Assembly: GCA_018402765.1 (NCBI GenBank)
Contig: JAGYIE010000003.1
Location: forward strand, 496,001 to 560,000
DNA length: 64,000 nucleotides
Origin: Vicingaceae bacterium
GTDB taxonomy: Bacteria > Bacteroidota > Bacteroidia > Flavobacteriales_E > Vicingaceae
Direction: 5' to 3'
In this document: positions 1 to 64,000 of the stretch, in pieces
Layout: each line of letters starts with the position of its first letter
Numbering within the stretch: position 1 is the stretch's first letter
Notes under the pieces: generated by a model
Databases searched by the model: none
Told to the model about the DNA's origin: nothing
The model's input: only the letters and a program-made list of their open reading frames with translations
Program-made: the position numbers and the translations under genes

Positions 1-391
1 CTTCAACTTCTACATTGTATGCGGGGTGAGCGCTCATTAATTTGGCAAGTTGCTTATTTAATTCAAAGAATAAATTGACGCCAATACTAAAATTTGTGGC
101 TGTTAATATCGCCCCATTGAGTTTAGCGCAACTCTCTTTAATAGAATCAAATTCAGCATACCATCCAGTAGTGCCAACAACTACCGGAATACCGGCTTCG
201 AAACAGTTTTGAATATGAGAGGTAGCTAATTCAGGTCTAGAAAACTCAATGAATACATCAGCTTTCTTAAGATCTTCTTTAGCTATACTATTAATAGAGT
301 CAATTTTTACAACTATTTCATGACCTCGATCTTTAGCTAATCGCTCAATGGTTTTACCCATCTTTCCATATCCATAAAGTCCTATTTTCAT
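1..391 (-). CDS. dapB: 4-hydroxy-tetrahydrodipicolinate reductase, N-terminal part
   Basis: This is the N-terminal 130 codons of DapB, which reduces the dihydrodipicolinate precursor with NAD(P)H in the lysine/diaminopimelate pathway in the cytoplasm. The ATG is at 391, and the protein opens MKIGLYGYGKMGKTI, a Rossmann dinucleotide-binding loop of the form GxGxMG. It continues with EFSRPE and VVGTTGW, both typical of DapB, and with a TNFSIG stretch near the window edge. The gene runs off the left edge, so the catalytic C-terminal domain is not visible. It lies downstream of parA-parB-DUF5683 on the same strand, an order common in Bacteroidota. Confidence 0.93.
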   Translation of the reverse strand, partial: MKIGLYGYGKMGKTIERLAKDRGHEIVVKIDSINSIAKEDLKKADVFIEFSRPELATSHIQNCFEAGIPVVVGTTGWYAEFDSIKESCAKLNGAILTATNFSIGVNLFFELNKQLAKLMSAHPAYNVEVE

Positions 392-467
392 ATAGCTGTA
401 AATATAGCTTTGTCTTTTTGCTGTTTTACTTCATTTTACATTGAAGGTAAAAAAAGCATTTTAATGG

Positions 468-1031
468 TTAACGCCTAAATTTAATATTTAACTGAACTCC
501 TGCTGTGTAATTCTGGTTATATGTATTAAATAAAACTTTGGGTCTAAATGAGGCTTCTAAATCGTCACTTATATTAAAGTAGTAAAGGTGAGCATCAACA
601 GCTGCATCCACTATATTCAGCATATAACCAAATCCGGCTAACACAAATAACAGGTCTCTATTTTTTCTTCGATTCTCGATTAAGGTCAATAAATTTTGGT
701 CAGTGTAAACACCTTCATAGGTATTATCATTTGTAGTTGGGTCGTCATCTACTCGGAATAGATACGCTTCTTTAAATTCTTCAAACTGTCTCTTTTGATC
801 GAATGCAAAGTATAAACTGGCACCGATAGCGCCATAGACGAGCGGAACCTTCCAGTATTTTTTATTGTAAACTTGACCTGCTCCTGGAAGTACTGCTGAT
901 AATAAGCTTGCCCTTTTAGGAGAATGTTCAATAAAACTAGGATCAATTTTAGTAGTATCTCCTTGCGCGCTCAATTTAATTGAGGAAAATCCCAATAAAA
1001 AGTAGAATAGATATAGTGTTTTTTTAATCAA
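468..1031 (-). CDS. DUF5683 domain protein, probable membrane/secreted protein
   Basis: This 187-residue protein has an N-terminal signal peptide (residues 1-22, ending in SAQG). A conserved segment follows (around 38-58), SPKRASLLSAVLPGAGQVYN, which is the hallmark of DUF5683 and reads as a membrane-associated helix. A second hydrophobic stretch lies around 127-143. The function of the family is unknown. It sits between parB and dapB, 9 bases downstream of the parB stop, and is probably co-transcribed with parA and parB. The C-terminus is rich in aromatic and beta-type residues. Family assignment is fairly firm; no role can be derived from the sequence. Confidence 0.8.
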   Translation of the reverse strand: MIKKTLYLFYFLLGFSSIKLSAQGDTTKIDPSFIEHSPKRASLLSAVLPGAGQVYNKKYWKVPLVYGAIGASLYFAFDQKRQFEEFKEAYLFRVDDDPTTNDNTYEGVYTDQNLLTLIENRRKNRDLLFVLAGFGYMLNIVDAAVDAHLYYFNISDDLEASFRPKVLFNTYNQNYTAGVQLNIKFRR

Positions 1032-1040
1032 ATCTTTAGA

Positions 1041-1934
1041 TTAAAGATCTAATAATTCCATAATTCTCAATAGATGATCTTGAGATTCAAATGGGATAAC
1101 AATTTTACCACTCTCTTCATCATTTCGCTGCAGCTTAACTGTTGTCTGAAAGAATTCACTCAGGTCGGCTTTCATTTTTTGCTCATGAAAAGACAATGAA
1201 ACCGAAGCTGCTTTTTTTACTGTTTTTGAAGGCTTTCGTTCTTTAACTAATTCTTCAGTCTGCCTAACAGAAAGTTCATTTTGAAGGATTTCGTTAAACA
1301 TTTTTAGTTGAGTTGCAGTATCTTTTAAATTGATTAATGCTCTAGCGTGACCCATAGTAAGGGTTCTATCTACTATAGCATTTTGAATTTCTGCAGGAAG
1401 CTTTAAAAGTCTTAAATAGTTAGCAACGGTACTTCTTTTTTTACCTACTCGGTGAGATAATTCTTCCTGTGTTAATTTACATTCATCAATTAATCGCTGA
1501 TAGCTAATAGCAACTTCAATAGCATCTAAATCAGCACGCTGAATATTTTCAACTAATGCCATTTCTAGCATTGCCTGGTCATTTGCTATTCTAATGTAAG
1601 CAGGAATTTCTTCTAATCCTGCTAATTGAGAAGCTCTAAAACGTCGTTCACCTGAGATAAGTTGATACTTATTATAACCTAATTTCCTTACGGTAACAGG
1701 CTGAATAATTCCCAATGTGGCAATAGAGTTGGATAAGTCATTTAGTGCTTCTTCTTCAAACTTTGTTCTTGGTTGAAAAGGGTTAGCCTCTATTTGTCCA
1801 ATAGAAATCATTGCTACAGAACCCGCAGCTTCGGTAATTGTCTCCCTTTTAATTCTACTGTTGGTGATATCGGTATCATCATTTTCCAATAAGGCACTTA
1901 GCCCTCTTCCTAATACTCGTTTGTTCTTACTCAT
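1041..1934 (-). CDS. parB: Chromosome partitioning protein ParB
   Basis: ParB binds centromere-like parS sites, spreads along DNA as a CTP-dependent clamp, and works with ParA to segregate the origin region. The 297-residue length is normal. The N-terminal nuclease-like domain carries the nucleotide-binding motif GERRFRA (around residue 95) after IEANPFQPR. A central helix-turn-helix reads LTQEELSHRVGKKRSTVANY (around 155-174), and a C-terminal dimerisation region follows. The start overlaps the parA stop by 8 bases, indicating translational coupling. I did not recognise a parS site in this window. Confidence 0.96.
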   Translation of the reverse strand: MSKNKRVLGRGLSALLENDDTDITNSRIKRETITEAAGSVAMISIGQIEANPFQPRTKFEEEALNDLSNSIATLGIIQPVTVRKLGYNKYQLISGERRFRASQLAGLEEIPAYIRIANDQAMLEMALVENIQRADLDAIEVAISYQRLIDECKLTQEELSHRVGKKRSTVANYLRLLKLPAEIQNAIVDRTLTMGHARALINLKDTATQLKMFNEILQNELSVRQTEELVKERKPSKTVKKAASVSLSFHEQKMKADLSEFFQTTVKLQRNDEESGKIVIPFESQDHLLRIMELLDL

Positions 1935-2739
1935 CTTCTAAATTGATTATCTTTTCAGACTCATTGATTTGTGTTAAATCATTTTTCTGTAATACTTCGC
2001 GCGCTAAATTAAGATAATTGATGGCTCCTTTACTGGTTGCATCGTGCATGATTATGGTTTCTCCATAACTGGGGGCTTCTCCCAACTTAGTATTTCGCTG
2101 TATAATGGTATCAAAAACCATTTGTTGAAAATGAGTCTTCACTTCTTCAACTACTTGATTAGATAGTCTTAGTCTGATGTCATACATGGTTAACAGTAAA
2201 CCTTCAATTTCTAAATCTGTATTTAGTCTAGTTTGAACTATTTTAATGGTATTTAATAATTTCCCAAGCCCTTCTAAAGCGAAATATTCGCACTGAACAG
2301 GAATAATTACTGAATCGGCAGCAGAAAGTGCATTTAAGGTAATAAGACCTAATGATGGAGAACAGTCAATGATAATAAAATCGTAGTCGTCTTTTATTTT
2401 AGCAAGCGCCAGCTTCATCATTTTTTCTCGGTTGGGTAAATTGATCATTTCAATTTCCGCACCAACTAAATCGATATGACCGGGCAAAATATCCAAGTTC
2501 GGAGATTTTGTAGAAAGAATAATATCTCGTGCTTCTACCTCATTAACTAAGCACTCGTAAATACTCGTTTTTACATTTCTCGGGTCAAAACCAACACCTG
2601 AAGTAGCATTGGCTTGGGGATCAGCATCGATAATTAAAACTTTGCGCTCTAATACACCTAATGCTGCTGCTAGATTTATTGCCGTAGTTGTTTTTCCTAC
2701 GCCACCTTTTTGATTTGCTATTGCTATAATTTTACCCAT
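1927..2739 (-). CDS. parA: Chromosome partitioning ATPase ParA/Soj
   Basis: ParA is a deviant Walker ATPase that binds DNA non-specifically as an ATP dimer and drives ParB-parS movement. The Walker A motif KGGVGKTTTAINLA is at residues 11-24, the A' motif IDADPQANAT around 38, and the Walker B region FIIIDCSPSLG around 121. At 270 residues it is standard length. It is the first gene of the operon running leftward to parB, DUF5683 and dapB. The upstream hydrolase gene ends only 16 bases away on the same strand, so transcription may begin before that gene. Confidence 0.97.
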   Translation of the reverse strand: MGKIIAIANQKGGVGKTTTAINLAAALGVLERKVLIIDADPQANATSGVGFDPRNVKTSIYECLVNEVEARDIILSTKSPNLDILPGHIDLVGAEIEMINLPNREKMMKLALAKIKDDYDFIIIDCSPSLGLITLNALSAADSVIIPVQCEYFALEGLGKLLNTIKIVQTRLNTDLEIEGLLLTMYDIRLRLSNQVVEEVKTHFQQMVFDTIIQRNTKLGEAPSYGETIIMHDATSKGAINYLNLAREVLQKNDLTQINESEKIINLEDE

Positions 2740-2755
2740 TCTCGTTCTGTAAAAA

Positions 2756-3436
2756 TTAAATTGCTATGGTTTGACCGATTGTTAATAATTGAAGAGTTAA
2801 CCCCTTCTCTTTAAATGTATCTATGGCTTTCTGATGATCTATTTTAATAGGAGGAAAAGTGTCATAATGCATTCCAACTATCTGATTACACTGAATAAAC
2901 TCAGACGCGATAGTGGCGTCTGCTATTCCCATAGTAAAATTGTCACCGATTGGCAGAATTGCTAAATTAACGTCTTCAAATTCTCCAATTAACTTCATTT
3001 CATTGGTTAAAGCAGTATCGCCTGCATAGTACAAAGTTTTATTTGCGGCACGAATAATATATCCATTAGGATTGCCTCCATATGAGCCATCAGGTAAACT
3101 ACTTGAATGTGCTGCAAAAACAGACTTAATTGTTCCGAAACTAAAATCAAATTGTCCTCCTGTATTCATAGGATGAACAGCTTTTATTCCATACTTTTTT
3201 ACCCATTCTATAATTTCGAAATTAGCGATAACAGTAGCTCCCGTTTGTTTAGCCAAAGTAATTAGGTCGGCTGTATGATCAGCATGACCATGCGAAACAA
3301 TAATGAAGTCAGCCTTTATTGCTGATAGCTTAATGTCTTTTGCCAATTCATTTGGCTGAATAAATGGATCAAAAAGGATATAAACACCATTGACAATAAC
3401 CTCAAAACAAGAATGACCGAAATATGTTATTTTCAT
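2756..3436 (-). CDS. UPF0173-type metal-dependent hydrolase (MBL fold)
   Basis: This 226-residue metallo-beta-lactamase-fold protein has the metal-binding motif HGHADH at about residues 49-54. Further ligands are likely at HSS (around 110), the aspartate in YYAGDTAL (around 139) and the final GMHYDTFPPI (around 188). The short form with HYxTFP near the C-terminus matches the UPF0173 family, whose substrate is unknown. It lies just upstream of parA on the same strand. Its own upstream gap (3437-3617) is shared with the divergent flavin reductase gene. The fold is certain; the substrate is not. Confidence 0.85.
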   Translation of the reverse strand: MKITYFGHSCFEVIVNGVYILFDPFIQPNELAKDIKLSAIKADFIIVSHGHADHTADLITLAKQTGATVIANFEIIEWVKKYGIKAVHPMNTGGQFDFSFGTIKSVFAAHSSSLPDGSYGGNPNGYIIRAANKTLYYAGDTALTNEMKLIGEFEDVNLAILPIGDNFTMGIADATIASEFIQCNQIVGMHYDTFPPIKIDHQKAIDTFKEKGLTLQLLTIGQTIAI

Positions 3437-3617
3437 GACTCGAGGATTGTTAGTGCGATTTAAGTTGGGGTTTAAATTCCGTTAAGTAGTTGTTATTGCT
3501 TAATTTTACGCTTTAATATTAAAGTCGCTTATCTTATTCGAAATTACCATTTTTATAGGGGTAAAGCTTAAAAAGTTAAGAACATTTTTTGAACATATTT
3601 ATGTTAATTGATAACCA

Positions 3618-4139
3618 ATGATAACCATTATTTCATCCTCAAATAGGAAAGGAAACAAAACCAAGAATTTTTCAGATTATTGTTTAAATTGGATTAAAGA
3701 ACAAGGTGAGGAGGTTCAAGTATTTTCTCTTGATGAACTTCCTTCAACGATTGATTTAAATGAAGTGTACAATTACGAATCCTCTATATTTACTGATATA
3801 GCTAAGAAGTTTATAATTCCAAGTGATAAATTATTTTTTGTGGTGCCCGAATATAATGGCAGTGTCCCAGGAATATTAAAGCTGTTTATGGATGCTGTAA
3901 AGCCTGAATATTATTCAGGTAAAAAAGCTGCACTATTAGGAATAGCTGCTGGTAGAGCTGGTAATATAAGAGGTATGGATCATCTTACGGATGTTTTACA
4001 TTACCTTCAAGTAGAAGTAATGGCTTTAAAGCTTCCAGTTTCTCAAATTTATAATATCTTAGACGTCAATGGAAAAGTTATTGATGAAACAACAAAGTTG
4101 GCTATCAACAATCAGTTAACTAAGTTTATAAATTATTAA
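3618..4139 (+). CDS. NADPH-dependent FMN reductase family protein
   Basis: This 173-residue flavodoxin-like protein reduces FMN, quinones or similar acceptors with NAD(P)H. The FMN phosphate-binding loop is SSSNRKGNKT at residues 6-15. The family signature VPEYNGSVPGILKLFMDAV occupies residues 76-94. A later GRAGN segment probably contacts the isoalloxazine ring. It is transcribed divergently from the MBL hydrolase and followed after 4 bases by a DoxX-like gene, so the two are probably an operon. The physiological acceptor cannot be predicted. Confidence 0.85.
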   Translation: MITIISSSNRKGNKTKNFSDYCLNWIKEQGEEVQVFSLDELPSTIDLNEVYNYESSIFTDIAKKFIIPSDKLFFVVPEYNGSVPGILKLFMDAVKPEYYSGKKAALLGIAAGRAGNIRGMDHLTDVLHYLQVEVMALKLPVSQIYNILDVNGKVIDETTKLAINNQLTKFINY

Positions 4140-4143
4140 AGTT

Positions 4144-4581
4144 ATGAAAATGATGTTATTGTATTCAGTTTTTAGTGAAGAAAATCAAGAGTTAGGAGTC
4201 ATGATTATTAAAATTATGCTAGCTGCTTTTTTTGCCATACTCTTTTTGCAGTCGGGTCTAGATAAAGTATTTAATTGGAAGGATAATCTAGGTTGGCTAA
4301 AAGGTCATTTTGCTAATTCAATCCTTTCAGATATTGTCCCTTTTATGTTACTAAAAATTACACTTGCTGAGATAGCTGCCGGTGCATTATCTTTATTGGG
4401 TATTTACGGTGCGCTAGTAGGTAACGATTTGTTTTTAGAATTGGGATTGATGCTTTCTGCAGTTTCTTTAGGGGCTTTGTTTTTTGGTCAGCGTTTGGCC
4501 AAAGACTATGCAGGAGCAGGAGCATTGGTACCTTATTTTCTTGTAGCCTTAGGAGGAATGGTATTTATGTTGTTTTTCTAA
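4144..4581 (+). CDS. DoxX-like integral membrane protein
   Basis: This is a small 145-residue membrane protein with four predicted hydrophobic segments (about residues 20-38, 68-87, 92-109 and 125-145). The start of the first helix has the FLQSGLDKVFNW pattern seen in DoxX/DoxD-type proteins. Such proteins are linked to thiol or redox functions in other bacteria, but no enzymatic residues are evident here. The ATG at 4144 lies 4 bases after the flavin reductase stop; an internal ATG at 4201 would also leave all helices intact. The gene ends at a clear hairpin terminator. Confidence 0.6.
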   Translation: MKMMLLYSVFSEENQELGVMIIKIMLAAFFAILFLQSGLDKVFNWKDNLGWLKGHFANSILSDIVPFMLLKITLAEIAAGALSLLGIYGALVGNDLFLELGLMLSAVSLGALFFGQRLAKDYAGAGALVPYFLVALGGMVFMLFF

Positions 4582-4602
4582 CCTCAATTTTAGTTAAAAT
4601 AA

Positions 4603-4636
4603 AAAAGGTCGAATCCGTTTGTAGACTCGACCTTTT
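4603..4636. terminator. Bidirectional intrinsic terminator
   Basis: A 10-bp perfect stem, AAAAGGTCGA and TCGACCTTTT, surrounds a 14-base loop. A-rich and T-rich flanks on either side let it end transcription of the plus-strand DoxX-like gene and the minus-strand DUF3276 gene, which converge here. Confidence 0.85.
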
Positions 4637-4655
4637 ATTATATTGTTATATCTGA

Positions 4656-5006
4656 CTAACTATCTAAATCTTCAAAATTAACATCAGTAAAGTCACTAGA
4701 TGTTTTTTCGACTACCTCTTCGCCTTGGGCTAATTTCAATTCTTTTATTTTGTCAATAGCTTCTGTTAAGCTATCTGAAAATTTTTCAAAGTCTTCTTTG
4801 TATAAAAACAACTTGTGTTTTTCGTAAAAGAACTTACCGTTATCGGCATTAAATCTTCTCTTGCTTTCTGTTACAGTTAAGTAATAATCATCATTTTTTG
4901 TAGACTTTACGTCAAAGAAATAAGTTCTCTTTCCTGCTCGCACTGCTTTCGAAAAAACTTCATCCTCTCTTCCTTGCCCATTCTCGTAGTTTTCGTTTTC
5001 TTCCAT
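4656..5006 (-). CDS. PUR-like DNA/RNA-binding protein (DUF3276)
   Basis: This 116-residue protein belongs to the bacterial PUR-domain family (DUF3276), single-stranded nucleic-acid-binding proteins known structurally from Borrelia. The visible core is AGKRTYFFDVKSTKNDDYYL (residues 25-44) followed by TVTESKRR and a basic YEKHKLFLYKEDFEKF segment, the beta-beta-beta-alpha PUR pattern. The N- and C-termini are acidic and probably disordered. It is monocistronic, with a TAnnTTTG box upstream at 5056-5063 and a terminator downstream. The cellular role in Bacteroidota is not established. Confidence 0.82.
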   Translation of the reverse strand: MEENENYENGQGREDEVFSKAVRAGKRTYFFDVKSTKNDDYYLTVTESKRRFNADNGKFFYEKHKLFLYKEDFEKFSDSLTEAIDKIKELKLAQGEEVVEKTSSDFTDVNFEDLDS

Positions 5007-5055
5007 TCTTATTGACCAATTGTGCTGTTCGATTGAAATTAATTAGTGTTTCCAA

Positions 5056-5063
5056 CAAAACTA
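5056..5063 (-). promoter_or_regulatory. -7 promoter box of the PUR-like gene
   Basis: The minus strand reads TAGTTTTG, a full match to the Bacteroidota TAnnTTTG -7 consensus, about 50 bases upstream of the DUF3276 start. No good TTG -33 element is visible at the usual 17-23 base distance. Confidence 0.5.
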
Positions 5064-5088
5064 AATAAAAAAATGTTATTTCTGACGC

Positions 5089-6924
5089 TTATTCAGTAAC
5101 ACTTTTTTGGTCTTCTAGTAATTGTCTTACGTAGATATCAAAGTACAATCCTTTTTTGTCAATTAATTTATTATGAGTTCCTTCTTCTGCTATTTCACCG
5201 TGGTCTAAAACAATAATCTTGTTGGCATTTTTTACGGAGGAAACTCTATGACTAATAATAATACGGGTACTATTTTGTCCGATTCTATTCAGATTATTTA
5301 AAATAGTTTCTTCCGTTTCAGTGTCAACTGCTGAGAGGCAATCGTCAAAAATCATCAATTTAGGTTGCTTTATAATAGCGCGTGCAATTGATATCCGCTG
5401 TTTTTGTCCACCTGATAAAGTTATGCCTCGTTCCCCAAGTATTGTATCGAATTTATTCGGAAAGTCCATAATGTTGTCATAGATAGCTGCATTTTTAGCT
5501 GCTTGCTCTATCTTTTCAAATGGAGGCATTTCTTCACTATATCCAAATGCAATGTTGTTGGCAATACTATCAGAAAAAAGAAAAACCTCTTGTGGAACAT
5601 AGCCAGTATTATTTCTTAAATCATTTAGATTTATGTTTTTGATGTCCTTTTCATCCACTAATACTTTTCCTTCTGTAGGATCATATAAGCGGCAAATTAA
5701 ATCGGCAATTGTCGATTTTCCTGAGCCGGTTCTTCCAATTATCGCAAGTGTTTCTCCTGCATTAATGGTCATATTTATTTTATGTAGTGCTCTTGTTCCA
5801 GAATCAGGATATACAAAACTTACATTCTTAAATTCAATTTTTCCAATGATCTCAACTGAATCATTATTATTTGAAACAATTTCTGGTTCAGTTTCTAAAA
5901 AATCATTAATCCTTCTTTGGGATGCTGCCGCTCTCTGCACAAGCGATGTAACCCAACCCAATGCTGTGACGGGCCAAGTCAACATATTTACATAGATCAC
6001 AAATTCTGCAATATTTCCTGGTGAGATAGGAGGAGTAACTCCTGCTGCTTTAGCTTCCAAATAAATTTTTGAACCAATATAAATTGTAAATATGGTACTT
6101 AAGCCAATCAATAAAATCATAATTGGCATAAATAGCGCTTCTGTTTTTACCAAATCTAGATTTTTTTCTTTGTAAGCAGTAGCTTCTCGATCCAGCGTTT
6201 TATTGGCATATTCTTCTTTTACGAATGATTTTAGAATACGAATTCCAGAAAATGTTTCTTGTGCTAATGTAGATAAGTTAGATAATTGAGCTTGTACAGC
6301 TTCACTTTTTCTATTAATTACGTTACTTACATAATAAATTAAGACTGATAATACAGGTAGTGGTGCAAGTGCATATAAGGTGAGTTCTAAATTTATCTGC
6401 AACATTACAGTAATTACAAAAATGAAAAGTGTAACCAAGTTGATGCTATACATTATACCAGGCCCTAAATAATTTCTAGTTCTACTTACATCCTCACTAA
6501 TGCGGTTCATAATATCCCCTGTATTGTTGCGCTTATAAAAAGGCATACTCAATTCTTGGTAGTGGGCATATACTTCATTTTTTAAGTCAAACTCTATCAA
6601 TCGACTCATAATGATTATGGTTTGTCGAGTAAAAAAGGTAAATAAACCTTTAAGTAATGCCATTATCATAACTAGGACTGCAAAAAATGCGAGACTTTTT
6701 GTTAAATCCATATCTTTAGTAAAGCTAGAAATCCAAGTAATATCTGTTTTACTAATTGGTTCAGAATCTTCAGCCAGAAATTTGGCTACTTCATCGAATG
6801 CAACTCGAATAATTTGTGGAGGATAAATTGCAAAAACATTAGATATAGCGACGAAGATTATACCTAAACCCAAACGCCATTTATACTTAAAAAGATACTT
6901 ATTTAAATACTTTAAAGAATTCAT
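5089..6924 (-). CDS. ABC exporter, fused permease and ATPase (MsbA-like)
   Basis: This 611-residue half-transporter has an N-terminal six-helix membrane domain (about 1-340) and a C-terminal nucleotide-binding domain. Walker A is GRTGSGKST (around 397-405), the Q-loop is in GYVPQEVFLF, the signature is LSGGQ (around 502), Walker B is LMIFDD followed by CLSAVDTETE, and the switch histidine is in IISHR. It would work as a homodimer or with a partner, exporting lipid, peptide or drug. MsbA-type lipid flipping is possible but cannot be told from sequence. The start region is divergent from the leucine dehydrogenase gene. Confidence 0.92.
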   Translation of the reverse strand: MNSLKYLNKYLFKYKWRLGLGIIFVAISNVFAIYPPQIIRVAFDEVAKFLAEDSEPISKTDITWISSFTKDMDLTKSLAFFAVLVMIMALLKGLFTFFTRQTIIIMSRLIEFDLKNEVYAHYQELSMPFYKRNNTGDIMNRISEDVSRTRNYLGPGIMYSINLVTLFIFVITVMLQINLELTLYALAPLPVLSVLIYYVSNVINRKSEAVQAQLSNLSTLAQETFSGIRILKSFVKEEYANKTLDREATAYKEKNLDLVKTEALFMPIMILLIGLSTIFTIYIGSKIYLEAKAAGVTPPISPGNIAEFVIYVNMLTWPVTALGWVTSLVQRAAASQRRINDFLETEPEIVSNNNDSVEIIGKIEFKNVSFVYPDSGTRALHKINMTINAGETLAIIGRTGSGKSTIADLICRLYDPTEGKVLVDEKDIKNINLNDLRNNTGYVPQEVFLFSDSIANNIAFGYSEEMPPFEKIEQAAKNAAIYDNIMDFPNKFDTILGERGITLSGGQKQRISIARAIIKQPKLMIFDDCLSAVDTETEETILNNLNRIGQNSTRIIISHRVSSVKNANKIIVLDHGEIAEEGTHNKLIDKKGLYFDIYVRQLLEDQKSVTE

Positions 6925-6966
6925 AAATTGTACTTAATACCGCCTTCTAATACAAAATTTAAATGC

Positions 6967-6974
6967 TATTTTTG
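6967..6974 (+). promoter_or_regulatory. -7 promoter box of the leucine dehydrogenase gene
   Basis: TATTTTTG matches the TAnnTTTG consensus. It would start transcription near 6980, upstream of both the TTG codon at 7001 and the preferred ATG at 7061. No TTG -33 element stands at the expected distance. Confidence 0.5.
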
Positions 6975-7060
6975 CAATCGAATTTTGAGAACGTCATTGC
7001 TTGCAAAAGTACCTATTATCTTTAGGTTTATTAGCAATTGGTAATGTTAACTTTAATAGT

Positions 7061-8167
7061 ATGAATGAAGTAATTGATATAAAAGAAACTAAGCTTGCAG
7101 AGAATCCGGTGATTAGTAATATGGTGACATATAATCACGAGCAAGTGGTATTTTGCCAAGATAATGCAACAGGATTAAAAGCCATTATTGCAATTCATAA
7201 TACAACATTAGGGCCTGCATTAGGCGGCACGCGTATGTGGAACTATACTAGTGAATTAGAGGCACTTAATGATGTGTTGCGTTTATCAAGAGGTATGACA
7301 TACAAAGCGGCTATAACTGGATTAAATTTAGGTGGTGGTAAAGCCGTAATTATTGGAGATTCTTATACACAAAAGTCTGAAGCGCTTTTTAGAAGATTTG
7401 GAAAGTTTGTAAATAGCCTTAGCGGAAAATATATTACAGCTGAAGATGTAGGTATCAGTCCAAGCGATATGGAATGGGTGAAAATGGAAACAGATCACGT
7501 AGCAGGAGTTCCTGTCTCATTAGGTGGCAGTGGTGACCCTTCTCCTGTTACTGCTTATGGCGTTTACATGGGTATGAAAGCAGGAGCTAAGGAACAATAC
7601 GGAAGTGATTCTCTAAGTGGAAAGAAAATATTGGTTCAAGGTATTGGTCACGTAGGTGAGGTATTGGTAAAATATTTGACAGAAGAAGGCGCTAAGGTTT
7701 ACATTACGGATATTAACCAAAACAGATTAGCTGCTGTGGCTAAGAAATATGGCGCAGAGGTAATTTTGGGTGATGCTATTTATGACCTCGATATGGATAT
7801 TTACTCTCCTTGTGCTTTAGGCGCTACAGTAAATTCAAACACTATTCCACGTTTAAAGTGTTCAATTATCGCAGGAGCAGCAAATAATCAATTGGAAAAT
7901 GAAATTATTCACGGCGCTGAGCTCGTGAATAAAGGCATTATCTATGCACCTGACTTTTTGATTAATGCAGGTGGTTTGATTAATGTAAACAGAGAAGTGG
8001 CTAATTATGGTGAAGATAGAGCAATGGAGTTAACTCAGAATATTTACAATACTACATTAAATATTTTCAAATATGCAGCTGACCAAAATATTCCAACCTA
8101 TGCTGCTGCTAATAAATTAGCTGAGGAAAGAATCAGGTCGATTGGAAAAATTAAACAAGTGCGATAA
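7061..8167 (+). CDS. Leucine/branched-chain amino acid dehydrogenase
   Basis: This is a Glu/Leu/Phe/Val dehydrogenase that oxidatively deaminates a branched-chain amino acid with NAD+ in the cytoplasm. The substrate-binding region has GPALGGTRMW and the catalytic lysine segment TGLNLGGGKAVI. The NAD-binding Rossmann loop is QGIGHVGE, followed by the aspartate in YITDIN. Late motifs are AGAANNQL and PDFLINAGG. I prefer the ATG at 7061 because the reading frame upstream to a TTG at 7001 adds 20 residues with no resemblance to the family. With that start the protein is 368 residues, the usual length. Confidence 0.9.
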   Translation: MNEVIDIKETKLAENPVISNMVTYNHEQVVFCQDNATGLKAIIAIHNTTLGPALGGTRMWNYTSELEALNDVLRLSRGMTYKAAITGLNLGGGKAVIIGDSYTQKSEALFRRFGKFVNSLSGKYITAEDVGISPSDMEWVKMETDHVAGVPVSLGGSGDPSPVTAYGVYMGMKAGAKEQYGSDSLSGKKILVQGIGHVGEVLVKYLTEEGAKVYITDINQNRLAAVAKKYGAEVILGDAIYDLDMDIYSPCALGATVNSNTIPRLKCSIIAGAANNQLENEIIHGAELVNKGIIYAPDFLINAGGLINVNREVANYGEDRAMELTQNIYNTTLNIFKYAADQNIPTYAAANKLAEERIRSIGKIKQVR

Positions 8168-8208
8168 CCATATCTATACCAGAAAATTTCACAAAGGGAG
8201 TTCTTTAA

Positions 8209-9156
8209 ATGTTGAATAGACGAATTTTACGAGTAAAAGTTATGCAGGCCTTATATGCCTTCTTCCAATCAAGTAGTACTGAATTATCAAAAGGAGAGAA
8301 TGAACTTTTCTTAAGTATAGACCGGTTATATGATTTGTATTTATTTTTCTTGCAGTTACCTGTAGAATTGGCTGAATTAGCTGAATTTCAGCAAATGGAA
8401 GCAAAAAACAAGGCATTGCCCACACACGAAGACTTAAATCCAAATCGAAGTTTTGTAGACAATTTAGTAGTAATGAATTTAAAGTCGAATGAAGTTTTTC
8501 AAACGACCTTAAAGAATCGCAAAATTTCTTGGGCTGCAGATAGAAACGAGTTGAAGCGTTTATTAAAAGACTTACGTTCAGCTTCGTTCTTTTTGAATTA
8601 CATTAACGAAGAAGAGAAGACATTTGAAAATGATCGAAAATTTATCTTAGAATTTTACAAAAAGATGGTTATCGATTCTGAAATGTTGTATCAGATATTT
8701 AACGAGCGAAGTATCTATTGGGATTATGATGATGTAGATTTTGCTATTTCTATGGCTACAAAACACATTAAGAAAATTAAAGAAAATGATACAAATGGTA
8801 CAATCATGGTCATGTATAAAGATGAGCTTGACGATAAGGACTTTGTAAAAACACTATTTAGAAAAACGATAATTGATAACAATCAAAATACATTGTTAAT
8901 CGAAGATAAAACAAAGAATTGGGATGTCGATCGAATTGCTGTAATGGACGTTTTGTGTATGAAAATGGCAATGACTGAATTAATACAATTCTCAAGTATT
9001 CCAATTAAAGTATCTCTTAATGAGTATATTGAAATTTCTAAGTTGTTTAGTTCTCCAAAAAGTAAAGTGTTTATTAACGGAATTTTGGATAAATTAGTTG
9101 CTGACTTTAAAGCAGCAGATAAAATTAAAAAAATGGGTAGAGGATTAATGGAATAA
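8209..9156 (+). CDS. nusB: Transcription antitermination factor NusB, long Bacteroidota form
   Basis: NusB binds boxA RNA together with S10 (NusE) and supports antitermination of rRNA operons. The 315-residue protein is about twice the length of enterobacterial NusB. It begins MLNRRILRVKVMQALYAF, the typical Bacteroidota opening. The conserved NusB core is C-terminal, with DRIAVMDVLCMKMAMTEL and PIKVSLNEYIEISKLFS (about residues 242-285), ending in INGILDKLVADF. An AAAGGGAG ribosome-binding stretch precedes the ATG. It heads the run nusB, DUF1573, yajC, ybbR, coaE. Confidence 0.92.
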   Translation: MLNRRILRVKVMQALYAFFQSSSTELSKGENELFLSIDRLYDLYLFFLQLPVELAELAEFQQMEAKNKALPTHEDLNPNRSFVDNLVVMNLKSNEVFQTTLKNRKISWAADRNELKRLLKDLRSASFFLNYINEEEKTFENDRKFILEFYKKMVIDSEMLYQIFNERSIYWDYDDVDFAISMATKHIKKIKENDTNGTIMVMYKDELDDKDFVKTLFRKTIIDNNQNTLLIEDKTKNWDVDRIAVMDVLCMKMAMTELIQFSSIPIKVSLNEYIEISKLFSSPKSKVFINGILDKLVADFKAADKIKKMGRGLME

Positions 9157-9187
9157 TCTTCACCACTAAAACAATAAAAAAAAGAAT

Positions 9188-9655
9188 ATGAAAAGAATAG
9201 TTTATTTAGCAAGTGTAGCTACACTTATTGGTTTTTCATCTTGTGATAGCGAGGCAAAAACACCCGTTAAAGATGTTCCAATTTCTACAGATATTATTAA
9301 TATCCCTTCTAACGAAGATGATAATTCCCCGTTGGCAGCATTTGAATTTGAAAACATTGTTTACGAGTTCGGCGAAATTACGCAAGGTGAAAAAGTGCAA
9401 ACTACTTTCAAATTTACGAACACAGGTGAGGTAGATTTAATCATTTCGGATGCAAAAGGAAGTTGTGGTTGTACTGTACCATTGTATCCAAGAAATCCAA
9501 TAGCTCCTGGTGAAGAAGGTGAAATTGAAGTAGTATTTGATAGTAATGGTAAAATGGGTCAGCAAAACAAAACAGTTACGCTAATCGCAAATACTAAACC
9601 TAATACCACAGTTTTAGCCTTAAAAGGTAATGTATTAACACCTGAAACAAAATAA
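9188..9655 (+). CDS. DUF1573 lipoprotein
   Basis: This 155-residue lipoprotein has a signal peptide with a lipobox ending at Cys20 (GFSSC). It carries one DUF1573 domain (around residues 55-150), seen as [18 protein letters not shown], then NTGEVDLII and SCGCTVP. The domain is an immunoglobulin-like fold of unknown function, widespread in Bacteroidota cell envelopes. It lies 31 bases after nusB and 2 bases before yajC, a conserved arrangement in the phylum. Confidence 0.87.
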
Positions 9656-9657
9656 TT

Positions 9658-9981
9658 ATGAATTTATTGAATGTTTTATTAATGGCTCCGGCAGGTGAGG
9701 GCGAAAATCCTATCATGTCTTTTTTACCTCTAGTTCTTATTATCGTCGTGTTCTATTTCTTTATGATTAGACCACAAATGAAAAAACAGAAAGAACAGCG
9801 AAAGTTTAGAGAAAATTTAGCAAAAGGACAAGATGTTGTTACGATTGGCGGTATACATGGCAAGGTAGCTGAAATTAAAGAAACGACTGTCGTTGTAGAT
9901 GCTGGAAATGGTACGAAATTGACTATAGAAAAAGCTGCAGTTTCTCCTGACTTTTCAGGAGCTGCAATGGGTGCAAAATAA
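9658..9981 (+). CDS. yajC: Preprotein translocase subunit YajC
   Basis: YajC is the small accessory subunit of the SecDF-YajC complex. The 107-residue protein has one transmembrane helix (about residues 20-40, rich in Leu, Val and Ile), then the conserved [17 protein letters not shown] and [14 protein letters not shown] segments. The ATG starts 2 bases after the DUF1573 stop. The soluble domain faces the cytoplasm in known homologues. Confidence 0.95.
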
Positions 9982-10018
9982 TTCCTATATTCATTCTTTA
10001 GAACGAAACTAGGAAACT

Positions 10019-11008
10019 TTGAAAATTACAATTAAGAAAATATTTATCGAGAAGACAACTGAGGAAAAAAATCGGTTAAATCCTAAGATAAGTATTTTCC
10101 TCTTTTGCTTAGTAGTAGCGTCTATATTTTGGATACTAAATGCATTGGCTAAAGACTTAACTTTAGACATTCAATATCCTTGTATTTACGAATATAGCAG
10201 TGAAGACTTGATAATTACAAACTCTCCTCCATCTCAGCTAAAAGTTTTTGCTCAAGGTTCAGGCTTTAATCTTCTAGGTCAAGCTTTAATTCTTAAACGC
10301 AATCCACTTCAAATTTCCTTGAGTGACCTTACTGTTGATCAAAATGGGAATGCAATTGTGTATACAAAAGATTTGTTAGATGAAATTAGTAATCAGCTAG
10401 GTTCTAACATTAGTGTAGAAAGTATCTACCCAACAGAATTAAAAGTAAAGCTGGAAGAAAAGGTGACCAAATCAGTTCCTGTTGTCGTGAATTCAGATTT
10501 TTCTTTTGTACCACAAATACGGTTAAAAAATGTTTTGCTCCCTATACCACAAAAAGTTACAGTAAGCGGAGCTAAAAGTGTATTGGATTCTATCTATGAG
10601 ATCCACACCATCTTATTAGATCAATTAATTAAAGAAGACGTTACACTTTCAAGCGTTGATTTAGTTATTCCCAATACATCTGGATTAATTAAATTAAAGC
10701 CAAAGCAAATTAGTTTAGAAGTAAAAGTCGAGCAATTTACAGAGTCTTCTATCGCTCTTCCAATAAAAGTGATTAACTTGCCTAAAGGACTTAATTTTAG
10801 AATATTACCCTCTACTACCGTTATAAAATTTTTATTGCCAGTGCAGTTATTTGATGTTATATCTGCTGACAATTTCTCTGCTTCAGTCGATTATAAAGAT
10901 ATTTATAAAGATCAGAGTCGATTAAAGATTCGAATTCAGCAAGAAAAAGAGTTAGTCGAAATTATTGCTGTTCAGCCTGAGCGGGCTGAGTATTTAATAA
11001 AGAAATGA
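10019..11008 (+). CDS. YbbR-like domain protein
   Basis: This 329-residue protein has one N-terminal membrane helix (about 25-45). A periplasmic part follows with repeated YbbR-type segments, including VPVVVNSDFSFVPQIRLKN and ALPIKVINLPKGLNFRI. In Firmicutes YbbR (CdaR) regulates a di-adenylate cyclase, but no cyclase gene is visible here, so that role is not implied. The annotated start is a TTG at 10019 and no better ATG is available upstream. The stop overlaps the coaE start, so the two genes are translationally coupled. Confidence 0.78.
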   Translation: MKITIKKIFIEKTTEEKNRLNPKISIFLFCLVVASIFWILNALAKDLTLDIQYPCIYEYSSEDLIITNSPPSQLKVFAQGSGFNLLGQALILKRNPLQISLSDLTVDQNGNAIVYTKDLLDEISNQLGSNISVESIYPTELKVKLEEKVTKSVPVVVNSDFSFVPQIRLKNVLLPIPQKVTVSGAKSVLDSIYEIHTILLDQLIKEDVTLSSVDLVIPNTSGLIKLKPKQISLEVKVEQFTESSIALPIKVINLPKGLNFRILPSTTVIKFLLPVQLFDVISADNFSASVDYKDIYKDQSRLKIRIQQEKELVEIIAVQPERAEYLIKK

Positions 11009-11607
11009 ATATGCTAAAAATAGGATTAACAGGAGGTATGGGTAGTGGAAAAACAACTGTAAGTCGAGTTTTTAGAAACTTAGGTATTCCTATCTTTAAT
11101 TCAGATTTGGTAGCTAGAGAAATTGTGAATACCAATTCAAAAGCTATTGCATCTGTAAAGAATTTTTTTGGTAATCAGATTTATAAGGATGATGGTTTAG
11201 ACCGAAAGGCACTAGCAGATATCGTTTTTAATCATCCTGATAAGTTAAAAAAACTTAACAATATTGTACATCCATTAGTAGCAATTGAATTTGAAAAATG
11301 GTGTAATGAGCATCAGTCAGTTCCATACATTATAAAGGAATCTGCAATATTGTTCGAGTCAGGTGCGCATCAAGATTTAGATCGAATAATAGTTGTCTAC
11401 TCACAAAAGGAAGAGCGAATTCGTAGAATTATTAAACGAGATGGTTTATCACGTGAAGAAATAGTTAGTAGAATGAAAAGTCAATGGGATGATGGGACTC
11501 GAAATAAACTCGGCGATTTTATTATCATAAATGATGACATTGAAACAATTCTTCCCCAAGTTATGGAATTACATGAAGTACTTATCGGAACAGAACAATA
11601 CTCATGA
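11005..11607 (+). CDS. coaE: Dephospho-CoA kinase
   Basis: CoaE phosphorylates the 3'-hydroxyl of dephospho-CoA with ATP, the last step of coenzyme A synthesis. The P-loop is GGMGSGKTT (residues 10-18), followed by NSDLVAREI with the substrate-binding aspartate. Later motifs are HPLVAIEFEKW and KESAILFESG. The 200-residue length is normal. It overlaps the ybbR stop by 4 bases and its own stop overlaps the ATG of a decayed NAD(P)HX dehydratase fragment (ATGA). Confidence 0.95.
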   Translation: MNMLKIGLTGGMGSGKTTVSRVFRNLGIPIFNSDLVAREIVNTNSKAIASVKNFFGNQIYKDDGLDRKALADIVFNHPDKLKKLNNIVHPLVAIEFEKWCNEHQSVPYIIKESAILFESGAHQDLDRIIVVYSQKEERIRRIIKRDGLSREEIVSRMKSQWDDGTRNKLGDFIIINDDIETILPQVMELHEVLIGTEQYS

Positions 11608-11815
11608 ATAAAATGCACAATCTTTATTCACTTGATGTCCTGATGAAACACTCAAATATTGAGGCTCATAAACGAATTCATGGTCATGTACTTTTAATTG
11701 GCGGAACTTATGGTATGTGGCTTCTGCAATTTTTGCCTCGCATGCAGCTTTAAAATCAGGAGTAGGTTTAGTAAGTATACAAGCACCAAAGCTGCCTAGA
11801 CCTAAAATAATTTGA
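11604..11815 (+). pseudogene. Fragment of ADP-dependent NAD(P)HX dehydratase (YjeF/Nnr C-terminal domain)
   Basis: Two short adjacent frames together spell the beginning of the dehydratase domain that repairs hydrated NAD(P)H. The first frame gives HGHVLLIGGTYGM, the second SAIFASHAALKSGVGLVSIQ, then a stop. In intact family members these segments are continuous, as in HxLLxGGSYGxxGAAxLAxxAALRSGAGL. A frame change near 11714 and loss of everything after about 70 residues show it is dead. Its ATG overlaps the coaE stop, so it probably was once the next gene in that operon. I am fairly sure of the family. Confidence 0.7.
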
Positions 11816-11851
11816 TTATAAACAAGACCTGTAAGTAAGAGGTAAAATTAA

Positions 11852-11985
11852 ATACGTTTTCGAGTTGAATGTCAGTAGCACATCTACCGGATTTTATGCT
11901 GTTTTGACGAAGGACAACTTGTAGTGCTTTCAATGGTGTTGAAAAGAAATCTCAAAAGACACGACCAAAAGAAATTGATATATAC
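11852..11985 (+). pseudogene. Relic of a RelE/HigB-like toxin
   Basis: Reading across one nonsense codon and one frameshift gives IRFRVECQ, stop, HIYRILCCFDEGQLVVL, then (next frame) FNGVEKKSQKT and PKEID. This matches the second half of phage-type RelE/HigB mRNA-interferase toxins, whose core reads FRVxYxxNIYRIFxxFDxGxxVVLLNGFxKKTQKTPxxEI. The start of the gene and any antitoxin partner are missing. Identification rests on pattern recognition over about 40 residues. Confidence 0.55.
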
Positions 11986-12294
11986 ATAACGACACAAGAG
12001 GTTCAGCGTTATGTGATTAAATTAAAGATGCCAAAAGATGATTGTGGTACGCCAAATGAAATGTACCGTGCAATTCAAGATGTAAAATTTCTTGAGCAGT
12101 TGAAGCAAAATCATTTAGATGGTTGTTATGCTATTTTGTTAATAGAGCGCCAAGCTTTTTGGCAATCACCACAAGCTAATACTGCTGTCTATCAATTATT
12201 TAATCAACAACATGTAAATATCCAAACCATTGAAGTTGCACACTTACCTAATTTTTTGCACAAAAAAAGTGGTATTCAACTTAATAATCAGTAA
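11986..12294 (+). pseudogene. C-terminal fragment of an unknown, possibly nuclease-like protein
   Basis: About 100 codons are open from the toxin relic through a stop at 12292-12294, with no ATG start at a sensible place. The fragment contains YVIKLKMPKDD, which resembles the strand and lysine of PD-(D/E)xK-type nuclease folds with the acidic residue changed to Lys. A region MYRAIQDVKFLEQLKQ and a hydrophobic DGCYAILLIERQAFWQS follow. Because its beginning is fused to the toxin relic, it is probably the remaining tail of a gene whose front was deleted. I do not recognise the family with confidence. Confidence 0.4.
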
Positions 12295-12385
12295 CAAGGA
12301 ATTTGGAATAACTTTGTGGATATTCATAATACGACATGGAAATATTATGTGCTCGAAATTTGAAATGAAAAAAGGCCTAACCACT

Positions 12386-12443
12386 AAAAGCGTGCAAGCG
12401 CCATTAGCCTTGCTGCAGCTAAGCCAAAGTACGCCTGCACGCG
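12386..12443. repeat. GC-rich imperfect palindrome
   Basis: A segment much richer in G and C than its surroundings. The outer arms are GCGTGCAAGCG and CGCCTGCACGC (one mismatch), and an inner pair TTAGC and GCTAA lies within. It falls in the decayed island between the nuclease-like fragment and the IS1182 fragment. It may be the end of a mobile element or a recombination site; no identity is proven. Confidence 0.4.
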
Positions 12444-12572
12444 TTCCTTCAAACCGTCTAAAAACCTCTCACAATCAATAGTAATTAACAAATTGGTTGT
12501 TAATGACTTGTGGTTATATTTTTTCGGTTTAATAATTGGTTTTTCAGTAATTTTAAACTATCATTAATTAAA

Positions 12573-12893
12573 TTGTATAAGAAGTTTATTATTGGAAAGA
12601 ACAGGTCTCAGATTTCACTATTTGTTGCTTCATTGGATGAAGCAATTGATCCCTACAATGAGGTTCGGCTAATAGATCTAGTTGTAAGCAGTATATCGCT
12701 ATCGGAATTAGGGGTTAAAACAGATTTCATCGAGAACGGTCGTCCGGCCTATCATCCATCTGTCCTATTGCGACTGTTTATATGTGGTTATTATAGCATT
12801 CCCAAATCAAAAAATCGATTTATTTATCATTTTTATAACTCACTTAAATTGCTCAAAAAGTGCTATTTTTATCTAATACGATGGTTGAACTAA
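12573..12893 (+). pseudogene. IS1182-family transposase, N-terminal fragment
   Basis: The frame contains FIIGKNRSQISLF, DEAIDPYNEVRLIDLVV and ENGRPAYHPSVLLRLFICGY, which is the N-terminal DUF772 region of IS1182 transposases. After that region the sequence loses the family pattern (normally YLNRIRSSRxLE) and ends at 12893 after about 107 codons. The DDE catalytic domain is entirely absent, so this is a truncated copy. A TTG at 12573 would be the original start; the open frame extends to 12510. I found no terminal inverted repeats. Confidence 0.75.
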
Positions 12894-12948
12894 AAACTCA
12901 TCATTGGTTTTGATCCGAACTGACCTTGGTCATAATTATGTAAAAAAA

Positions 12949-13806
12949 ATGAGAAAAATATTAACCTTAGGAATACTGATTTTCTTTGTATCTTGTTTTG
13001 AAAATGAATCTGTTGAGAAAAATTCTTTTATTGAAACTCAAAACCAATTTAAAATGGATGTGCTGTTATTAGGTACTTTTCATTTTGCTAATTTTAATCC
13101 AGAAAATAATGGAGATGTTCTTGAGGTTAATGTTCCTGATGTATTAACGGATGATAATCAGAAAGAATTAGAAAAAATAACCGAATTAATTTCTGAATTC
13201 AAACCTGATAAAATATTTTTAGAGTATCCGTATTCCAAACAAAATCAATTAGACTCAGCTTACAGTAAATTTGAAGTGATTGATTATAGCCAAACAAAAA
13301 GGACAGAAATTATTCAATTGGGTTTCAGAGTAGCTAAAAGGCTTAAACATAAGAAAGTTTATGCAATGGATTATAGAACTGATTTTCCTTACGATAGTTT
13401 AATTAATCAAATGGAAAAGGCCAAACAATTTCATTTGATAGAAAAAGATAGTATTGAACTTGATCGGATAGAAAAATATGAGAATAAAATGTTTGCGTCC
13501 AACAAATTATTGTCAGAAATACTATTTTACAATAATGACCAAGAAAATAGAAAGTTAGATATTAATTGGTACTTAAGTGTTGCTAATCAAGGAGGAACAA
13601 AAGATAATTTTGTTGGTGCTTATTTAGCATCGGAATGGTATCGCCGAAATCTTTATATGTACTCGATTATACAAAAGACAATAGAAAAGAATGATAAAAA
13701 AATTATGATTTTAGCAGGAGCAAGCCATATCGGAATGTTTAAAGATTATATTGATAAAAATCCAGAATGGAAAACCACCGAATTGAAAGACATTATGCAA
13801 AAATAA
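12949..13806 (+). CDS. DUF5694 lipoprotein (TraB/TIKI-like)
   Basis: This is a 285-residue protein when started at the ATG at 12949, which gives a lipoprotein signal ending at Cys16 (FFVSC). An upstream TTG or GTG start would only add a non-signal leader. The family core is LLLGTFHFAN (around residues 40-49), KPDKIFLEYP (around 87) and the late ILAGASHIGMF (around 261), the spacing of conserved Glu and His residues seen in TraB/GumN-type putative metalloproteases. DUF5694 has no proven function. It follows a decayed transposon fragment and is the only intact gene of the island, so it may have arrived by transfer. Confidence 0.72.
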   Translation: MRKILTLGILIFFVSCFENESVEKNSFIETQNQFKMDVLLLGTFHFANFNPENNGDVLEVNVPDVLTDDNQKELEKITELISEFKPDKIFLEYPYSKQNQLDSAYSKFEVIDYSQTKRTEIIQLGFRVAKRLKHKKVYAMDYRTDFPYDSLINQMEKAKQFHLIEKDSIELDRIEKYENKMFASNKLLSEILFYNNDQENRKLDINWYLSVANQGGTKDNFVGAYLASEWYRRNLYMYSIIQKTIEKNDKKIMILAGASHIGMFKDYIDKNPEWKTTELKDIMQK

Positions 13807-14162
13807 CTGAGGCTAACAGAGAACCTTGCTAAAAAACCCGTTATTTCTACTAATTTATTTTTTAGGTTAAAATAGTTAATTTTTATTCATCAAGATTTTG
13901 ATAATAAAGTTTATAGTTTTTTTATGTTTTGTTTAACTGATGATAGAAAACGAATATGAAATGTATTGGATAGGTAATTTTTTTTTAAAAATCTAAATTA
14001 GAGTTTAAATTTATACGGATTAATAAGGTCTTCTATAATCACCAAGGTATGCCTTCTTAAACTATCTTTTTTTTAACATGTGATTCTTGTTTAAAGATAT
14101 CAACTGTTCGCCTCAATTAATTCTAATCAAAAGGTTAATTTTATCCTCCAATCCATTTTGTT
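13807..14162. other. Intergenic stretch without a recognisable gene
   Basis: 356 AT-rich bases between the DUF5694 gene and pfkA. A pair AAATAAC and GTTATTT flanks the first 45 bases and might act as a weak hairpin. I see no coding relic and no clear TAnnTTTG box. Confidence 0.5.
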
Positions 14163-15134
14163 ATGAAAAAGATAGGCGTTTTTACATCAGGAGGAGACTC
14201 ACCGGGAATGAATGCTGCTATAAGAGCTGTTGTCCGATCTGCAATTTACCATAATGTTGAGGTTGTTGGTATTAGAAGAGCCTATGATGGTATGATATCA
14301 TGCGACTTTGTCAAATTAACTTCTCAAGATGTAAGCGGCATCATTCAGCGAGGTGGAACTATTTTAAAGTCTGCTAGGAGTGTAGCATTTAGAACTCCCG
14401 AAGGACGAAAGAAAGCCTTTGAAAATTTAGTGAACCACCGAATTGATGGTTTAATTGCAATTGGCGGTGATGGAACGTTTACAGGTGCAAAAGTTTTTGA
14501 AGCAGAATATGGCATTCCGTCCATTGGTATTCCAGGAACAATTGATAATGATTTATATGGAACAGACAATACCATCGGTTACGATACCGCAATCAATACA
14601 GTAGTTGAAGCAGTGGATAAAATTAGAGACACCGCTAGTTCTCATGATCGTTTATTTTTTGTAGAAGTGATGGGAAGAGATGCAGGCTTTATTGCGCTGA
14701 GAAGCGGCATAGGGCTGGGAGCGGAAGCGATATTAGTACCTGAAACGCCCACGTATATTGATGCATTAATTGCCAAGCTAGAAAAAGGACGAGATCAGCT
14801 AAAAAGTAGCGCCATTATTATTGTTGCTGAGGGTGATGATGCAGGCAATGCATCAGAGGTAGCGAAAAAAGTAAAGGAGCGTTTTGATTATTATGATACT
14901 AAAGTTACTGTATTGGGCCACATACAACGTGGAGGAAGTCCCACTGCCGCCGATCGAGTATTGGCTAGTAGATTAGGACTTGCTGCTGTTGAGGCGCTTA
15001 TTGGAGGTAAAACGAATCAAATGGTCGGTGTAGTCAATAATCAAATTGAGCATACCGATTATAGTAAAGCCATAAAACATCACAGTACGCTAAATGAGAA
15101 TTTACTTCGTTTAGCAGAAATCTTATCCATTTAA
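14163..15134 (+). CDS. pfkA: ATP-dependent 6-phosphofructokinase
   Basis: PfkA phosphorylates fructose-6-phosphate to the 1,6-bisphosphate, the committing step of glycolysis. The 323-residue length is that of bacterial PfkA. The N-terminal ATP loop is TSGGDSPGMNAAIR (residues 8-21), then GGDGTFTGA (around 101) and the substrate and catalytic segment GIPGTIDNDLYGTD (around 124-137, with the base Asp). The Gly at the GGDGT position after GD is the form expected of ATP-using enzymes. The stop is directly followed by the priA ATG. Confidence 0.96.
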   Translation: MKKIGVFTSGGDSPGMNAAIRAVVRSAIYHNVEVVGIRRAYDGMISCDFVKLTSQDVSGIIQRGGTILKSARSVAFRTPEGRKKAFENLVNHRIDGLIAIGGDGTFTGAKVFEAEYGIPSIGIPGTIDNDLYGTDNTIGYDTAINTVVEAVDKIRDTASSHDRLFFVEVMGRDAGFIALRSGIGLGAEAILVPETPTYIDALIAKLEKGRDQLKSSAIIIVAEGDDAGNASEVAKKVKERFDYYDTKVTVLGHIQRGGSPTAADRVLASRLGLAAVEALIGGKTNQMVGVVNNQIEHTDYSKAIKHHSTLNENLLRLAEILSI

Positions 15135-17621
15135 ATGAGTCGAATAACCTACTTCGTGGATCTGGTGCTTCCGTTGCCCATTCCAAATTTATATACATAT
15201 AGAGTTCCAAAAGAATGGAATGAGGTATTGGCTATTGGCAAAAGAGTAATTGCTCAATTTGGTAAAGGCACGAAAATGTACACAGCCATTATTCTAAAAA
15301 TTCATGAAATCGCTCCTGCTTATGAGGCGAAGTACATCGAGTCCATTTTAGATGAATCTCCTATAGTAAACAGTTTTCAATTAAAGCTTTGGAAATGGAT
15401 TGGGTCATATTATATGGCCACTCCGGGTGATGTGATGAATGCAGCTTTACCAACGTCTTTAAAATTAGCCAGTGAAACAAAAATATTGCTTCATGCGGAT
15501 TATCGAGAGGTTATGGAGGATCTTTCTGATAACGAGTATTTAATTATAGAAGCACTAGAGATTAGAAATGAATTGAACCTTGCCGAGATGTCAGAAATTT
15601 TAGGCATCAAAAATATTCACGGATATATCAAACGCCTAATTGAGAAAAAAGCGATAGTCGTGGAGGAAGAATTAAAACGACGCTATAAACCCAAGATGGA
15701 AAGCTATGTTCAGTTAACTGAAGATGCAGATCACGAAGACCGCTTGAAAGATATATTTGATAAGTTGGGCAGAGCTCCCAAACAACTAGAATTGTTAATG
15801 GGGTTTATCCAATTAAACCAGCGCTATAGCTCACAACCAAAGCGAGTAAAAAAGATAGATTTACAAAAGGCGGTAAATTCAACTGCTGCCGGGGTTAATT
15901 CTTTGGTTAAAAAAGGAATTTTCGAAATCTATGAAGAAGAAGTAAATCGAATCAATATTGATGAGTTGGGTTTTAAGGATTTGTTTACCCTCAACGAGTA
16001 TCAAGAAATTGCTTACCAAGAAATAAAAACACATTTTAAAAACGATAAAGTTACTTTACTCCATGGAGTTACTTCTTCAGGAAAGACCGAAATATTTATT
16101 CGGCTAATTGAAGAGCAAATAGCTCTTGGCAAGCAAGTACTTTATTTGTTACCTGAAATAGCACTAACTGCTCAAATAGTAGGCAGATTACGCAAAGTTT
16201 TTGGCGATAAAGTAGGAGTTTATCACTCTAAATATAATGAGAACGAGCGGGTAGAGGTATGGAATGAGGTGTTAAATTTTAAAAGTAATACCGCCGACCA
16301 TCGTTTTCAGATTATTTTAGGTGCTCGTTCGGCCTTGTTTTTGCCTTACAGTGATCTAGGTTTGATCATTGTAGATGAAGAGCATGAGTCTACTTTTAAG
16401 CAATACGACCCGGCGCCGCGCTATCAAGCCAGAGATGCATCTATCGTATTGGCGCAACTGCACAAGGCAAATGTTTTGTTAGGATCTGCCACGCCTTCTA
16501 TAGAAAGCTATCAAAACGCAAAAGAAGGAAAATTTGGTTTAGTAGAACTGTTTAAGCGCCATGGAAATGTGCAAATGCCAGAGATTTTATGCGCTGATAT
16601 AAAAGAAGCTACACGAAAAAAGAAGATGAAGTCGCTTTTTTCGCCTTTACTTTTTGAAGAAATGGAGCTTGCTTTGGAGAATAAAGAACAGATTATTCTT
16701 TTTCAAAATCGAAGAGGGTATTCTCCAATTATGATTTGTGAGACTTGTGGACATACAGCAGGCTGCAAAAATTGCGACGTGGGGTTAACCTATCATAAAT
16801 ACAAAAATGTATTAAACTGCCACTATTGTGGCTATTATGTTCCAATGCCTAAAGTATGTCCTGCTTGCGGCGATTCGGCTATAAAAGTAAAAGGGTTTGG
16901 TACAGAAAAAATAGAGGAGGAGCTAGGTATTTTGTTTCCTGATGCAAAAGTTGCCCGTATGGATTTAGATACGACGAGGGCGAAGAATGCCTATCATACT
17001 ATAATTAGCCAGTTTGAAAATTATGAAGTAGATATTTTAGTTGGTACTCAAATGGTTACGAAAGGGTTGGATTTTAGTAATGTAAGTTTGGTTGGGGTTT
17101 TAAATGCGGATAATATGCTCCATTTTCCTGATTTTCGATCGTATGAGCGCAGTTATCAGTTGATGTCGCAAGTAGCCGGAAGAGCAGGTAGAAAAAATAA
17201 AAGAGGCAAAGTGATTATTCAGTCCTACAATCCTGATCACCAAATAATACGCAACGTAATCGATAATGATTACACAACGATGTTTACGAATGAAATTATT
17301 GATCGTCGAAACTTTAAATATCCTCCATTTTATCGATTGATTCAAGTTACCTTAAGGCATAGAGAATTAGCAGCTGTAAACCGAGCGTCTGACTACTTTG
17401 CAAGAGATATGAAGGCTGTGTTTGGTAATCGTGTTTTAGGTCCTGAATTCCCTGGTATCGCTAAAATTCGAAACAGTTATCACAAACAAATTATTCTAAA
17501 GATCGAGAAGAAGGCTTCTATAAATACAGCAAAAGAGCATCTAAGAACTATCTATACCAATGCAATTAATTTGCCTGAATTTAAAGGAGTGCGGGTGATG
17601 TTTGATGTAGATCCTTACTAA
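15135..17621 (+). CDS. priA: Primosomal protein N', replication restart helicase
   Basis: PriA is a 3'-5' DNA helicase that recognises stalled forks and reloads the replisome. The 828-residue length is normal. The N-terminal 3'-DNA-binding domain covers about 1-110. The helicase has Walker A GVTSSGKTE (around 316) and the motif II box DEEH (around 413). Two zinc sites are formed by CETCGH, CKNCD, CHYCGY and CPACGD (around 535-580), and motif VI is QVAGRAGR. It starts at the base after the pfkA stop and is probably co-transcribed. It is followed by a repeat array. Confidence 0.96.
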   Translation: MSRITYFVDLVLPLPIPNLYTYRVPKEWNEVLAIGKRVIAQFGKGTKMYTAIILKIHEIAPAYEAKYIESILDESPIVNSFQLKLWKWIGSYYMATPGDVMNAALPTSLKLASETKILLHADYREVMEDLSDNEYLIIEALEIRNELNLAEMSEILGIKNIHGYIKRLIEKKAIVVEEELKRRYKPKMESYVQLTEDADHEDRLKDIFDKLGRAPKQLELLMGFIQLNQRYSSQPKRVKKIDLQKAVNSTAAGVNSLVKKGIFEIYEEEVNRINIDELGFKDLFTLNEYQEIAYQEIKTHFKNDKVTLLHGVTSSGKTEIFIRLIEEQIALGKQVLYLLPEIALTAQIVGRLRKVFGDKVGVYHSKYNENERVEVWNEVLNFKSNTADHRFQIILGARSALFLPYSDLGLIIVDEEHESTFKQYDPAPRYQARDASIVLAQLHKANVLLGSATPSIESYQNAKEGKFGLVELFKRHGNVQMPEILCADIKEATRKKKMKSLFSPLLFEEMELALENKEQIILFQNRRGYSPIMICETCGHTAGCKNCDVGLTYHKYKNVLNCHYCGYYVPMPKVCPACGDSAIKVKGFGTEKIEEELGILFPDAKVARMDLDTTRAKNAYHTIISQFENYEVDILVGTQMVTKGLDFSNVSLVGVLNADNMLHFPDFRSYERSYQLMSQVAGRAGRKNKRGKVIIQSYNPDHQIIRNVIDNDYTTMFTNEIIDRRNFKYPPFYRLIQVTLRHRELAAVNRASDYFARDMKAVFGNRVLGPEFPGIAKIRNSYHKQIILKIEKKASINTAKEHLRTIYTNAINLPEFKGVRVMFDVDPY

Positions 17622-17735
17622 TTATAAAATTGCTCCGCAATGTTTACTAATTGTTAATTGCTAATTGTTAATTATAAAATTGCTCCGCAATATTTACTAA
17701 TTGTTAATTGTGAATTATAAAATTGCTCCGCAATT
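17620..17735. repeat. Three tandem copies of an AT-rich repeat with a TTGCTCCGCAA core
   Basis: Units with AATTATAAAATTGCTCCGCAA occur at 17620-17641, 17670-17691 and 17713-17734. They are separated by variants of TTGTTAATTG. The core TTGCTCCGCAA is nearly palindromic. The array begins at the end of priA and is the left border of the S23 gene segment. Confidence 0.85.
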
Positions 17736-17742
17736 GTTTTAT

Positions 17743-17837
17743 TTGTTGATGGTTAATTATGGAGTTGCTCCGCAATTCTTCTTAAAAGAATTTTGCGAAG
17801 AAAAAATTCAATTAACCATTAACAATTCACAATTAAG
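17743..17837. repeat. Palindromic interspersed repeat, copy A
   Basis: An arm with GGAGTTGCTCCGCAATTCTT is followed by AAAAG and the complementary AATTTTGCGAAGAAAAAATT. Flanking GGTTAATTA and TTAACCATTAACAATTCACA pieces are present. The same hairpin core recurs at 18300-18385 and, on the opposite strand, at 26310-26410. Confidence 0.8.
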
Positions 17838-17872
17838 TTGATTGGCGGCAGCCAACAACAATTAAATATTCT

Positions 17873-18226
17873 TTAAATTACTTTTTTTGAGCTTTTAATT
17901 ATGGAGGTTAGTAATTTTAATAATTCTACAGCATCTCTTTTCAGTGTTATAAATTCTTCCGTTACCAAGTATTCGGTCGCATTTAATAATTCAAGCCAGT
18001 AGATTGTTTCATTGCATTCTTTTTGAGCAATGGCAAGTTTATGGATAAAGTCTTTTCTACTTTCCGCATGTTCAGCTTCTCTATATAAAGCGCCTACTGC
18101 GGTGCCCGACCTCGTTAGTTGCTTACTCATAATAAATTCATGCTGTTTAGTCACTAAAACTTTACATGTATTTACAATTCTAATCGCAAAGTGAAAGCTT
18201 TTGGTCTTTATAACATTCTCTTTCAT
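17873..18226 (-). CDS. Four-helix-bundle protein (S23/IVP, bAvd-like)
   Basis: This 117-residue, all-helical protein belongs to the family first seen inside 23S rRNA intervening sequences and related to the accessory protein of diversity-generating retroelements. Diagnostic segments are KSFHFAIRIV, LTRSGTAVGALYREAEHAES (residues 37-56), and AIAQKECNETIYWLELL (around 66-82). The biochemical function is unknown; no reverse transcriptase or template repeat is nearby. Palindromic repeats lie on both sides, so the gene plus repeats look like a discrete unit inserted between priA and fabD. The family call is firm, mobility is inferred. Confidence 0.85.
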   Translation of the reverse strand: MKENVIKTKSFHFAIRIVNTCKVLVTKQHEFIMSKQLTRSGTAVGALYREAEHAESRKDFIHKLAIAQKECNETIYWLELLNATEYLVTEEFITLKRDAVELLKLLTSIIKSSKKVI

Positions 18227-18254
18227 AGACCTTCAAGATGCAAAACTTTTTTAT

Positions 18255-18390
18255 TATTAGCAAATGCTAATTGCTCCGCAATGTTTTTTAATTGTGAATT
18301 ATCAATTGTGAATTATAAAATTGCTCCACAATTCCTCTTTTAAGAATTTTGCGGAGCAAAATGGCATTAACAATTAACAATTATCATGAG
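18255..18390. repeat. Palindromic interspersed repeat, copy B, with a short leading unit
   Basis: A short unit with CTAATTGCTCCGCAATG at 18267-18283 is followed by a fuller copy. That copy reads AATTATAAAATTGCTCCACAA, then CCTCTTTTAAG and AATTTTGCGGAGCAAAATG, and forms a long hairpin. TTAACAATTAACAATTATC follows. It is the right border of the S23 gene segment and ends just before the fabD stop. Confidence 0.85.
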
Positions 18391-18405
18391 TAATTAACCA
18401 TTAAA

Positions 18406-19287
18406 TTATATTTCCGCAGAAGCCGTTGGCATAGCTCGATCTACTTTCTTTACTAAGCCTTGTAATACTTTGCCTGGGCCCACCTCTATGAATTCGCTAG
18501 CTCCGTCAGCTATCATTTGTTGCATAATCTGAGTCCACTTAACCGCACCAGTTAGTTGGTTGACTAAATTTGTTTTAATTTCAGTAGGATCTGTAACGCC
18601 TTTTGCCACCACATTTTGGTACACAGGACAAATTGGAGTTGTAAGCTCCGTTGCTTTAATAGCTGCTTCCAATTCCGCTCTTGCAGGCTCCATTAGTGGG
18701 GAGTGAAATGCACCTCCTACAGGTAGTATAAGGGCTCTTTTGGCTCCTGCTTCTTTTAATGCTTCGCATGCTTTTTCTACTGCTTCTACTGAACCCGAAA
18801 TTACCAATTGACCAGGGCAGTTGTAATTTGCCGGAACGACAATACCGTCAATTTCTCCACAAATTCGTTCCACATCAGCATCTTCCATTCCAAGTACAGC
18901 TGCCATAGTTGATGGTTCAGCTTCGCACGCTTTTTGCATCGCATTTGCTCTAGCGGCTACTAATTTTAATCCATCTTCAAACTTCATTGCACCTGCAGCA
19001 ACTAATGCTGAAAATTCTCCTAATGAGTGTCCTGCAGTCATGTCAGGCTTATAGCTATCACCTAAAACTTTTGCTAGGATTACAGAGTGTAAAAATATTG
19101 CAGGTTGTGTTACATTCGTTTGTTTTAGTTGTTCATCAGTGCCTTCGAACATAATTTCAGTGATATTAAATCCTAAAATTTCGTTTGCTTGATGAAATAA
19201 TTTCTTCGCCTCTTCTGATTGCTCATAAAGGTCTTTTCCCATTCCTGAAAATTGCGCCCCTTGTCCAGGGAATACATATGCTTTCAT
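18406..19287 (-). CDS. fabD: Malonyl-CoA:ACP transacylase
   Basis: FabD transfers the malonyl group from CoA to acyl carrier protein to start fatty acid elongation. The 293-residue length fits. Visible motifs are FPGQGAQFSGM (residues 6-16), the nucleophile elbow GHSLGE (serine around 92), an arginine in VAARANAM, and the histidine in GGAFHSPLM (around 199). The gene is monocistronic on the minus strand, with the terminator of the neighbouring BI-1 gene upstream. Confidence 0.95.
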   Translation of the reverse strand: MKAYVFPGQGAQFSGMGKDLYEQSEEAKKLFHQANEILGFNITEIMFEGTDEQLKQTNVTQPAIFLHSVILAKVLGDSYKPDMTAGHSLGEFSALVAAGAMKFEDGLKLVAARANAMQKACEAEPSTMAAVLGMEDADVERICGEIDGIVVPANYNCPGQLVISGSVEAVEKACEALKEAGAKRALILPVGGAFHSPLMEPARAELEAAIKATELTTPICPVYQNVVAKGVTDPTEIKTNLVNQLTGAVKWTQIMQQMIADGASEFIEVGPGKVLQGLVKKVDRAMPTASAEI

Positions 19288-19320
19288 ATCCTTCTGTTTT
19301 ATTTACTACTGCAAAATAAA

Positions 19321-19351
19321 AAAAGATTGGAACAATGAAGCTCCAATCTTT
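19321..19351 (-). terminator. Intrinsic terminator of the BI-1 gene
   Basis: Arms AAAAGATTGGA and TCCAATCTTT enclose a 10-base loop. On the minus strand the hairpin is followed by a run of T. It lies between the BI-1 stop and the fabD start and separates the two transcripts. Confidence 0.8.
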
Positions 19352-19375
19352 CCAAGTATTTTTTATTTTTTTTGA

Positions 19376-20110
19376 TTATTTACGGTCGCCTAAGAAACGA
19401 AGTAAGAACATAAATAAATTGATAAAGTCGAGGTACAACGTTAATGAACCCATAATCGCCAATTTATTGCTTGACTCTTGCGTGTCATATTCTACGCCAG
19501 AACCGATTCTTTTAAGTTTTTGAACATCATAAGCCGTTAATCCTGTAAAGATTAAAACTCCTGCGATGCTTATAATAAACTCTATTGCTTCACTACCGAT
19601 AAAAAAATTAACTACCATAGCAATAATAATTCCTATTAATGCCATTCTTAAGATACTCCCAAATTTGGTTAAATCTGTATTGGTGGTGTAACCTAGCAGC
19701 GCCATAACTCCAAATGTTCCTGAGCTAATTGCAAAGGTAGATGCGATGGATGATCCCGTGTACGCAAGAAAGATAAAGCTCATGCTCATTCCCATTAAAA
19801 TGGAGAATACGATAAACAGCATCATTAATACAAAGGAGGATAGGCGATTAAATGCCATCGACATACCAAAAACCATTAATAATGGTGCGAACATAACAAC
19901 ATAGCCAAAAATTGACATGCCACCTGTTTCCGGGTTAATTAAATAATTTAATAGTGCCGGGCTAGTACCAAAAGCATAAGCTATAATACCCGTTATAGCT
20001 AGAGCACCTGTCATATATGCAAAAACGTTTGCCATAAACGTTTTTACCATAGTTCCTGCTGGAGCTGTATCTCCTTGAACCATATTGTTGAAATTTCTAA
20101 AGTCTTTCAT
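19376..20110 (-). CDS. Bax inhibitor-1/YccA family membrane protein
   Basis: This 244-residue integral membrane protein has seven predicted helices from about residue 27 to the C-terminus. The conserved family segments include a C-terminal FTGLTAYDVQKLKR loop (around 190) and a last helix with LTLYLDFINLFMFLLRFLG. Family members act as calcium-leak or stress proteins, and YccA interacts with FtsH in E. coli; neither role can be shown here. It is flanked by terminators on both sides and so is probably a single-gene unit. Confidence 0.88.
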   Translation of the reverse strand: MKDFRNFNNMVQGDTAPAGTMVKTFMANVFAYMTGALAITGIIAYAFGTSPALLNYLINPETGGMSIFGYVVMFAPLLMVFGMSMAFNRLSSFVLMMLFIVFSILMGMSMSFIFLAYTGSSIASTFAISSGTFGVMALLGYTTNTDLTKFGSILRMALIGIIIAMVVNFFIGSEAIEFIISIAGVLIFTGLTAYDVQKLKRIGSGVEYDTQESSNKLAIMGSLTLYLDFINLFMFLLRFLGDRK

Positions 20111-20232
20111 TTTGTTAACTATTTTGATGCTAAATTAATCATTCGATAGCATTTTTTGATTAGTTATTTTTGAGTTAACAAAATTTAAATTTGGTGAGTT
20201 ATTAATCAGTTAACTACTAATTATCTGTCACA

Positions 20233-20266
20233 AAAAAACCTCGAAGGAATTGCTTCGAAGTTTTTA
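20233..20266 (-). terminator. Intrinsic terminator of folE
   Basis: A stem formed by AAAACCTCGAAG and CTTCGAAGTTTT (one mismatch) with a 6-base loop and flanking A and T runs. It lies 20 bases after the folE stop on the minus strand. Confidence 0.75.
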
Positions 20267-20285
20267 AAATTATTTCTGATTTATC

Positions 20286-20909
20286 TTAGTGTAAATTTTT
20301 GCCTATTAACTGGATAAACTCTTTTCGAGTAGTATCTTTCTCAAACTCTCCTGTAAATGAAGAAGTGGTCGTTACGGAATTTTGTTTCTGAATTCCTCTC
20401 ATTTGCATGCACAAATGCTTGGCTTCAATTACTACTGCTACTCCCAATGGGTTAAGCGTTTCTTGAATACAGGTTTTAATCTGATCAGTTAGACGTTCCT
20501 GAACTTGCATCCTTCTAGAAAAGGCATCAGCTACTCGAGGTATTTTACTCAATCCTACTATCCATCCATTTGGGATGTAAGCAATGTGTGCTTTGCCAAA
20601 AAATGGTAGCATATGGTGCTCACACATAGAATAGATCTCAATATCTTTTACAATTACCATATGATTATGATCTTCTTGAAACATAGCAGACTTTAAAATC
20701 TCTGCAGGATCCATGTCATACCCGTGGGTCAAAAAAGACATAGCTTTGGCAACTCGCTCAGGAGTTTTCAATAAGCCCTCTCTATTTACATCTTCTCCTA
20801 ACTCAGAAATAATGTCTGAGTAGTGAGAAGCCATCTTGTTAATTTTTTCGTCGTTGTAATTATCCACTCGTTTATAAGCTTCAGTTTGGTGTTCAAATGA
20901 TGTATCCAT
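20286..20909 (-). CDS. folE: GTP cyclohydrolase I
   Basis: FolE converts GTP to 7,8-dihydroneopterin triphosphate, the entry to folate and other pterins. The 207-residue enzyme has the zinc motif CEHH in [12 protein letters not shown] (around 97-108), then [10 protein letters not shown] and the third zinc ligand in KHLCMQMRG (around 165). The RMQVQERLT segment is also conserved. It lies 27 bases downstream of queD on the same strand, so the two GTP-derived pterin enzymes share a transcript. Confidence 0.96.
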
Positions 20910-20936
20910 TCTTTAATATAAAGTTATCTATTTTGG

Positions 20937-21350
20937 TTACTTGCCAAAATATTCTACATAATTATTTTCTGTTTCTTGAATTTTAATGCTGCATAATTTT
21001 CCGCCTGTAGCGTTGACAGGCTCTTCTAACTGCTCCCAAAATTTTATCGCAATATTTTCAGCAGAAGTCATGACTCCTTTAAAAAATGGTACATCTAAAT
21101 TGAGGTTTTTGTGATCAACATATTTAATTACATGTTCTTTTACAATCTTACCTAGTAGTGATAAATCAATAACATAGCCTGTTTCTTCATCTACTTCTCC
21201 CTCTACAGTCACATAGAGAATGTAGTTATGGCCATGCCAATTTGGATTAGAACACTTACCAAAAACGTCAAAGTTTTTTTCTTGGCTCCATTCTTCTTTC
21301 GCTAATCGATGAGCTGCACTAAACCGCTCTCTTCTGGTTATTCTAATCAT
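20937..21350 (-). CDS. queD: 6-carboxytetrahydropterin synthase (QueD/PTPS family)
   Basis: This 137-residue PTPS-fold enzyme uses dihydroneopterin triphosphate, the product of FolE. Zinc ligands are the histidine in FSAAHRL (around 14) and HGHNY (around 39-43), and the catalytic cysteine sits in FGKCSNPNWHGH. The DHKNLN segment (around 79) carries the catalytic Asp-His pair. The longer insert EEWSQEKNFDVFGKC is usual in Bacteroidota. QueD activity (queuosine precursor) is likely, a pyruvoyl-tetrahydropterin role is the alternative. It precedes folE in one operon. Confidence 0.88.
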   Translation of the reverse strand: MIRITRRERFSAAHRLAKEEWSQEKNFDVFGKCSNPNWHGHNYILYVTVEGEVDEETGYVIDLSLLGKIVKEHVIKYVDHKNLNLDVPFFKGVMTSAENIAIKFWEQLEEPVNATGGKLCSIKIQETENNYVEYFGK

Positions 21351-21375
21351 TATTGTTGCCTAAATATTATCCTTA

Positions 21376-21383
21376 CAAATATA
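21376..21383 (-). promoter_or_regulatory. -7 promoter box of the queD-folE operon
   Basis: The minus strand reads TATATTTG, matching TAnnTTTG, 25 bases upstream of the queD ATG. A TTG at 21399-21401 lies 15 bases further upstream, slightly closer than the usual -33 spacing. Confidence 0.6.
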
Positions 21384-21459
21384 CAATTCAAAGATTAACA
21401 AGGTTTAAAATAAATTGTTGTCATTTTTACAGAATCAAATCATCAGAATGGATTGAATT

Positions 21460-21492
21460 TTGTAAGTAGCAGCAGCATTATTCTTAAATTTG
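21460..21492 (+). promoter_or_regulatory. Promoter of the YwqK-like gene, close to its start codon
   Basis: TTG at 21460-21462 and TAAATTTG at 21485-21492 are 22 bases apart, fitting the Bacteroidota -33/-7 pattern. The expected transcription start (about 21497) is only a few bases before the ATG at 21501, so the mRNA would be almost leaderless and the TTG at 21453 cannot be the start. Confidence 0.55.
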
Positions 21493-21500
21493 TCGTACCA

Positions 21501-22283
21501 ATGAGATATTTAACCACCATAGCCGCAGTAATGTTTTTATTTACTACAAATTCTAGTGCACAAGAGGCAACTCCAATCAACCGAAAGGATAGAAATGGAG
21601 CCAAAACTGGTACGTGGAAATCTTTCTTTGCCGACGGATCTGTGCGATATGTTGGTCAGTTTGACAATGGTCTTCCTGTAGATACTTTTTTTTATTATTT
21701 CCCTACCGGAAAGTTGCAAACGCTAATGTTGCATACTCAACCGAAAACTGCTTATGCTAAAATGTATTACTCCACAGGTGAATTAATGGCTGAGGGTAAA
21801 TACTTTGATCAGAAAAAAGACAGCGTATGGCAAACTTATGGTGCAAATCAATTATTAGTTACCAAAGGAGGGTATATTGCTGGAGCAAAGAATGGCAGAT
21901 GGGAGACCTATTATAAAAATGGAAAACTAGCCGAAGTCGTTTTTTATAAGAATGATATAGAAGTAGATGATTATCGATCGTATTATGATAATGGTAATGT
22001 ATTGGAAGAAACTCAATATGTAAATGGCTTTTTAGAGGGATTGACCACCTTTTATGATGAAAATGGGAATAAATTGCTAAAAGGGATTTATAAGAAGTCA
22101 ATGCGAAATGGAAAGTGGATTTATTATAATTCCAATGGAACGGTAGATAAAATAATAGAATACAAAGACGGCAAATCATTAGATAAAAATTTAAATGTGA
22201 TTGATATTCCTGAGGAGTTAAAAGCAAATAGAAAAGAGTATTTAGAGTTTGATGATATCCGTGGAAAAATAAAGTACGAGTAA
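21501..22283 (+). CDS. Secreted YwqK/MORN-repeat protein
   Basis: This protein of about 260 residues has an N-terminal signal peptide ending near SSAQEA. At least five repeats follow of the MORN/YwqK type, each with a glycine turn and aromatic pair, for example GAKTGTWKSFFADGSVRYVG, NGRWETYYKNGKL and RNGKWIYYNSNG. YwqK is named for a Bacillus toxin-antitoxin locus, but in Bacteroidota such repeats are mostly secreted proteins of unknown role. No toxin partner is visible. The next gene, mnmA, starts 6 bases downstream, so the two are probably co-transcribed. Confidence 0.75.
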   Translation: MRYLTTIAAVMFLFTTNSSAQEATPINRKDRNGAKTGTWKSFFADGSVRYVGQFDNGLPVDTFFYYFPTGKLQTLMLHTQPKTAYAKMYYSTGELMAEGKYFDQKKDSVWQTYGANQLLVTKGGYIAGAKNGRWETYYKNGKLAEVVFYKNDIEVDDYRSYYDNGNVLEETQYVNGFLEGLTTFYDENGNKLLKGIYKKSMRNGKWIYYNSNGTVDKIIEYKDGKSLDKNLNVIDIPEELKANRKEYLEFDDIRGKIKYE

Positions 22284-22288
22284 AAGAG

Positions 22289-23380
22289 ATGAGCAAGAAA
22301 GGAAAAGTATTGGTAGCAATGAGTGGAGGTATAGATAGTTCGATAACGGCACTCTTGCTCCATGAACAAGGATATGAAGTAATTGGGGTAACCATGAAAA
22401 CATGGGACTATGCCAGCTCTGGTGGTAGTTCTAAAACAACAGGTTGCTGTAGTTTAGACGATATCAATGATGCGCGAATCTTAGCAGTTGAGTATGGTTT
22501 TCATCACATGATAATTGATATTAGAGAAGAATTTGGCGATTATATCATCGATAATTTTGTGGGTGAATATATGGCAGGTAGGACACCAAACCCTTGTGTT
22601 TTGTGTAATACACATATTAAGTGGGATGCCTTATTGCGCAGAGCAGATCAGTTAGGGTGTGAGTTTATCGCTACAGGGCATTATGCTAACGTGCGCCAAG
22701 AGAATGGGCGTTATGTAGTTTCTAAAGGTTTAGATGAGAATAAAGATCAGTCCTACGTTCTATGGGGACTAACTCAAAAGGCATTGGCTAGAACGATATT
22801 CCCATTAGGAAAATTTACCAAAAGCGCTATTCGCCAAATGGCTTTAGATCGAGGACATGAAGAATTGGCCAAAAAGTCAGAGAGTTATGAAATTTGTTTT
22901 GTTCCAGATAATGATTATCGTGGTTTTATAAAACGTAAAGTGGATGGCTTAGAGGGAAAAGTTAAAGGTGGAGATTTTATTGATTTACAAGGGAATATTA
23001 TTGGAAAGCATGAAGGATATCCTTTTTATACGATAGGTCAGCGCAAGGGATTGGGAATTGCTGTAGGAGATCCGTTGTATGTTTTGAGAATTAATGCATC
23101 GGACAATACCGTAGTTTTAGGAAATAAAGAAGACTTAAATCGTAAGACGATGAAGGTGAAAAATCCTAACCTACATAAATACGATCGTTTACCCGAAGGC
23201 ACCGAGATTTTGACTAAAATCAGGTACAAGGATTTAGGTGCGATGGCTGAGGTAAAATACCTAGCAGACGATGAATTGGAAGTAGACTTTTTTGCCGAAG
23301 TGCAAGGAATAGCTCCTGGTCAGTCTGCCGTTTTTTATGAAGGTAATGACTTATTAGGTGGTGGATTTATAAGTGAATAG
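22289..23380 (+). CDS. mnmA: tRNA-specific 2-thiouridylase
   Basis: MnmA adds sulfur to U34 of the tRNAs for Lys, Glu and Gln. The PP-loop is AMSGGIDSSITALL (residues 10-23). The first catalytic cysteine is in NPCVLCN (around 106), the second in YEICFVPDNDYRGF (around 206). The 363-residue length is normal. An AAGAG ribosome-binding stretch precedes the ATG. Confidence 0.96.
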   Translation: MSKKGKVLVAMSGGIDSSITALLLHEQGYEVIGVTMKTWDYASSGGSSKTTGCCSLDDINDARILAVEYGFHHMIIDIREEFGDYIIDNFVGEYMAGRTPNPCVLCNTHIKWDALLRRADQLGCEFIATGHYANVRQENGRYVVSKGLDENKDQSYVLWGLTQKALARTIFPLGKFTKSAIRQMALDRGHEELAKKSESYEICFVPDNDYRGFIKRKVDGLEGKVKGGDFIDLQGNIIGKHEGYPFYTIGQRKGLGIAVGDPLYVLRINASDNTVVLGNKEDLNRKTMKVKNPNLHKYDRLPEGTEILTKIRYKDLGAMAEVKYLADDELEVDFFAEVQGIAPGQSAVFYEGNDLLGGGFISE

Positions 23381-23504
23381 GTGATTAAACTATGTAATTA
23401 ATTGTGTAAAAATACTGAAGGTCAGCATTTTAATATTTTACCTATTATTTTTTTATTTATTCAATTTATTTTTTAATTTTAGGCTAAACTAAACTTAAAC
23501 TAAA

Positions 23505-24176
23505 ATGAAAATCAAATTATTATTCGTTGCTGCTATTGCAATTGCAGCATTAAGTTCATGCTCTTCAACTTCTTATTCTCATTCATATCGAATGATTGAA
23601 GAAGGTTTACACAACAAAACTTCAGTTAAAATAGCTGATAATTACGAAGCCGATTTAGACATTAAATTTGATGCGGAAATTAAAGGATCTACTAGCAAAA
23701 CACACAAAAACGAAAAGCTTGCAAAACAAGAAGCTTATTACAATGCTGTTATTAATAATGGTGTTCATGTGTTAATTAACCCAATCTACAAAGTTTCTCA
23801 GATTGGAGAAGATTTTGATTGTGAAGTAGTCGGTTTTGGAGCTAAGTATTCTAACCCTAGAGTTGCAGGTTCAGATGTTTCCAGTGATGATTCTGGTGTT
23901 GAAATAGATAAAAAATTAGCTCAATTAGAGCGATTCTCGAAAATCGAAGGAGTTCAGGCGGGTTTGCGTCAATCATCGTATGCAATAGATACTAGAGAAG
24001 GATGTTGTGGTGATGAGAAAGTCGGCAAATATGGTGACACTCATTTATTGCACGCTACTGATAATAAAAGTTCACTAGTGGATGAATACTATAAATTCAT
24101 TAATAAGGACAATGCTGAAGAAGAAAGTGCAAAGTCTTGCAAAGTTTTAGGCATTTTTAAAGTAAAATGTAAATAA
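23505..24176 (+). CDS. Hypothetical lipoprotein
   Basis: A 223-residue protein with a clear lipoprotein signal (lipobox LSSC, Cys19). The mature part has a segment KIADNYEADLDIKFDAEIKG (residues 42-61), then many lysines and several cysteines near the C-terminus, including GCCGDEK and KVKCK. I do not recognise the family. It is probably monocistronic: an intrinsic terminator follows at 24275-24304. Confidence 0.7.
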   Translation: MKIKLLFVAAIAIAALSSCSSTSYSHSYRMIEEGLHNKTSVKIADNYEADLDIKFDAEIKGSTSKTHKNEKLAKQEAYYNAVINNGVHVLINPIYKVSQIGEDFDCEVVGFGAKYSNPRVAGSDVSSDDSGVEIDKKLAQLERFSKIEGVQAGLRQSSYAIDTREGCCGDEKVGKYGDTHLLHATDNKSSLVDEYYKFINKDNAEEESAKSCKVLGIFKVKCK

Positions 24177-24274
24177 ATCTAATCTTCAAGGCTCCACAAA
24201 CATCTATAAATAGAATGTTTAGTCCATACTTATTTATTCAATTTATGATCGTTTGATTAATTTGTTTTTAATTA

Positions 24275-24304
24275 GGTGTGGGGTGTTATGCCTCACACTT
24301 TTAT
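24275..24304 (+). terminator. Intrinsic terminator of the lipoprotein gene
   Basis: Arms GTGTGGGG and CCTCACAC (one G-U pair in RNA) around a 7-base loop are followed by a T-rich run. An ATG at 24288 lies inside the hairpin, which argues that the following gene starts later, at GTG 24315. Confidence 0.75.
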
Positions 24305-24314
24305 TTTTATTCAC

Positions 24315-25577
24315 GTGAAAGATTTGTCTTCAAAAGTAATTTTAATTTTTCTCATACCTGTAATTAGTTTTGCTCAAAATGAGCCTGAAATAATGCGCAT
24401 TAAGAATCATACTGATTTAATAGTCGATTATTTGCCAAAAAGAACTGAGCTAGAAGAGACTTATCTTAACAATTATTTAAAACCAATTAATCCTATAAAA
24501 AAGCATTCGGATTTAGGTGTATTATCTTCGATCCATAAAGTTAAAGAAGAACAAATCGAACAGTTTATAGCTCAGCGAATAGACTCATCTCAAAAAAAAG
24601 ATATAACCGAAGATGCTATTAAGTTCATTATAGGTCGGACTAGCATTGAAGATAGCTACATCAGTGGATATTATGAAGGCTTTGACATACCATTTAATGA
24701 AAAAATTAATGACGAGATAACTGATATTAGCAAAAATAAAAATTCAGAAATAGAAATACTATTAACTAAAAGAGAGCAACAATTCCTTGCAGAAAAAGCG
24801 TTAATTAATTCTGAAGTTAATGACTATTTGGCTAATACAATTAATTTTAGTAACCAACCTAAAGACCTTAATAGTACTGTTATTTTATCAAACACAAATA
24901 GTTCTGTCAAAGTAGAAAATGAAAATAATTCATTAAAGGACAATCCGTTATTGATAAAGGAAATCAAATCTAAAAGTAATGATTATCTAGTTCAAGAAAA
25001 ACAACTTACTAAAAATCAAATTGAAAAAACTAAAGATATTCCAAAAAAGAAAGAAACTGAGGAAAATTTCGATCAAGTAATTCTAGCTGCTGGAATTGAA
25101 TCAAAAGAAGTGGTAACAAGGAAAGAAGCTACTAATGATGCAATTAAAAATAGACCAATTGAGAAAGAAGAAATTATAACAAAAAAAGAAGAAAACTTGA
25201 TGCTTGAAACTAAGGAGGTTTTTACGGTAGATAAAAATGTTGTTACTTTATCGGAAGCTGAGAAATTAGAATTAGAACGAAGTCGATTATTAAAATTATA
25301 TGGCTCCAAATTTACTAAGACGACTTTTTTAGTGCAGGTTTCTTCATTAAATGAGGATATTCCTGAATGGGAAGTGGCCAATAACCTTGGAATAAAAGAT
25401 CGATTAATAAAATATACGATTAATGGTTCTATTAAATATTTTATAAGTGGGTTTAAGACTTATGAAAAAGCAAGAGAAAAAGTTAACATTTTAAAAAATC
25501 AAGAAATAAATTCATTTATTTTAGTGAAACAAGCGGATGAATTTATATTGCCAAGCTTATTTTTTAAATCGAAGTAA
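24315..25577 (+). CDS. Secreted protein with C-terminal SPOR-like domain
   Basis: With the GTG start at 24315 the protein has 420 residues, opening with a signal peptide (VKDLSSKVILIFLIPVISFAQ, of which the last residues are the cleavage site). A long, charged, lysine- and glutamate-rich middle part follows (about 100-310), probably disordered or coiled. The C-terminal 80 residues (TTFLVQVSSL to SFILVKQADE) have the beta-alpha-beta pattern of SPOR domains, which bind denuded septal peptidoglycan in other bacteria. An ATG at 24288 is possible but lies within a terminator hairpin. The SPOR call is moderately sure; the rest is unrecognised. Confidence 0.6.
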   Translation: MKDLSSKVILIFLIPVISFAQNEPEIMRIKNHTDLIVDYLPKRTELEETYLNNYLKPINPIKKHSDLGVLSSIHKVKEEQIEQFIAQRIDSSQKKDITEDAIKFIIGRTSIEDSYISGYYEGFDIPFNEKINDEITDISKNKNSEIEILLTKREQQFLAEKALINSEVNDYLANTINFSNQPKDLNSTVILSNTNSSVKVENENNSLKDNPLLIKEIKSKSNDYLVQEKQLTKNQIEKTKDIPKKKETEENFDQVILAAGIESKEVVTRKEATNDAIKNRPIEKEEIITKKEENLMLETKEVFTVDKNVVTLSEAEKLELERSRLLKLYGSKFTKTTFLVQVSSLNEDIPEWEVANNLGIKDRLIKYTINGSIKYFISGFKTYEKAREKVNILKNQEINSFILVKQADEFILPSLFFKSK

Positions 25578-25600
25578 TACTTTTTAACTATTCCTTTTTA

Positions 25601-25608
25601 TACCTTTG
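25601..25608 (+). promoter_or_regulatory. -7 promoter box directly before a lipoprotein start
   Basis: TACCTTTG fits TAnnTTTG and ends 4 bases before the ATG at 25613, so transcription would begin at or near the A of the start codon. No TTG element is seen at the usual distance. Confidence 0.45.
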
Positions 25609-25612
25609 ATTA

Positions 25613-26284
25613 ATGTTCAAGGTACTTCGATTACTACCGTTTATATTTTACCTAGTGGCTTGTCAAGAAACAAATGAACCGATTTCACCTGATTTTGGTT
25701 ACGAATATGCTCCACTTAAAGTAGGTAACTATGCTGTATACCAAATAGATTCTATTCATTATGATGACTTTGCTAATACCGTTGATACATTTAGTTATCA
25801 ACTTAAAGAAGTGATTGACTCCGCTTACATCTTGTTAGATGGCCAAGAAGGATTTCGATTAGAACGGTATAGAAGAAATTCCGGTAATTTTAACTGGCGG
25901 ATTATCGATGTTTGGTTTGTGTATAAAACAGCTCAACAGTATATTCGAGTAGAAGAGAATCAGCCAATTGTTAAGTTGGTGTTCCCTGTAGAATTAGAAT
26001 CTCAATGGGATATCAATTCAAAGAATACTCAAAAAACTAACATAGCTGAAATTACTTCCATCACAACATCTGCAAATATCGGTTCTCTAAGCTTTACTAA
26101 TATGGCAACAGTGACAATTACTGATGAACAAAACTTAATAGAGCGAAAATTAAATACTGAACAATACAGTAAAGAAGTTGGCTTAGTATCTCAATACGTT
26201 AAAGATTTAAGAACTCAGGTAACGGGTCAAATTGTAAGAGGAGTGGATTACCGAAAGGAGTTGATTGAATATGGAGTGGAGTAA
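25613..26284 (+). CDS. Hypothetical lipoprotein
   Basis: A 223-residue protein with a lipoprotein signal ending at Cys17 (LVACQE). It has a beta-rich mature part: YAPLKVGNYAVYQIDSI near the N-terminus, then FRLERYRRNSGNFNW and LVFPVELESQWDIN. It is a type of surface or periplasmic lipoprotein common in Bacteroidota, with no assigned function. The gene follows the SPOR-like protein by 35 bases but appears to have its own promoter box. Confidence 0.68.
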   Translation: MFKVLRLLPFIFYLVACQETNEPISPDFGYEYAPLKVGNYAVYQIDSIHYDDFANTVDTFSYQLKEVIDSAYILLDGQEGFRLERYRRNSGNFNWRIIDVWFVYKTAQQYIRVEENQPIVKLVFPVELESQWDINSKNTQKTNIAEITSITTSANIGSLSFTNMATVTITDEQNLIERKLNTEQYSKEVGLVSQYVKDLRTQVTGQIVRGVDYRKELIEYGVE

Positions 26285-26309
26285 TCGTTTATTTCTTTTG
26301 CCTTTTCGC

Positions 26310-26410
26310 AATCAATTTAATGGTTAATTGACATTTTGCTCCGCAAAATTCTTAAAAGAGAAATTGCGAATCAATTTTATAATTAACAATTGTTAATTCA
26401 CAATTAGAAG
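26310..26410. repeat. Palindromic interspersed repeat, copy C (inverse orientation)
   Basis: The plus strand has TTGACATTTTGCTCCGCAAAA, TTCTTAAAAGAG and AAATTGCGAATCAATTTTATA, followed by ATTAACAATTGTTAATTC. Its reverse complement matches copy B at 18300-18385 almost base for base in the hairpin core. It lies between two lipoprotein genes with no S23 gene nearby. Confidence 0.8.
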
Positions 26411-26482
26411 AATTACTTAGCAATTCTTACAATTCATAATTATCAATTACATTAGCATTCTAAATCAACAGAAATACATACT

Positions 26483-28558
26483 ATGAGAAAAATTGCATTT
26501 GCAGTAACAGCTGCAACTTTTGCATTGCTTACTTCTTGCGGTCAGCAACCAAAGGAAAAAGAGGCCGTTGCAGAGGAAGTTACTATTGAAACAGATGAAT
26601 TTGCTTACTTATCAGAGCAATTTGCGGATTTAAAAATTGTCCGATATCAAATTCCTGGATGGGAAAATTTAAGTTTGAAGCAAAAAGAATTATTGTACTA
26701 TTTGTATGAAGCGGCAATATCAGGTCGTGATATGATGTATGATCAGAATTTTAAGCACAACTTAACTATTAGAAGAAGTTTAGAAGCGATCCTAGAAAAC
26801 TTTGAAGGTGATACTTCAAATGCTGACTATAAAAATCTGTTAACCTATACAAAGCGTGTTTGGTTTTCAAACGGTATTCACCATCATTATGGAAATGAAA
26901 AAATGATGCCTGAATTTTCTCAAAATTTTTTTAAAGCACAACTAACGGCTTTGGGTGGAGATAAGTTACCACTAAGCAATGGGGAAACACAAAGTGAATT
27001 AGCTGATCGTTTGGCTACTATTTTATTTGATCCATCAATTGCAGCTAAGAAAGTATCATCTGATACGAAGGGAGATTTAGTTGCTAATTCTGCTGTAAAC
27101 TTTTACGAAGGAGTTTCTCAAGAAGAGGTAGAAAAGTACTTTAGCCAATTCTCAAAAGAGGGCAATCAGCCGGAGCACGGTTTGAATTCTAAAATGGTAA
27201 TAGAGAATGGTCAAGTCGTTGAGAAAAAATGGATGATTGGCGGAATGTATTCTCCGGCTATTGAAAAGATTGTTTATTGGTTAGAGAAGGCTGTTCAAGT
27301 TGCAGAAACGCCTCAACAGGGCGAAACATTCAAACGATTAATCACTTATTATCAAACTGGAAAAGTGGTTGATTGGGATCAATACAACATTGCATGGGTA
27401 GCAGATACAGTTGCAAGTGTAGATGCAGTAAATGGTTTTATAGAAGTATACAATGATCCATTAGGTTATAAAGGTTCTTATGAGTCAGTAGTTTCATTTA
27501 GAGACGAAGAGGCTACCAAAAGAATTGCAGCAGTTGGTTCACAAGCTCAATGGTTTGAAGATAATTCCCCATTAATGCCAGAGCATAAAAAGAAAAATGT
27601 AGTAGGTATTACAGGAAAAGTAATTACAGTGGTCGTAGAAGGTGGTGATGCATCTCCATCAACTCCAATAGGGATTAACCTACCTAATAATAACTGGATT
27701 CGTCAAGAGCACGGTTCTAAATCAGTGAATTTAGGAAACATTGTACATGCTTATGAAATGGCAGCGAAAGAAGGTAAAAGTGCTTTAGCAGAATTTGCAT
27801 TCAATCAAGAAGAGATTGACCGTCAGAAAAAATATGGCTCATTAGCCGATGTTTTGCACACTGATTTACATGAAGTTATTGGTCATGCTTCAGGAGTAAT
27901 TAATGATGGTATAGGTACTCCAAAAGAGACGTTAAAGAGTTATGCATCTACGTTGGAAGAAGGTAGAGCTGATTTAGTTGCGCTATACTTTTTGCCTGAT
28001 GCTAAGCTTATTGAAATGGGGTTGGTCGACTCTGATGAGGTAGGTAAAGCTGCATATGATGATTACATCAGAAATGGAATGATGCTTCAGTTAAGAAGAA
28101 TCAAAAAAGGCGATGTAATCGAAGAAGCACACATGAGAAACCGACAATTAGTTGCAGGATGGGCTTATGAAAAAGGTAAAGGGGATAATGTGATTGAGAA
28201 AAAAGTAAAAGATGGCAAAACATACTTTGTGATTAACGATTATGGAAAGCTAAGAGTACTTTTTGGCGATTTGTTGCGTGAATTACAACGAATCAAGAGT
28301 GAAGGCGACTATGCCGCTGGTAAGGATCTAGTTGAGGCATACGGTGTTCAAGTAGATGCTGAGCTTCACCAAGAAGTGTTAGATCGCTATGAAGTGCTTA
28401 ATCAAGCTGCTTACGGAGGGTTTATTAATCCTATGTTGATTCCTGAGAAAGATGAGGCAGGAAATATTATCGACGTAAAAGTAGAATATCCTACAAGCTT
28501 TAAAGATCAAATGATGCACTACGGAAAGAACTATTCATTCTTACCGAACTACAACTAA
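26483..28558 (+). CDS. Dipeptidyl-peptidase III family (M49) lipoprotein
   Basis: This 691-residue zinc metallopeptidase releases dipeptides from the N-terminus of peptides. The hallmark HEVIGH (an HExxxH motif, around residue 463) and LEEGRAD (around 491-497) supply the zinc ligands and catalytic Glu. The N-terminus has a lipoprotein signal ending at Cys19 (LLTSCGQQ), so it probably works on the periplasmic or outer side. It is monocistronic with a strong terminator downstream. Some databases mislabel this family as dihydrofolate reductase. Confidence 0.9.
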   Translation: MRKIAFAVTAATFALLTSCGQQPKEKEAVAEEVTIETDEFAYLSEQFADLKIVRYQIPGWENLSLKQKELLYYLYEAAISGRDMMYDQNFKHNLTIRRSLEAILENFEGDTSNADYKNLLTYTKRVWFSNGIHHHYGNEKMMPEFSQNFFKAQLTALGGDKLPLSNGETQSELADRLATILFDPSIAAKKVSSDTKGDLVANSAVNFYEGVSQEEVEKYFSQFSKEGNQPEHGLNSKMVIENGQVVEKKWMIGGMYSPAIEKIVYWLEKAVQVAETPQQGETFKRLITYYQTGKVVDWDQYNIAWVADTVASVDAVNGFIEVYNDPLGYKGSYESVVSFRDEEATKRIAAVGSQAQWFEDNSPLMPEHKKKNVVGITGKVITVVVEGGDASPSTPIGINLPNNNWIRQEHGSKSVNLGNIVHAYEMAAKEGKSALAEFAFNQEEIDRQKKYGSLADVLHTDLHEVIGHASGVINDGIGTPKETLKSYASTLEEGRADLVALYFLPDAKLIEMGLVDSDEVGKAAYDDYIRNGMMLQLRRIKKGDVIEEAHMRNRQLVAGWAYEKGKGDNVIEKKVKDGKTYFVINDYGKLRVLFGDLLRELQRIKSEGDYAAGKDLVEAYGVQVDAELHQEVLDRYEVLNQAAYGGFINPMLIPEKDEAGNIIDVKVEYPTSFKDQMMHYGKNYSFLPNYN

Positions 28559-28578
28559 TACAATAGCATACAAAAATA

Positions 28579-28614
28579 AAAGCCCCTTTTGAAAATTTTC
28601 ATAAGGGGCTTTTT
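28579..28614. terminator. Bidirectional intrinsic terminator
   Basis: Arms AAAGCCCCTT and AAGGGGCTTT around an AT-rich loop, with A and T runs on both sides. It separates the convergent M49 peptidase and META lipoprotein genes. Confidence 0.88.
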
Positions 28615-28635
28615 GACTGTATCAAATCACTAAAT

Positions 28636-29373
28636 TTAATCAGCTAATCTATATTCTAAAACGACATCATCACCGTTGTAAAAGAATAGGCTCACATCTT
28701 TTCTTTCCATTCGGCTAGCTTGTTCTATCCGAGATATTATTTCCGATTCTAATTCATAATCGTTGCAGCCTCTTTTGGTTATCATTAATCTACTAAAACC
28801 AGTTTTCTTACCTGTTTTAGTATAGGTACCATTAATAGTGTTACACCCTGTACTTCCATTAATTAGCTTTTCTTCTTGGTTGATAATTATATATGGACGA
28901 ACTTCCATAGTGTAAATTCTCATTTTATCCAATCCTGGGAGATCTACCAATTGCCACTTATCGTGGTAAGAGGTTTTACTACTTTTACCTTCTACACATC
29001 CTTGAAATGATTCACTATTTTGAAAAATAGTAATTGTGCGTTGATATTGGATTTCATTTTTTATACAACTGCTATTTTCAATTTCGAAATAAAATCCTCC
29101 TTCATCTGCTAATTGATAATAAGCAAAAGGCAATCCATCCTGTTGTTCGCGCTTAGCCATTACTTCATTTGTGATAACGGTATCGCCATATTTTATAAAA
29201 GTCGCCGTATTGTCGTCAAAAAAGTTGAATGACCATTGTTCTTCATCATTTGCAATATATAATAAGTTTCGTTCAATTTTCGGTAATATGTTTACTGTTT
29301 CTTTGCTAACTTCTTTGGTCGATTTGCAGGCTACTAATGCTAAAATAGTACTTGCTAATAGGATATACTTCAT
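28636..29373 (-). CDS. META-domain lipoprotein (HslJ-like)
   Basis: A 245-residue lipoprotein with Cys16 in the lipobox (LVACKS). The C-terminal part (about 165-240) is a META domain: GSTGCNTINGTYTK, then FSRLMITKRGC and a final LFFYNGDDVVLEY. META domains occur in HslJ-type envelope stress proteins, with unknown biochemistry. The middle region (60-160) is beta-rich and unrecognised. The gene is transcribed toward the M49 gene and divergently from truA. Confidence 0.78.
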   Translation of the reverse strand: MKYILLASTILALVACKSTKEVSKETVNILPKIERNLLYIANDEEQWSFNFFDDNTATFIKYGDTVITNEVMAKREQQDGLPFAYYQLADEGGFYFEIENSSCIKNEIQYQRTITIFQNSESFQGCVEGKSSKTSYHDKWQLVDLPGLDKMRIYTMEVRPYIIINQEEKLINGSTGCNTINGTYTKTGKKTGFSRLMITKRGCNDYELESEIISRIEQASRMERKDVSLFFYNGDDVVLEYRLAD

Positions 29374-29459
29374 GTTTAAAATCGATTTATTTTGGATGAA
29401 AATTACTATTTCTAAGCCAAATATCTATTGAATTAATTACACAACTCAATGTATAGCGT

Positions 29460-29467
29460 TAATTTTG
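29460..29467 (+). promoter_or_regulatory. -7 promoter box of truA
   Basis: TAATTTTG matches TAnnTTTG and lies 20 bases before the truA ATG. The nearest TTG upstream is 29 bases away, longer than usual. Confidence 0.45.
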
Positions 29468-29486
29468 GAAAACAAATCGAAATACT

Positions 29487-30236
29487 ATGATTCGCTATTT
29501 TATACAACTCTCATTTGAAGGAACTCATTACCATGGGTGGCAAGTTCAAAATAATGCGAATTCTATTCAGGCGGAGTTACAAAAAGCACTTTCTACAATT
29601 TTACGGTTGCCAATTGAAGTAACCGGAGCAGGAAGAACGGATAAAGGTGTTCATGCGAAACAAATGTTTGCTCATTTTGACGTTGATAATGCACTAGACG
29701 ATTTAGAAAAGTTAGTGTTTAAAGTAAATGGTGTTTTGCCACAAGATATAGCTGTTCAGTCTATTTTTGAAGTGCCTGCAGATTTTCATGCACGCTTTAC
29801 TGCTACTGCAAGAAGTTACGAATATCATCTTCATCAAACGAAGAATCCGTTCAAACAACAACATTCGTATTATTTCAATCGGGAATTATCGGTTGATAAA
29901 ATGAATCAGGCAGCACAGTTATTGTTCGATTATACAGACTTTTCGGCTTTTAGCAAGTCCAATACGCAAACAATTACGAACGATTGCATCATTTATAATG
30001 CTGTTTGGGAAATAACTGAGGATGGATTGGTTTTTCACATTTCCGCTAATCGGTTTCTGAGAAATATGGTAAGAGCAATAGTCGGTACACTTTTAGAAAT
30101 AGGGGTAGGAAAGTATCCAGTTGACGCTATTCATTCCATTATTCAATCAAAAGATAGGAGTGAGGCAGGAACATCTGTGCCTGCTTGTGGGTTATATCTT
30201 AATAGAGTAGAATATTCATTCCCTACAATTAATTAG
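29487..30236 (+). CDS. truA: tRNA pseudouridine(38-40) synthase
   Basis: TruA isomerises uridines 38-40 in the tRNA anticodon stem. The 249-residue protein has the catalytic aspartate in GAGRTDKGVHA (residues 46-56). Conserved later segments are FHARFTATARSYEYHL (around 99-114) and NRFLRNMVRAIVGTLLEIG (around 191). It ends 14 bases before an ABC exporter gene, and that gap contains a possible promoter box. Confidence 0.95.
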   Translation: MIRYFIQLSFEGTHYHGWQVQNNANSIQAELQKALSTILRLPIEVTGAGRTDKGVHAKQMFAHFDVDNALDDLEKLVFKVNGVLPQDIAVQSIFEVPADFHARFTATARSYEYHLHQTKNPFKQQHSYYFNRELSVDKMNQAAQLLFDYTDFSAFSKSNTQTITNDCIIYNAVWEITEDGLVFHISANRFLRNMVRAIVGTLLEIGVGKYPVDAIHSIIQSKDRSEAGTSVPACGLYLNRVEYSFPTIN

Positions 30237-30237
30237 A

Positions 30238-30245
30238 TAACTTTG
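30238..30245 (+). promoter_or_regulatory. -7 promoter box in the truA-ABC exporter gap
   Basis: TAACTTTG matches TAnnTTTG, with its last base 5 bases before the exporter ATG at 30251. If used, the transcript would be leaderless. No TTG element is seen at the usual distance, so this is uncertain. Confidence 0.4.
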
Positions 30246-30250
30246 CATTC

Positions 30251-32023
30251 ATGAGTGGAGTTTCAGGAAAAGCCCTTGATTTACCAATTTTAAAAAGGGT
30301 TTTAGGTTTTGTAAAGCCCTATAAAGGGATTTTTTATCTGACAGCATTTCTTACAGTTGTCGTTGCTTTTACAGCTCCAATTCGTCCAATTTTAATTAGT
30401 CATATCATTGATAACGAATTACTAAAAGGCAATTTAGAAGGATTGTGGAACATGACCATGCTTTTAATTGCTGTGCTAATAGGCGAGGCAATCATTCAGT
30501 TTTTTCAATCGTATTTAACTTCTTGGTTAGGCCAAACGGTAATTAAAGATTTACGAACGCAACTCTATAAAAAGGTTTTAAACTTCCGATTAAAGTACTT
30601 CGATAACACGGCTATAGGAACTTTGGTTACTCGAGTGGTGTCTGATATTGAAACCATAGCAGACGTTTTCTCTCAAGGCTTATTAGAAATTATCGGAGAT
30701 ATTTTAAAGTTGGTAGTTGTGATCGGTGTTATGCTGTATGCCGATTGGAAACTCACGCTTATTTGTTTGGTTCCAATTCCAGTACTAATTGCTTCTACTT
30801 CTGTATTTAAACGAGTAATTAAAACAGCTTTTCAAGATGTAAGAACTCAAGTTCAAGTGCTAAATGCATTTGTTCAAGAGCATGTAACAGGAATGAAGAT
30901 TATCCAAATTTTTAATCGTGAAAAATTGGAGATGTCTCGATTTGAGAAAATCAATAAAAAGCACCGAGATGCGCATATTCGAACGGTATGGGCGTACAGT
31001 ATTTTCTTTCCAATTGTGGACATGCTATCTGCAGGATCTTTAGCCTTATTGGTATGGTGGGGAACTGGCGAAGTTGCCAAGGAAGAAAGTACAGTTACAC
31101 TAGGTGTTTTATTCCAGTTTATTTTATACATCTACATGTTGTATCGCCCTATACGCCAATTGGCTGACCGATTCAATATACTTCAAATGGGGATGGTTAG
31201 TTCTGAACGCGTATTTAAAGTGCTAGACACTAATTCAAGTATAGAAGATACCGGCTCTGCTACTGCGGAGCATATCAAGGGGGAAATAGAATTCAAAAAT
31301 GTTTGGTTCGCGTATATCGATGAAGACTATGTGCTAAAGGATGTTTCCTTTACCGTAAAAGAGGGGGAAACAGTCGCATTTGTAGGTGCTACAGGTTCAG
31401 GTAAAACATCGACTATTAATATATTAGGTCGATTTTATGAGTTCCAAAAAGGTGAGATACATATAGATGGGAAGAATATAAAAGAATATCAAGTCGCTTC
31501 GGTTCGACAAAGTATGGCTGTGGTTCTCCAAGATGTATTTTTATTTTCAGATACCATCTACAACAATATTACTCTCAACAATTCAGCTATTCCTATGGAG
31601 GAAGTGGTTACTGCCGCGAAGGTAGTAGGCGCCCATGATTTTATAGCTAGACTACCCGGAGGTTATGATTACAACGTAAAAGAAAGAGGTGGTATGCTTT
31701 CTGTAGGTCAGCGTCAATTAATCTCTTTTATTAGAGCTTACGTGCATAAACCAAAGATTTTGATATTAGATGAAGCGACTTCATCTATCGACACAGAATC
31801 TGAATTGCTCATTCAAAAAGCCACAGATGTGCTAACGGAAGGCAGAACATCCATCGTTATTGCACACCGATTATCTACTATTCAAAAAGCAGACAAAATT
31901 ATCGTGTTAGAAAAAGGCAAAATAATCGAGCAAGGTAGTCATCAGCAACTGATCTCACATGATGGGCACTACCGCAAGCTATTTGAATTACAGTTTAAAG
32001 AGTCAGAAATTCCAACGAATTAG
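30251..32023 (+). CDS. ABC exporter, fused permease and ATPase
   Basis: This 590-residue half-transporter has six membrane helices (about residues 20-310) and a nucleotide-binding domain from about 345. Walker A is GATGSGKTS, the Q-loop is in VVLQDVFLF, and Walker B is ILILDEATSSID. The signature motif is degenerate: LSVGQ instead of LSGGQ. That variant is common in one half of heterodimeric exporters, so it may pair with another half-transporter; the 5089-6924 protein, with an intact LSGGQ, is one possibility but lies far away. The substrate is unknown. Confidence 0.9.
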   Translation: MSGVSGKALDLPILKRVLGFVKPYKGIFYLTAFLTVVVAFTAPIRPILISHIIDNELLKGNLEGLWNMTMLLIAVLIGEAIIQFFQSYLTSWLGQTVIKDLRTQLYKKVLNFRLKYFDNTAIGTLVTRVVSDIETIADVFSQGLLEIIGDILKLVVVIGVMLYADWKLTLICLVPIPVLIASTSVFKRVIKTAFQDVRTQVQVLNAFVQEHVTGMKIIQIFNREKLEMSRFEKINKKHRDAHIRTVWAYSIFFPIVDMLSAGSLALLVWWGTGEVAKEESTVTLGVLFQFILYIYMLYRPIRQLADRFNILQMGMVSSERVFKVLDTNSSIEDTGSATAEHIKGEIEFKNVWFAYIDEDYVLKDVSFTVKEGETVAFVGATGSGKTSTINILGRFYEFQKGEIHIDGKNIKEYQVASVRQSMAVVLQDVFLFSDTIYNNITLNNSAIPMEEVVTAAKVVGAHDFIARLPGGYDYNVKERGGMLSVGQRQLISFIRAYVHKPKILILDEATSSIDTESELLIQKATDVLTEGRTSIVIAHRLSTIQKADKIIVLEKGKIIEQGSHQQLISHDGHYRKLFELQFKESEIPTN

Positions 32024-32026
32024 GAT

Positions 32027-32230
32027 TTATTTATTGGGACAAGAGTTTATTCCCAATAGTGAATAAAGTGGACAAAAGTTAACTAAAGCAGTTACCAGTA
32101 AAACTCCACCGACCAACAGGAGGACAACACCCAATGTTCCTGATAGTACTCCTGTAATGTAAAGCGTTGAGATGATTGCTGCTATAAGAATACGTATAAC
32201 TCTATCAAATTTTCCGACGTTTATTTTCAT
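32027..32230 (-). CDS. DUF2892 small membrane protein
   Basis: This 67-residue protein has the DUF2892 pattern: NVGKFDRVIRILIAA, two hydrophobic helices, then VNFCPLYSLLGINSC with two cysteines. The family resembles the membrane part of the rhodanese YgaP, but no rhodanese domain is present. It is convergent with the ABC exporter, leaving only 3 bases between the stops. Function unknown. Confidence 0.82.
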   Translation of the reverse strand: MKINVGKFDRVIRILIAAIISTLYITGVLSGTLGVVLLLVGGVLLVTALVNFCPLYSLLGINSCPNK

Positions 32231-32454
32231 GGAATGTGATATTAATAATGAACTGAATTGAATTGAATGTTTATTTAACTGCTAAGATAGCTACAATAAG
32301 TTAAATTTATTTTAAAAAAATAATTTGCAGTTGCGTTAGCTTTTTATTCCGCAATAGAATGGGTAATTTGTGGATTCTATTAAAAGTTGTATAATCAGCC
32401 GATCATTAATTTATTATACCGACAGAAGTTAGCAGTTTACAATTAAAGTTACCA

Positions 32455-33699
32455 ATGATAGAGAATGAAATAGAGCGATTTAATAAAATACGATCGCACA
32501 CAGAATTAATATGTTCACCCTTACAAACAGAAGATTACGTAGTACAGCCTATTGCAGATGTTAGTCCACCTAAATGGCATTTAGGTCACACTACTTGGTT
32601 TTTTGAAAACTTCCTTTTAGTCCCTTTTTTAGAGCAGTACCAATTATTCCATCCTTCTTATAATTATGTGTTCAATAGCTATTATGAGAGTGTAGGAGCC
32701 AGAGTGCTCAGAACCGATCGAGGAAATTTAAGCCGCCCTACTACTGACGATGTGTATGCTTATAGAGCTTATGTAAATGAGCAGATGAATTTATTGTTAG
32801 GAAGAAAGGAATTGATTACCGATGAGGTAAAATTTATTCTTGAAATGGGCATTAATCATGAGCAGCAACATCAAGAATTATTGGTTTACGACATAAAGTA
32901 TATTTTGGGAAATAATCCATTATTTCCTGCGTACACAAGTGAGACAGTAGTAAAAGAACAGCGAAAAGCAGCTCCATTATTATTTAAGTCAATTGATGAA
33001 GGAGTATACACTGTTGGACATGAGGGAGAGGATTTTCACTTTGATAATGAGAAAGGAGCACACAAAGTATATTTAAATCCTTTTAAAATTTCTAATCGGT
33101 TAATCACCAATAAAGAATACCTCGACTTTATGGAAGCCGAAGGATATACTTCATTTGAATATTGGCTAGCTGAAGGATGGGATTGGGTGAAGAATAACCA
33201 TGTTCGCGCTCCTGAATATTGGTATAAAGTAGATGGGGAATGGATGAATTATACCTTTGAAGGATTAACAGCTATCGATTGGGAGGCGCCCGTAGCTCAT
33301 ATTAGCTTTTATGAAGCCGATGCTTATGCCAGATGGAGAGGATATCGCTTGCCTACAGAGTTTGAGTGGGAAGTAGCTGCTAAAGAACTAGGTTCATTAG
33401 ATGAGCGTAATTTTTCTGATGGCGCAAATTATCAATTGAACATTCAAGAAGGCGCTTCAAGTCATTATTTTGGAAACTTGTGGGAGTGGACAGGCAGTGC
33501 TTATCGGCCTTATCCAAATTATGAAACCCCTTGTGGTGCCTTAAGCGAATACAATGGGAAATTTATGGTCAATCAACAGGTGCTGCGCGGTGGATCAATC
33601 GCTACTCCGATGAATCATTTTAGAATTACTTATCGTAACTTTTTTCATCCACATTTAAGGTGGATGCTTAGTGGATTTCGATTAGCGAAATCAATATAA
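32455..33699 (+). CDS. egtB: Ergothioneine biosynthesis sulfoxide synthase EgtB
   Basis: EgtB is a non-haem iron enzyme that joins trimethylhistidine (hercynine) to a thiol with oxygen. The N-terminal DinB-like domain has an iron-binding histidine in KWHLGHTTWFFE and the motif HEQQHQE (around residues 139-145). The C-terminal formylglycine-generating-enzyme-like domain has YEADAYARWRGYRLPTEFEW (around 284-303) and ends with RGGSIATP and WMLSGFRLA. The 414-residue length is normal. No egtA or egtC is nearby, so cysteine may be the sulfur donor (inference). egtD starts 20 bases after its stop. Confidence 0.93.
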   Translation: MIENEIERFNKIRSHTELICSPLQTEDYVVQPIADVSPPKWHLGHTTWFFENFLLVPFLEQYQLFHPSYNYVFNSYYESVGARVLRTDRGNLSRPTTDDVYAYRAYVNEQMNLLLGRKELITDEVKFILEMGINHEQQHQELLVYDIKYILGNNPLFPAYTSETVVKEQRKAAPLLFKSIDEGVYTVGHEGEDFHFDNEKGAHKVYLNPFKISNRLITNKEYLDFMEAEGYTSFEYWLAEGWDWVKNNHVRAPEYWYKVDGEWMNYTFEGLTAIDWEAPVAHISFYEADAYARWRGYRLPTEFEWEVAAKELGSLDERNFSDGANYQLNIQEGASSHYFGNLWEWTGSAYRPYPNYETPCGALSEYNGKFMVNQQVLRGGSIATPMNHFRITYRNFFHPHLRWMLSGFRLAKSI

Positions 33700-33719
33700 A
33701 TTTAATTAAACAATTACTT

Positions 33720-34709
33720 ATGGAACCCGACCAACAGGAAGTCGAAAAACCAACAGATGAATTCGTACACCAATTTGCAAAAGATGTGGACGAAGGATTA
33801 TCACAAACACCGAAAAAACTCAATTCTAAGTACTTTTATAATAAAAGAGGGGATGAACTTTTTCAGGCCATTATGCGCATGGAAGAGTATTATTTGACTG
33901 CAGCAGAATTTGAAATCCTATCGCTTCAAAAGGAGAAAATTGCAGAAGCGATAACTTACAATCAAGGAACATTCCAATTAATAGAATTTGGAGCTGGAGA
34001 TGGGTATAAAACAAAAGTTCTACTACGGTATTTACTGAAGATGGAAGCTGATTTTGAATACGTTCCAATTGATATTTCGGCCAATGTACTGGAGCAGTTG
34101 GAAGACAGCTTAAAGGCTGAATTGCCCGACTTAATTGTTAAACCATTGGTTAATGATTATTTTAAAGCTTTGGAGCAATTGCAATCCAATAATCAACAAA
34201 AGTTAATTCTCTTTTTAGGATCGAATATTGGAAATTTTACTCCTCAATCTGCACCTCAGTTTTTAGGTCATATTGCTGAGCTGTTAAACCCTAATGATTT
34301 ATTGTTGATGGGGGTGGATTTAAAAAAGGATCCAAACATTATTTTGGCAGCTTATAATGATAAACATGGAATTACGAAAGCATTCAATTTCAATTTACTG
34401 AACAGGATGAACGAAGAGCTTGGTGCAGACTTTGATATCTTCAATTTTGAGCATTTCCCGATTTACGATCCTGTTTCTGGAGCTACCAAAAGTTATTTAA
34501 TAAGCAAAAGAGACCAAACGGTTACTATTGGTGCATTGGATAAGCAGTTTTACTTTGAGCAAGGCGAGCCTATAGATATGGAAATTTCGCAAAAATACAG
34601 CATAAAAGAACTCGAGCAGTTAGCAACTAAATCGGGATTTAAAGTAGTGAAGCATTATTACGACTGCAAGCATTACTTTACAGACACATTATGGAAAATA
34701 AAAGCATAG
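33720..34709 (+). CDS. egtD: Histidine N-alpha-methyltransferase EgtD
   Basis: EgtD trimethylates histidine with S-adenosylmethionine to give hercynine, the substrate of EgtB. The 329-residue protein has the substrate and cofactor segments KYFYNKRGDELF and EFGAGDGYKTKVLLRYL (around residues 89-105), then IDISANVLEQL and LGSNIGNF (around 166). It is second in the operon, following egtB and preceding a DUF427 gene by 4 bases. The two-gene set is sufficient for the core pathway if another enzyme supplies the C-S lyase step. Confidence 0.94.
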   Translation: MEPDQQEVEKPTDEFVHQFAKDVDEGLSQTPKKLNSKYFYNKRGDELFQAIMRMEEYYLTAAEFEILSLQKEKIAEAITYNQGTFQLIEFGAGDGYKTKVLLRYLLKMEADFEYVPIDISANVLEQLEDSLKAELPDLIVKPLVNDYFKALEQLQSNNQQKLILFLGSNIGNFTPQSAPQFLGHIAELLNPNDLLLMGVDLKKDPNIILAAYNDKHGITKAFNFNLLNRMNEELGADFDIFNFEHFPIYDPVSGATKSYLISKRDQTVTIGALDKQFYFEQGEPIDMEISQKYSIKELEQLATKSGFKVVKHYYDCKHYFTDTLWKIKA

Positions 34710-34713
34710 TACG

Positions 34714-34995
34714 ATGAAAGCAATATGGAATGGCCAACTATTGGCAGAAAGTGACGAAACGATTAATATAGAAGGAAACCAGTATTTTCCTGCAGACAGT
34801 ATCCAATCGGCTTATTTTAAGAACTCTGAAACACATACAACCTGCCATTGGAAAGGGGTAGCTTCTTATTACACCATAGAAGTAAACGGAGAAAAAAATA
34901 AAGATGCTGCTTGGTATTACCCCAATACAAAAGATGGTGCAAAACAAATAGAAGGTTATGTGGCTTTTTGGAAAGGAGTAGAAGTGAAGGAATGA
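34714..34995 (+). CDS. DUF427 protein
   Basis: This 93-residue single-domain DUF427 protein is seen from KAIWNGQLLAESD, YFPADSI, CHWKGVASYYTIEVNG and the closing YVAFWKGVEV. The fold is a small beta structure; function unknown. It is the last gene of the egtB-egtD operon with only 4 bases of spacing, so a role linked to ergothioneine metabolism is worth considering. The operon ends at a terminator 30 bases further on. Confidence 0.85.
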   Translation: MKAIWNGQLLAESDETINIEGNQYFPADSIQSAYFKNSETHTTCHWKGVASYYTIEVNGEKNKDAAWYYPNTKDGAKQIEGYVAFWKGVEVKE

Positions 34996-35024
34996 TTTTG
35001 TGTTTAATTGGTGTTAATTAAGTG

Positions 35025-35058
35025 CACCCAATTTTGAGTAAAAATGGGTGTTTTTTTT
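35025..35058 (+). terminator. Intrinsic terminator of the egt operon
   Basis: Arms CACCCA and TGGGTG, extended by an AT-rich stem with one mismatch, are followed by a run of eight T. It lies just after the DUF427 gene. Confidence 0.85.
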
Positions 35059-35307
35059 AACTATGAGTTTAAAAAATAATAATTTGTTAGTCAATACATT
35101 ATACAAATATATTACTTAAGTTGTATTTTTTTTTAACACTTTTCAGTAGTCAATTATTAGAGTGAAATGTCCATAAATAAGTCAACGGCTTATTTTATTT
35201 TTATAAAACACTACTGTCCGATAAAAATAATAAAAGGCTTTTTTAATCACTATATGGTTTGATTTTACTCAATTGTGTTGTTTTCACTAAAAGTAAGCCC
35301 CTCTTTT

Positions 35308-36515
35308 TTAGGCTGAGCTGAATTTCATCTGGAGTTGTGGGTTAATTTCTTTCAACCAGTCTTTCTCAGGATTTTCCAGGAACTTCATCAAATGAATATA
35401 ATTGAATAAATGAAGGCGACAAAAGTTAGCAAGGTTTGAGAACGCCCATTTTCTCTTAATTTTTTTACGAATTACAGTCAATAATAAGTTTACAATTAAG
35501 GTACACCATATTTGGATTTTAATTGCGTTTTCATTGTCACCTAAAAAGTATTTTAACGGAAAGTTCTGTTTTAGCTGCTTAAATAAAAGTTCTATTGACC
35601 ATCGCTTTTTATAGATCAATGCAATATGTCCTGCATTCATTCCGATAAGGTTAGTGATAAATTCAAAACAGCGCTTGTTTTCACTATCCCAGTAAGCTAT
35701 TCTTCTTAATTGAGTCTTTTTTAGAAACTTTCCTTTTTCTTTTACATTGACCTCTATGATTTCGTCTTTTAGTACTCCGTCATCTAAATAATCAGGGATT
35801 TCATTTTCAGTCACAGACTCAAAAGAGGCATTCGATTTTAGCCTTGTAACAAAGAATATTCCGTCTTTAGTGAACTCATCAAAAGTTTTATAATCGTTAT
35901 AACCTTTGTCAAAAACAGCAATTTTACCAGGTTCAATTTTTATGTGCTTTAAAAAGCGTTTATCATGAACAGTTGCCGCTGATAACCAAATAAAATGGGG
36001 CAGATTTTCCTGCAAGCTTATTTGTGTGTGAACTTTTATTCCACCTTTTTTTTGTCCGTTTGATGGATTTCTACCAACACAACTAAGAATGGATTTAAAC
36101 AATGAAATTGTACTAGAATCAATAATTTCTAGTCTATTTTCCCAAGCATACTGTTGGCGGCTGTCCGAGATAATAGGACGATATAAGTTAAGTAATGAAT
36201 AGTAAATTTCTTGGAAGACAAGATTGTTTCTTCTTGCATTTGCATCGCTCAAAGTGCTTCGATGAGGAATATTTTTGAGTTGAAAATGATTGGTTTTGCC
36301 TTTTAAACCAAGCATTCCGGCAGCACTTCTCTTAACGAACTGCAGTTAGAAAACGTTGAAAAAAGCATACTAATCAAGTGGTCGGAGGTGGTGAATTTCT
36401 TTGTATAGTAATCTGAATTGTGTTTTTTAACAGCAGATTTTATCAAATTTGAGTCAATCAAAGAAATCAGCTGTCCGAAAACGGATTGGCCAAAAAAGTA
36501 GCTACTTTTATTCAT
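35308..36515 (-). pseudogene. IS4-family transposase interrupted by a frameshift
   Basis: Two frames overlap at 36303-36315. The first (36515-36303) is the DUF4372 N-terminal part, ending SNCSSLREV then a wrong-frame tail. The second (36315-35308) resumes with GMLGLKG and carries the DDE core: the first Asp in EIIDSST, the second in AVFDKGYNDY, and the YREK-type signature YKKRWSIELLFKQLK. A one-base change would fuse them into a normal protein of about 400 residues. Family members are single-frame, so this is probably an inactivating mutation, although programmed frameshifting cannot be excluded. Confidence 0.85.
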
Positions 36516-36550
36516 GTAATTTGTGTTTCGTCAAAACCTAAATTACAATA

Positions 36551-36582
36551 AAGCGGGAAATTCTAAATAGGAAATCCCGCTT
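36551..36582. terminator. Hairpin inside the IS4 right end
   Basis: Perfect arms AAGCGGGA and TCCCGCTT around a 16-base loop, followed by T-rich and A-rich flanks. It lies upstream of the transposase and would block read-through into it. Confidence 0.7.
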
Positions 36583-36633
36583 TTAAAAAAGTTTAATCGG
36601 ACACTAATGTTTATAAAATAAACTTCTGACATT

Positions 36634-39573
36634 ATGAAAAATAAGAATAATCGATTTAAGGATTTAAGAATACTGTTAACTGTTGGAATTCTTTTTTCTT
36701 GCTTTACAGTAAATGCACAAAATCCCTTGCAGTCAGTTATTGACGACTTAAGAAATATGTTTGGTTTTCTAACCCCACCGGCAAGTAATCCAGATTTCCT
36801 ATATGATTTTTCTTATCATTCTACAGACACTATTTATTTAGATTCAGTTTGTCAAGATACAGTAACTTCTGAAATATTTTGGAGCCAATATCAAGATTTT
36901 TGGTACATGCAATATGATACAGTTCAAAGAACAAAAACTGAGGATTTAATTAATCAGGCAGCGCAGCATGGTTTTGCAAAAGTCCCGCTCGGTATAATGC
37001 ATTGGGATTATTTAAGAGTAAAAGATTCTGCTATGAATACTGGATTATTCTTTAATTTCGATATTCCCAATACTCGCTTTTTAGATAAGACGAACCCTGT
37101 TTCAACTCCTTACAAAAAGAAGAACTTTTTTATGGGAGCTCCATTATTTCCTGAAGTAAACAGTAGAAAGGTAGAGTATTTGATAGATCCCAATTATTTA
37201 TTATTCGACGATGCACATAATGCAAACTATAATGGATCAGGTACTACTGATTTTTATATAGATTTTGGAGATGGAAATGGATGGCAATTGATAGATCCAA
37301 CTGTTACTGCAGCCTATCCCATCACATATAACAGTCCTGGAAAAAAAATTATTCGGTTTAGTCATGTATTTCCTGGAACACCTGCCAATTCTAATAATTA
37401 TATCAATTTTAGTATTGGTTTCATTAATATTAAATTTATTTTTAAGGGTGAAGGAGATTATGCTGATCCTGATCAAGAAATAACTCGCAATGGTCTCAAT
37501 ATTGGTATTTTTAATTCTGAAACATGCAATAGCCCTGAAGATGTTAAAAAAGTAATTGTATTAGAAGGATGGGACCCAATGGACTTTTGGCCTATTTTCA
37601 ATACTCCTTCAGGTGCAATTTATCAGCAAATAGTGGATGTACCACGGATAAAAATATTAGAGGATTTTAACTATGAATATCATGTTATCAGTTGGCAAAA
37701 TAGTCAAAAGAGTATCGTTGAGAATGCTGCGTATTTAGCTGCATACTTAGACGAGCTCTACTGTAATCGAACAAATGACCACCCATTCGTAGTATTAGGA
37801 CATAGTATGGGAGGCTTAGTTGGTAGGTTTGCACTTACTGCTATGGAAAATGGTTTTTCAAATAGTAATTGTGGAATGCCAGGGAATTTTACCAGACTAT
37901 TTATCTCTTTAGATGCTCCTCATCAAGGAGCAAATGTATCTATGGGGCTCCAACAGTTCTATGCTGATTACCACAGCAGGTATACTGTATAGGGTATAAA
38001 TCCTTTAAAATATTTAATCGATAAATATTTAAGTGATGTCTTTTTATATGCGCAGTCTCCAAAAGAAATGTTAATCAACCATGTATCTGCCCCTAATTCT
38101 ATAGGCCCAACAGATGACCGTATTCAATTTTTGAATCAACTTCAAGCTGTTGGTAATTATCCGCAGCATACCAAGCTAGTTGCTTTATCTAATGGTTCTT
38201 TAAATGGAAGGCCACAAGTGAATAGAATAACACTTAACCCAAGGATTGATAATGACTTATTAGCATCTTTTCAATTAAAATCTTTTGTAATTCTTTTTAA
38301 GGAACAGTTTAAAATTACTGAACTTGACATAGAGATGTTTACAAATCCTGGTTCTTCAACAGCTACTGTGTATACAAGGCAGTTAAAACTCTTTATACCT
38401 ATACCTAAGTTGAGCTTTTTTAAACTGAGCTGGACATCTTGGACGCTGCCGATCAGTTTTAATACCGTTGGTTCTTCTGCACTTGGTTTATGTAATGAAG
38501 CAGGCAGCCCATTTGGTATTAACTTACAAGAATATTCCGGGGAAAAGGTATTATTCGGGACAACTAACACAGAGGTAGTTGTAGGAGCCGGTATAAAATT
38601 AGATTATAATGCAATCGGGTTGGCTACTTGCTTCATACCGATTAAATCTGCCTTAGATTTTGGAAATGTTACAGCTGCTCCTCTTAGTCCTAATTATCAA
38701 ACTAACCCAACCCAAACGGCTATTGACTTTGAAAATAATTGCCCTTTTGATGTGATTGCAGGTATTTGGGATTTAGATCCGCCATTTCAGAAACCTGCCG
38801 ATTTTTATTCATGGAATCGTTCGCATGCCAATGTAGAAAACTCAATTTTAAAACAACGAGTAGATGATCGAGCAAATACAATATATTACGAACGCTGTAA
38901 GCCAATTAGATATTTTCCACGCTACTTTCTTAACCAAGAAATAGGTGATGAAGAATTATATTTGGAAAATTTAAACTGGAATGCATCTAATACATCAATT
39001 TTTGAGGCAGAGAAACAAATCTATGTGAATGAACGTAATCCCTTTTACCGATACAATGGTTTCGTGGATCCTGATTTAGAGCTAAGAGGAGCTTACAGTA
39101 AAGCAGCTGTTTTTACAAGTAACTCATTTTCTATTCTTAAATCAGATTTTAATTTCGCTTTAGCAGAGGGTTTTCCACAGGGTTTTCAGGCGAATCCTCC
39201 ATTTACCAATTGGGGATATGAGCCCAATGAGTTAGAAAACTGCTGTACTGATAATTTACACCTATACCGAAAAGGAAATTTTGACGAACTGAGCCAACTT
39301 GAAAATGCAAGTAATAAAAGTAGCCTATTGGTTTATCCAAACCCTGCAAAAGATGTAGTATTTTTAAAGCTAATAAATATACAAGCTGACGAAGAGCTAG
39401 TGATACAAATCTCTAATTTATATGGGCAGCAGGTATTTTTTAAGCAACAAGTTACTCGTTCTAAAAATATTACCTTACCTTTAAACTTGAATGATAACCT
39501 ACTATCAGGTATTTACATTATACGTTGTACACAGGCCTCTCAAACTTTAGAATCTAAACTTATAATTGATTAA
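36634..39573 (+). pseudogene. Secreted lipase-like protein with T9SS sorting domain, in-frame amber stop
   Basis: One 980-codon frame is interrupted by a single TAG at 37990-37992. Codons on both sides continue in the same frame with no other stop. The N-terminus has a signal peptide ending near VNAQN. An alpha/beta-hydrolase region contains the nucleophile elbow GHSMGG (around residue 388) and LDAPHQGANV, as in lipases. The C-terminal 75 residues begin SSLLVYPNPAKDVV and end SGIYIIRCT with an LIID end, a type-A T9SS sorting domain. The truncated first part would lack it and not be secreted. The IS4 element lies directly upstream. Confidence 0.85.
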
Positions 39574-39575
39574 CC

Positions 39576-40265
39576 ATGAAAACATTCATTTATCTACTTG
39601 GATTATCGTTTTTACTCATTGGCTGTAAAAAGGATGAAAATGAACGAGAACCCAATACATACACGATTGAGGGCCGCTATTTACAAGATTGCAATACTCC
39701 GTGGGAGAATATTAATCTTCGCTTTAGAATTATTAGGCTGTATACATTTAGTGTTGAAGTAAATGTAGTAGGGTATACATCTACTGATGAAAATGGCTAT
39801 TATAGAATAGAATATCAAGACCCTAGGGAGTTTAAACGTGCCGACCCTGGAGAGCTGCAAATAGATTTTAGCTACCCTACTAATCCTGATCAGTATTATG
39901 GAGTAGTAGAAGATTTAGTACCACACAAAAACTTAACTGTTGATTATGTAACCCAACCCAACGATACGGCTTTTTTCAGAACCATAGGTGGCGGAAATTT
40001 AACAAGTAGTGATACCTTGTATTTTGAACATGAGACACAACGATTACAATACGTTGTAGGGCCATTAGATGATAACTCTCCATTTGATACGATAGTTTAT
40101 AAATCCAATTTTGGAAGAAAAACAATTACTTGGTCAATTGGAATCAATAATGTAAATACCATGAGAGAGCGAAATAAGAATTATGGTAATTATGGAAGTA
40201 CAGTTTATCAGAGAAATATCTGTTCTTCAGTAGAGATTTTGATTGATTTAAGCAACGCTAAATAA
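39576..40265 (+). CDS. Tandem lipoprotein, copy 1
   Basis: A 229-residue lipoprotein with lipobox LLIGC (Cys17) followed by a KKDENEREP linker. The mature part has TYTIEGRYLQDCNTPWENI and the carboxypeptidase-regulatory-like pattern VVGYTSTDENGYYRIEY. It is nearly identical to the following gene in its first 147 codons and in its last 17, but different between. The gene starts 2 bases after the stop of the lipase-like gene, so it may share its transcript. Function unknown; the N-terminal half suggests a beta-sandwich of the CarboxypepD_reg type. Confidence 0.8.
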   Translation: MKTFIYLLGLSFLLIGCKKDENEREPNTYTIEGRYLQDCNTPWENINLRFRIIRLYTFSVEVNVVGYTSTDENGYYRIEYQDPREFKRADPGELQIDFSYPTNPDQYYGVVEDLVPHKNLTVDYVTQPNDTAFFRTIGGGNLTSSDTLYFEHETQRLQYVVGPLDDNSPFDTIVYKSNFGRKTITWSIGINNVNTMRERNKNYGNYGSTVYQRNICSSVEILIDLSNAK

Positions 40266-40276
40266 ATCAAATAATT

Positions 40277-40966
40277 ATGAAAACATTCATTTATCTACTT
40301 GGATTATCGTTTTTACTCATCAGCTGTAAAAAGGATGAAAATGAACGAGAACCCAATACATACACGATTGAGGGCCGCTATTTACAAGATTGCAATACTC
40401 CGTGGGAGAATATTAATCTTCGCTTTAGAATTATTAGGCTGTATACATTTAGTGTTGAAGTAAATGTAGTAGGGTATACATCTACTGATGAAAATGGGTA
40501 TTATAGAATAGAATATCAAGACCCTAGGGAGTTTAAACGTGCCGACCCTGGAGAGCTGCAAATAGATTTTAGCTACCCTACTAATCCTGATCAGTATTAT
40601 GGAGTAGTAGAAGATTTAGTACCACACAAAAACTTAACTGTTGATTATGTAACGCAACCCAACGATACGGCTTTTTTCAGAACCATAGGTGGCGGAAATT
40701 TAACAAGTAGTGATACGCTATATATATCTCATGAGGATTACTTAATCAGATCTTTTGTAGGCCCATTTGATGATAATACACCAATTGATACATTTATTTA
40801 CAATTCGAATTTTGGAAGGCAAAAGATAAACTGGGCAATTGGATGGGAAAATATAGGCGTAAAACGCGAGACAAATGTTAATTACGGTAATTATGGAAGT
40901 TGGCGTTACGAGCGAAATATCTGTTCTTCAGTAGAGATTTTGATTGATTTAAGCAACGCTAAATAG
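40277..40966 (+). CDS. Tandem lipoprotein, copy 2
   Basis: A 229-residue paralogue of copy 1, repeated at an exact distance of 701 bases. The lipobox is LLISC (Cys17). Nucleotides match copy 1 with only a few changes up to about 40717, then differ over about 195 bases (with no length change), then match again through the shared end NICSSVEILIDLSNAK. The divergent block still aligns, for example SNFGR and NYGNYGS are kept. This points to duplication followed by gene conversion or selective change of one segment. Confidence 0.8.
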   Translation: MKTFIYLLGLSFLLISCKKDENEREPNTYTIEGRYLQDCNTPWENINLRFRIIRLYTFSVEVNVVGYTSTDENGYYRIEYQDPREFKRADPGELQIDFSYPTNPDQYYGVVEDLVPHKNLTVDYVTQPNDTAFFRTIGGGNLTSSDTLYISHEDYLIRSFVGPFDDNTPIDTFIYNSNFGRQKINWAIGWENIGVKRETNVNYGNYGSWRYERNICSSVEILIDLSNAK

Positions 40967-40977
40967 ATCAAATAATT

Positions 40978-41027
40978 ATGAAAACACTATTTTTAATTCT
41001 TGGATTATCGTTTTTAAAAACTACTTG
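40978..41027 (+). pseudogene. Stub of a third tandem lipoprotein copy
   Basis: After the same ATCAAATAATT spacer seen between copies 1 and 2, the sequence gives MKTLFLILGLSFLKTT and a stop. It is the signal peptide of the lipoprotein family only, with a few changes. Everything after about 45 bases is gone, and the end of the inverse gene at 41021 begins there. It shows the array once had a third member. Confidence 0.7.
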
Positions 41028-41788
41028 ACTTTATTCCTTCTTATCCATGCATTTAACTTATTAATGTCAATGTGCAATCCTAGCCCGAAATCAAAGTTGG
41101 TATGTGTGAAATAATCACTATTATCAGCTATTCCAAAACCCATATAGGTCTCTAGTCCAATCAAACCTGGAGAATATCGGAGGGTAAAAAATGGCTGAAC
41201 TAGCACTTATGATTTTACCGCAAAATAAGTGGTATCTCTATATCCAACTAAATTGTCAGTTGACTTATAATCGTAAAAATTTAGAAAATTAGCCTTAGCT
41301 CCGAAACTAAATATTACATTGTTATCTAAGTTAGTTCCTATACTAGATTGTAAGAAGTAATTATGAAACTTAGCTTCATATCCTGCAATATTTATATTAA
41401 AAAACCCTAGGTTGATAGCTGTCCCTGCTTTCCCAAAACCATAACCGCCGATAATATCAAAATACATATTTTTTATTAGGTTGGGATTATAATAGCCTGC
41501 ACCAACTTCATATTGATCGCTATCATAACTGAACAATTCTGTTTTATTCCTTGTATTTGGATCTTCTTGATAAACTGTTTCATCAAAATAGGTATAATAG
41601 CTACCAATCAAAACAACATTTTTCAAAGGACTATAACTAGCATTCACACTTGTGCCAAAGGCTGAAGTAGCTGCTATATGTCCGTCTCCTTTTTCTTGAA
41701 GTAAAGGTGTGTTTACTCTAGCAGGTTTATAAAAGGCACATGAGGTAAATAATACAGAAATGATTAAGTAAAGTAGTCCTCTCTTCAT
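41021..41788 (-). pseudogene. Outer-envelope lipoprotein gene with in-frame ochre stop
   Basis: From ATG 41788 the frame encodes a lipoprotein signal ending at Cys17 (FTSCAFYK). A beta-rich outer-membrane-like protein follows, with ASYSPLKNVVLIGSYYTY, GGYGFGKAGTAINLG and SIGTNLDNNVIFSFG. A TAA at 41207-41209 interrupts it after YFAVKS. The same frame continues directly with VLVQPFFTLRYSPGLIGLE and another 60 codons. The intact product would be about 255 residues. The last beta strands would be missing from the truncated form, so it is probably not functional. Confidence 0.78.
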
Positions 41789-41955
41789 AATCGATTGATT
41801 TAGTTCATTTATCAAAATCAAATATATGTAAAAGAAATAGTTATGGTATTTTATTTTTTGAAATTACTAGAAATTATTCATCACTTTAGAAATGAATTCT
41901 CTTTCATTCAGATTAGGCTTTAGCCAACTTATACCTGTGTAAAACGAGATTTTTC

Positions 41956-42756
41956 CTAAAACTTCACCACCCCACCAACAGAAATTCGTATGGTTTGACC
42001 AATATTTCTTCCATCTACTGTATAAGCTGCACCTAGTACACCTCCAATATGTGGTGTAAATGGTCGATAATAATTCCCTCCAATTCGTAAAAAACTAACG
42101 CCGAGTTCTTGAAAAGGTGTTCTCTCCTCAACAGGAAGATAATTTCCCCCTCCATCTGCTCCTAGATAGTCCACAAATAAATCTGCATAATACTTTTCTT
42201 TTGCAATACCAACTTTTACTACAAGCGGAAGTGCATCTGTATTGGGTTTATTTCTAAAGCTATAGCCACCTTTAAGCATTACAAAATAACGCCCTTTTTC
42301 CAATTGAATAATTCCTCTAATTTCTTTTGATTCTCCTTGTTGGCCTATCGCAAAAGCATTTTGTGTTTCATAATTGGACACAGGTAATTGATATCCCCCA
42401 CCTAACATAAACCGTGCTTTTACGCCTTTCACAGTAACTTCAGCCAACCTTAACCGAAGAAATAAACTAGCATCTTGCAATCCTGCTTCTTTTCCTCCAT
42501 TCGAAATGTAAGGCAAAGAGCCCACCAAATCTAGCCAATCTGTAATTCCATGAGCTAGAAACACACTTAAACTTGATATGGATCTAGAAAGACTAGTAGT
42601 GCCGTCTTTTATAAAAAATTTGCTTCCACTCTCAAAAGAGGCAGAAAGTGCAACATCTGTACATCCTTTTCCTTTCATATACCCATCCAATAAGCCTTGA
42701 GAAAATAACGCTGAGGAGCAAAATAACAGTGAAAGAGAAACAATAAATCTATTCAT
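41956..42756 (-). CDS. Outer membrane beta-barrel protein, unknown function
   Basis: This 266-residue protein has a signal peptide (to about residue 19, LFSQG). The mature part is a repeated pattern of alternating hydrophobic residues expected of a beta-barrel: GITDWLDLVGSLPYISNG, ARFMLGGGYQLPVSNY, GRYFVMLKGGYSF and KYYADLFVDYLG. It ends IRISVGGVVKF, with the terminal Phe usual in outer membrane barrels. I do not recognise a transport function. It is divergent from the reductase gene at 42864. Confidence 0.72.
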   Translation of the reverse strand: MNRFIVSLSLLFCSSALFSQGLLDGYMKGKGCTDVALSASFESGSKFFIKDGTTSLSRSISSLSVFLAHGITDWLDLVGSLPYISNGGKEAGLQDASLFLRLRLAEVTVKGVKARFMLGGGYQLPVSNYETQNAFAIGQQGESKEIRGIIQLEKGRYFVMLKGGYSFRNKPNTDALPLVVKVGIAKEKYYADLFVDYLGADGGGNYLPVEERTPFQELGVSFLRIGGNYYRPFTPHIGGVLGAAYTVDGRNIGQTIRISVGGVVKF

Positions 42757-42813
42757 AAGGATTGTAGAAAAAAGTTAAAGTTATAAAACTCGATAGGTTG
42801 TCAACAATTGTAA

Positions 42814-42844
42814 TTGATATCGGTTAATTCAAATAGTATCTTTA
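42814..42844 (+). promoter_or_regulatory. Promoter of the ferredoxin-type reductase gene
   Basis: TTG at 42814-42816 and TATCTTTA at 42837-42844 are 20 bases apart. The -7 box matches TAnnTTTG except for the last base. It lies 20 bases before the ATG. Confidence 0.55.
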
Positions 42845-42863
42845 CAGCGTAAAAATAGAATTT

Positions 42864-43919
42864 ATGAGCAAACATTTTCGTCAGTTAGCAGTCAAAGAGG
42901 TAATAAAAGAAACAACAGAAGCAGTTTCAATTGTTTTTGAAATTCCTACAGATTTAGCAACTGAATTTAAGTATAGAGCAGGTCAATACCTGACCATTAA
43001 GGCAACTATCAACGGTGAGTCAGTACGTCGTTCTTATTCGTTATCCTCCTCGCCATCAGTTGATAACTTTTTAAAAGTAACATCAAAGAAGGTGAAAAAT
43101 GGTAAAATGTCGCATTATTTGTACGACCACATAAGGGCGGGCGATGTGTTAGATGTGATGCCTCCTGAAGGAAATTTCATCGTAGAAACAGATGCAATAC
43201 GTGCAAATGGTTATGTACTTTTTGCAGCAGGAAGTGGAATTACGCCTATTATGTCTATCCTTAAGACAGTTTTGGAAGAAGAGCCTAGAAGTACTGTAAA
43301 ATTAGTCTACGGTAACCGTACGGCGGGTGAAATTATCTTTTATGAAGAGCTTAAGCACTTGGCTAATCAATATACTGGTAGACTAGAAGTTCAACATATT
43401 TTAAGCCAAGGAATAATAGAGGGAGGAGCGAGCAATACACGAATTAATCCTGCAATTGTTTCTGCTACTGTGGAGGCGCAGGGAGCACCAGCAATCTATT
43501 ACATCTGTGGTCCTGAAGGAATGATTAAGTCTACAGAAGAGGCATTAAAATCCGCAAATGTAGCTAAAGAGCAAATTAATATTGAGTACTTTACAAGTTC
43601 AGCAGTTGACACAGGAAAAGATACCGTATACGAAGGGAATGAGAATGAAGTAACCGTTATCTTAGATGGGGAAGAGTTTAAAATAGAATTAAACGATGGG
43701 GAAACCATTCTAATGGCAGCCGATAGAGCAGGTATTGATCCACCATACTCTTGTCAATCAGGTGTATGTACTACATGTAAGGCTTTTGTAAAGCAAGGAA
43801 AAATAGATATGGGTGAAAGTTTTGCCTTAGATGATGAAGAAATAGCAGAAGGGTTTATCTTAACCTGTTGTTCGCGACCTGCATCAGCCGGTGTGATCAT
43901 TTCTTATGATGATATTTAA
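42864..43919 (+). CDS. Ferredoxin-NADP reductase-like protein with 2Fe-2S domain (PaaE/Hcr-type)
   Basis: This 351-residue flavoprotein passes electrons from NAD(P)H through FAD to a 2Fe-2S cluster. The FAD-binding motif is RRSYSLSSSP (around residues 55-64). NAD(P)-binding follows at AAGSGITPIMSIL (around 117), then CGPEGMI. The C-terminal plant-type ferredoxin domain has CQSGVCTTC and a last cysteine in ILTCCSRP, giving the four cluster ligands. In other bacteria relatives serve phenylacetyl-CoA oxygenase or a hybrid-cluster protein, but neither partner gene is in this window. Confidence 0.88.
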   Translation: MSKHFRQLAVKEVIKETTEAVSIVFEIPTDLATEFKYRAGQYLTIKATINGESVRRSYSLSSSPSVDNFLKVTSKKVKNGKMSHYLYDHIRAGDVLDVMPPEGNFIVETDAIRANGYVLFAAGSGITPIMSILKTVLEEEPRSTVKLVYGNRTAGEIIFYEELKHLANQYTGRLEVQHILSQGIIEGGASNTRINPAIVSATVEAQGAPAIYYICGPEGMIKSTEEALKSANVAKEQINIEYFTSSAVDTGKDTVYEGNENEVTVILDGEEFKIELNDGETILMAADRAGIDPPYSCQSGVCTTCKAFVKQGKIDMGESFALDDEEIAEGFILTCCSRPASAGVIISYDDI

Positions 43920-43937
43920 TTCTATAAAATAACCCAA

Positions 43938-45176
43938 TTAATCGCCGAGCTGAAGCACAAATTCTACTCGGCGATTTTCTTTTCTAAACGTTTCTGAGGT
44001 ATTGGCGTACATTGGTTCACTTTGGCCTTTACCTTTAAACGATAATCGATTTGGATGCACTCCGTTCGAAATTAAATAATTATAAATGGTTTCAGCCCTA
44101 TTTCTGGAGAGCGTTAGGTTATATTCTGGAGTTGCTTGATTGTCGGTGTGGCCAATAATGTTCAGCAACAGACGATTGTCAGCATTCATTAATTCTACCA
44201 ATTGGTTTAGACTCGGCCGCATATCTGACCGCAATGCATATTGATCGGTATCGTAGTTTATTTTTAGGCTAAATCCATAACTGTTAGCAGATTTTAGGTG
44301 AAAAGTAGGTGGAAGTTCCCACTTAACATTTTCAGATAGCAGTTTTAAAAAATCGACACCCGTAGGTCTTATCCCTCTAGCGGAAAAAGAACCTGCCTTT
44401 AAGAATACTCCTGAATCATAATAGGCATCACCGATATCTGAAATGCCTATTTTCAATTGATAGCGCTCGCCCGGAATAACCGCAGTTTCGGTATTGAGCA
44501 ATTTTGTAAAGCCATCAAATTGATATTGCAGCGATCGCTCTCCGGCTGCTTTATTGTTCTCAAATCGTTTTACATTGTTATAGCTCCATGTGGAATTCGG
44601 AATGTATAAATGATTGTTTTTTATACTATTGATATTGTCCACAGAAATAGGAACATTAGCGTTGGCAAAAACAGCTAAGTTCTTACCTGCTATTTCTCCT
44701 TCTTTCTTAATAATAAACGCAAAAACATCATTTACTCCATTGTTTACATATTCAGGATATTCTTCAGAAGCAAAGAAATAATCAAACGATAACGTATCAG
44801 CGATAGGTATAAAATCTATGATAATTACTGCTGCATCATAGCTGTTGTTCTTGCCCAAGAAAGCCAGATCTTCATCACTCGGTCCAAATGTCCTTACGCC
44901 ACTATTTTGCTGATTATTGGGGCCAATTGCATCATAAATATTACCGGTGCTAAGTGCAATTCCGCTATTGATTACAGCATATTTACTCGGATCGTTAAAG
45001 CCGGCAAAAGATTGTTTAGCGCCAATATAGGTTACAGCGTTAATAAATATCCCTGAATTAGCTGTTGTGAGGTAATTTTTTATAGTATTTATAGGCGTTA
45101 GCGAAGTGTCAAATTGAAGCTGGGCAGATGCGACAATATTGTAAAATACAAAAAGAGTTATTAGCAGAGCTCTCAC
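43938..45176 (-). CDS. Choice-of-anchor L and OmpA domain protein
   Basis: This 412-residue secreted protein has a signal peptide to about residue 18 (VASAQ). A choice-of-anchor L region follows (around 100-280), including LSFDYFFASEEYPEYVN and NDVFAFIIK. The C-terminal OmpA-like peptidoglycan-binding domain has LNIIGHTDNQATPEYNLTLS and RNRAETIYNYLISNGV (around 340-372), and ends near ENRRVEFVL. The combination suggests an outer membrane or surface protein tethered to peptidoglycan. Adhesion is possible but unproven. Confidence 0.85.
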   Translation of the reverse strand: MRALLITLFVFYNIVASAQLQFDTSLTPINTIKNYLTTANSGIFINAVTYIGAKQSFAGFNDPSKYAVINSGIALSTGNIYDAIGPNNQQNSGVRTFGPSDEDLAFLGKNNSYDAAVIIIDFIPIADTLSFDYFFASEEYPEYVNNGVNDVFAFIIKKEGEIAGKNLAVFANANVPISVDNINSIKNNHLYIPNSTWSYNNVKRFENNKAAGERSLQYQFDGFTKLLNTETAVIPGERYQLKIGISDIGDAYYDSGVFLKAGSFSARGIRPTGVDFLKLLSENVKWELPPTFHLKSANSYGFSLKINYDTDQYALRSDMRPSLNQLVELMNADNRLLLNIIGHTDNQATPEYNLTLSRNRAETIYNYLISNGVHPNRLSFKGKGQSEPMYANTSETFRKENRRVEFVLQLGD

Positions 45177-45493
45177 GGTTTTTTAGTTAAATCTACTGTT
45201 AATTTTTAAGTTGTGTTTACCTGAAGTTGGCTATATGTTTTTAAGGTGATAACTAAAACGATCGGTGGGTTTAAAACTTGCATCAAGAGTTTTAAAAAAT
45301 CTGCTGTATATTTTTTAGTTTTTCGGATGGTTTATTTACCAAGTTAATCACTGTTTATGTGTAGGCTATCCATTTTTAGTCCGATTTTAAATTATAATTT
45401 ATTTTTAGTGAATTGCGTATTAATGACAAGTTAGATATGTTTAATGCCTGTTTAATACGATATACTTTTATTTGTTGTTGGACAATAGAGATC
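45177..45493. other. Intergenic stretch without a recognisable gene
   Basis: 317 AT-rich bases between the OmpA-type gene and the Sua5-like gene, both on the minus strand. I see no coding relic, hairpin or convincing promoter box. Confidence 0.45.
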
Positions 45494-46114
45494 TTAAATA
45501 TAGTTTTCTAAAATTCCCAATCCTTGTCTTAAGATGGTGATATTTCCATCACTCAAGTCCACAACGGTTGAGGCTTCGTTATTTCCAAATCCACCATCAA
45601 TTACAATGTCCACGTTGTTTTCATATTTTTCGTGAATCAATTCCGGATCTGTTGTGTACTCAATCACTTCATCGTCATCGTGAATAGAGGTCGAAATCAA
45701 TGGGTTTCCATATTCGCTGACAATGGATCTGGTAATTTTATTGTCAGGTATTCGAATACCGATGGTTTTCTTTTTGTTGTGAAATAGTTTTGGCACTGAC
45801 TTGTTGGCAGGTAAAATAAAGGTGAAAGGACCCGGCAAAGCTTTGTTTAGCAATTTGAAAATAGACGTGTCAAATTGTTGAGTATAGTCTGAAATGTGGC
45901 TCAAGTTGTGGAACACAAAAGAAAAGTCTGCTTTTTCTACTTTTACGTCTTTGATTTTTGCCACTTTTTCAACGGCACTTTTGTTGTGCACATCGCAGCC
46001 TAAGGCGTAAACTGTATCGGTTGGATAAATGATTAAGCCACCATCTTTCAGGCACTCCGATATCAATTTTAATTGTCTTGGATCGATGTTTTCGTTGTAT
46101 AATTTAATAATCAT
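45494..46114 (-). CDS. Sua5/YciO/YrdC family protein, probable threonylcarbamoyladenylate synthase
   Basis: This 206-residue protein has the YrdC fold. Members make threonylcarbamoyl-AMP from threonine, bicarbonate and ATP for the t6A modification of ANN-decoding tRNAs. Key segments are GGLIIYPTDTVYALGCD (residues 26-42), SFVFHNLSHIS, LPGPFTFILPA (around 92) and GIRIPDN with PLISTSIH (around 134). The short length matches YciO/YrdC rather than full Sua5, so the YciO type, with a less clear role, is an alternative. Confidence 0.85.
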   Translation of the reverse strand: MIIKLYNENIDPRQLKLISECLKDGGLIIYPTDTVYALGCDVHNKSAVEKVAKIKDVKVEKADFSFVFHNLSHISDYTQQFDTSIFKLLNKALPGPFTFILPANKSVPKLFHNKKKTIGIRIPDNKITRSIVSEYGNPLISTSIHDDDEVIEYTTDPELIHEKYENNVDIVIDGGFGNNEASTVVDLSDGNITILRQGLGILENYI

Positions 46115-46358
46115 AGTTCTACAATTTTAGCAGGTAAAAGTTACATTTTTCAAACGGATTCCCCAAAGTTGATTTTTAGGAATTTAGGGCTTCTTGGAAT
46201 TGGGAAGGTTATACTTACATGTTGTCGGTTTACTTTAGGAAATCTATTTTTTTGAGTCTGTTACCTGTCGGTTCCTTTATAGCTAATATAAGGTTGAATT
46301 GTTTTATTGAATGTTTTATATTCTGTCATTTTATCTGTGATTTAAGCAGATTTAGTCT

Positions 46359-46770
46359 TTAATACAAATCTCCCTCAATTAATAATCCATGTGCTTCTTT
46401 AATTGCATTTGAAAAAAATGATTTCCATTTACTATTTTCATCTGTGTTTTTATCTAACAGTTTGACCTAGTTAAAAAAGATCCATGTTGTGCCATATTTA
46501 TTGATAGTGTATCCGGTAAATATCCCCAACAATTTAAAAATTTTTGAAATAGAATCAATGGAAACTAATTTGGTCAAATGAATCTTATTGTTACTTCAAT
46601 TGAAAATATTTAGTCCCATTTTTTTGTCTTATTACAACCGGATAAAAACGCACTTCTGCTTTTATAATTAGTTATATCAGCCATATCACCTAATGAATCG
46701 CTGCTAATGTAAATTCATCACCAAGATAATCGAATAATTCATTTCAGTTGTATGCAGTTGAAATTTTATG
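46359..46770 (-). pseudogene. Relic of an unknown protein gene
   Basis: On the minus strand several pieces in different frames read like one eroded protein. They are NELFDYLGDEFTLAAIH, LGDMADITNYKSRSAFLSG, then GIFTGYTINKYGTTWIFF, a stop, and finally KWKSFFSNAIKEAHGLLIEG with a closing stop near 46359. The amino-acid content is that of real coding sequence, but at least three frame changes or stops separate the pieces. I do not recognise the family. The relic lies in the 727-base gap between Sua5-like and fsa, both also on the minus strand. Confidence 0.45.
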
Positions 46771-46787
46771 CGTTAATTCCATCCACT

Positions 46788-46822
46788 AAAAAAGCAGTGC
46801 TAAAACCTCAACACTGCTTTTT
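46788..46822. terminator. Intrinsic terminator of fsa
   Basis: Perfect arms AAAAAAGCAGTG and CACTGCTTTTT around a 12-base loop, 20 bases after the fsa stop on the minus strand. Confidence 0.88.
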
Positions 46823-46841
46823 AAAACATATTATTTAGCTC

Positions 46842-47495
46842 TTAGTTATTCTTTGCGTGATCAGCTAAAAATTTCTCTAGACCAATATCCGTTAATGGGT
46901 GGTTCAATAATGCAGTAATAGCGCTCAATGGACCTGTCATTACATCTGCTCCTAACTTAGCACAATCAATAATGTGCATCGCGTGACGAACCGAAGCGGC
47001 TAAAATTTGCGTTTCGTATCCGTAGTTGTCAAAAATCAATCGAATTTCATTAATCAGGTTCAATCCATCAGTAGAAATGTCATCTAATCTTCCAATGAAT
47101 GGAGAAACGTATGTAGCTCCTGCCTTTGCTGCTAGTAATGCTTGCCCTGGAGAGAAAATAAGCGTGCAATTGGTTCGAATTCCTTTGTCAGAAAAATAAC
47201 GAATCGCTTTTACACCTTCTTTAATCATAGGTACCTTTACTACAATTTGAGGGTGCAGTGCTGCCAAAGCTTCACCTTCTTTAATCATTTCTGCAAAGTC
47301 TGTAGATATAACTTCGGCACTTACATCACCATCGACAATATTGCAGATATCCATATAGTGTTGTTTTACTTTTTCGTCCCCTTTAATGCCTTCTTTGGCC
47401 ATAAGAGATGGGTTAGTAGTTACACCATCTAAGATTCCAAGTTCTTGAGCTTCTTTTATTTGATTTAAATTTGCAGTATCGATAAAAAACTTCAT
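46842..47495 (-). CDS. fsa: Fructose-6-phosphate aldolase/transaldolase-like protein
   Basis: This small transaldolase-family enzyme (217 residues from ATG 47495) transfers or cleaves the dihydroxyacetone unit of sugar phosphates. The N-terminus [20 protein letters not shown] and [13 protein letters not shown] are typical. The Schiff-base lysine is in VVKVPM (around 86), and [13 protein letters not shown] and ILAASVRH follow. The longer start at 47519 would lie inside the promoter box at 47517-47524, so 47495 is the better choice. Length fits the short FSA/TalC subgroup, and whether it acts as aldolase or transaldolase is open. Confidence 0.9.
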
Positions 47496-47516
47496 GAGTA
47501 TAATTTTTTGTTTGTT

Positions 47517-47547
47517 CAAAGGTAAAATTTCACTTTCCTTTTTTCAA
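47517..47547 (-). promoter_or_regulatory. Promoter of fsa
   Basis: On the minus strand TTG (47545-47547), 20 bases, and TACCTTTG (47517-47524) form a full -33/-7 pair. Transcription would start about 15 bases before the ATG at 47495. Confidence 0.7.
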
Positions 47548-47856
47548 AAAAAGATGTTAACAATAAACTTGAATTTTAAATACATTTATTATTGGAACTT
47601 ACAGATAATATTACATGCTAAACTAATTTTAAAACTTCTCGTTTAATATTCCCAACCATTTGTAAATAGAGCATGCTATTAAGATCCGCACATTAGTTTT
47701 ATAAGTTTTTGATTTTATACTATTCTGGTATAGGCTGTTTTATTAAGGATAGAGCCTTGCTAAAAATTTCTCATATCAACCTCCAAAAGATGCAAAATGC
47801 AATTGTGTCGGTTCTTCATTGATAAGATTTTATCACGCTTCATTATTAAGATTTAA
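47525..47856. other. Mostly empty stretch upstream of the GH16 fragment
   Basis: About 330 AT-rich bases. Apart from the fsa promoter at the left end I see nothing that is clearly coding. It probably holds the eroded front of the GH16 gene, but no piece is recognisable. Confidence 0.4.
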
Positions 47857-48198
47857 AACAGCTCTTCATTTACTCAAAGTTCTATGGAAATAGATTTTGT
47901 TAGGGTTTATCAGGAATCAACTACATACCTTGCCAAAAATTATCAGGAAAATCTTGAATTGACTATTTACCCAAATCCTGTAATTGATAATTTAACAATT
48001 AAATTACCAAAAGGGAAATTAAATAATTTAGCTGAGATTACAATTTTTAATTCAAAAGGACAAGTGGTGTCTAAAGCTCAAGAATTTGCCAATAATGGAT
48101 CAATAAATTTATACGGGTTACAAGATTTAAAAAGAGGTATTTATTTTCTTCGTGTCAACTGTGATACTGAACAGTACAGCTTAAAATTTATCAAGTAG
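47857..48198 (+). pseudogene. C-terminal relic of a glycoside hydrolase family 16 protein with T9SS domain
   Basis: The frame from 47857 gives SSSFTQSSMEIDFVRVYQ, which is the last beta strand of GH16 (laminarinase or agarase-like) enzymes, where xMxxDYVRVYQ is the usual end. It is followed by a linker and a T9SS sorting domain: LTIYPNPVIDNLTIKL, ITIFNSKGQVV and a closing GIYFLRVN with SLKFIK. The catalytic GH16 part is missing, with a stop upstream at 47854. An open frame from ATG 47884 remains, but it has no signal peptide, so it is a remnant of a secreted polysaccharide-degrading enzyme. Confidence 0.7.
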
Positions 48199-48381
48199 AT
48201 ATGGTATAAATAGCTGTATAAGAATAATATATTTCAATTAATTGAAAATTGAACTTACCATCGTTTTAATCCCACTTGTGTTTTCAATAAGTTTTAGTAA
48301 AACTTTAATTGCACATCAAAAATTTATTCTCTTGTGATGATAGACAATATTATCAACAATAAACAATAGGGCATAAAAAAT

Positions 48382-48476
48382 GGGTAAGCTACTTATATCG
48401 CACCGCTCAACCATATACCCTTGCTTTCTTCCGAACCTGGGGGATTAAACAGGAGCTGGTCGTATAAGACTTACCC
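48382..48476 (-). ncRNA. ffs: Signal recognition particle RNA (4.5S)
   Basis: The minus strand holds about 95 bases that fold into one long hairpin. The ends GGGTAAG and CTTACCC pair, then TCTTATA with TATAAG-like partners. The conserved Ffh-binding domain IV is visible as CCAGGTTCGGAAGAAAGCAAGG, with the GGAA tetraloop and the asymmetric loop AGCA in the expected place. A matched promoter lies just upstream and a T-rich stretch (ATTTTTTATG) follows the 3' end. Exact ends are estimated. It lies between the GH16 relic and the DUF4199 gene, on the opposite strand to both. Confidence 0.9.
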
Positions 48477-48480
48477 GCGG

Positions 48481-48512
48481 CAAAAATAGACATAATCTCA
48501 CGAACACTGCAA
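48481..48512 (-). promoter_or_regulatory. Promoter of the SRP RNA
   Basis: On the minus strand TTG (48510-48512), 21 bases, then TATTTTTG (48481-48488) match the Bacteroidota -33/-7 consensus. The predicted start is about 48476, exactly the first base of the closing stem. Confidence 0.8.
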
Positions 48513-48556
48513 ATGATTTCATAACTTTTCTTTTCAATAGATGGAATTTAAATTGA

Positions 48557-48564
48557 TATATTTG
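48557..48564 (+). promoter_or_regulatory. -7 promoter box of the DUF4199 gene
   Basis: TATATTTG matches TAnnTTTG, 26 bases before the ATG at 48590. No TTG at the usual -33 position. Confidence 0.5.
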
Positions 48565-48589
48565 TTTTTAAACAAATACACCAACCAGC

Positions 48590-49108
48590 ATGGAACAACA
48601 GCCGTCAATGTTAAGAAGCGCAATGAATTATGGAGCCATAATAGGGCTTGCATTAATCGCAATATCCTTAGTTTCATTCTTAATAGGAAACTACGAAAGT
48701 AAAATAATGCAATATGTAAGCTATGTGGCAATGATCGGCGGCTTGTTTTGGGCGATTAAAAGTTTTAGAGACAAAGAAAATGGGGGCTTTATTGCATACA
48801 GCAAAGCTCTTGGTTTTGGTGTACTAACCGCTTTGTTTTTTGGTATTATTACAGCCTTTTTTACTTATATATACATAAAATTTGTAGATGATACGCTTGT
48901 ACAATATGCGTTAGAACAAAGCAGATTGCAATTGGAAAAAAGAGGTATGGGAGATGATGAAATAGAGGCTGCAATGCAAATGTCAGAGTCATTGACTTCT
49001 CCTGGATTTATCGCTACAATGGCCTTAATTGGGAACGTTTTTATAGGATTTATTATCTCTTTAGTGATAGGCCTTATTGTCAAAAAAGAGGATACCTCTT
49101 TTAATTAA
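48590..49108 (+). CDS. DUF4199 membrane protein
   Basis: This 172-residue integral membrane protein has four hydrophobic segments (about residues 13-31, 39-56, 72-95 and 143-165). DUF4199 features are MNYGAIIGLALIAIS, then FRDKENGGFIAYSKALGFG, an acidic cytoplasmic-type stretch near 120-130, and a final FIISLVIGLIVKKE. Function unknown. In Bacteroidota this family is commonly encoded directly before a family 2 glycosyltransferase, as here, which suggests a shared role at the membrane. Confidence 0.85.
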   Translation: MEQQPSMLRSAMNYGAIIGLALIAISLVSFLIGNYESKIMQYVSYVAMIGGLFWAIKSFRDKENGGFIAYSKALGFGVLTALFFGIITAFFTYIYIKFVDDTLVQYALEQSRLQLEKRGMGDDEIEAAMQMSESLTSPGFIATMALIGNVFIGFIISLVIGLIVKKEDTSFN

Positions 49109-49121
49109 AAAAGAACACTTC

Positions 49122-50072
49122 GTGAATATTTCAATAGTAATACCTTTATTAAATGAGGAAGAGTCGCTTCCTGAGCTTTTTGCTTGGATAAAAAAGGTAA
49201 TGAATGCCCATAGCTTTTCTTTTGAAGTTATTTTTGTTGATGACGGAAGCACCGATAGCTCATGGAAGGTAATTGAAAAGCTGAAAACAGAAAATACCAA
49301 CACGGTTAAAGGGATAAAATTTCGAAGAAATTATGGAAAGTCTGCAGCTTTAAATGTTGGATTTGAAGCTGCAAATGGAGAAGTTGTCATTACAATGGAT
49401 GCAGACCTTCAAGATAGTCCTAGTGAGATTCCTGAATTATATAAATTGATAACTGAAGACGGGTTTGATTTGATTTCAGGTTGGAAACAAAAACGCTACG
49501 ATCCTTTATCTAAAACTATTCCGACCAAGTTGTTCAATTGGGCAACTCGCAAAATGACAGGAATTTATTTGCATGACTTTAATTGCGGTTTAAAAGCATA
49601 TAAGCATGCAGTAGTTAAGAATATTGAGGTTTACGGAGAAATGCACCGTTATATTCCTGCAATTGCAAAATGGGAAGGATTTACTCAAATAGGAGAGAAG
49701 GTAGTACAGCATCAAGAGCGGAAATACGGCACCACGAAGTTTGGTTTGGAACGTTTTATTAATGGATTTTTGGACTTATTGTCCATTACGTTTATCGGAA
49801 AGTTCGGAAAAAAACCAATGCACTTTTTTGGTTTATTTGGCACGCTAATGTTTTTGGTTGGCTTTATACTAATTGTATACGTTGGAGGTGAAAAATTATA
49901 TTTTTTAACCCAAGGAGTTAGAGCTAGATTAGTCACAGATACACCTCAATTTTATATCGCATTAGTAGCTATGATTATGGGAGTACAGCTATTTTTAGCA
50001 GGCTACTTGGCTGAGTTGACCTCTAGAAATTCACCCAATAGAAATAATTATAAGATAGAGACAGAACTCTAA
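49122..50072 (+). CDS. Family 2 glycosyltransferase, membrane-bound (GtrB/DPMS-like)
   Basis: A 316-residue glycosyltransferase from GTG 49122, which begins NISIVIPLLNEEESL, the usual start of the family; the open frame reaches back to a TTG inside DUF4199. The nucleotide-sugar motifs are VDDGSTDSSW (around residue 37) and MDADLQDSP (around 93). Two C-terminal membrane helices (about 230-290) anchor it, as in polyprenyl-phosphate glycosyltransferases that load undecaprenyl phosphate with a sugar. It is followed by another glycosyltransferase and a phosphatase gene. The sugar cannot be predicted. Confidence 0.88.
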   Translation: MNISIVIPLLNEEESLPELFAWIKKVMNAHSFSFEVIFVDDGSTDSSWKVIEKLKTENTNTVKGIKFRRNYGKSAALNVGFEAANGEVVITMDADLQDSPSEIPELYKLITEDGFDLISGWKQKRYDPLSKTIPTKLFNWATRKMTGIYLHDFNCGLKAYKHAVVKNIEVYGEMHRYIPAIAKWEGFTQIGEKVVQHQERKYGTTKFGLERFINGFLDLLSITFIGKFGKKPMHFFGLFGTLMFLVGFILIVYVGGEKLYFLTQGVRARLVTDTPQFYIALVAMIMGVQLFLAGYLAELTSRNSPNRNNYKIETEL

Positions 50073-50076
50073 TACT

Positions 50077-51234
50077 ATGTCTGACTTATCATTAAAAAAA
50101 GTAGTAATCATAGGACCAGCATACCCTTACAGAGGGGGAATTGCAACCTATAATGAGCGTCTGGCAAAAGAGTTTTTAGACCATGGATATGATGTAAAAA
50201 TAGAGACATTTAACCTTCAATACCCCAATTTTTTGTTTCCCGGGAAAACACAATTCTCTACGAATGAGCCTACTGATAAGTTAACGATTAATAGAAGCAT
50301 CAATTCTGTATGGCCACTAAACTGGCTAAAAGTAGGAAATCGGATAAAAAAAGAGCAACCCGACTTAGTTATAGTCAGGTATTGGTTGCCATTTATGGGA
50401 CCGAGTTTAGGTACTATCACCCGACGTATTCAATCTAATGGACACACCAAGGTAATCTGTCTTGCGGATAATGTAATTCCTCATGAGCAACGACTTGGTG
50501 ATGCCGTATTTACTCGTTACTTTTTAAATGGAGTTAATGGTTTACTTGCAATGACGCAGAAGGTATTAGACGATGCATTGAGCTTTCGACAAATACCGAC
50601 AACTCTTAGCCCTCATCCTATATTTGATAATTTTGGGACCATTACTTCAAAAGAAGCTGCATGCCAAAATTTAGGATTAGACCCATCGATAAACTATTTG
50701 CTCTTTTTTGGATTAATTCGCGATTATAAAGGACTTGATATTTTATTGGATGCATTGGCAGATGAAGAGCTGAAAGGACAACAACTAAAGTTAATCATTG
50801 CAGGAGAGTTTTACTCAGGAGCTGAAAAATACCACGAACAAATTAAACGCTTAGAGCTAAATGATCGAATTATTTTAAGAGATCGTTATATTCCTGATGA
50901 TGAAGTAGCTAATTATTTTAATGCGGCATCTTTAGTCGTACAGCCTTATAAAACTGCCACACAAAGCGGTGTTACACAAGTTGCTTATCATTTTAACAAA
51001 CCAATGGTTGTTACCAATGTAGGAGGTCTGAAAGAAATGATTCCTGATGGTAAGGTTGGGTTTGTAGTGAAACCTGATGCTAAAATATTAGCTTCTGCCA
51101 TCGCTCGTTTTTTTTATGAGAATAAAGAAGCTGAATTTAAATCAAACATGGCCATTGAGAAACAAAAGTACAGTTGGCCGCTGTTGGTAAATGCATTCGA
51201 ACGGTTGTATAATAAATTGAAAAAGAATGATTAA
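50077..51234 (+). CDS. Family 4-type glycosyltransferase
   Basis: This 385-residue GT-B-fold glycosyltransferase begins VVIIGPAYPYRGGIATYNE. The C-terminal donor-binding half has LLFFGLIRDYKGLDILLDAL (around residues 207-226), LIIAGEFYSG and the phosphate-binding region QSGVTQVAYHFNKPMVVTN with GGLKE. It starts 4 bases after the GT2 stop and overlaps the HAD phosphatase start by 8 bases. Together these genes probably build or transfer an envelope glycan. Confidence 0.88.
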   Translation: MSDLSLKKVVIIGPAYPYRGGIATYNERLAKEFLDHGYDVKIETFNLQYPNFLFPGKTQFSTNEPTDKLTINRSINSVWPLNWLKVGNRIKKEQPDLVIVRYWLPFMGPSLGTITRRIQSNGHTKVICLADNVIPHEQRLGDAVFTRYFLNGVNGLLAMTQKVLDDALSFRQIPTTLSPHPIFDNFGTITSKEAACQNLGLDPSINYLLFFGLIRDYKGLDILLDALADEELKGQQLKLIIAGEFYSGAEKYHEQIKRLELNDRIILRDRYIPDDEVANYFNAASLVVQPYKTATQSGVTQVAYHFNKPMVVTNVGGLKEMIPDGKVGFVVKPDAKILASAIARFFYENKEAEFKSNMAIEKQKYSWPLLVNAFERLYNKLKKND

Positions 51235-51775
51235 GATCGATAACAGTTGGACATTATTTTTGGACAGAGATGGTGTAATTAATGAACGTATCCCAAAAGG
51301 ATATGTTATGGAGCCTGAACAATTGATTTTAGAGGTTGCGGTTGCAGATGCAATAGCAGAGTTTAATGAATTGTTTGCTAGAGTAGTGGTCGTAACAAAT
51401 CAGCAAGGTATTGGTAAAGGATTAATGACTTCCAGTCAATTAGACGCTGTTCATGAAAGGTTGAAGGCTGAATTAGCATTATCGGGCGGACATGTAGATG
51501 CAATCTATCATTGTCCTGATCAGGCCAATACAGGATCAAAATGTCGAAAGCCTGAAGCAGGAATGGCGGAACAAGCCAAAGCAGAATTTCCTGAAATAGA
51601 TTTTTCTAAAAGTATAATGATAGGCGATACCATTACTGACTTGCAGTTTGGGAAACGATTGGGGATGAAAACTATCTTTGTCAGAACAGTAGAAGAGGAG
51701 CAAACAACTGACATTGAAAGTTTAGCTGACGAAAAAGTGGATTGGCTTAAAGATGTTTTTCTGGTGATTGGATGA
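51227..51775 (+). CDS. HAD-IIIA phosphatase, GmhB-like
   Basis: This 182-residue HAD phosphatase has motif I FLDRDGVINER (residues 12-22), motif II VTNQQGIGKG (around 58), and motif III/IV IGDTITDLQFGKRLG (around 128). A CPD and KCRKP pair matches the zinc loop of GmhB-type enzymes that remove the C7 phosphate of heptose bisphosphate. A general histidinol-phosphate-type HAD enzyme is the alternative. It overlaps the preceding glycosyltransferase. A HldE-like kinase is encoded at 55673-56668. Confidence 0.8.
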   Translation: MIKIDNSWTLFLDRDGVINERIPKGYVMEPEQLILEVAVADAIAEFNELFARVVVVTNQQGIGKGLMTSSQLDAVHERLKAELALSGGHVDAIYHCPDQANTGSKCRKPEAGMAEQAKAEFPEIDFSKSIMIGDTITDLQFGKRLGMKTIFVRTVEEEQTTDIESLADEKVDWLKDVFLVIG

Positions 51776-51776
51776 A

Positions 51777-52565
51777 TTACTCACCCATATAATCTTTAAT
51801 GGCTTTTGAAAGGTCATTAAATAGAGTGTTATTTCCTGCTACAATTTCTTTACCGTATATATAGTTATTTTCTCCCTTAAAATCAGTTACTCTGCCTCCT
51901 GCTTGTTGCACTATAAAAGCACCCGCAGCCACATCCCAGGGATTTAGACTATACTCATAAAATCCATCAAAACGACCACAAGCAACATATGCTAAGTCGA
52001 GTGCAGCAGAACCCATTCTGCGAATACCTCTAGTTTCTTGCATAAAATGTTTTAAGAGAGCTATATACTTATCTACTCGATCATAATCGTAATAGGGAAA
52101 CCCTGTAGCCAATAATGAGTCAGCAAAAGTTTTGGTTTTAGAAACTTGAATTCTTTTTCCATTTAGGTAGGCATTGCTTCCTTCCCATGCATAAAAGCAT
52201 TCACCGGATGTAGCTTCTAATACCATTCCTAATATAGTATTATTTCCTTTTTGTAAAGCAATACTTATTGAGTAAAATGGTATACCATGTATAAAGTTGG
52301 TTGTTCCATCTAATGGATCTACGATCCAGTTATATTCCGCACCTAAATTATTAGCGGTTTCTTCTTCGGTAATAAATCCTGCATTTGGAATTAGAGGAAT
52401 TAATCCATCTACTATTTTCCGTTCTGCTGTCTTATCTACATAAGTAACTAAACTATTTTTAGATTTAGTTTCGACATCTGCACTATTGATTTTCTCCTTA
52501 TTAATAAAGCTCGCAACTGTTTTGGAGAGTTCAATTACTTGATTACAGATGTATTCTAAATTCAT
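51777..52565 (-). CDS. Inositol monophosphatase family protein
   Basis: This 262-residue magnesium-dependent phosphatase has the metal motifs EEETAN (around residue 70), WIVDPLDGTTNFIHGIP (around 84-100) and NPWDVAAGAFIVQQAGG (around 212-228). The family includes SuhB and 3'(2'),5'-bisphosphate nucleotidase, and the substrate cannot be fixed from these motifs. Its start overlaps the lgt stop by 4 bases, and the two are co-transcribed on the minus strand, toward the HAD phosphatase gene. Confidence 0.88.
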   Translation of the reverse strand: MNLEYICNQVIELSKTVASFINKEKINSADVETKSKNSLVTYVDKTAERKIVDGLIPLIPNAGFITEEETANNLGAEYNWIVDPLDGTTNFIHGIPFYSISIALQKGNNTILGMVLEATSGECFYAWEGSNAYLNGKRIQVSKTKTFADSLLATGFPYYDYDRVDKYIALLKHFMQETRGIRRMGSAALDLAYVACGRFDGFYEYSLNPWDVAAGAFIVQQAGGRVTDFKGENNYIYGKEIVAGNNTLFNDLSKAIKDYMGE

Positions 52566-53722
52566 GTCTGTGGGAGGTATTTGTTTTTATTCTTGTTAAA
52601 GTAGACCATACCCAAGATTCCTGACGAGAATAGAATCACAGCAATCAATTCAGCTTGTGTAAAGCTCATGCCTGCAAAATTATAGTCAGGATTAATTCTG
52701 ATTTGTTCAATTAGAAATCTTTCCACACCATTTAGAGTTAAATAGATACTAAAAATAATACCGGGCACATTAATTTTCTTTCTTAAACTCCATAAAATCG
52801 CAAAAATGATTGAAGCCATTATGGTTTCGTAAAATGGAGTAGGCCAAGCTTTACCGGTTAGACTTTCTAGTCCCATTCGGGCAAAATCTTCTTTTAAATC
52901 TATCCCTAACACATTGTTTGGATAGTCATAGGCCCATGTCCAATCTGGCAAAAAATTCATCCAGTCTGGCTGAGGAGTGTCATTTGGCATACCCCAGTCA
53001 CCATCTCCTGCCACTTGGCAACCAACTCTTCCCATGCCATAAGCAGCCATTAACCCTGGTGCACAAGCATCTGCTACGTGGATCCATTTCATGCCATTTC
53101 TTACTGCATAAAATAAAACTGCACCACCTCCAATTATTAGACCTCCATAGATACTCAATCCTGAAAAACTCGTTAAGGCACCAAAGGGGTCTGCCATTAG
53201 TTCGTCTAGGTTTTCTAGATTGTGAAATAACTTGGCGCCCAATATGCCTGCAACAGCTGCTATAAGTGTCATATTACTGACATGTTCATAGGCGTGCATT
53301 GTCACCATCTCTGTCTTTGGGTTGGGTAGTTTAGTTTTATCAGCTTCTTTCTTTCTTAAATACACTCCTATTGCTGCGCCAATAACACCTCCAATAAATA
53401 TGCCTTTCGTAGAAAGAATGTAAGAAGGTGGATTTAGTACAAAATCACTGTATTCTAAAACTAGAATTGGGAGTTTAAATCCGATAACAAATCCAAAAAG
53501 ACCATTCAATATAAGGTCTTGCATGCTAGCAGGTGCGCCAATTACAACTGGTTTAATTGTTGGTTTTAGTAAACCATTAGTTTCTTTACGTTTTAATTCA
53601 ATGGTAAAAAGGTATGCTGCTAAAAGAAATGAGAGGGCAACAAAAAAGCCGAAAGAAGGCAAAGGAAGTGGGATGTTAATACCAAATAAATCGAATAAGG
53701 CATCACTTATTGTAGGATACAT
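52562..53722 (-). CDS. lgt: Prolipoprotein diacylglyceryl transferase
   Basis: Lgt attaches diacylglycerol from phosphatidylglycerol to the lipobox cysteine of prolipoproteins at the inner membrane. The 386-residue protein is longer than the E. coli enzyme, as is common in Bacteroidota. It has several membrane helices and the catalytic region YGMGRVGCQVAGDGDWG (around residues 231-247), then NGVERFLIEQIR near the end with the conserved Arg. It fits with the many lipoproteins in this window. A TAnnTTTG box lies 36 bases upstream. Confidence 0.93.
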   Translation of the reverse strand: MYPTISDALFDLFGINIPLPLPSFGFFVALSFLLAAYLFTIELKRKETNGLLKPTIKPVVIGAPASMQDLILNGLFGFVIGFKLPILVLEYSDFVLNPPSYILSTKGIFIGGVIGAAIGVYLRKKEADKTKLPNPKTEMVTMHAYEHVSNMTLIAAVAGILGAKLFHNLENLDELMADPFGALTSFSGLSIYGGLIIGGGAVLFYAVRNGMKWIHVADACAPGLMAAYGMGRVGCQVAGDGDWGMPNDTPQPDWMNFLPDWTWAYDYPNNVLGIDLKEDFARMGLESLTGKAWPTPFYETIMASIIFAILWSLRKKINVPGIIFSIYLTLNGVERFLIEQIRINPDYNFAGMSFTQAELIAVILFSSGILGMVYFNKNKNKYLPQT

Positions 53723-53757
53723 ATAATTTGTTTAAGAATAGTGAAAACGTCTTTTTA

Positions 53758-53765
53758 CAAAAGTA
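53758..53765 (-). promoter_or_regulatory. -7 promoter box of lgt
   Basis: The minus strand reads TACTTTTG, matching TAnnTTTG, 36 bases before the lgt ATG. No good TTG element upstream. Confidence 0.5.
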
Positions 53766-53782
53766 AGGATACGAAACCACTT

Positions 53783-55612
53783 TTAACCTACCATTGTGTG
53801 ACCATCAGCATATTTATAATTTGTGCTGATAGACTCTTTAGTTAAAGCATAGGCTACTGTTAATAAACCTACTCTTCCTGCAAACATGGAAATAATAATT
53901 ATTAATTTACCTGATTCTGAAAGGATAGAGGTTAAACCTCTGGTTAAACCAACTGTACCGAACGCTGATACTTCTTCGAAGATAAGATCAATAAAAGTAT
54001 ACTGTCCTGATTCAATTAGTTGACTTTCAGTGTAAGCTAATCCAAAACAACCAACGATTAAGCCAATTATAAAAAATAAAAAAACGGAGTAAGCTCTCAA
54101 AACTAATGCAACTGGAATATTAAATGAAAATAATTCTGTTCGCTTTTTGTTTTTAATAGTACTAATCGTAGCCGCCCAGATAATTGCAAAAGTGGAGGTC
54201 TTTATTCCTCCTCCTGTTGAGCTAGAGGCACCTCCCACTATCATCAAGAAAATAAAGAAAACTACAGTTGGTATGGAAAGAGCTGATATATCTACCGTAT
54301 TCAATCCTCCGGATCGCGTCGTTACAGACTGGAATATAGAATGGTTTATTTTCTCTAAAAATCCTTTTTCATTTGCAAGAGAGTAATTGGTTTCAAAGAG
54401 ATAAAATATAATAGCTCCAATTAGCACTAACCATAGAGAAGTGAATAATGCAATTTTCGTGGAAAACTGAATCTGCTTCCATGGCATTTTTATTTTTTCT
54501 TTTAGTCGTTTAACACTAAATACATCAAATATGGCCATGAAACCGATAGCACCAAGAAAAAGTAATACGCATAAAATATTATGAACGAGGAAATTATTTT
54601 TTACTCCTTCTTCATATAGACCATTACTGAATAGTGAAAAACCTGCACTATTAAATGCTGATATAGAGTGAAATATAGAAGAAAATAATTTTTCATTTAT
54701 TGAATTGAATGGAATGTTGTCTGTCCAAGAAATGTATACAAGTATTGCGCCAACCACTTCAATAAAAACACTCCAAATAATAACTTTGGCAAGCATACCT
54801 TGAGCACTCATTAAATTACTTTTATTAAAGAAGTCTTCAATAACAGAATGTTGCTTTACACCTAAACCAAATTTTGAAAAGAGTGCGATAAAAGATCCAA
54901 AAGCAATTACGTTTAATCCCCCTAATTTAATAAGAAGCAATATAATAAATTGACCCTTAAAGGTAAAGAAGTTTGCTGTGTCTTGCACTGCAAGCCCTGT
55001 ACCTGTAGCTGCTGAAGTAGCTGTAAAAATTGCATCTATAATCTTAATATCCCCTGTTACAGTCATTTCAGGAAGCATTAGTAAAATAGAACCTATAGTG
55101 ATTATTACTAAAAAAATCCCCAAAAATACTGATGAAGGATTTAACTTAAGTTTTGGAAGTATGTTGCTGCCTTTTGCAATTTCGTACCACACAACAACTA
55201 AGAAGTATAATTGGATGAGAAGATTAGAATATTCTCCAACTTTTTCAAAACCAAGGTTACCAAAGAAAGAAGTCAGTAAAAGGTGGTCAAACAAGTTGTA
55301 GCTAATACCCTCTACGATAAGGAAAAGCATAACAAGTCCTTCTATCCAGGTTCTTTTGATAAATGTTAAGGGTTCATAATCATATATAAATTGCACAAAA
55401 TAGTTGGCAATGTAAATAACAAATGTTCCTTTAAAAATATTTAATAGAAATATCTTTGATGATTCTGTTTGGGGAAAACCGTAGTAGTAAACCAACGTGG
55501 CAATAGCAGTGATTGAAGCTATTAAAACAGCTGTTTTCATTACCTTATTCACCAAGTTTTTTGATGAATATAGACGAAGGTTAATTTTTTCTCTTATTTC
55601 TTGAATGCCCAT
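53783..55612 (-). CDS. TrkH-family potassium uptake protein
   Basis: This 609-residue channel-like transporter moves K+ (or Na+) across the inner membrane. Four selectivity-loop repeats are visible: SAATGTGLAVQD, SAFNSAGFSLFS, SVTTRSGGLNTVD and SAFGTVGLTRGLT, each with the central Gly. The N-terminal 150 residues with additional helices are longer than in E. coli TrkH, as seen in Bacteroidota. No TrkA/KtrA regulatory gene is in the window, so the gating partner is encoded elsewhere. It is probably transcribed alone. Confidence 0.9.
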   Translation of the reverse strand: MGIQEIREKINLRLYSSKNLVNKVMKTAVLIASITAIATLVYYYGFPQTESSKIFLLNIFKGTFVIYIANYFVQFIYDYEPLTFIKRTWIEGLVMLFLIVEGISYNLFDHLLLTSFFGNLGFEKVGEYSNLLIQLYFLVVVWYEIAKGSNILPKLKLNPSSVFLGIFLVIITIGSILLMLPEMTVTGDIKIIDAIFTATSAATGTGLAVQDTANFFTFKGQFIILLLIKLGGLNVIAFGSFIALFSKFGLGVKQHSVIEDFFNKSNLMSAQGMLAKVIIWSVFIEVVGAILVYISWTDNIPFNSINEKLFSSIFHSISAFNSAGFSLFSNGLYEEGVKNNFLVHNILCVLLFLGAIGFMAIFDVFSVKRLKEKIKMPWKQIQFSTKIALFTSLWLVLIGAIIFYLFETNYSLANEKGFLEKINHSIFQSVTTRSGGLNTVDISALSIPTVVFFIFLMIVGGASSSTGGGIKTSTFAIIWAATISTIKNKKRTELFSFNIPVALVLRAYSVFLFFIIGLIVGCFGLAYTESQLIESGQYTFIDLIFEEVSAFGTVGLTRGLTSILSESGKLIIIISMFAGRVGLLTVAYALTKESISTNYKYADGHTMVG

Positions 55613-55672
55613 TTTAGCAACCTACTTTATTTATCAAATTAAAGGTAGTCCAATTTATATGATTTGCTGTAG

Positions 55673-56668
55673 CTATTTAAATAACTCTATTGCTTCTTTA
55701 TACAATTGATCTTTTTGTATGGACACCACACCTACTTTTTCACAAACTAAACCTCCTGCAAGATTGGATAATTCGGCAATAACAGAAGGTGGCATGTCTA
55801 ATGCAAGGCATAAAGCGGCTACGCTAATCACTGTATCTCCTGCTCCTGATACATCAGTTATTGAACGATGGTGTGCTGCTATATGATGTTTTTCTGAACC
55901 TTTTTTAATGTATACACCTAATTCTGAAAGCGTAATAAGTGTTTGTTTGTTGTGCAATATGTTTTCAAGCTGATCAATTGCATGTTCAATCGCAACTTTA
56001 TCTTTTTTATTAAAATCAATTTTTAGTCCCTCTTTCAATTCTTTTAAGTTGGGCTTAAATAAAGTGACATTTTTAAAAGAAGAGAAGTTTCTTTTTTTAG
56101 GGTCTACCGCAGTAGGAATACCCTTTTGATTTGCAATATCTACTACCTGAGCAATAAGATTAGGGGTAATTGCCCCTTTATCGTAGTCTTCAAAAATAAT
56201 TACGTCAATTTTTTGAGTATTGATTATGGATTCAATACGACCAATATATTGAATTGTCTGTTTATCAGTAATTGCATCAGTTGATTCATGATCTATTCGA
56301 AGCAGTTGAAAGTTGTTTCCAATTATCCGTGTTTTTTCAGTGGTAATCCTATTTGTTAGTTCAATTATGCCATCAATGGGGAGTACATTTTTATGAAGCA
56401 ATTGGATAAAATCTTGCCCGCTTTGGTCATTTCCAACAGGAGCGCATAGAATTGGATGTGCTCCCAAAGCTTGAATATTAAGTGCTACATTGGCTGCACC
56501 ACCCAATCGTTTCTCCGATTTTTCTACTGCGACAATCGGTACAGGAGCTTCAGGTGAAATTCTGTCAACTTTCCCCCAATAATAGGCGTCTATCATTACA
56601 TCGCCTATTATTAAGACGTTTAGATTATTGAATTGTCTAAAAAGGTCAGCAAGGTTTACTTTTTCCAC
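55673..56668 (-). CDS. PfkB kinase, HldE/RfaE domain I-like
   Basis: This 331-residue carbohydrate kinase phosphorylates a heptose or related sugar at C1. Family motifs are RISPEAPVPIVAVEKSEKRLGG (trimmed: SPEAPVP then RLGGAANVALN, around residues 40-62) and the ATP and catalytic-base segment DVSGAGDTVISVAALCLA (around 268-285). It lacks the C-terminal nucleotidyltransferase domain of full HldE, so it matches HldA or RfaE1-only proteins. A GmhB-like phosphatase lies at 51227-51775. The aminotransferase gene stops at its start base (overlap of 1). Confidence 0.85.
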   Translation of the reverse strand: MEKVNLADLFRQFNNLNVLIIGDVMIDAYYWGKVDRISPEAPVPIVAVEKSEKRLGGAANVALNIQALGAHPILCAPVGNDQSGQDFIQLLHKNVLPIDGIIELTNRITTEKTRIIGNNFQLLRIDHESTDAITDKQTIQYIGRIESIINTQKIDVIIFEDYDKGAITPNLIAQVVDIANQKGIPTAVDPKKRNFSSFKNVTLFKPNLKELKEGLKIDFNKKDKVAIEHAIDQLENILHNKQTLITLSELGVYIKKGSEKHHIAAHHRSITDVSGAGDTVISVAALCLALDMPPSVIAELSNLAGGLVCEKVGVVSIQKDQLYKEAIELFK

Positions 56669-57864
56669 TAGGCACTAATTTTTGATAATGCTTCTTTAAT
56701 TCGTTTCATTGCCTCTTCTAGTACTTTTTCAGAAGCGGCATAAGAAATTCTAATACAATTAGGATTTCCAAACGCTTCTCCTGTAACTAATGCAACTTTG
56801 GCTTCATCAAGTAAAAATAAGCTTAAGTCGTTGGCATTTTTAATTTCTTTTCCATTAAAAAATTTTCCAAAAAAACTAGAAATATCGGGAAATACGTAAA
56901 AGGCGCCTTCAGGAATATTTGTTTTCATTCCGGGGATTTCGTTCAAAAGACCTAAAACAAGATCTCTCCTTTTTTGGAATGCCTTAATCATATCGGACAG
57001 AACAGCGGGGGATTCACTAACAGCAGCTTTAGCTGCTTTTTGAGCAATACTGCAAGTTCCTGAGGTTACTTGTCCTTGAATTTTTGTGCATGCATCAGCT
57101 ATCCACTTTGGTGCTCCAATATATCCAATTCTCCAACCTGTCATTGCAAAACCTTTAGAAACTCCATTGATGGTAATTACTTGGTTTTTGGTAGCATCAA
57201 ACTGCGCTAAACTCTCATGATGACCAACAAAATTGATGTGCTCATATATTTCATCACAAATTACATAGAAATTGGCATGCCTCTCCATTACCTTTGAAAT
57301 TGCGGCTAACTCATTTTTACTATATACTGAACCTGTTGGGTTACATGGCGTACTAAAAATCATGAGCTTAGTTCTAGTCGTAATAGCCTTTTCTATTTGG
57401 TCTGCAGTTACTTTGAAGTCATTGTCGATGCCTGCTTCTATTATTACCGGTATTCCTTCTGCCATTTTAATAATTTCAATATAGCTTACCCAATACGGAG
57501 CAGGCACAATTACTTCATCGCCTGGATTTACAAGGCTGAGCATTGCATTCGCAATAGACTGCTTGGCACCTGTAGAAACTACAATTTCATCAGGGGAATA
57601 AGCTAAATGGTTATCTCTCTTGAATTTTGTAGATATCGCTTCTCGCAAGTCTTGAAATCCATTTACAGGAGTATAATGTGAAAAATTATCCGCTATGGCT
57701 CTATTTGCAGCTACTTTTACAAAGTCAGGAGTATCAAAATCAGGCTCGCCCAGACTAAGACTAATAATGTCAACCCCTGCTTGTTGTAGTTCTCGACTTC
57801 TTCTAGCCATCGCTAAAGTTTGAGATTCTGACAGGTGATTTATTCGATCGGCAACTTGACTCAT
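56668..57864 (-). CDS. Pyridoxal-phosphate aminotransferase (aspartate aminotransferase type)
   Basis: This 398-residue fold-I aminotransferase resembles the type I beta/gamma aspartate aminotransferases. The PLP lysine is in NGVSKGFAMTGWRIGYIG (around residues 230-247). The cofactor aspartate and tyrosine are in VICDEIYEH (around 200), STGAKQSI lies around 92, and an arginine near the C-terminus is in NCIRISYA. It would transfer the amino group between aspartate and 2-oxoglutarate. It is transcribed ahead of the PfkB kinase gene with a one-base overlap. Confidence 0.92.
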   Translation of the reverse strand: MSQVADRINHLSESQTLAMARRSRELQQAGVDIISLSLGEPDFDTPDFVKVAANRAIADNFSHYTPVNGFQDLREAISTKFKRDNHLAYSPDEIVVSTGAKQSIANAMLSLVNPGDEVIVPAPYWVSYIEIIKMAEGIPVIIEAGIDNDFKVTADQIEKAITTRTKLMIFSTPCNPTGSVYSKNELAAISKVMERHANFYVICDEIYEHINFVGHHESLAQFDATKNQVITINGVSKGFAMTGWRIGYIGAPKWIADACTKIQGQVTSGTCSIAQKAAKAAVSESPAVLSDMIKAFQKRRDLVLGLLNEIPGMKTNIPEGAFYVFPDISSFFGKFFNGKEIKNANDLSLFLLDEAKVALVTGEAFGNPNCIRISYAASEKVLEEAMKRIKEALSKISA

Positions 57865-57896
57865 ATATTCGTATATTTTTTTCTTGACATGAAGTA

Positions 57897-57904
57897 CAAA
57901 TCTA
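57897..57904 (-). promoter_or_regulatory. -7 promoter box of the aminotransferase-kinase operon
   Basis: The minus strand reads TAGATTTG, matching TAnnTTTG, 33 bases before the aminotransferase ATG. Confidence 0.5.
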
Positions 57905-58008
57905 ATAAATTTGTTGGGCTTAAGAAGTTATTTATTTATTCGAATACTTTGAAGTAAAAAGCTCTAGAAATAATAATTTCATTTAAATTTATCCTTTAAA
58001 AATATACT

Positions 58009-58533
58009 ATGTTAGACAGTCTATTGCAATCGTTATTATTCATCTTACCCATCCTAATTGTTTTTGCAGGTCTTTACTTTATGATGAAGAAGTTAATAGA
58101 CTCTTTTCATAAAAAATGGCTTTTAGATTATAGAAATGAGAGTCAAAAAATAGTTACACCAATTAAATTTCAGGCATATGAACGCATTGTTCTATTTTTA
58201 GAACGAATATCATTAGATAATTTGGTGATGAGAATTTATAAGGGAGGTATGTCTCCAAAACAATTGCAATCAGAACTTTTGACTGTTATACGCACAGAAT
58301 ATGAGCACAACTTATCTCAGCAAGTTTACGTTAGCCCAAAAGCTTGGAGAATGGTGAGAACAGTCAAGGAAGAAACAATAAAAATTATTAATACTGCGGC
58401 ATCATCATTACCTGATTCTGCTTCAGGGCTAGAAATGAGTCAATTAATATTGCGGTTAATCGGTGATATGAAACAAACACCCTCTCGTTCAGCAATTGAC
58501 TATTTAAAGCAAGAAATAGATCAAAACCTATAA
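58009..58533 (+). CDS. DUF7935-type membrane-anchored protein
   Basis: This 174-residue protein has one N-terminal membrane helix (about residues 7-27) and a helical soluble part. Recognisable segments are TPIKFQAYERIVLFLERI (around 50-67) and a region EYEHNLSQQVYVSPKAWRMV (around 97-116). This matches a Bacteroidota-specific family of unknown function. It overlaps the VIT1-type transporter start by one base (TAATG), so the two genes are translationally coupled. Confidence 0.72.
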   Translation: MLDSLLQSLLFILPILIVFAGLYFMMKKLIDSFHKKWLLDYRNESQKIVTPIKFQAYERIVLFLERISLDNLVMRIYKGGMSPKQLQSELLTVIRTEYEHNLSQQVYVSPKAWRMVRTVKEETIKIINTAASSLPDSASGLEMSQLILRLIGDMKQTPSRSAIDYLKQEIDQNL

Positions 58534-59267
58534 TGAAAGCAGAACACAACGAGAATAGCATTCATACTGGCTCTAAATTTTGGAGTAAATGGAATGAGTA
58601 TATTGGCGAATTTGTCTACGGAGGTATAGATGGGAGTGTTACTACTTTCGCAGTGGTCGCAGGAGCAGCAGGAGCAAATTTAGATTCGTCGATTGTTATA
58701 ATTTTGGGTTTTGCTAATCTTATTGCCGATGGCTTTGCAATGTCAGTAGGTAGCTATTTATCTAATAAATCAGAATTAGAGCGCTATGAAAAGCATGAAC
58801 AAATTGAATATTGGGAAATAGACAATCTTCCTGAAAAGGAACGCGAAGAAATTCGAGAAATTTATGCAGGTAAAGGTTTTGAAGGGGAATTGCTCGAGCA
58901 AGTAGTTACTGTTATCACCGCAGATAGAAAACGATGGGTAGATGTAATGATGAAGGAAGAATTAGGAATGGTTAAAGAAGAAAAATCCCCTTTGGCTATG
59001 GGTGGAGTTACCTTCTTATCCTTTATATTGGTTGGGTTTATCCCATTGTTAGTTTACGTAGTAGATTATTTATTAGCAACTAAAGTAGAAAGTCCCTTTT
59101 TAATTTCGATAGTATTGACATCTGTTGCGTTCGCAGTTATTGGTTGGTTGAAGAGTGCAGTTAATCAAACTAAAGTAATTCAGAGTATTCTAGAAACGCT
59201 ATTTTTAGGAGCGGTGGCAGCAAGTTTATCCTATTTGGTAGGGGATATTTTAGCAAAAATGTTTTAA
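58533..59267 (+). CDS. VIT1/CCC1-type iron or manganese transporter
   Basis: This 244-residue protein of the vacuolar iron transporter family moves Fe2+ or Mn2+ by proton exchange. The first helix contains GGIDGSVTTFAVVAGAAGA (residues 30-48) and the second ends IADGFAMSVGSYLSNKSE, both family hallmarks. A central acidic and Met-rich cytoplasmic helical part follows (about 83-150), expected to bind metal. Three more membrane segments complete it. It is coupled to the DUF7935 gene, suggesting a functional link. Confidence 0.88.
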   Translation: MKAEHNENSIHTGSKFWSKWNEYIGEFVYGGIDGSVTTFAVVAGAAGANLDSSIVIILGFANLIADGFAMSVGSYLSNKSELERYEKHEQIEYWEIDNLPEKEREEIREIYAGKGFEGELLEQVVTVITADRKRWVDVMMKEELGMVKEEKSPLAMGGVTFLSFILVGFIPLLVYVVDYLLATKVESPFLISIVLTSVAFAVIGWLKSAVNQTKVIQSILETLFLGAVAASLSYLVGDILAKMF

Positions 59268-59646
59268 TAGGCTTTTTTAATTCTCGCTACATTCCCATTG
59301 ATCCTAATTATTTAAACGTATGTATTTAATCTTGATCTATCAAAATTCTGGTAACCACTTAATTAAACTAGATGGATTACGCTAAGGACGCATTAGTTGT
59401 AGTTTCTAAGAAACTATGAGGTTGGTAATTTTTGATAAGGGTAGGTTATGACTTAAAAATTAGTTAGTTTAATTAATTCTATAGGGTAGGTTGGTAAGGT
59501 GTATTTGAGTACCTAATATTAAAATGAAAAAGAATTGAATTTCATTTTATAGTTTTCAACAGCTGTTTAGTTAAAATTGTTTAAGCGATGAATATAATTT
59601 CAGAGCTATTATTTTGCTACTTTTGATTGTTTAAAACACATACGAG
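59268..59646. other. Intergenic stretch without a recognisable gene
   Basis: 379 AT-rich bases between the transporter gene and hpt. A TAnnTTTG box (TACTTTTG, 59618-59625) stands 22 bases before the hpt start. I see no coding relic. Confidence 0.5.
59618..59625 (+). promoter_or_regulatory. -7 promoter box of hpt-adk
   Basis: TACTTTTG matches TAnnTTTG. It lies 22 bases before the TTG start of hpt; a TTG -33 element is not evident. Confidence 0.5.
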
Positions 59647-60183
59647 TTGAGAGAAATTACGGTTTTAGATAAGACATTTAAACTTTTTAAAAGTGAAGAC
59701 GAAATCAGAGCTTCCATAAAAGTTATTGCAGAGACTATTAATACTGATTATCAAGGTAAAACCCCATTGTTCATTGGAGTTTTGAATGGATGTTTCTTGT
59801 TTGCAGCTGATTTAATCAGAGAAATCTCATTAGATTGTGAGATTAGCTTTGTTAAAGTAGCAAGTTATAAAGGGATGAAGTCAACTGGTGAAGTTAATCA
59901 GTTAATAGGTCTCGATAGAAGTCTTGAAGGAAGAGACATAATTATCTTAGAAGATATAGTTGATACAGGAAATACTATAGAAAATATAGTTGATTTATTA
60001 GAGAAAGCAGGTTGTAAATCCATTAGAATAGCTACTTTTCTCCTTAAACCAGAAGCCTATAAAAAGTCAATAAATATAGATTACGTTTCTATGGAAATAC
60101 CCAATAAATTTGTAGTTGGATATGGTTTAGATTACGACGGTTTCGGAAGAAACATAAAGGAATTATTTGTATTAAAAGATTAA
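59647..60183 (+). CDS. hpt: Hypoxanthine phosphoribosyltransferase
   Basis: This 178-residue purine salvage enzyme converts hypoxanthine or guanine with PRPP to the nucleotide. The PRPP-binding motif is IILEDIVDTGNTIEN (around residues 99-113), preceded by the FVKVASYKGM loop and followed by a purine-binding VVGYGLDYDG (around 157). The start is TTG at 59647; no ATG is available at a sensible place. adk follows after 11 bases, a pairing common in Bacteroidota. Confidence 0.93.
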   Translation: MREITVLDKTFKLFKSEDEIRASIKVIAETINTDYQGKTPLFIGVLNGCFLFAADLIREISLDCEISFVKVASYKGMKSTGEVNQLIGLDRSLEGRDIIILEDIVDTGNTIENIVDLLEKAGCKSIRIATFLLKPEAYKKSINIDYVSMEIPNKFVVGYGLDYDGFGRNIKELFVLKD

Positions 60184-60194
60184 AAAACGAATTC

Positions 60195-60764
60195 ATGTTG
60201 AATATTGTATTATTTGGACCTCCTGGAGCAGGAAAAGGAACTCAAGCGATAAAACTAAAAGAGGAATATAACTTAGTTCATTTGTCTACGGGAGATTTGT
60301 TAAGAGAGGAAATTAAACAAGAGACAAACTTAGGGTTGGAAGCTCAAGCTTACATGACTAAAGGAGAATTGGTTCCTGATGAAGTTGTTATTGGTATGAT
60401 AGCTAGTAAGCTAGAGCAAAATAAAACTGTTAATGGATTTATTTTTGATGGTTTTCCTAGAACTACAGAGCAAGCTGAAGCTTTAGATAATCTGCTTTCA
60501 TCCCATAATTCTTCAATTACAAAAATGCTTTCTTTAGAAGTTGATGATGAAGAGCTAGTAGCAAGAATCGTGCAAAGAGGTAAAGACTCTGGAAGAGAAG
60601 ATGATAAAAATGAATCAGTAATTTTTAATCGAATTATAACATACAATAAAAAAACATCTCCTTTAAAAGCATATTATGATCATCAAGCTAAGTATCATAT
60701 TGTAGATGGAATAGGATCTATGGATGAGGTTTTTGAGCGATTAAAAGATAAAATACAAAACTGA
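60195..60764 (+). CDS. adk: Adenylate kinase
   Basis: Adk interconverts ATP, ADP and AMP. The P-loop is GPPGAGKGTQA (residues 8-18), the AMP-binding region HLSTGDLLREE (around 29-39), and GFPRTTEQAEAL (around 86). The 189-residue length shows the short form with a small LID (around RGKDSGREDD) lacking zinc cysteines. A strong terminator follows 22 bases after the stop. Confidence 0.96.
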   Translation: MLNIVLFGPPGAGKGTQAIKLKEEYNLVHLSTGDLLREEIKQETNLGLEAQAYMTKGELVPDEVVIGMIASKLEQNKTVNGFIFDGFPRTTEQAEALDNLLSSHNSSITKMLSLEVDDEELVARIVQRGKDSGREDDKNESVIFNRIITYNKKTSPLKAYYDHQAKYHIVDGIGSMDEVFERLKDKIQN

Positions 60765-60786
60765 TTCTCAGTAAATAACACTATTT

Positions 60787-60823
60787 AGGACCTCTATTTC
60801 AATGAAATAGGGTCCTTTTTTTT
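60787..60823 (+). terminator. Intrinsic terminator of hpt-adk
   Basis: A long hairpin formed by AGGACCTCTATTTC and GAAATAGGGTCCT (one mismatch) with a short loop, followed by about ten T. It also borders the PP2C relic. Confidence 0.9.
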
Positions 60824-61080
60824 ATAAGCGGATTCCAATTACTAATGTATCATCAACTTGGTTTTCTAACCCTTCCAGTCGTTAATATTCTCTTCAAATA
60901 ACTTTCCTTGTTCTTTCATTAGTAGACTTTTCATTTTTTCACTTCGTAGAGTAATATTCTTAGTTAAAAAACTTCTGACCTCTATGCTCGCCAAACTGAT
61001 CTGCCTATCCATCGCTTAATAAATAGATATGATGTTCTTTTGAAAATGTATTTCTTAGGGATTTAAATTCTTTAATTTCA
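60822..61080 (-). pseudogene. Relic of a SpoIIE/PP2C-type protein phosphatase, C-terminal end
   Basis: On the minus strand broken frames give IKEFKSLRNTFSKEHHIYLLSDG, stop, ADQFGEHRGQKFF (next piece), then KSLLMKEQGKLFEENINDWKG and finally ENQVDDTLVIGIRL with a stop. This follows the end of Bacteroidota SpoIIE-type phosphatases, which read LYLFSDGYADQFGGxxGKKF, then an EQxxxLxxxFxxWKG helix and QVDDVLVIGIR. The Asp residues of SDG and DD are the metal ligands. The start and most of the domain are gone and at least two frame changes and one stop are present. Confidence 0.7.
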
Positions 61081-61203
61081 CTCAACTTGCAACATCAAAA
61101 TTCGCATTTGTCTTCAATTCTAAAATTTAATCAAACAATAAGGATAGAAAATAGACCAATCTTTAAATTTCATCCATTAAACTCTGGTTCTGTTCTAAAA
61201 GAT

Positions 61204-61211
61204 TAAATTTG
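61204..61211 (+). promoter_or_regulatory. -7 promoter box of the obgE operon
   Basis: TAAATTTG matches TAnnTTTG, 18 bases before the obgE ATG. No clear TTG element upstream. Confidence 0.55.
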
Positions 61212-61228
61212 CAGTTAAAATAATTTGT

Positions 61229-62230
61229 ATGTCCGAGAATAACTTTGTTGATTATGTAAAAATCGCTTTCAAATCTGGTAAAGGAGGAAGAGGGTCTACA
61301 CATTTTTACAGAGATCGTTTAACTGCTAAAGGAGGACCTGATGGTGGAAATGGCGGAAGAGGCGGACATATACTGCTAAGAGGGAACTCTCAGCTTTGGA
61401 CATTACTTCATTTAAAGTATCGAAAGCATATCTCTGCGGGTGCTGGAGAAGGTGGTGGCGCGAACAATAGAAGTGGAGGTGATGGGAATGACGAAGTTAT
61501 AGATGTCCCTATCGGAACAATAGCGAGAGATGCTGAAACTGGTGAAGTTGATTTTGAGATAACAGAAGAGGGCCAAATACATGTGTTGCTTCGCGGAGGT
61601 AAAGGAGGGCAAGGGAATACCAACTTTAAATCCTCAACTAATCAATCCCCGAGATACGCTCAGCCTGGAGAGGACGGAAATGAAGCTTGGAAAATTTTAG
61701 AGTTGAAAGTGCTTGCAGATGTTGGGTTAGTTGGTTTTCCTAACGCAGGAAAATCTACCTTACTATCAGTCATAACCGCTGCAAAACCAGAAATTGCTAA
61801 TTATCCCTTTACTACTTTAGTTCCAAATTTAGGGATTGTACCTTACAGAAATTATAAATCATTTATTGTTGCGGATATCCCCGGAATTATAGAAGGAGCT
61901 CATTCAGGTAAAGGTTTAGGGCTTAGGTTTTTGAGGCATATAGAGCGAAATAGTTTACTATTATTTATGGTGCCTGCGGACAGTAAAGATATCGCAGAGG
62001 AGTATACTATATTATTGAATGAGCTTAAGCAGTATAATCCTGAGCTATTGGATAAAAAGCGAATATTAGCCATATCAAAATCCGATATGTTAGATGAAGA
62101 GCTCAAAATGGAGATTGCTGCTAGTCTGCCTGACTTGACTTCTATATTTATTTCATCTGTTGCTCAATTAGGATTAACAGAGCTGAAAGACTTACTGTGG
62201 AAAAATTTAAACGAAACAGAGAATGCTTGA
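61229..62230 (+). CDS. obgE: GTPase Obg
   Basis: ObgE is an essential GTPase that acts in 50S ribosome assembly and stress control. The 333-residue protein has the glycine-rich Obg fold (1-158) with [13 protein letters not shown] and [17 protein letters not shown]. The G domain has Walker [10 protein letters not shown] (around 167), switch and G3 [10 protein letters not shown] (around 213), G4 as SKSD (around 284) and SSVAQ. It lacks a long C-terminal extension, as usual in this phylum. It overlaps the PAP2 gene by 8 bases. Confidence 0.96.
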
Positions 62231-62801
62231 TCAATTAATTTCTTTTGATAAAGACTTATTTCTTTCATTAAATGGATTAGGAGCACCTGAAATAGACGGT
62301 TTTATGGTTTTTTTATCTGGTAAGCTTGAGTGGATTCCTCTGTATCTAGTTCTTATTGGTTTATTGTTTAGAAAATATAGAACAAAAGGATTTTACGTAT
62401 TATTCTTCTTAGTTCTTTTGATTGTAGCTTCCGATCAGCTCTCTGTCCATTTATTTAAAAATGTTTTTGAACGGCTTAGACCTTGTCATGACCCCTCATT
62501 AGAAGGCTTGGTTCAGCTGGTCAATAATAAATGCGGTGGTAAGTTTGGTTTCGTTTCTTCTCATGCTACCAATACTTTTGCTCTTGCAACCTTTATGGGT
62601 CTGATTTTTAAAAATAAACTTTTATTTGTTGGTTTGATTTTTTGGGCAATACTTGTTTCTTACAGCCGAGTTTATTTAGGAGTACATTTCCCTTTGGACA
62701 TTCTGGGCGGATCTTTATTGGGCTTTTGTATTGCTTATTTTATTTTCTATTTAATGAGCTATTTTAATAAGAAGTTTAACCTAGAAATTCATTATGATTA
62801 A
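62223..62801 (+). CDS. PAP2-family phosphatase
   Basis: This 192-residue membrane phosphatase removes phosphate from lipids such as undecaprenyl pyrophosphate or phosphatidate. The three PAP2 motifs are visible: KNVFERLRP (around 78-86), SSHATN (around 112-117), and [16 protein letters not shown] (around 146-161). Six membrane segments are predicted. It overlaps both obgE and crcB, so the three genes form one coupled unit. The lipid substrate is not known. Confidence 0.88.
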
Positions 62802-63156
62802 GTTAATAGCAGTATTTATTGGTGGAGGTTTTGGAAGTATTTTTCGATACGGAATATCGGTTTTATTTCAGGATTTTGGCTCTCGATTTCCTATTGCTAC
62901 TGTTATATCTAATCTAATAAGCTGTTTAATTTTGGCCTTACTTGTTTTTGTTTTTTCAGATAAGGTTATGAATTCTTCAATGCTTAAATTACTCCTATTG
63001 GTAGGTTTTTGCGGAGGATTTAGTACATTTTCTACTTTTAGCCTTGAAAGTTTTGAATTATTAAAAAATCAAGAATATGTGTATTTTTCCTTAAATCTCA
63101 TAATTAGTTTAGCATTAGGAATTGGCATTGTCGCAATGGTTGCTAGACAGGTATAA
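62794..63156 (+). CDS. crcB: Fluoride channel Fluc/CrcB
   Basis: CrcB exports fluoride through a dual-topology dimer. The 120-residue protein has four helices. Family motifs are [13 protein letters not shown] (residues 8-20), [10 protein letters not shown] and [16 protein letters not shown] (around 72-87) with the Phe box and the central Na+ site. It is the last gene of obgE-PAP2-crcB. I did not find a fluoride riboswitch upstream, in line with its location inside an operon. Confidence 0.92.
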
Positions 63157-63559
63157 ATAAAGTCACGCTAATTAAAGCGTAATGTTTTACCACTTATATC
63201 ATTTTTTTCTTCCGAAGTAAATGTTTAATTGTGAGCATTGATCTTTTACAGGTTTTTATTTGTGTAATATGCTGAGTTATTGACGACATTATTTGATTCT
63301 ATTCCATGCTTTTTTATAACTATTACTACACCTCCTGAACGTTCTTCAAAATTTAAGGAAAGAAATTGTTTTGCTAATTATCTTTGGAAGTAGATGTTGT
63401 AATGAACGGACTCTAATTTTTCAACTAGTTAACTTGCTAATTAAGCATTGGTATACATCGTAAGTTATCATGAGATGAGTTAGTTTAACTGCGCAGAAAA
63501 AAGAATTTGTTCAAGATTTAGTCATTCTGTACGTTCTGGTAAACTCTTGATGTGCTAAT
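63157..63559. other. Intergenic stretch without a recognisable gene
   Basis: About 400 AT-rich bases after crcB. A short ACGCT and AGCGT hairpin at about 63164-63180 could be a weak terminator. I see no coding relic until the IS3 sequence begins. Confidence 0.4.
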
Positions 63560-63890
63560 TTTTCATTACCAATGTAGATAATAGGGACGTAGTTCTAATA
63601 CATGCAAATTTTTAATCTGAACAGAAAAAAATAAATCACAAAGTATGAGTAAAAGGGCAATTTCCGGAACAATACAGTTGCTAAATCCCTTTTCAAGACA
63701 ATTAAATATGCATGCTTCTGTAGCTTTAAATTTACTTCAAATCAACTGTAATTTAATTGTTTAAATGACAACATCAATTGTTACAACACCAAAAGAATTC
63801 CATACTAAATTAGGTTATAATACGCCTTTAGAGCTGCAATTAGAAGAAGAAAATTATTTAAGCAAGCGGCTTAAAAAAATAGTCATATAG
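63560..63890 (+). pseudogene. IS3-family transposase, eroded C-terminal half
   Basis: Several frames together carry the end of an IS3 OrfB. A degraded segment reads KIT, KYE, stop, KGNFRNNTVAKSLFKTIKY, matching the family core KGNCWDNAVAESFFKTLKYE with the catalytic Glu changed to Lys. Then CYNTKR, a frame change, and EFHTKLGYNTPLELQLEE match the usual YNxKRxHSxLGYxTPxExE end. At least two stops and one frame change prove it is dead. Upstream of 63570 a weak match to the HSDRG region may exist. Confidence 0.65.
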
Positions 63891-64000
63891 GATGGAGGTA
63901 TTGCACCAATAAATTTTAAAGACATTAAATACACTTGAAAGAATTTTATTTGACTTTGATAAAGCGTTCAAAAATGATAAGCTGATAGGTATTCAAGTAG

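Follow-up and report, generated by a model that had tools for sequence, protein, structure and literature searches.

S23 genes are small bacterial genes without an assigned function, so far familiar chiefly as insertions in 23S rRNA. The stretch of DNA analyzed here (the window, 64,000 nucleotides of the 3.1-Mb genome G000, which is assembled in 16 contigs) carries such a gene outside any rRNA gene, in the spacer between priA and fabD. A preliminary description of the sequence noted that this gene is enclosed by blocks of one palindromic repeat family, and suggested that repeat and protein form a unit that spreads. The arrangement raises the question of what kind of genetic unit the locus represents. 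We consider it probable that it is a single S23 element, a mobile DNA unit consisting of no more than an S23 gene and mirrored heptamer arms with hairpin cores, whose protein would recognize the arms while host enzymes copy the unit, and that the S23-encoding intervening sequences (IVSs) of rRNA are elements of the same kind.

Anatomy of the window locus

The features of the locus, in window coordinates, are the following.

15135..17621, + strand: priA, left neighbor (context, outside the unit)
17622..17742, + strand: outer part of the arm downstream of S23, tandem units of heptamer array and TTGCTCCGCAA core (cores at 17630, 17680 and 17723)
17743..17836, + strand: hairpin copy A, with the core at 17765 between inverted heptamer arms (DNA fold z -4.2)
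17837..17868, no strand assigned: second hairpin core, with a TTGGC/GCCAA stem at 17842-17855 (DNA fold z -4.4)
17873..18226, - strand: S23 (four-helix-bundle) gene, 117 aa (PF05635 and TIGR02436; solved relative 2rld)
18262..18300, + strand: inner part of the arm upstream of S23, a short unit with its core at 18271-18281
18301..18405, + strand: hairpin copy B and array tail, reaching the 3′ end of fabD (DNA fold z -2.1)
18406..19287, - strand: fabD-type acyl transferase, right neighbor (context, outside the unit)
18405..26270, no strand assigned: block inverted in the congener G002, where the S23 locus and copy C mark the breakpoints; G000 and G001 are collinear
26310..26415, - strand: copy C, a solo hairpin without S23 in the opposite sense (DNA fold z -2.3), missing at this site in the congener G001

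The S23 gene is flanked by the 3′ ends of both neighbors, priA (+ strand, ending at 17621) and fabD (- strand). Its product is a member of the family by two profiles, PF05635 (E 2.9e-24; 85.8 bits, curated cut-off 33.8) and TIGR02436 (E 1.9e-28; 98.9 bits, curated cut-off 24), and the closest solved relative is 2rld (E 3.7e-38), which has five chains. The preliminary description had likened the protein to RAYT transposases, but profile matches of the 117-aa protein are to S23 families only, with no match to a Y1 HUH (TnpA REP) transposase, and a RAYT-type nuclease is not indicated. G000 holds only one other intact S23 gene (L002), whose array is of a different type and which has a TTGCTTCGCAA core next to it, and a third, decayed copy (L230) lies between hmgA and hppD. 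The host is apparently a member of Bacteroidota, as judged from an Rfam match to a Bacteroidales-type SRP RNA.

Exact copies of TTGCTCCGCAA occur in the window at 17630, 17680, 17723, 17765, 18271, 18349 (- strand) and 26336, with a one-mismatch copy at 18321. These eight matches at up to one mismatch compare with a mean of 0.84 in shuffled sequences, none of 100 shuffles reaching eight. The genome-wide count called for in the preliminary description gave nine exact copies, six of them no more than 250 nt from the S23 gene, and the reversed string, used as a control, has no copy in the whole genome. The three remaining copies are copy C, one near ispG (L004) and one in what seems to be repetitive coding sequence (L003). 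The enclosure of the gene by repeat blocks is thus borne out, and the tandem units, hairpin copies A and B and the lone opposite-sense copy C are all as described.

The preliminary description missed two features. The AT-rich spacer between the cores is itself a 7-nt tandem array (TTAATTG/TTAATGG), and the array contains two kinds of hairpin core, TTGCTCCGCAA and TTGGC-GGCA-GCCAA, the latter at 17842-17855 beside copy A. Arrays without S23 are numerous in G000 (copy C and about ten further sites), and those carrying the second core have stems of TTGGC, TTGAC, TTGCC or TTACC, each perfectly complemented, which amounts to compensatory changes. The two flanks of the window S23 gene are inverted copies of one another (local score 52; shuffles 22.4 +/- 3.2, maximum 38). 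The TTGCTCCGCAA core had been taken as the hallmark of the family, but heptamer arms recur around other S23 genes, whose cores differ or are missing. Hence, the frame is defined by two mutually inverted arrays of 7-nt period broken by small hairpins, and the TTGCTCCGCAA core is a local detail. Counts of TTAATKG arrays over 60 genomes were also considered as a measure of S23 and set aside, since this array unit is lineage-specific and carries little information on S23 in general.

Heptamer frames around other S23 genes

S23 is present in 59 of the 60 genomes around the window genome and in 57 of 274 Gammaproteobacteria. For 139 distinct S23 genes, we compared the flanks with those of other genes in the same loci. 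Upstream of S23, self-identity at lags of 7, 14 and 21 nt is 0.39, 0.37 and 0.36, and about 0.29 at most other lags (n=139), whereas the control genes are flat (approximately 0.29-0.30 at lag 7). The upstream flank is G-rich and the downstream flank C-rich (GC skew +0.31 and -0.16, with 0.02-0.03 in controls). Alignment of the upstream arm with the reverse-complemented downstream arm gives a median score of 29 for arms of one locus and 17 for arms of different loci, and same-sense alignment likewise gives 17. Mirror symmetry exceeds all 15 cross-locus controls for 82 of the 139 genes (8.7 expected), which means that about 40% fail this strict test.

In 107 loci, the density of period-7 arrays is 13 times higher near S23 (up to 350 nt away) than elsewhere, and for the other periods within 5-13 the density ratio never exceeds 2.4 and derives from a handful of arrays. 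An even spread of the repeats, which the preliminary description had considered as the contrary outcome, is therefore not what is found, and the phenomenon extends far beyond the single locus from which it was first described. Arm length is broadly distributed (median 31.5, commonest bin 28-35), and the idea of a fixed arm of five heptamers (35 bp) fitting a pentameric protein was abandoned.

Framed S23 genes are found in Bacteroidota, Gammaproteobacteria, Cyanobacteriota, Spirochaetota and Chloroflexota. Among 29 gammaproteobacterial S23 genes, self-identity at lag 7 is 0.42 and 20 exceed nine controls (2.9 expected). The frame is also seen in 10 plasmid-borne genes, from Nostoc (with (AATTCGT)n and (AATTCGC)n), Dolichospermum, Euhalothece, Planktothrix (CCCCAAT), Gloeocapsa, Treponema, Chlorohelix and Bernardetia, as well as from Anabaena cylindrica (L277), which is the weakest case, its arrays being in the same sense. 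Only one of the scanned loci, L342 of Gammaproteobacteria, lies in 23S rRNA; it is an intervening sequence with a broken S23 frame whose ends are inverted (AGAAGAC)n arrays.

Arms vary with the protein

Together with the general frame, the correlation between arm sequence and S23 protein lineage is the strong result of this study. When comparison is limited to pairs of S23 loci with non-homologous neighboring genes, arm similarity follows protein similarity with a Mantel r of 0.40, the largest value among 1000 permutations being 0.10. Only 2% of pairs with dissimilar proteins share arms (score of at least 30), and this fraction rises to 47% at a protein similarity of 0.6-0.7 and to 65-85% above. 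Base composition was examined as a source of the correlation and rejected: the partial r after accounting for GC difference is still 0.40, and AT-rich control windows taken 0.7-3 kb away give an r of 0.04. Between phyla, arm sharing climbs from 1% to 54-78% with rising protein similarity, although several of these loci are metagenome-assembled and may be mis-binned. Different S23 genes inside one genome have differing arms.

Comparisons between S23 genes of different sites and genomes give dN/dS values of 0.03-0.20, indicating purifying selection, and the protein therefore matters to whatever maintains the unit.

Filled and empty junctions

Two operon junctions can be seen with and without the unit inside one family and genus. 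Of 30 relatives examined, 7 have it between sdhA and sdhB, where the gap is then 408-512 nt, and most lack it, same-genus genomes included, nearly all of these with a gap of 0-12 nt. Between hmgA and hppD about ten genomes carry the unit and ten are cleanly empty (11-27 nt), while in G023 the arms and the tail of an S23 gene remain. Units start immediately 3′ of the stop codon of the upstream gene; no target-site duplication was made out, the arms blurring their ends. The presence and absence at these junctions could alternatively have arisen by operon loss or by exchange of whole operons.

Related units also recur in differing contexts, with homology stopping in or near the arms. The suf operon of one genome carries two units, 84% identical, at two junctions, and their homology stops in the arms. 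Four units from Bacteroidales (L095, L098, L099 and L103) are 79-91% identical and all have different upstream genes, although L098 and L103 have a downstream glycosyltransferase gene in common. Phages were considered as vehicles and rejected, relatives being found in two unannotated fecal phage contigs only.

The preliminary description had proposed searching relatives for an empty junction at the window locus itself. S23 is absent after priA in both congeners, G001, which has an array there and also lacks copy C, and G002, so the gene is not one that is conserved at this site in relatives without the repeats. L206, a solo array of G000, has as its counterpart in G001 a set of arrays around both a 3-kb insert and an S23 gene that is 59% identical to that of the window.

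Discussion

The suggestion that repeat and protein form a spreading unit is well supported by what is observed: the anatomy of the locus, the general association of S23 with such arms, the co-variation of arms and protein, the filled and empty junctions and the recurrence of units in different contexts. From these sequence comparisons it is very likely that the S23 unit is mobile. The S23 protein has no known catalytic motif, which counts against such a reading. Whether S23 acts directly on arm DNA is a more tentative matter, to which we give slightly less than even chances. If it does, the protein, a crystallized relative of which is a pentamer of four-helix bundles, would bind the arms of its own unit, most probably when their DNA is extruded or forms single-stranded hairpins, and would aid host replication or repair enzymes in copying the unit, or the arms alone. 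New copies would land in spacers immediately 3′ of stop codons. Arms without S23, such as copy C and the roughly ten other sites in G000, would be non-autonomous copies, and the S23-encoding intervening sequence of 23S rRNA would be a like element at a different site.

A different possibility is that the arms function at the RNA level, wherein pairing within the transcript and cutting by RNase III would harmlessly free the operon mRNA or the rRNA from the unit, with S23 as a passenger or RNA binder. The Coxiella IVS is indeed excised by RNase III (PMC4990558), S23 genes lie inside co-directional operons more often than other genes do (p 2.6e-5), one scanned locus is within 23S rRNA, and several sit between rpsU and a tRNA. 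However, selection for RNA pairing predicts that changes in the arms yield G-U more often than A-C combinations, and the counts are 157 and 167; this lack of a G-U excess speaks for maintenance of arm complementarity at the DNA rather than the RNA level, and RNA pairing was rejected as the maintaining force. The proposal also leaves the arrival of units at new sites unexplained. As a full account we find it rather doubtful, but it is compatible with the DNA-level reading and may be an addition to it. We regard as unlikely the view that the arrays and hairpins are an independent REP- or MITE-like family in which S23 hitchhikes or settles in existing arrays. The many solo arrays of G000, the S23-less array after priA in G001 and the correspondence of a G000 solo array to the arrays framing the G001 insert and S23 gene would all fit this view. 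Nevertheless, a host repeat family would track the genome and not the protein, whereas the arms follow S23 lineage across unrelated loci and phyla and differ among S23 genes of one genome.

It is quite unlikely that S23 serves a host function, such as defense or operon regulation, with the arms as regulatory signals. Purifying selection on S23 and the location of several S23 genes in DISARM-like, restriction or cas operons (PMC3936711) are in line with such a role, but the neighbors also include rpsU, rRNA and core metabolic genes (suf, sdh and hpd), and close relatives have the same operons without S23. Least probable, and by our estimate very improbable, is that S23 acts like Avd as an accessory to a reverse transcriptase supplied in trans, the unit spreading as a retroelement. 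S23 is distantly related to bAvd (PMC10053308), as L121 illustrates with a below-cut-off match to PF22296 (E 2e-4). No RVT_1 match was found in G000 or in 43 of the 60 genomes searched (G000 included), among them G010, G005 and G007 with 8-12 S23 genes, and a reverse transcriptase in trans was rejected for G000 on this basis.

Comparison with known systems places the S23 element, which we favor as the explanation of the locus, between two of them: its anatomy is that of an S23-encoding rRNA IVS in another habitat, and its lifestyle resembles that of REP/RAYT systems without the transposase. As in the rRNA IVSs of Coxiella and Leptospira, a single S23 gene is enclosed by inverted repeats, and the window unit has this organization (52 against shuffles of at most 38). 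Heptamers are a further likeness, being present in Coxiella, where strain-variable tandem GACAGAT heptamers precede the S23 start (PMC4990558), and as inverted arms in L342. The units described here differ from these IVSs in lying between protein genes, in being many per genome, in having locus-specific arms and in encoding an S23 under purifying selection, whereas the Coxiella S23 is decaying. With REP/RAYT systems (REPINs) they share a single- or few-copy gene between palindromic repeats and solo repeats scattered in the genome, but S23 is not an HUH-type transposase, and its arms are heptamer arrays that differ between units of one genome. The DGR accessory protein Avd is a distantly related four-helix bundle, pentameric in solved relatives, but unlike diversity-generating retroelements, G000 has no reverse transcriptase.

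The preliminary description held that a link between protein and repeat would be new. This stands for the general link; the heptamers before the Coxiella S23 frame had already been published (PMC4990558). No other connection between S23 and heptamer arrays was found in the literature covered, outside of which lie subscription journals and preprints. Tandem 7-nt arrays in spacers are known from cyanobacteria (STRR), from Beggiatoaceae as TAACTGA repeats (PMC4679880), and from Xanthomonas and Nostoc as GGGAATC/GGGGATT repeats (PMC4692102), those of Xanthomonas often forming convergent pairs. Such arrays resemble the S23 arms, and CCCCAAT arms surround a Planktothrix S23 gene (L279), but PMC4679880 and PMC4692102 link no protein to them. 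We propose that S23 units are the cause of the cyanobacterial, Beggiatoaceae and Xanthomonas heptamers, for which the support obtained here comes from cyanobacterial plasmid S23 genes only. More broadly, and with somewhat less than even confidence, S23 may represent a hitherto unrecognized type of mobile element that lacks both transposase and reverse transcriptase. The sole gene of such an element would code for a helical, pentameric protein recognizing its own heptamer arms, these arms would make up a good share of the unexplained bacterial 7-nt repeats (STRR, TAACTGA, GGGAATC), and the rRNA IVS would be a special case.

These connections would join observations that have so far been orphans: S23 proteins without function, IVSs without a known route of spreading, and the heptamers of cyanobacteria, Beggiatoaceae, Xanthomonas and Bacteroidota, which have lacked an explanation. 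Through S23 frames, several repeat families of unexplained origin would be tied to one protein. If S23 does act on the arms, a 115-aa protein without a recognized nuclease would be the driver of a mobile unit that ranks among the smallest known. The results also advise caution before S23 genes found in cas, DISARM or metabolic operons are taken for functional components of those systems. S23 genes have been reported in cas and defense loci (PMC3936711, PMC10053308), and these may be S23 units instead; examples are L277, which lies between cas2 and cas1, and the Planktothrix gene L279, which lies beside drmD.

Rearrangements at Repeat Copies

The segment from 18405 to 26270 of the window is flipped in one congener, G002, relative to its orientation in the window's own genome (G000) and in a second congener, G001. 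Each of the two breakpoints of this inversion coincides with a copy of the repeat, and the repeats therefore appear to mediate or mark rearrangements.

At another locus, in G001, a 3-kb insert lies between arrays and adjoins an S23 gene (L134, 3100-6055). This insert consists of three tandem paralogous genes of about 290 codons each, none of which is present at the matching site of G000.

Cores and S23 Genes Elsewhere

A second hairpin core, of the TTGRC type, is present in L202, L203, L204 and L209, which are arrays of G000 that lack an S23 gene. The stems of second cores in such solo arrays of this genome vary in sequence while their complementarity stays perfect, as in TTGAC/GTCAA and TTACC/GGTAA. 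At L003 (1500-2090; G000:C9:509328), TTGCTCCGCAA recurs with near matches at intervals in seemingly repetitive coding sequence, and its resemblance to the window's core is apparently due to chance. The third S23 copy of G000 (L230, in the region of G000:C9:664042) is frame-broken and is flanked by hmgA and hppD.

One suf operon (L118) carries two S23 units, located at the junctions before and after a cysteine desulfurase-like gene. At the gammaproteobacterial loci L331, L334, L337, L338, L339 and L343, S23 lies immediately 3′ of the apparent rpsU coding end and is immediately followed by a tRNA gene. On a plasmid of Anabaena cylindrica, cas2 and cas1 flank an S23 gene encoded on the opposite strand (L277, 2024-4115).

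A Structured RNA in the Window

An Rfam search of the whole window returned a single match:

48378-48483, (-) strand, Bacteroidales-type small SRP RNA (RF04183, 100.7 bits)
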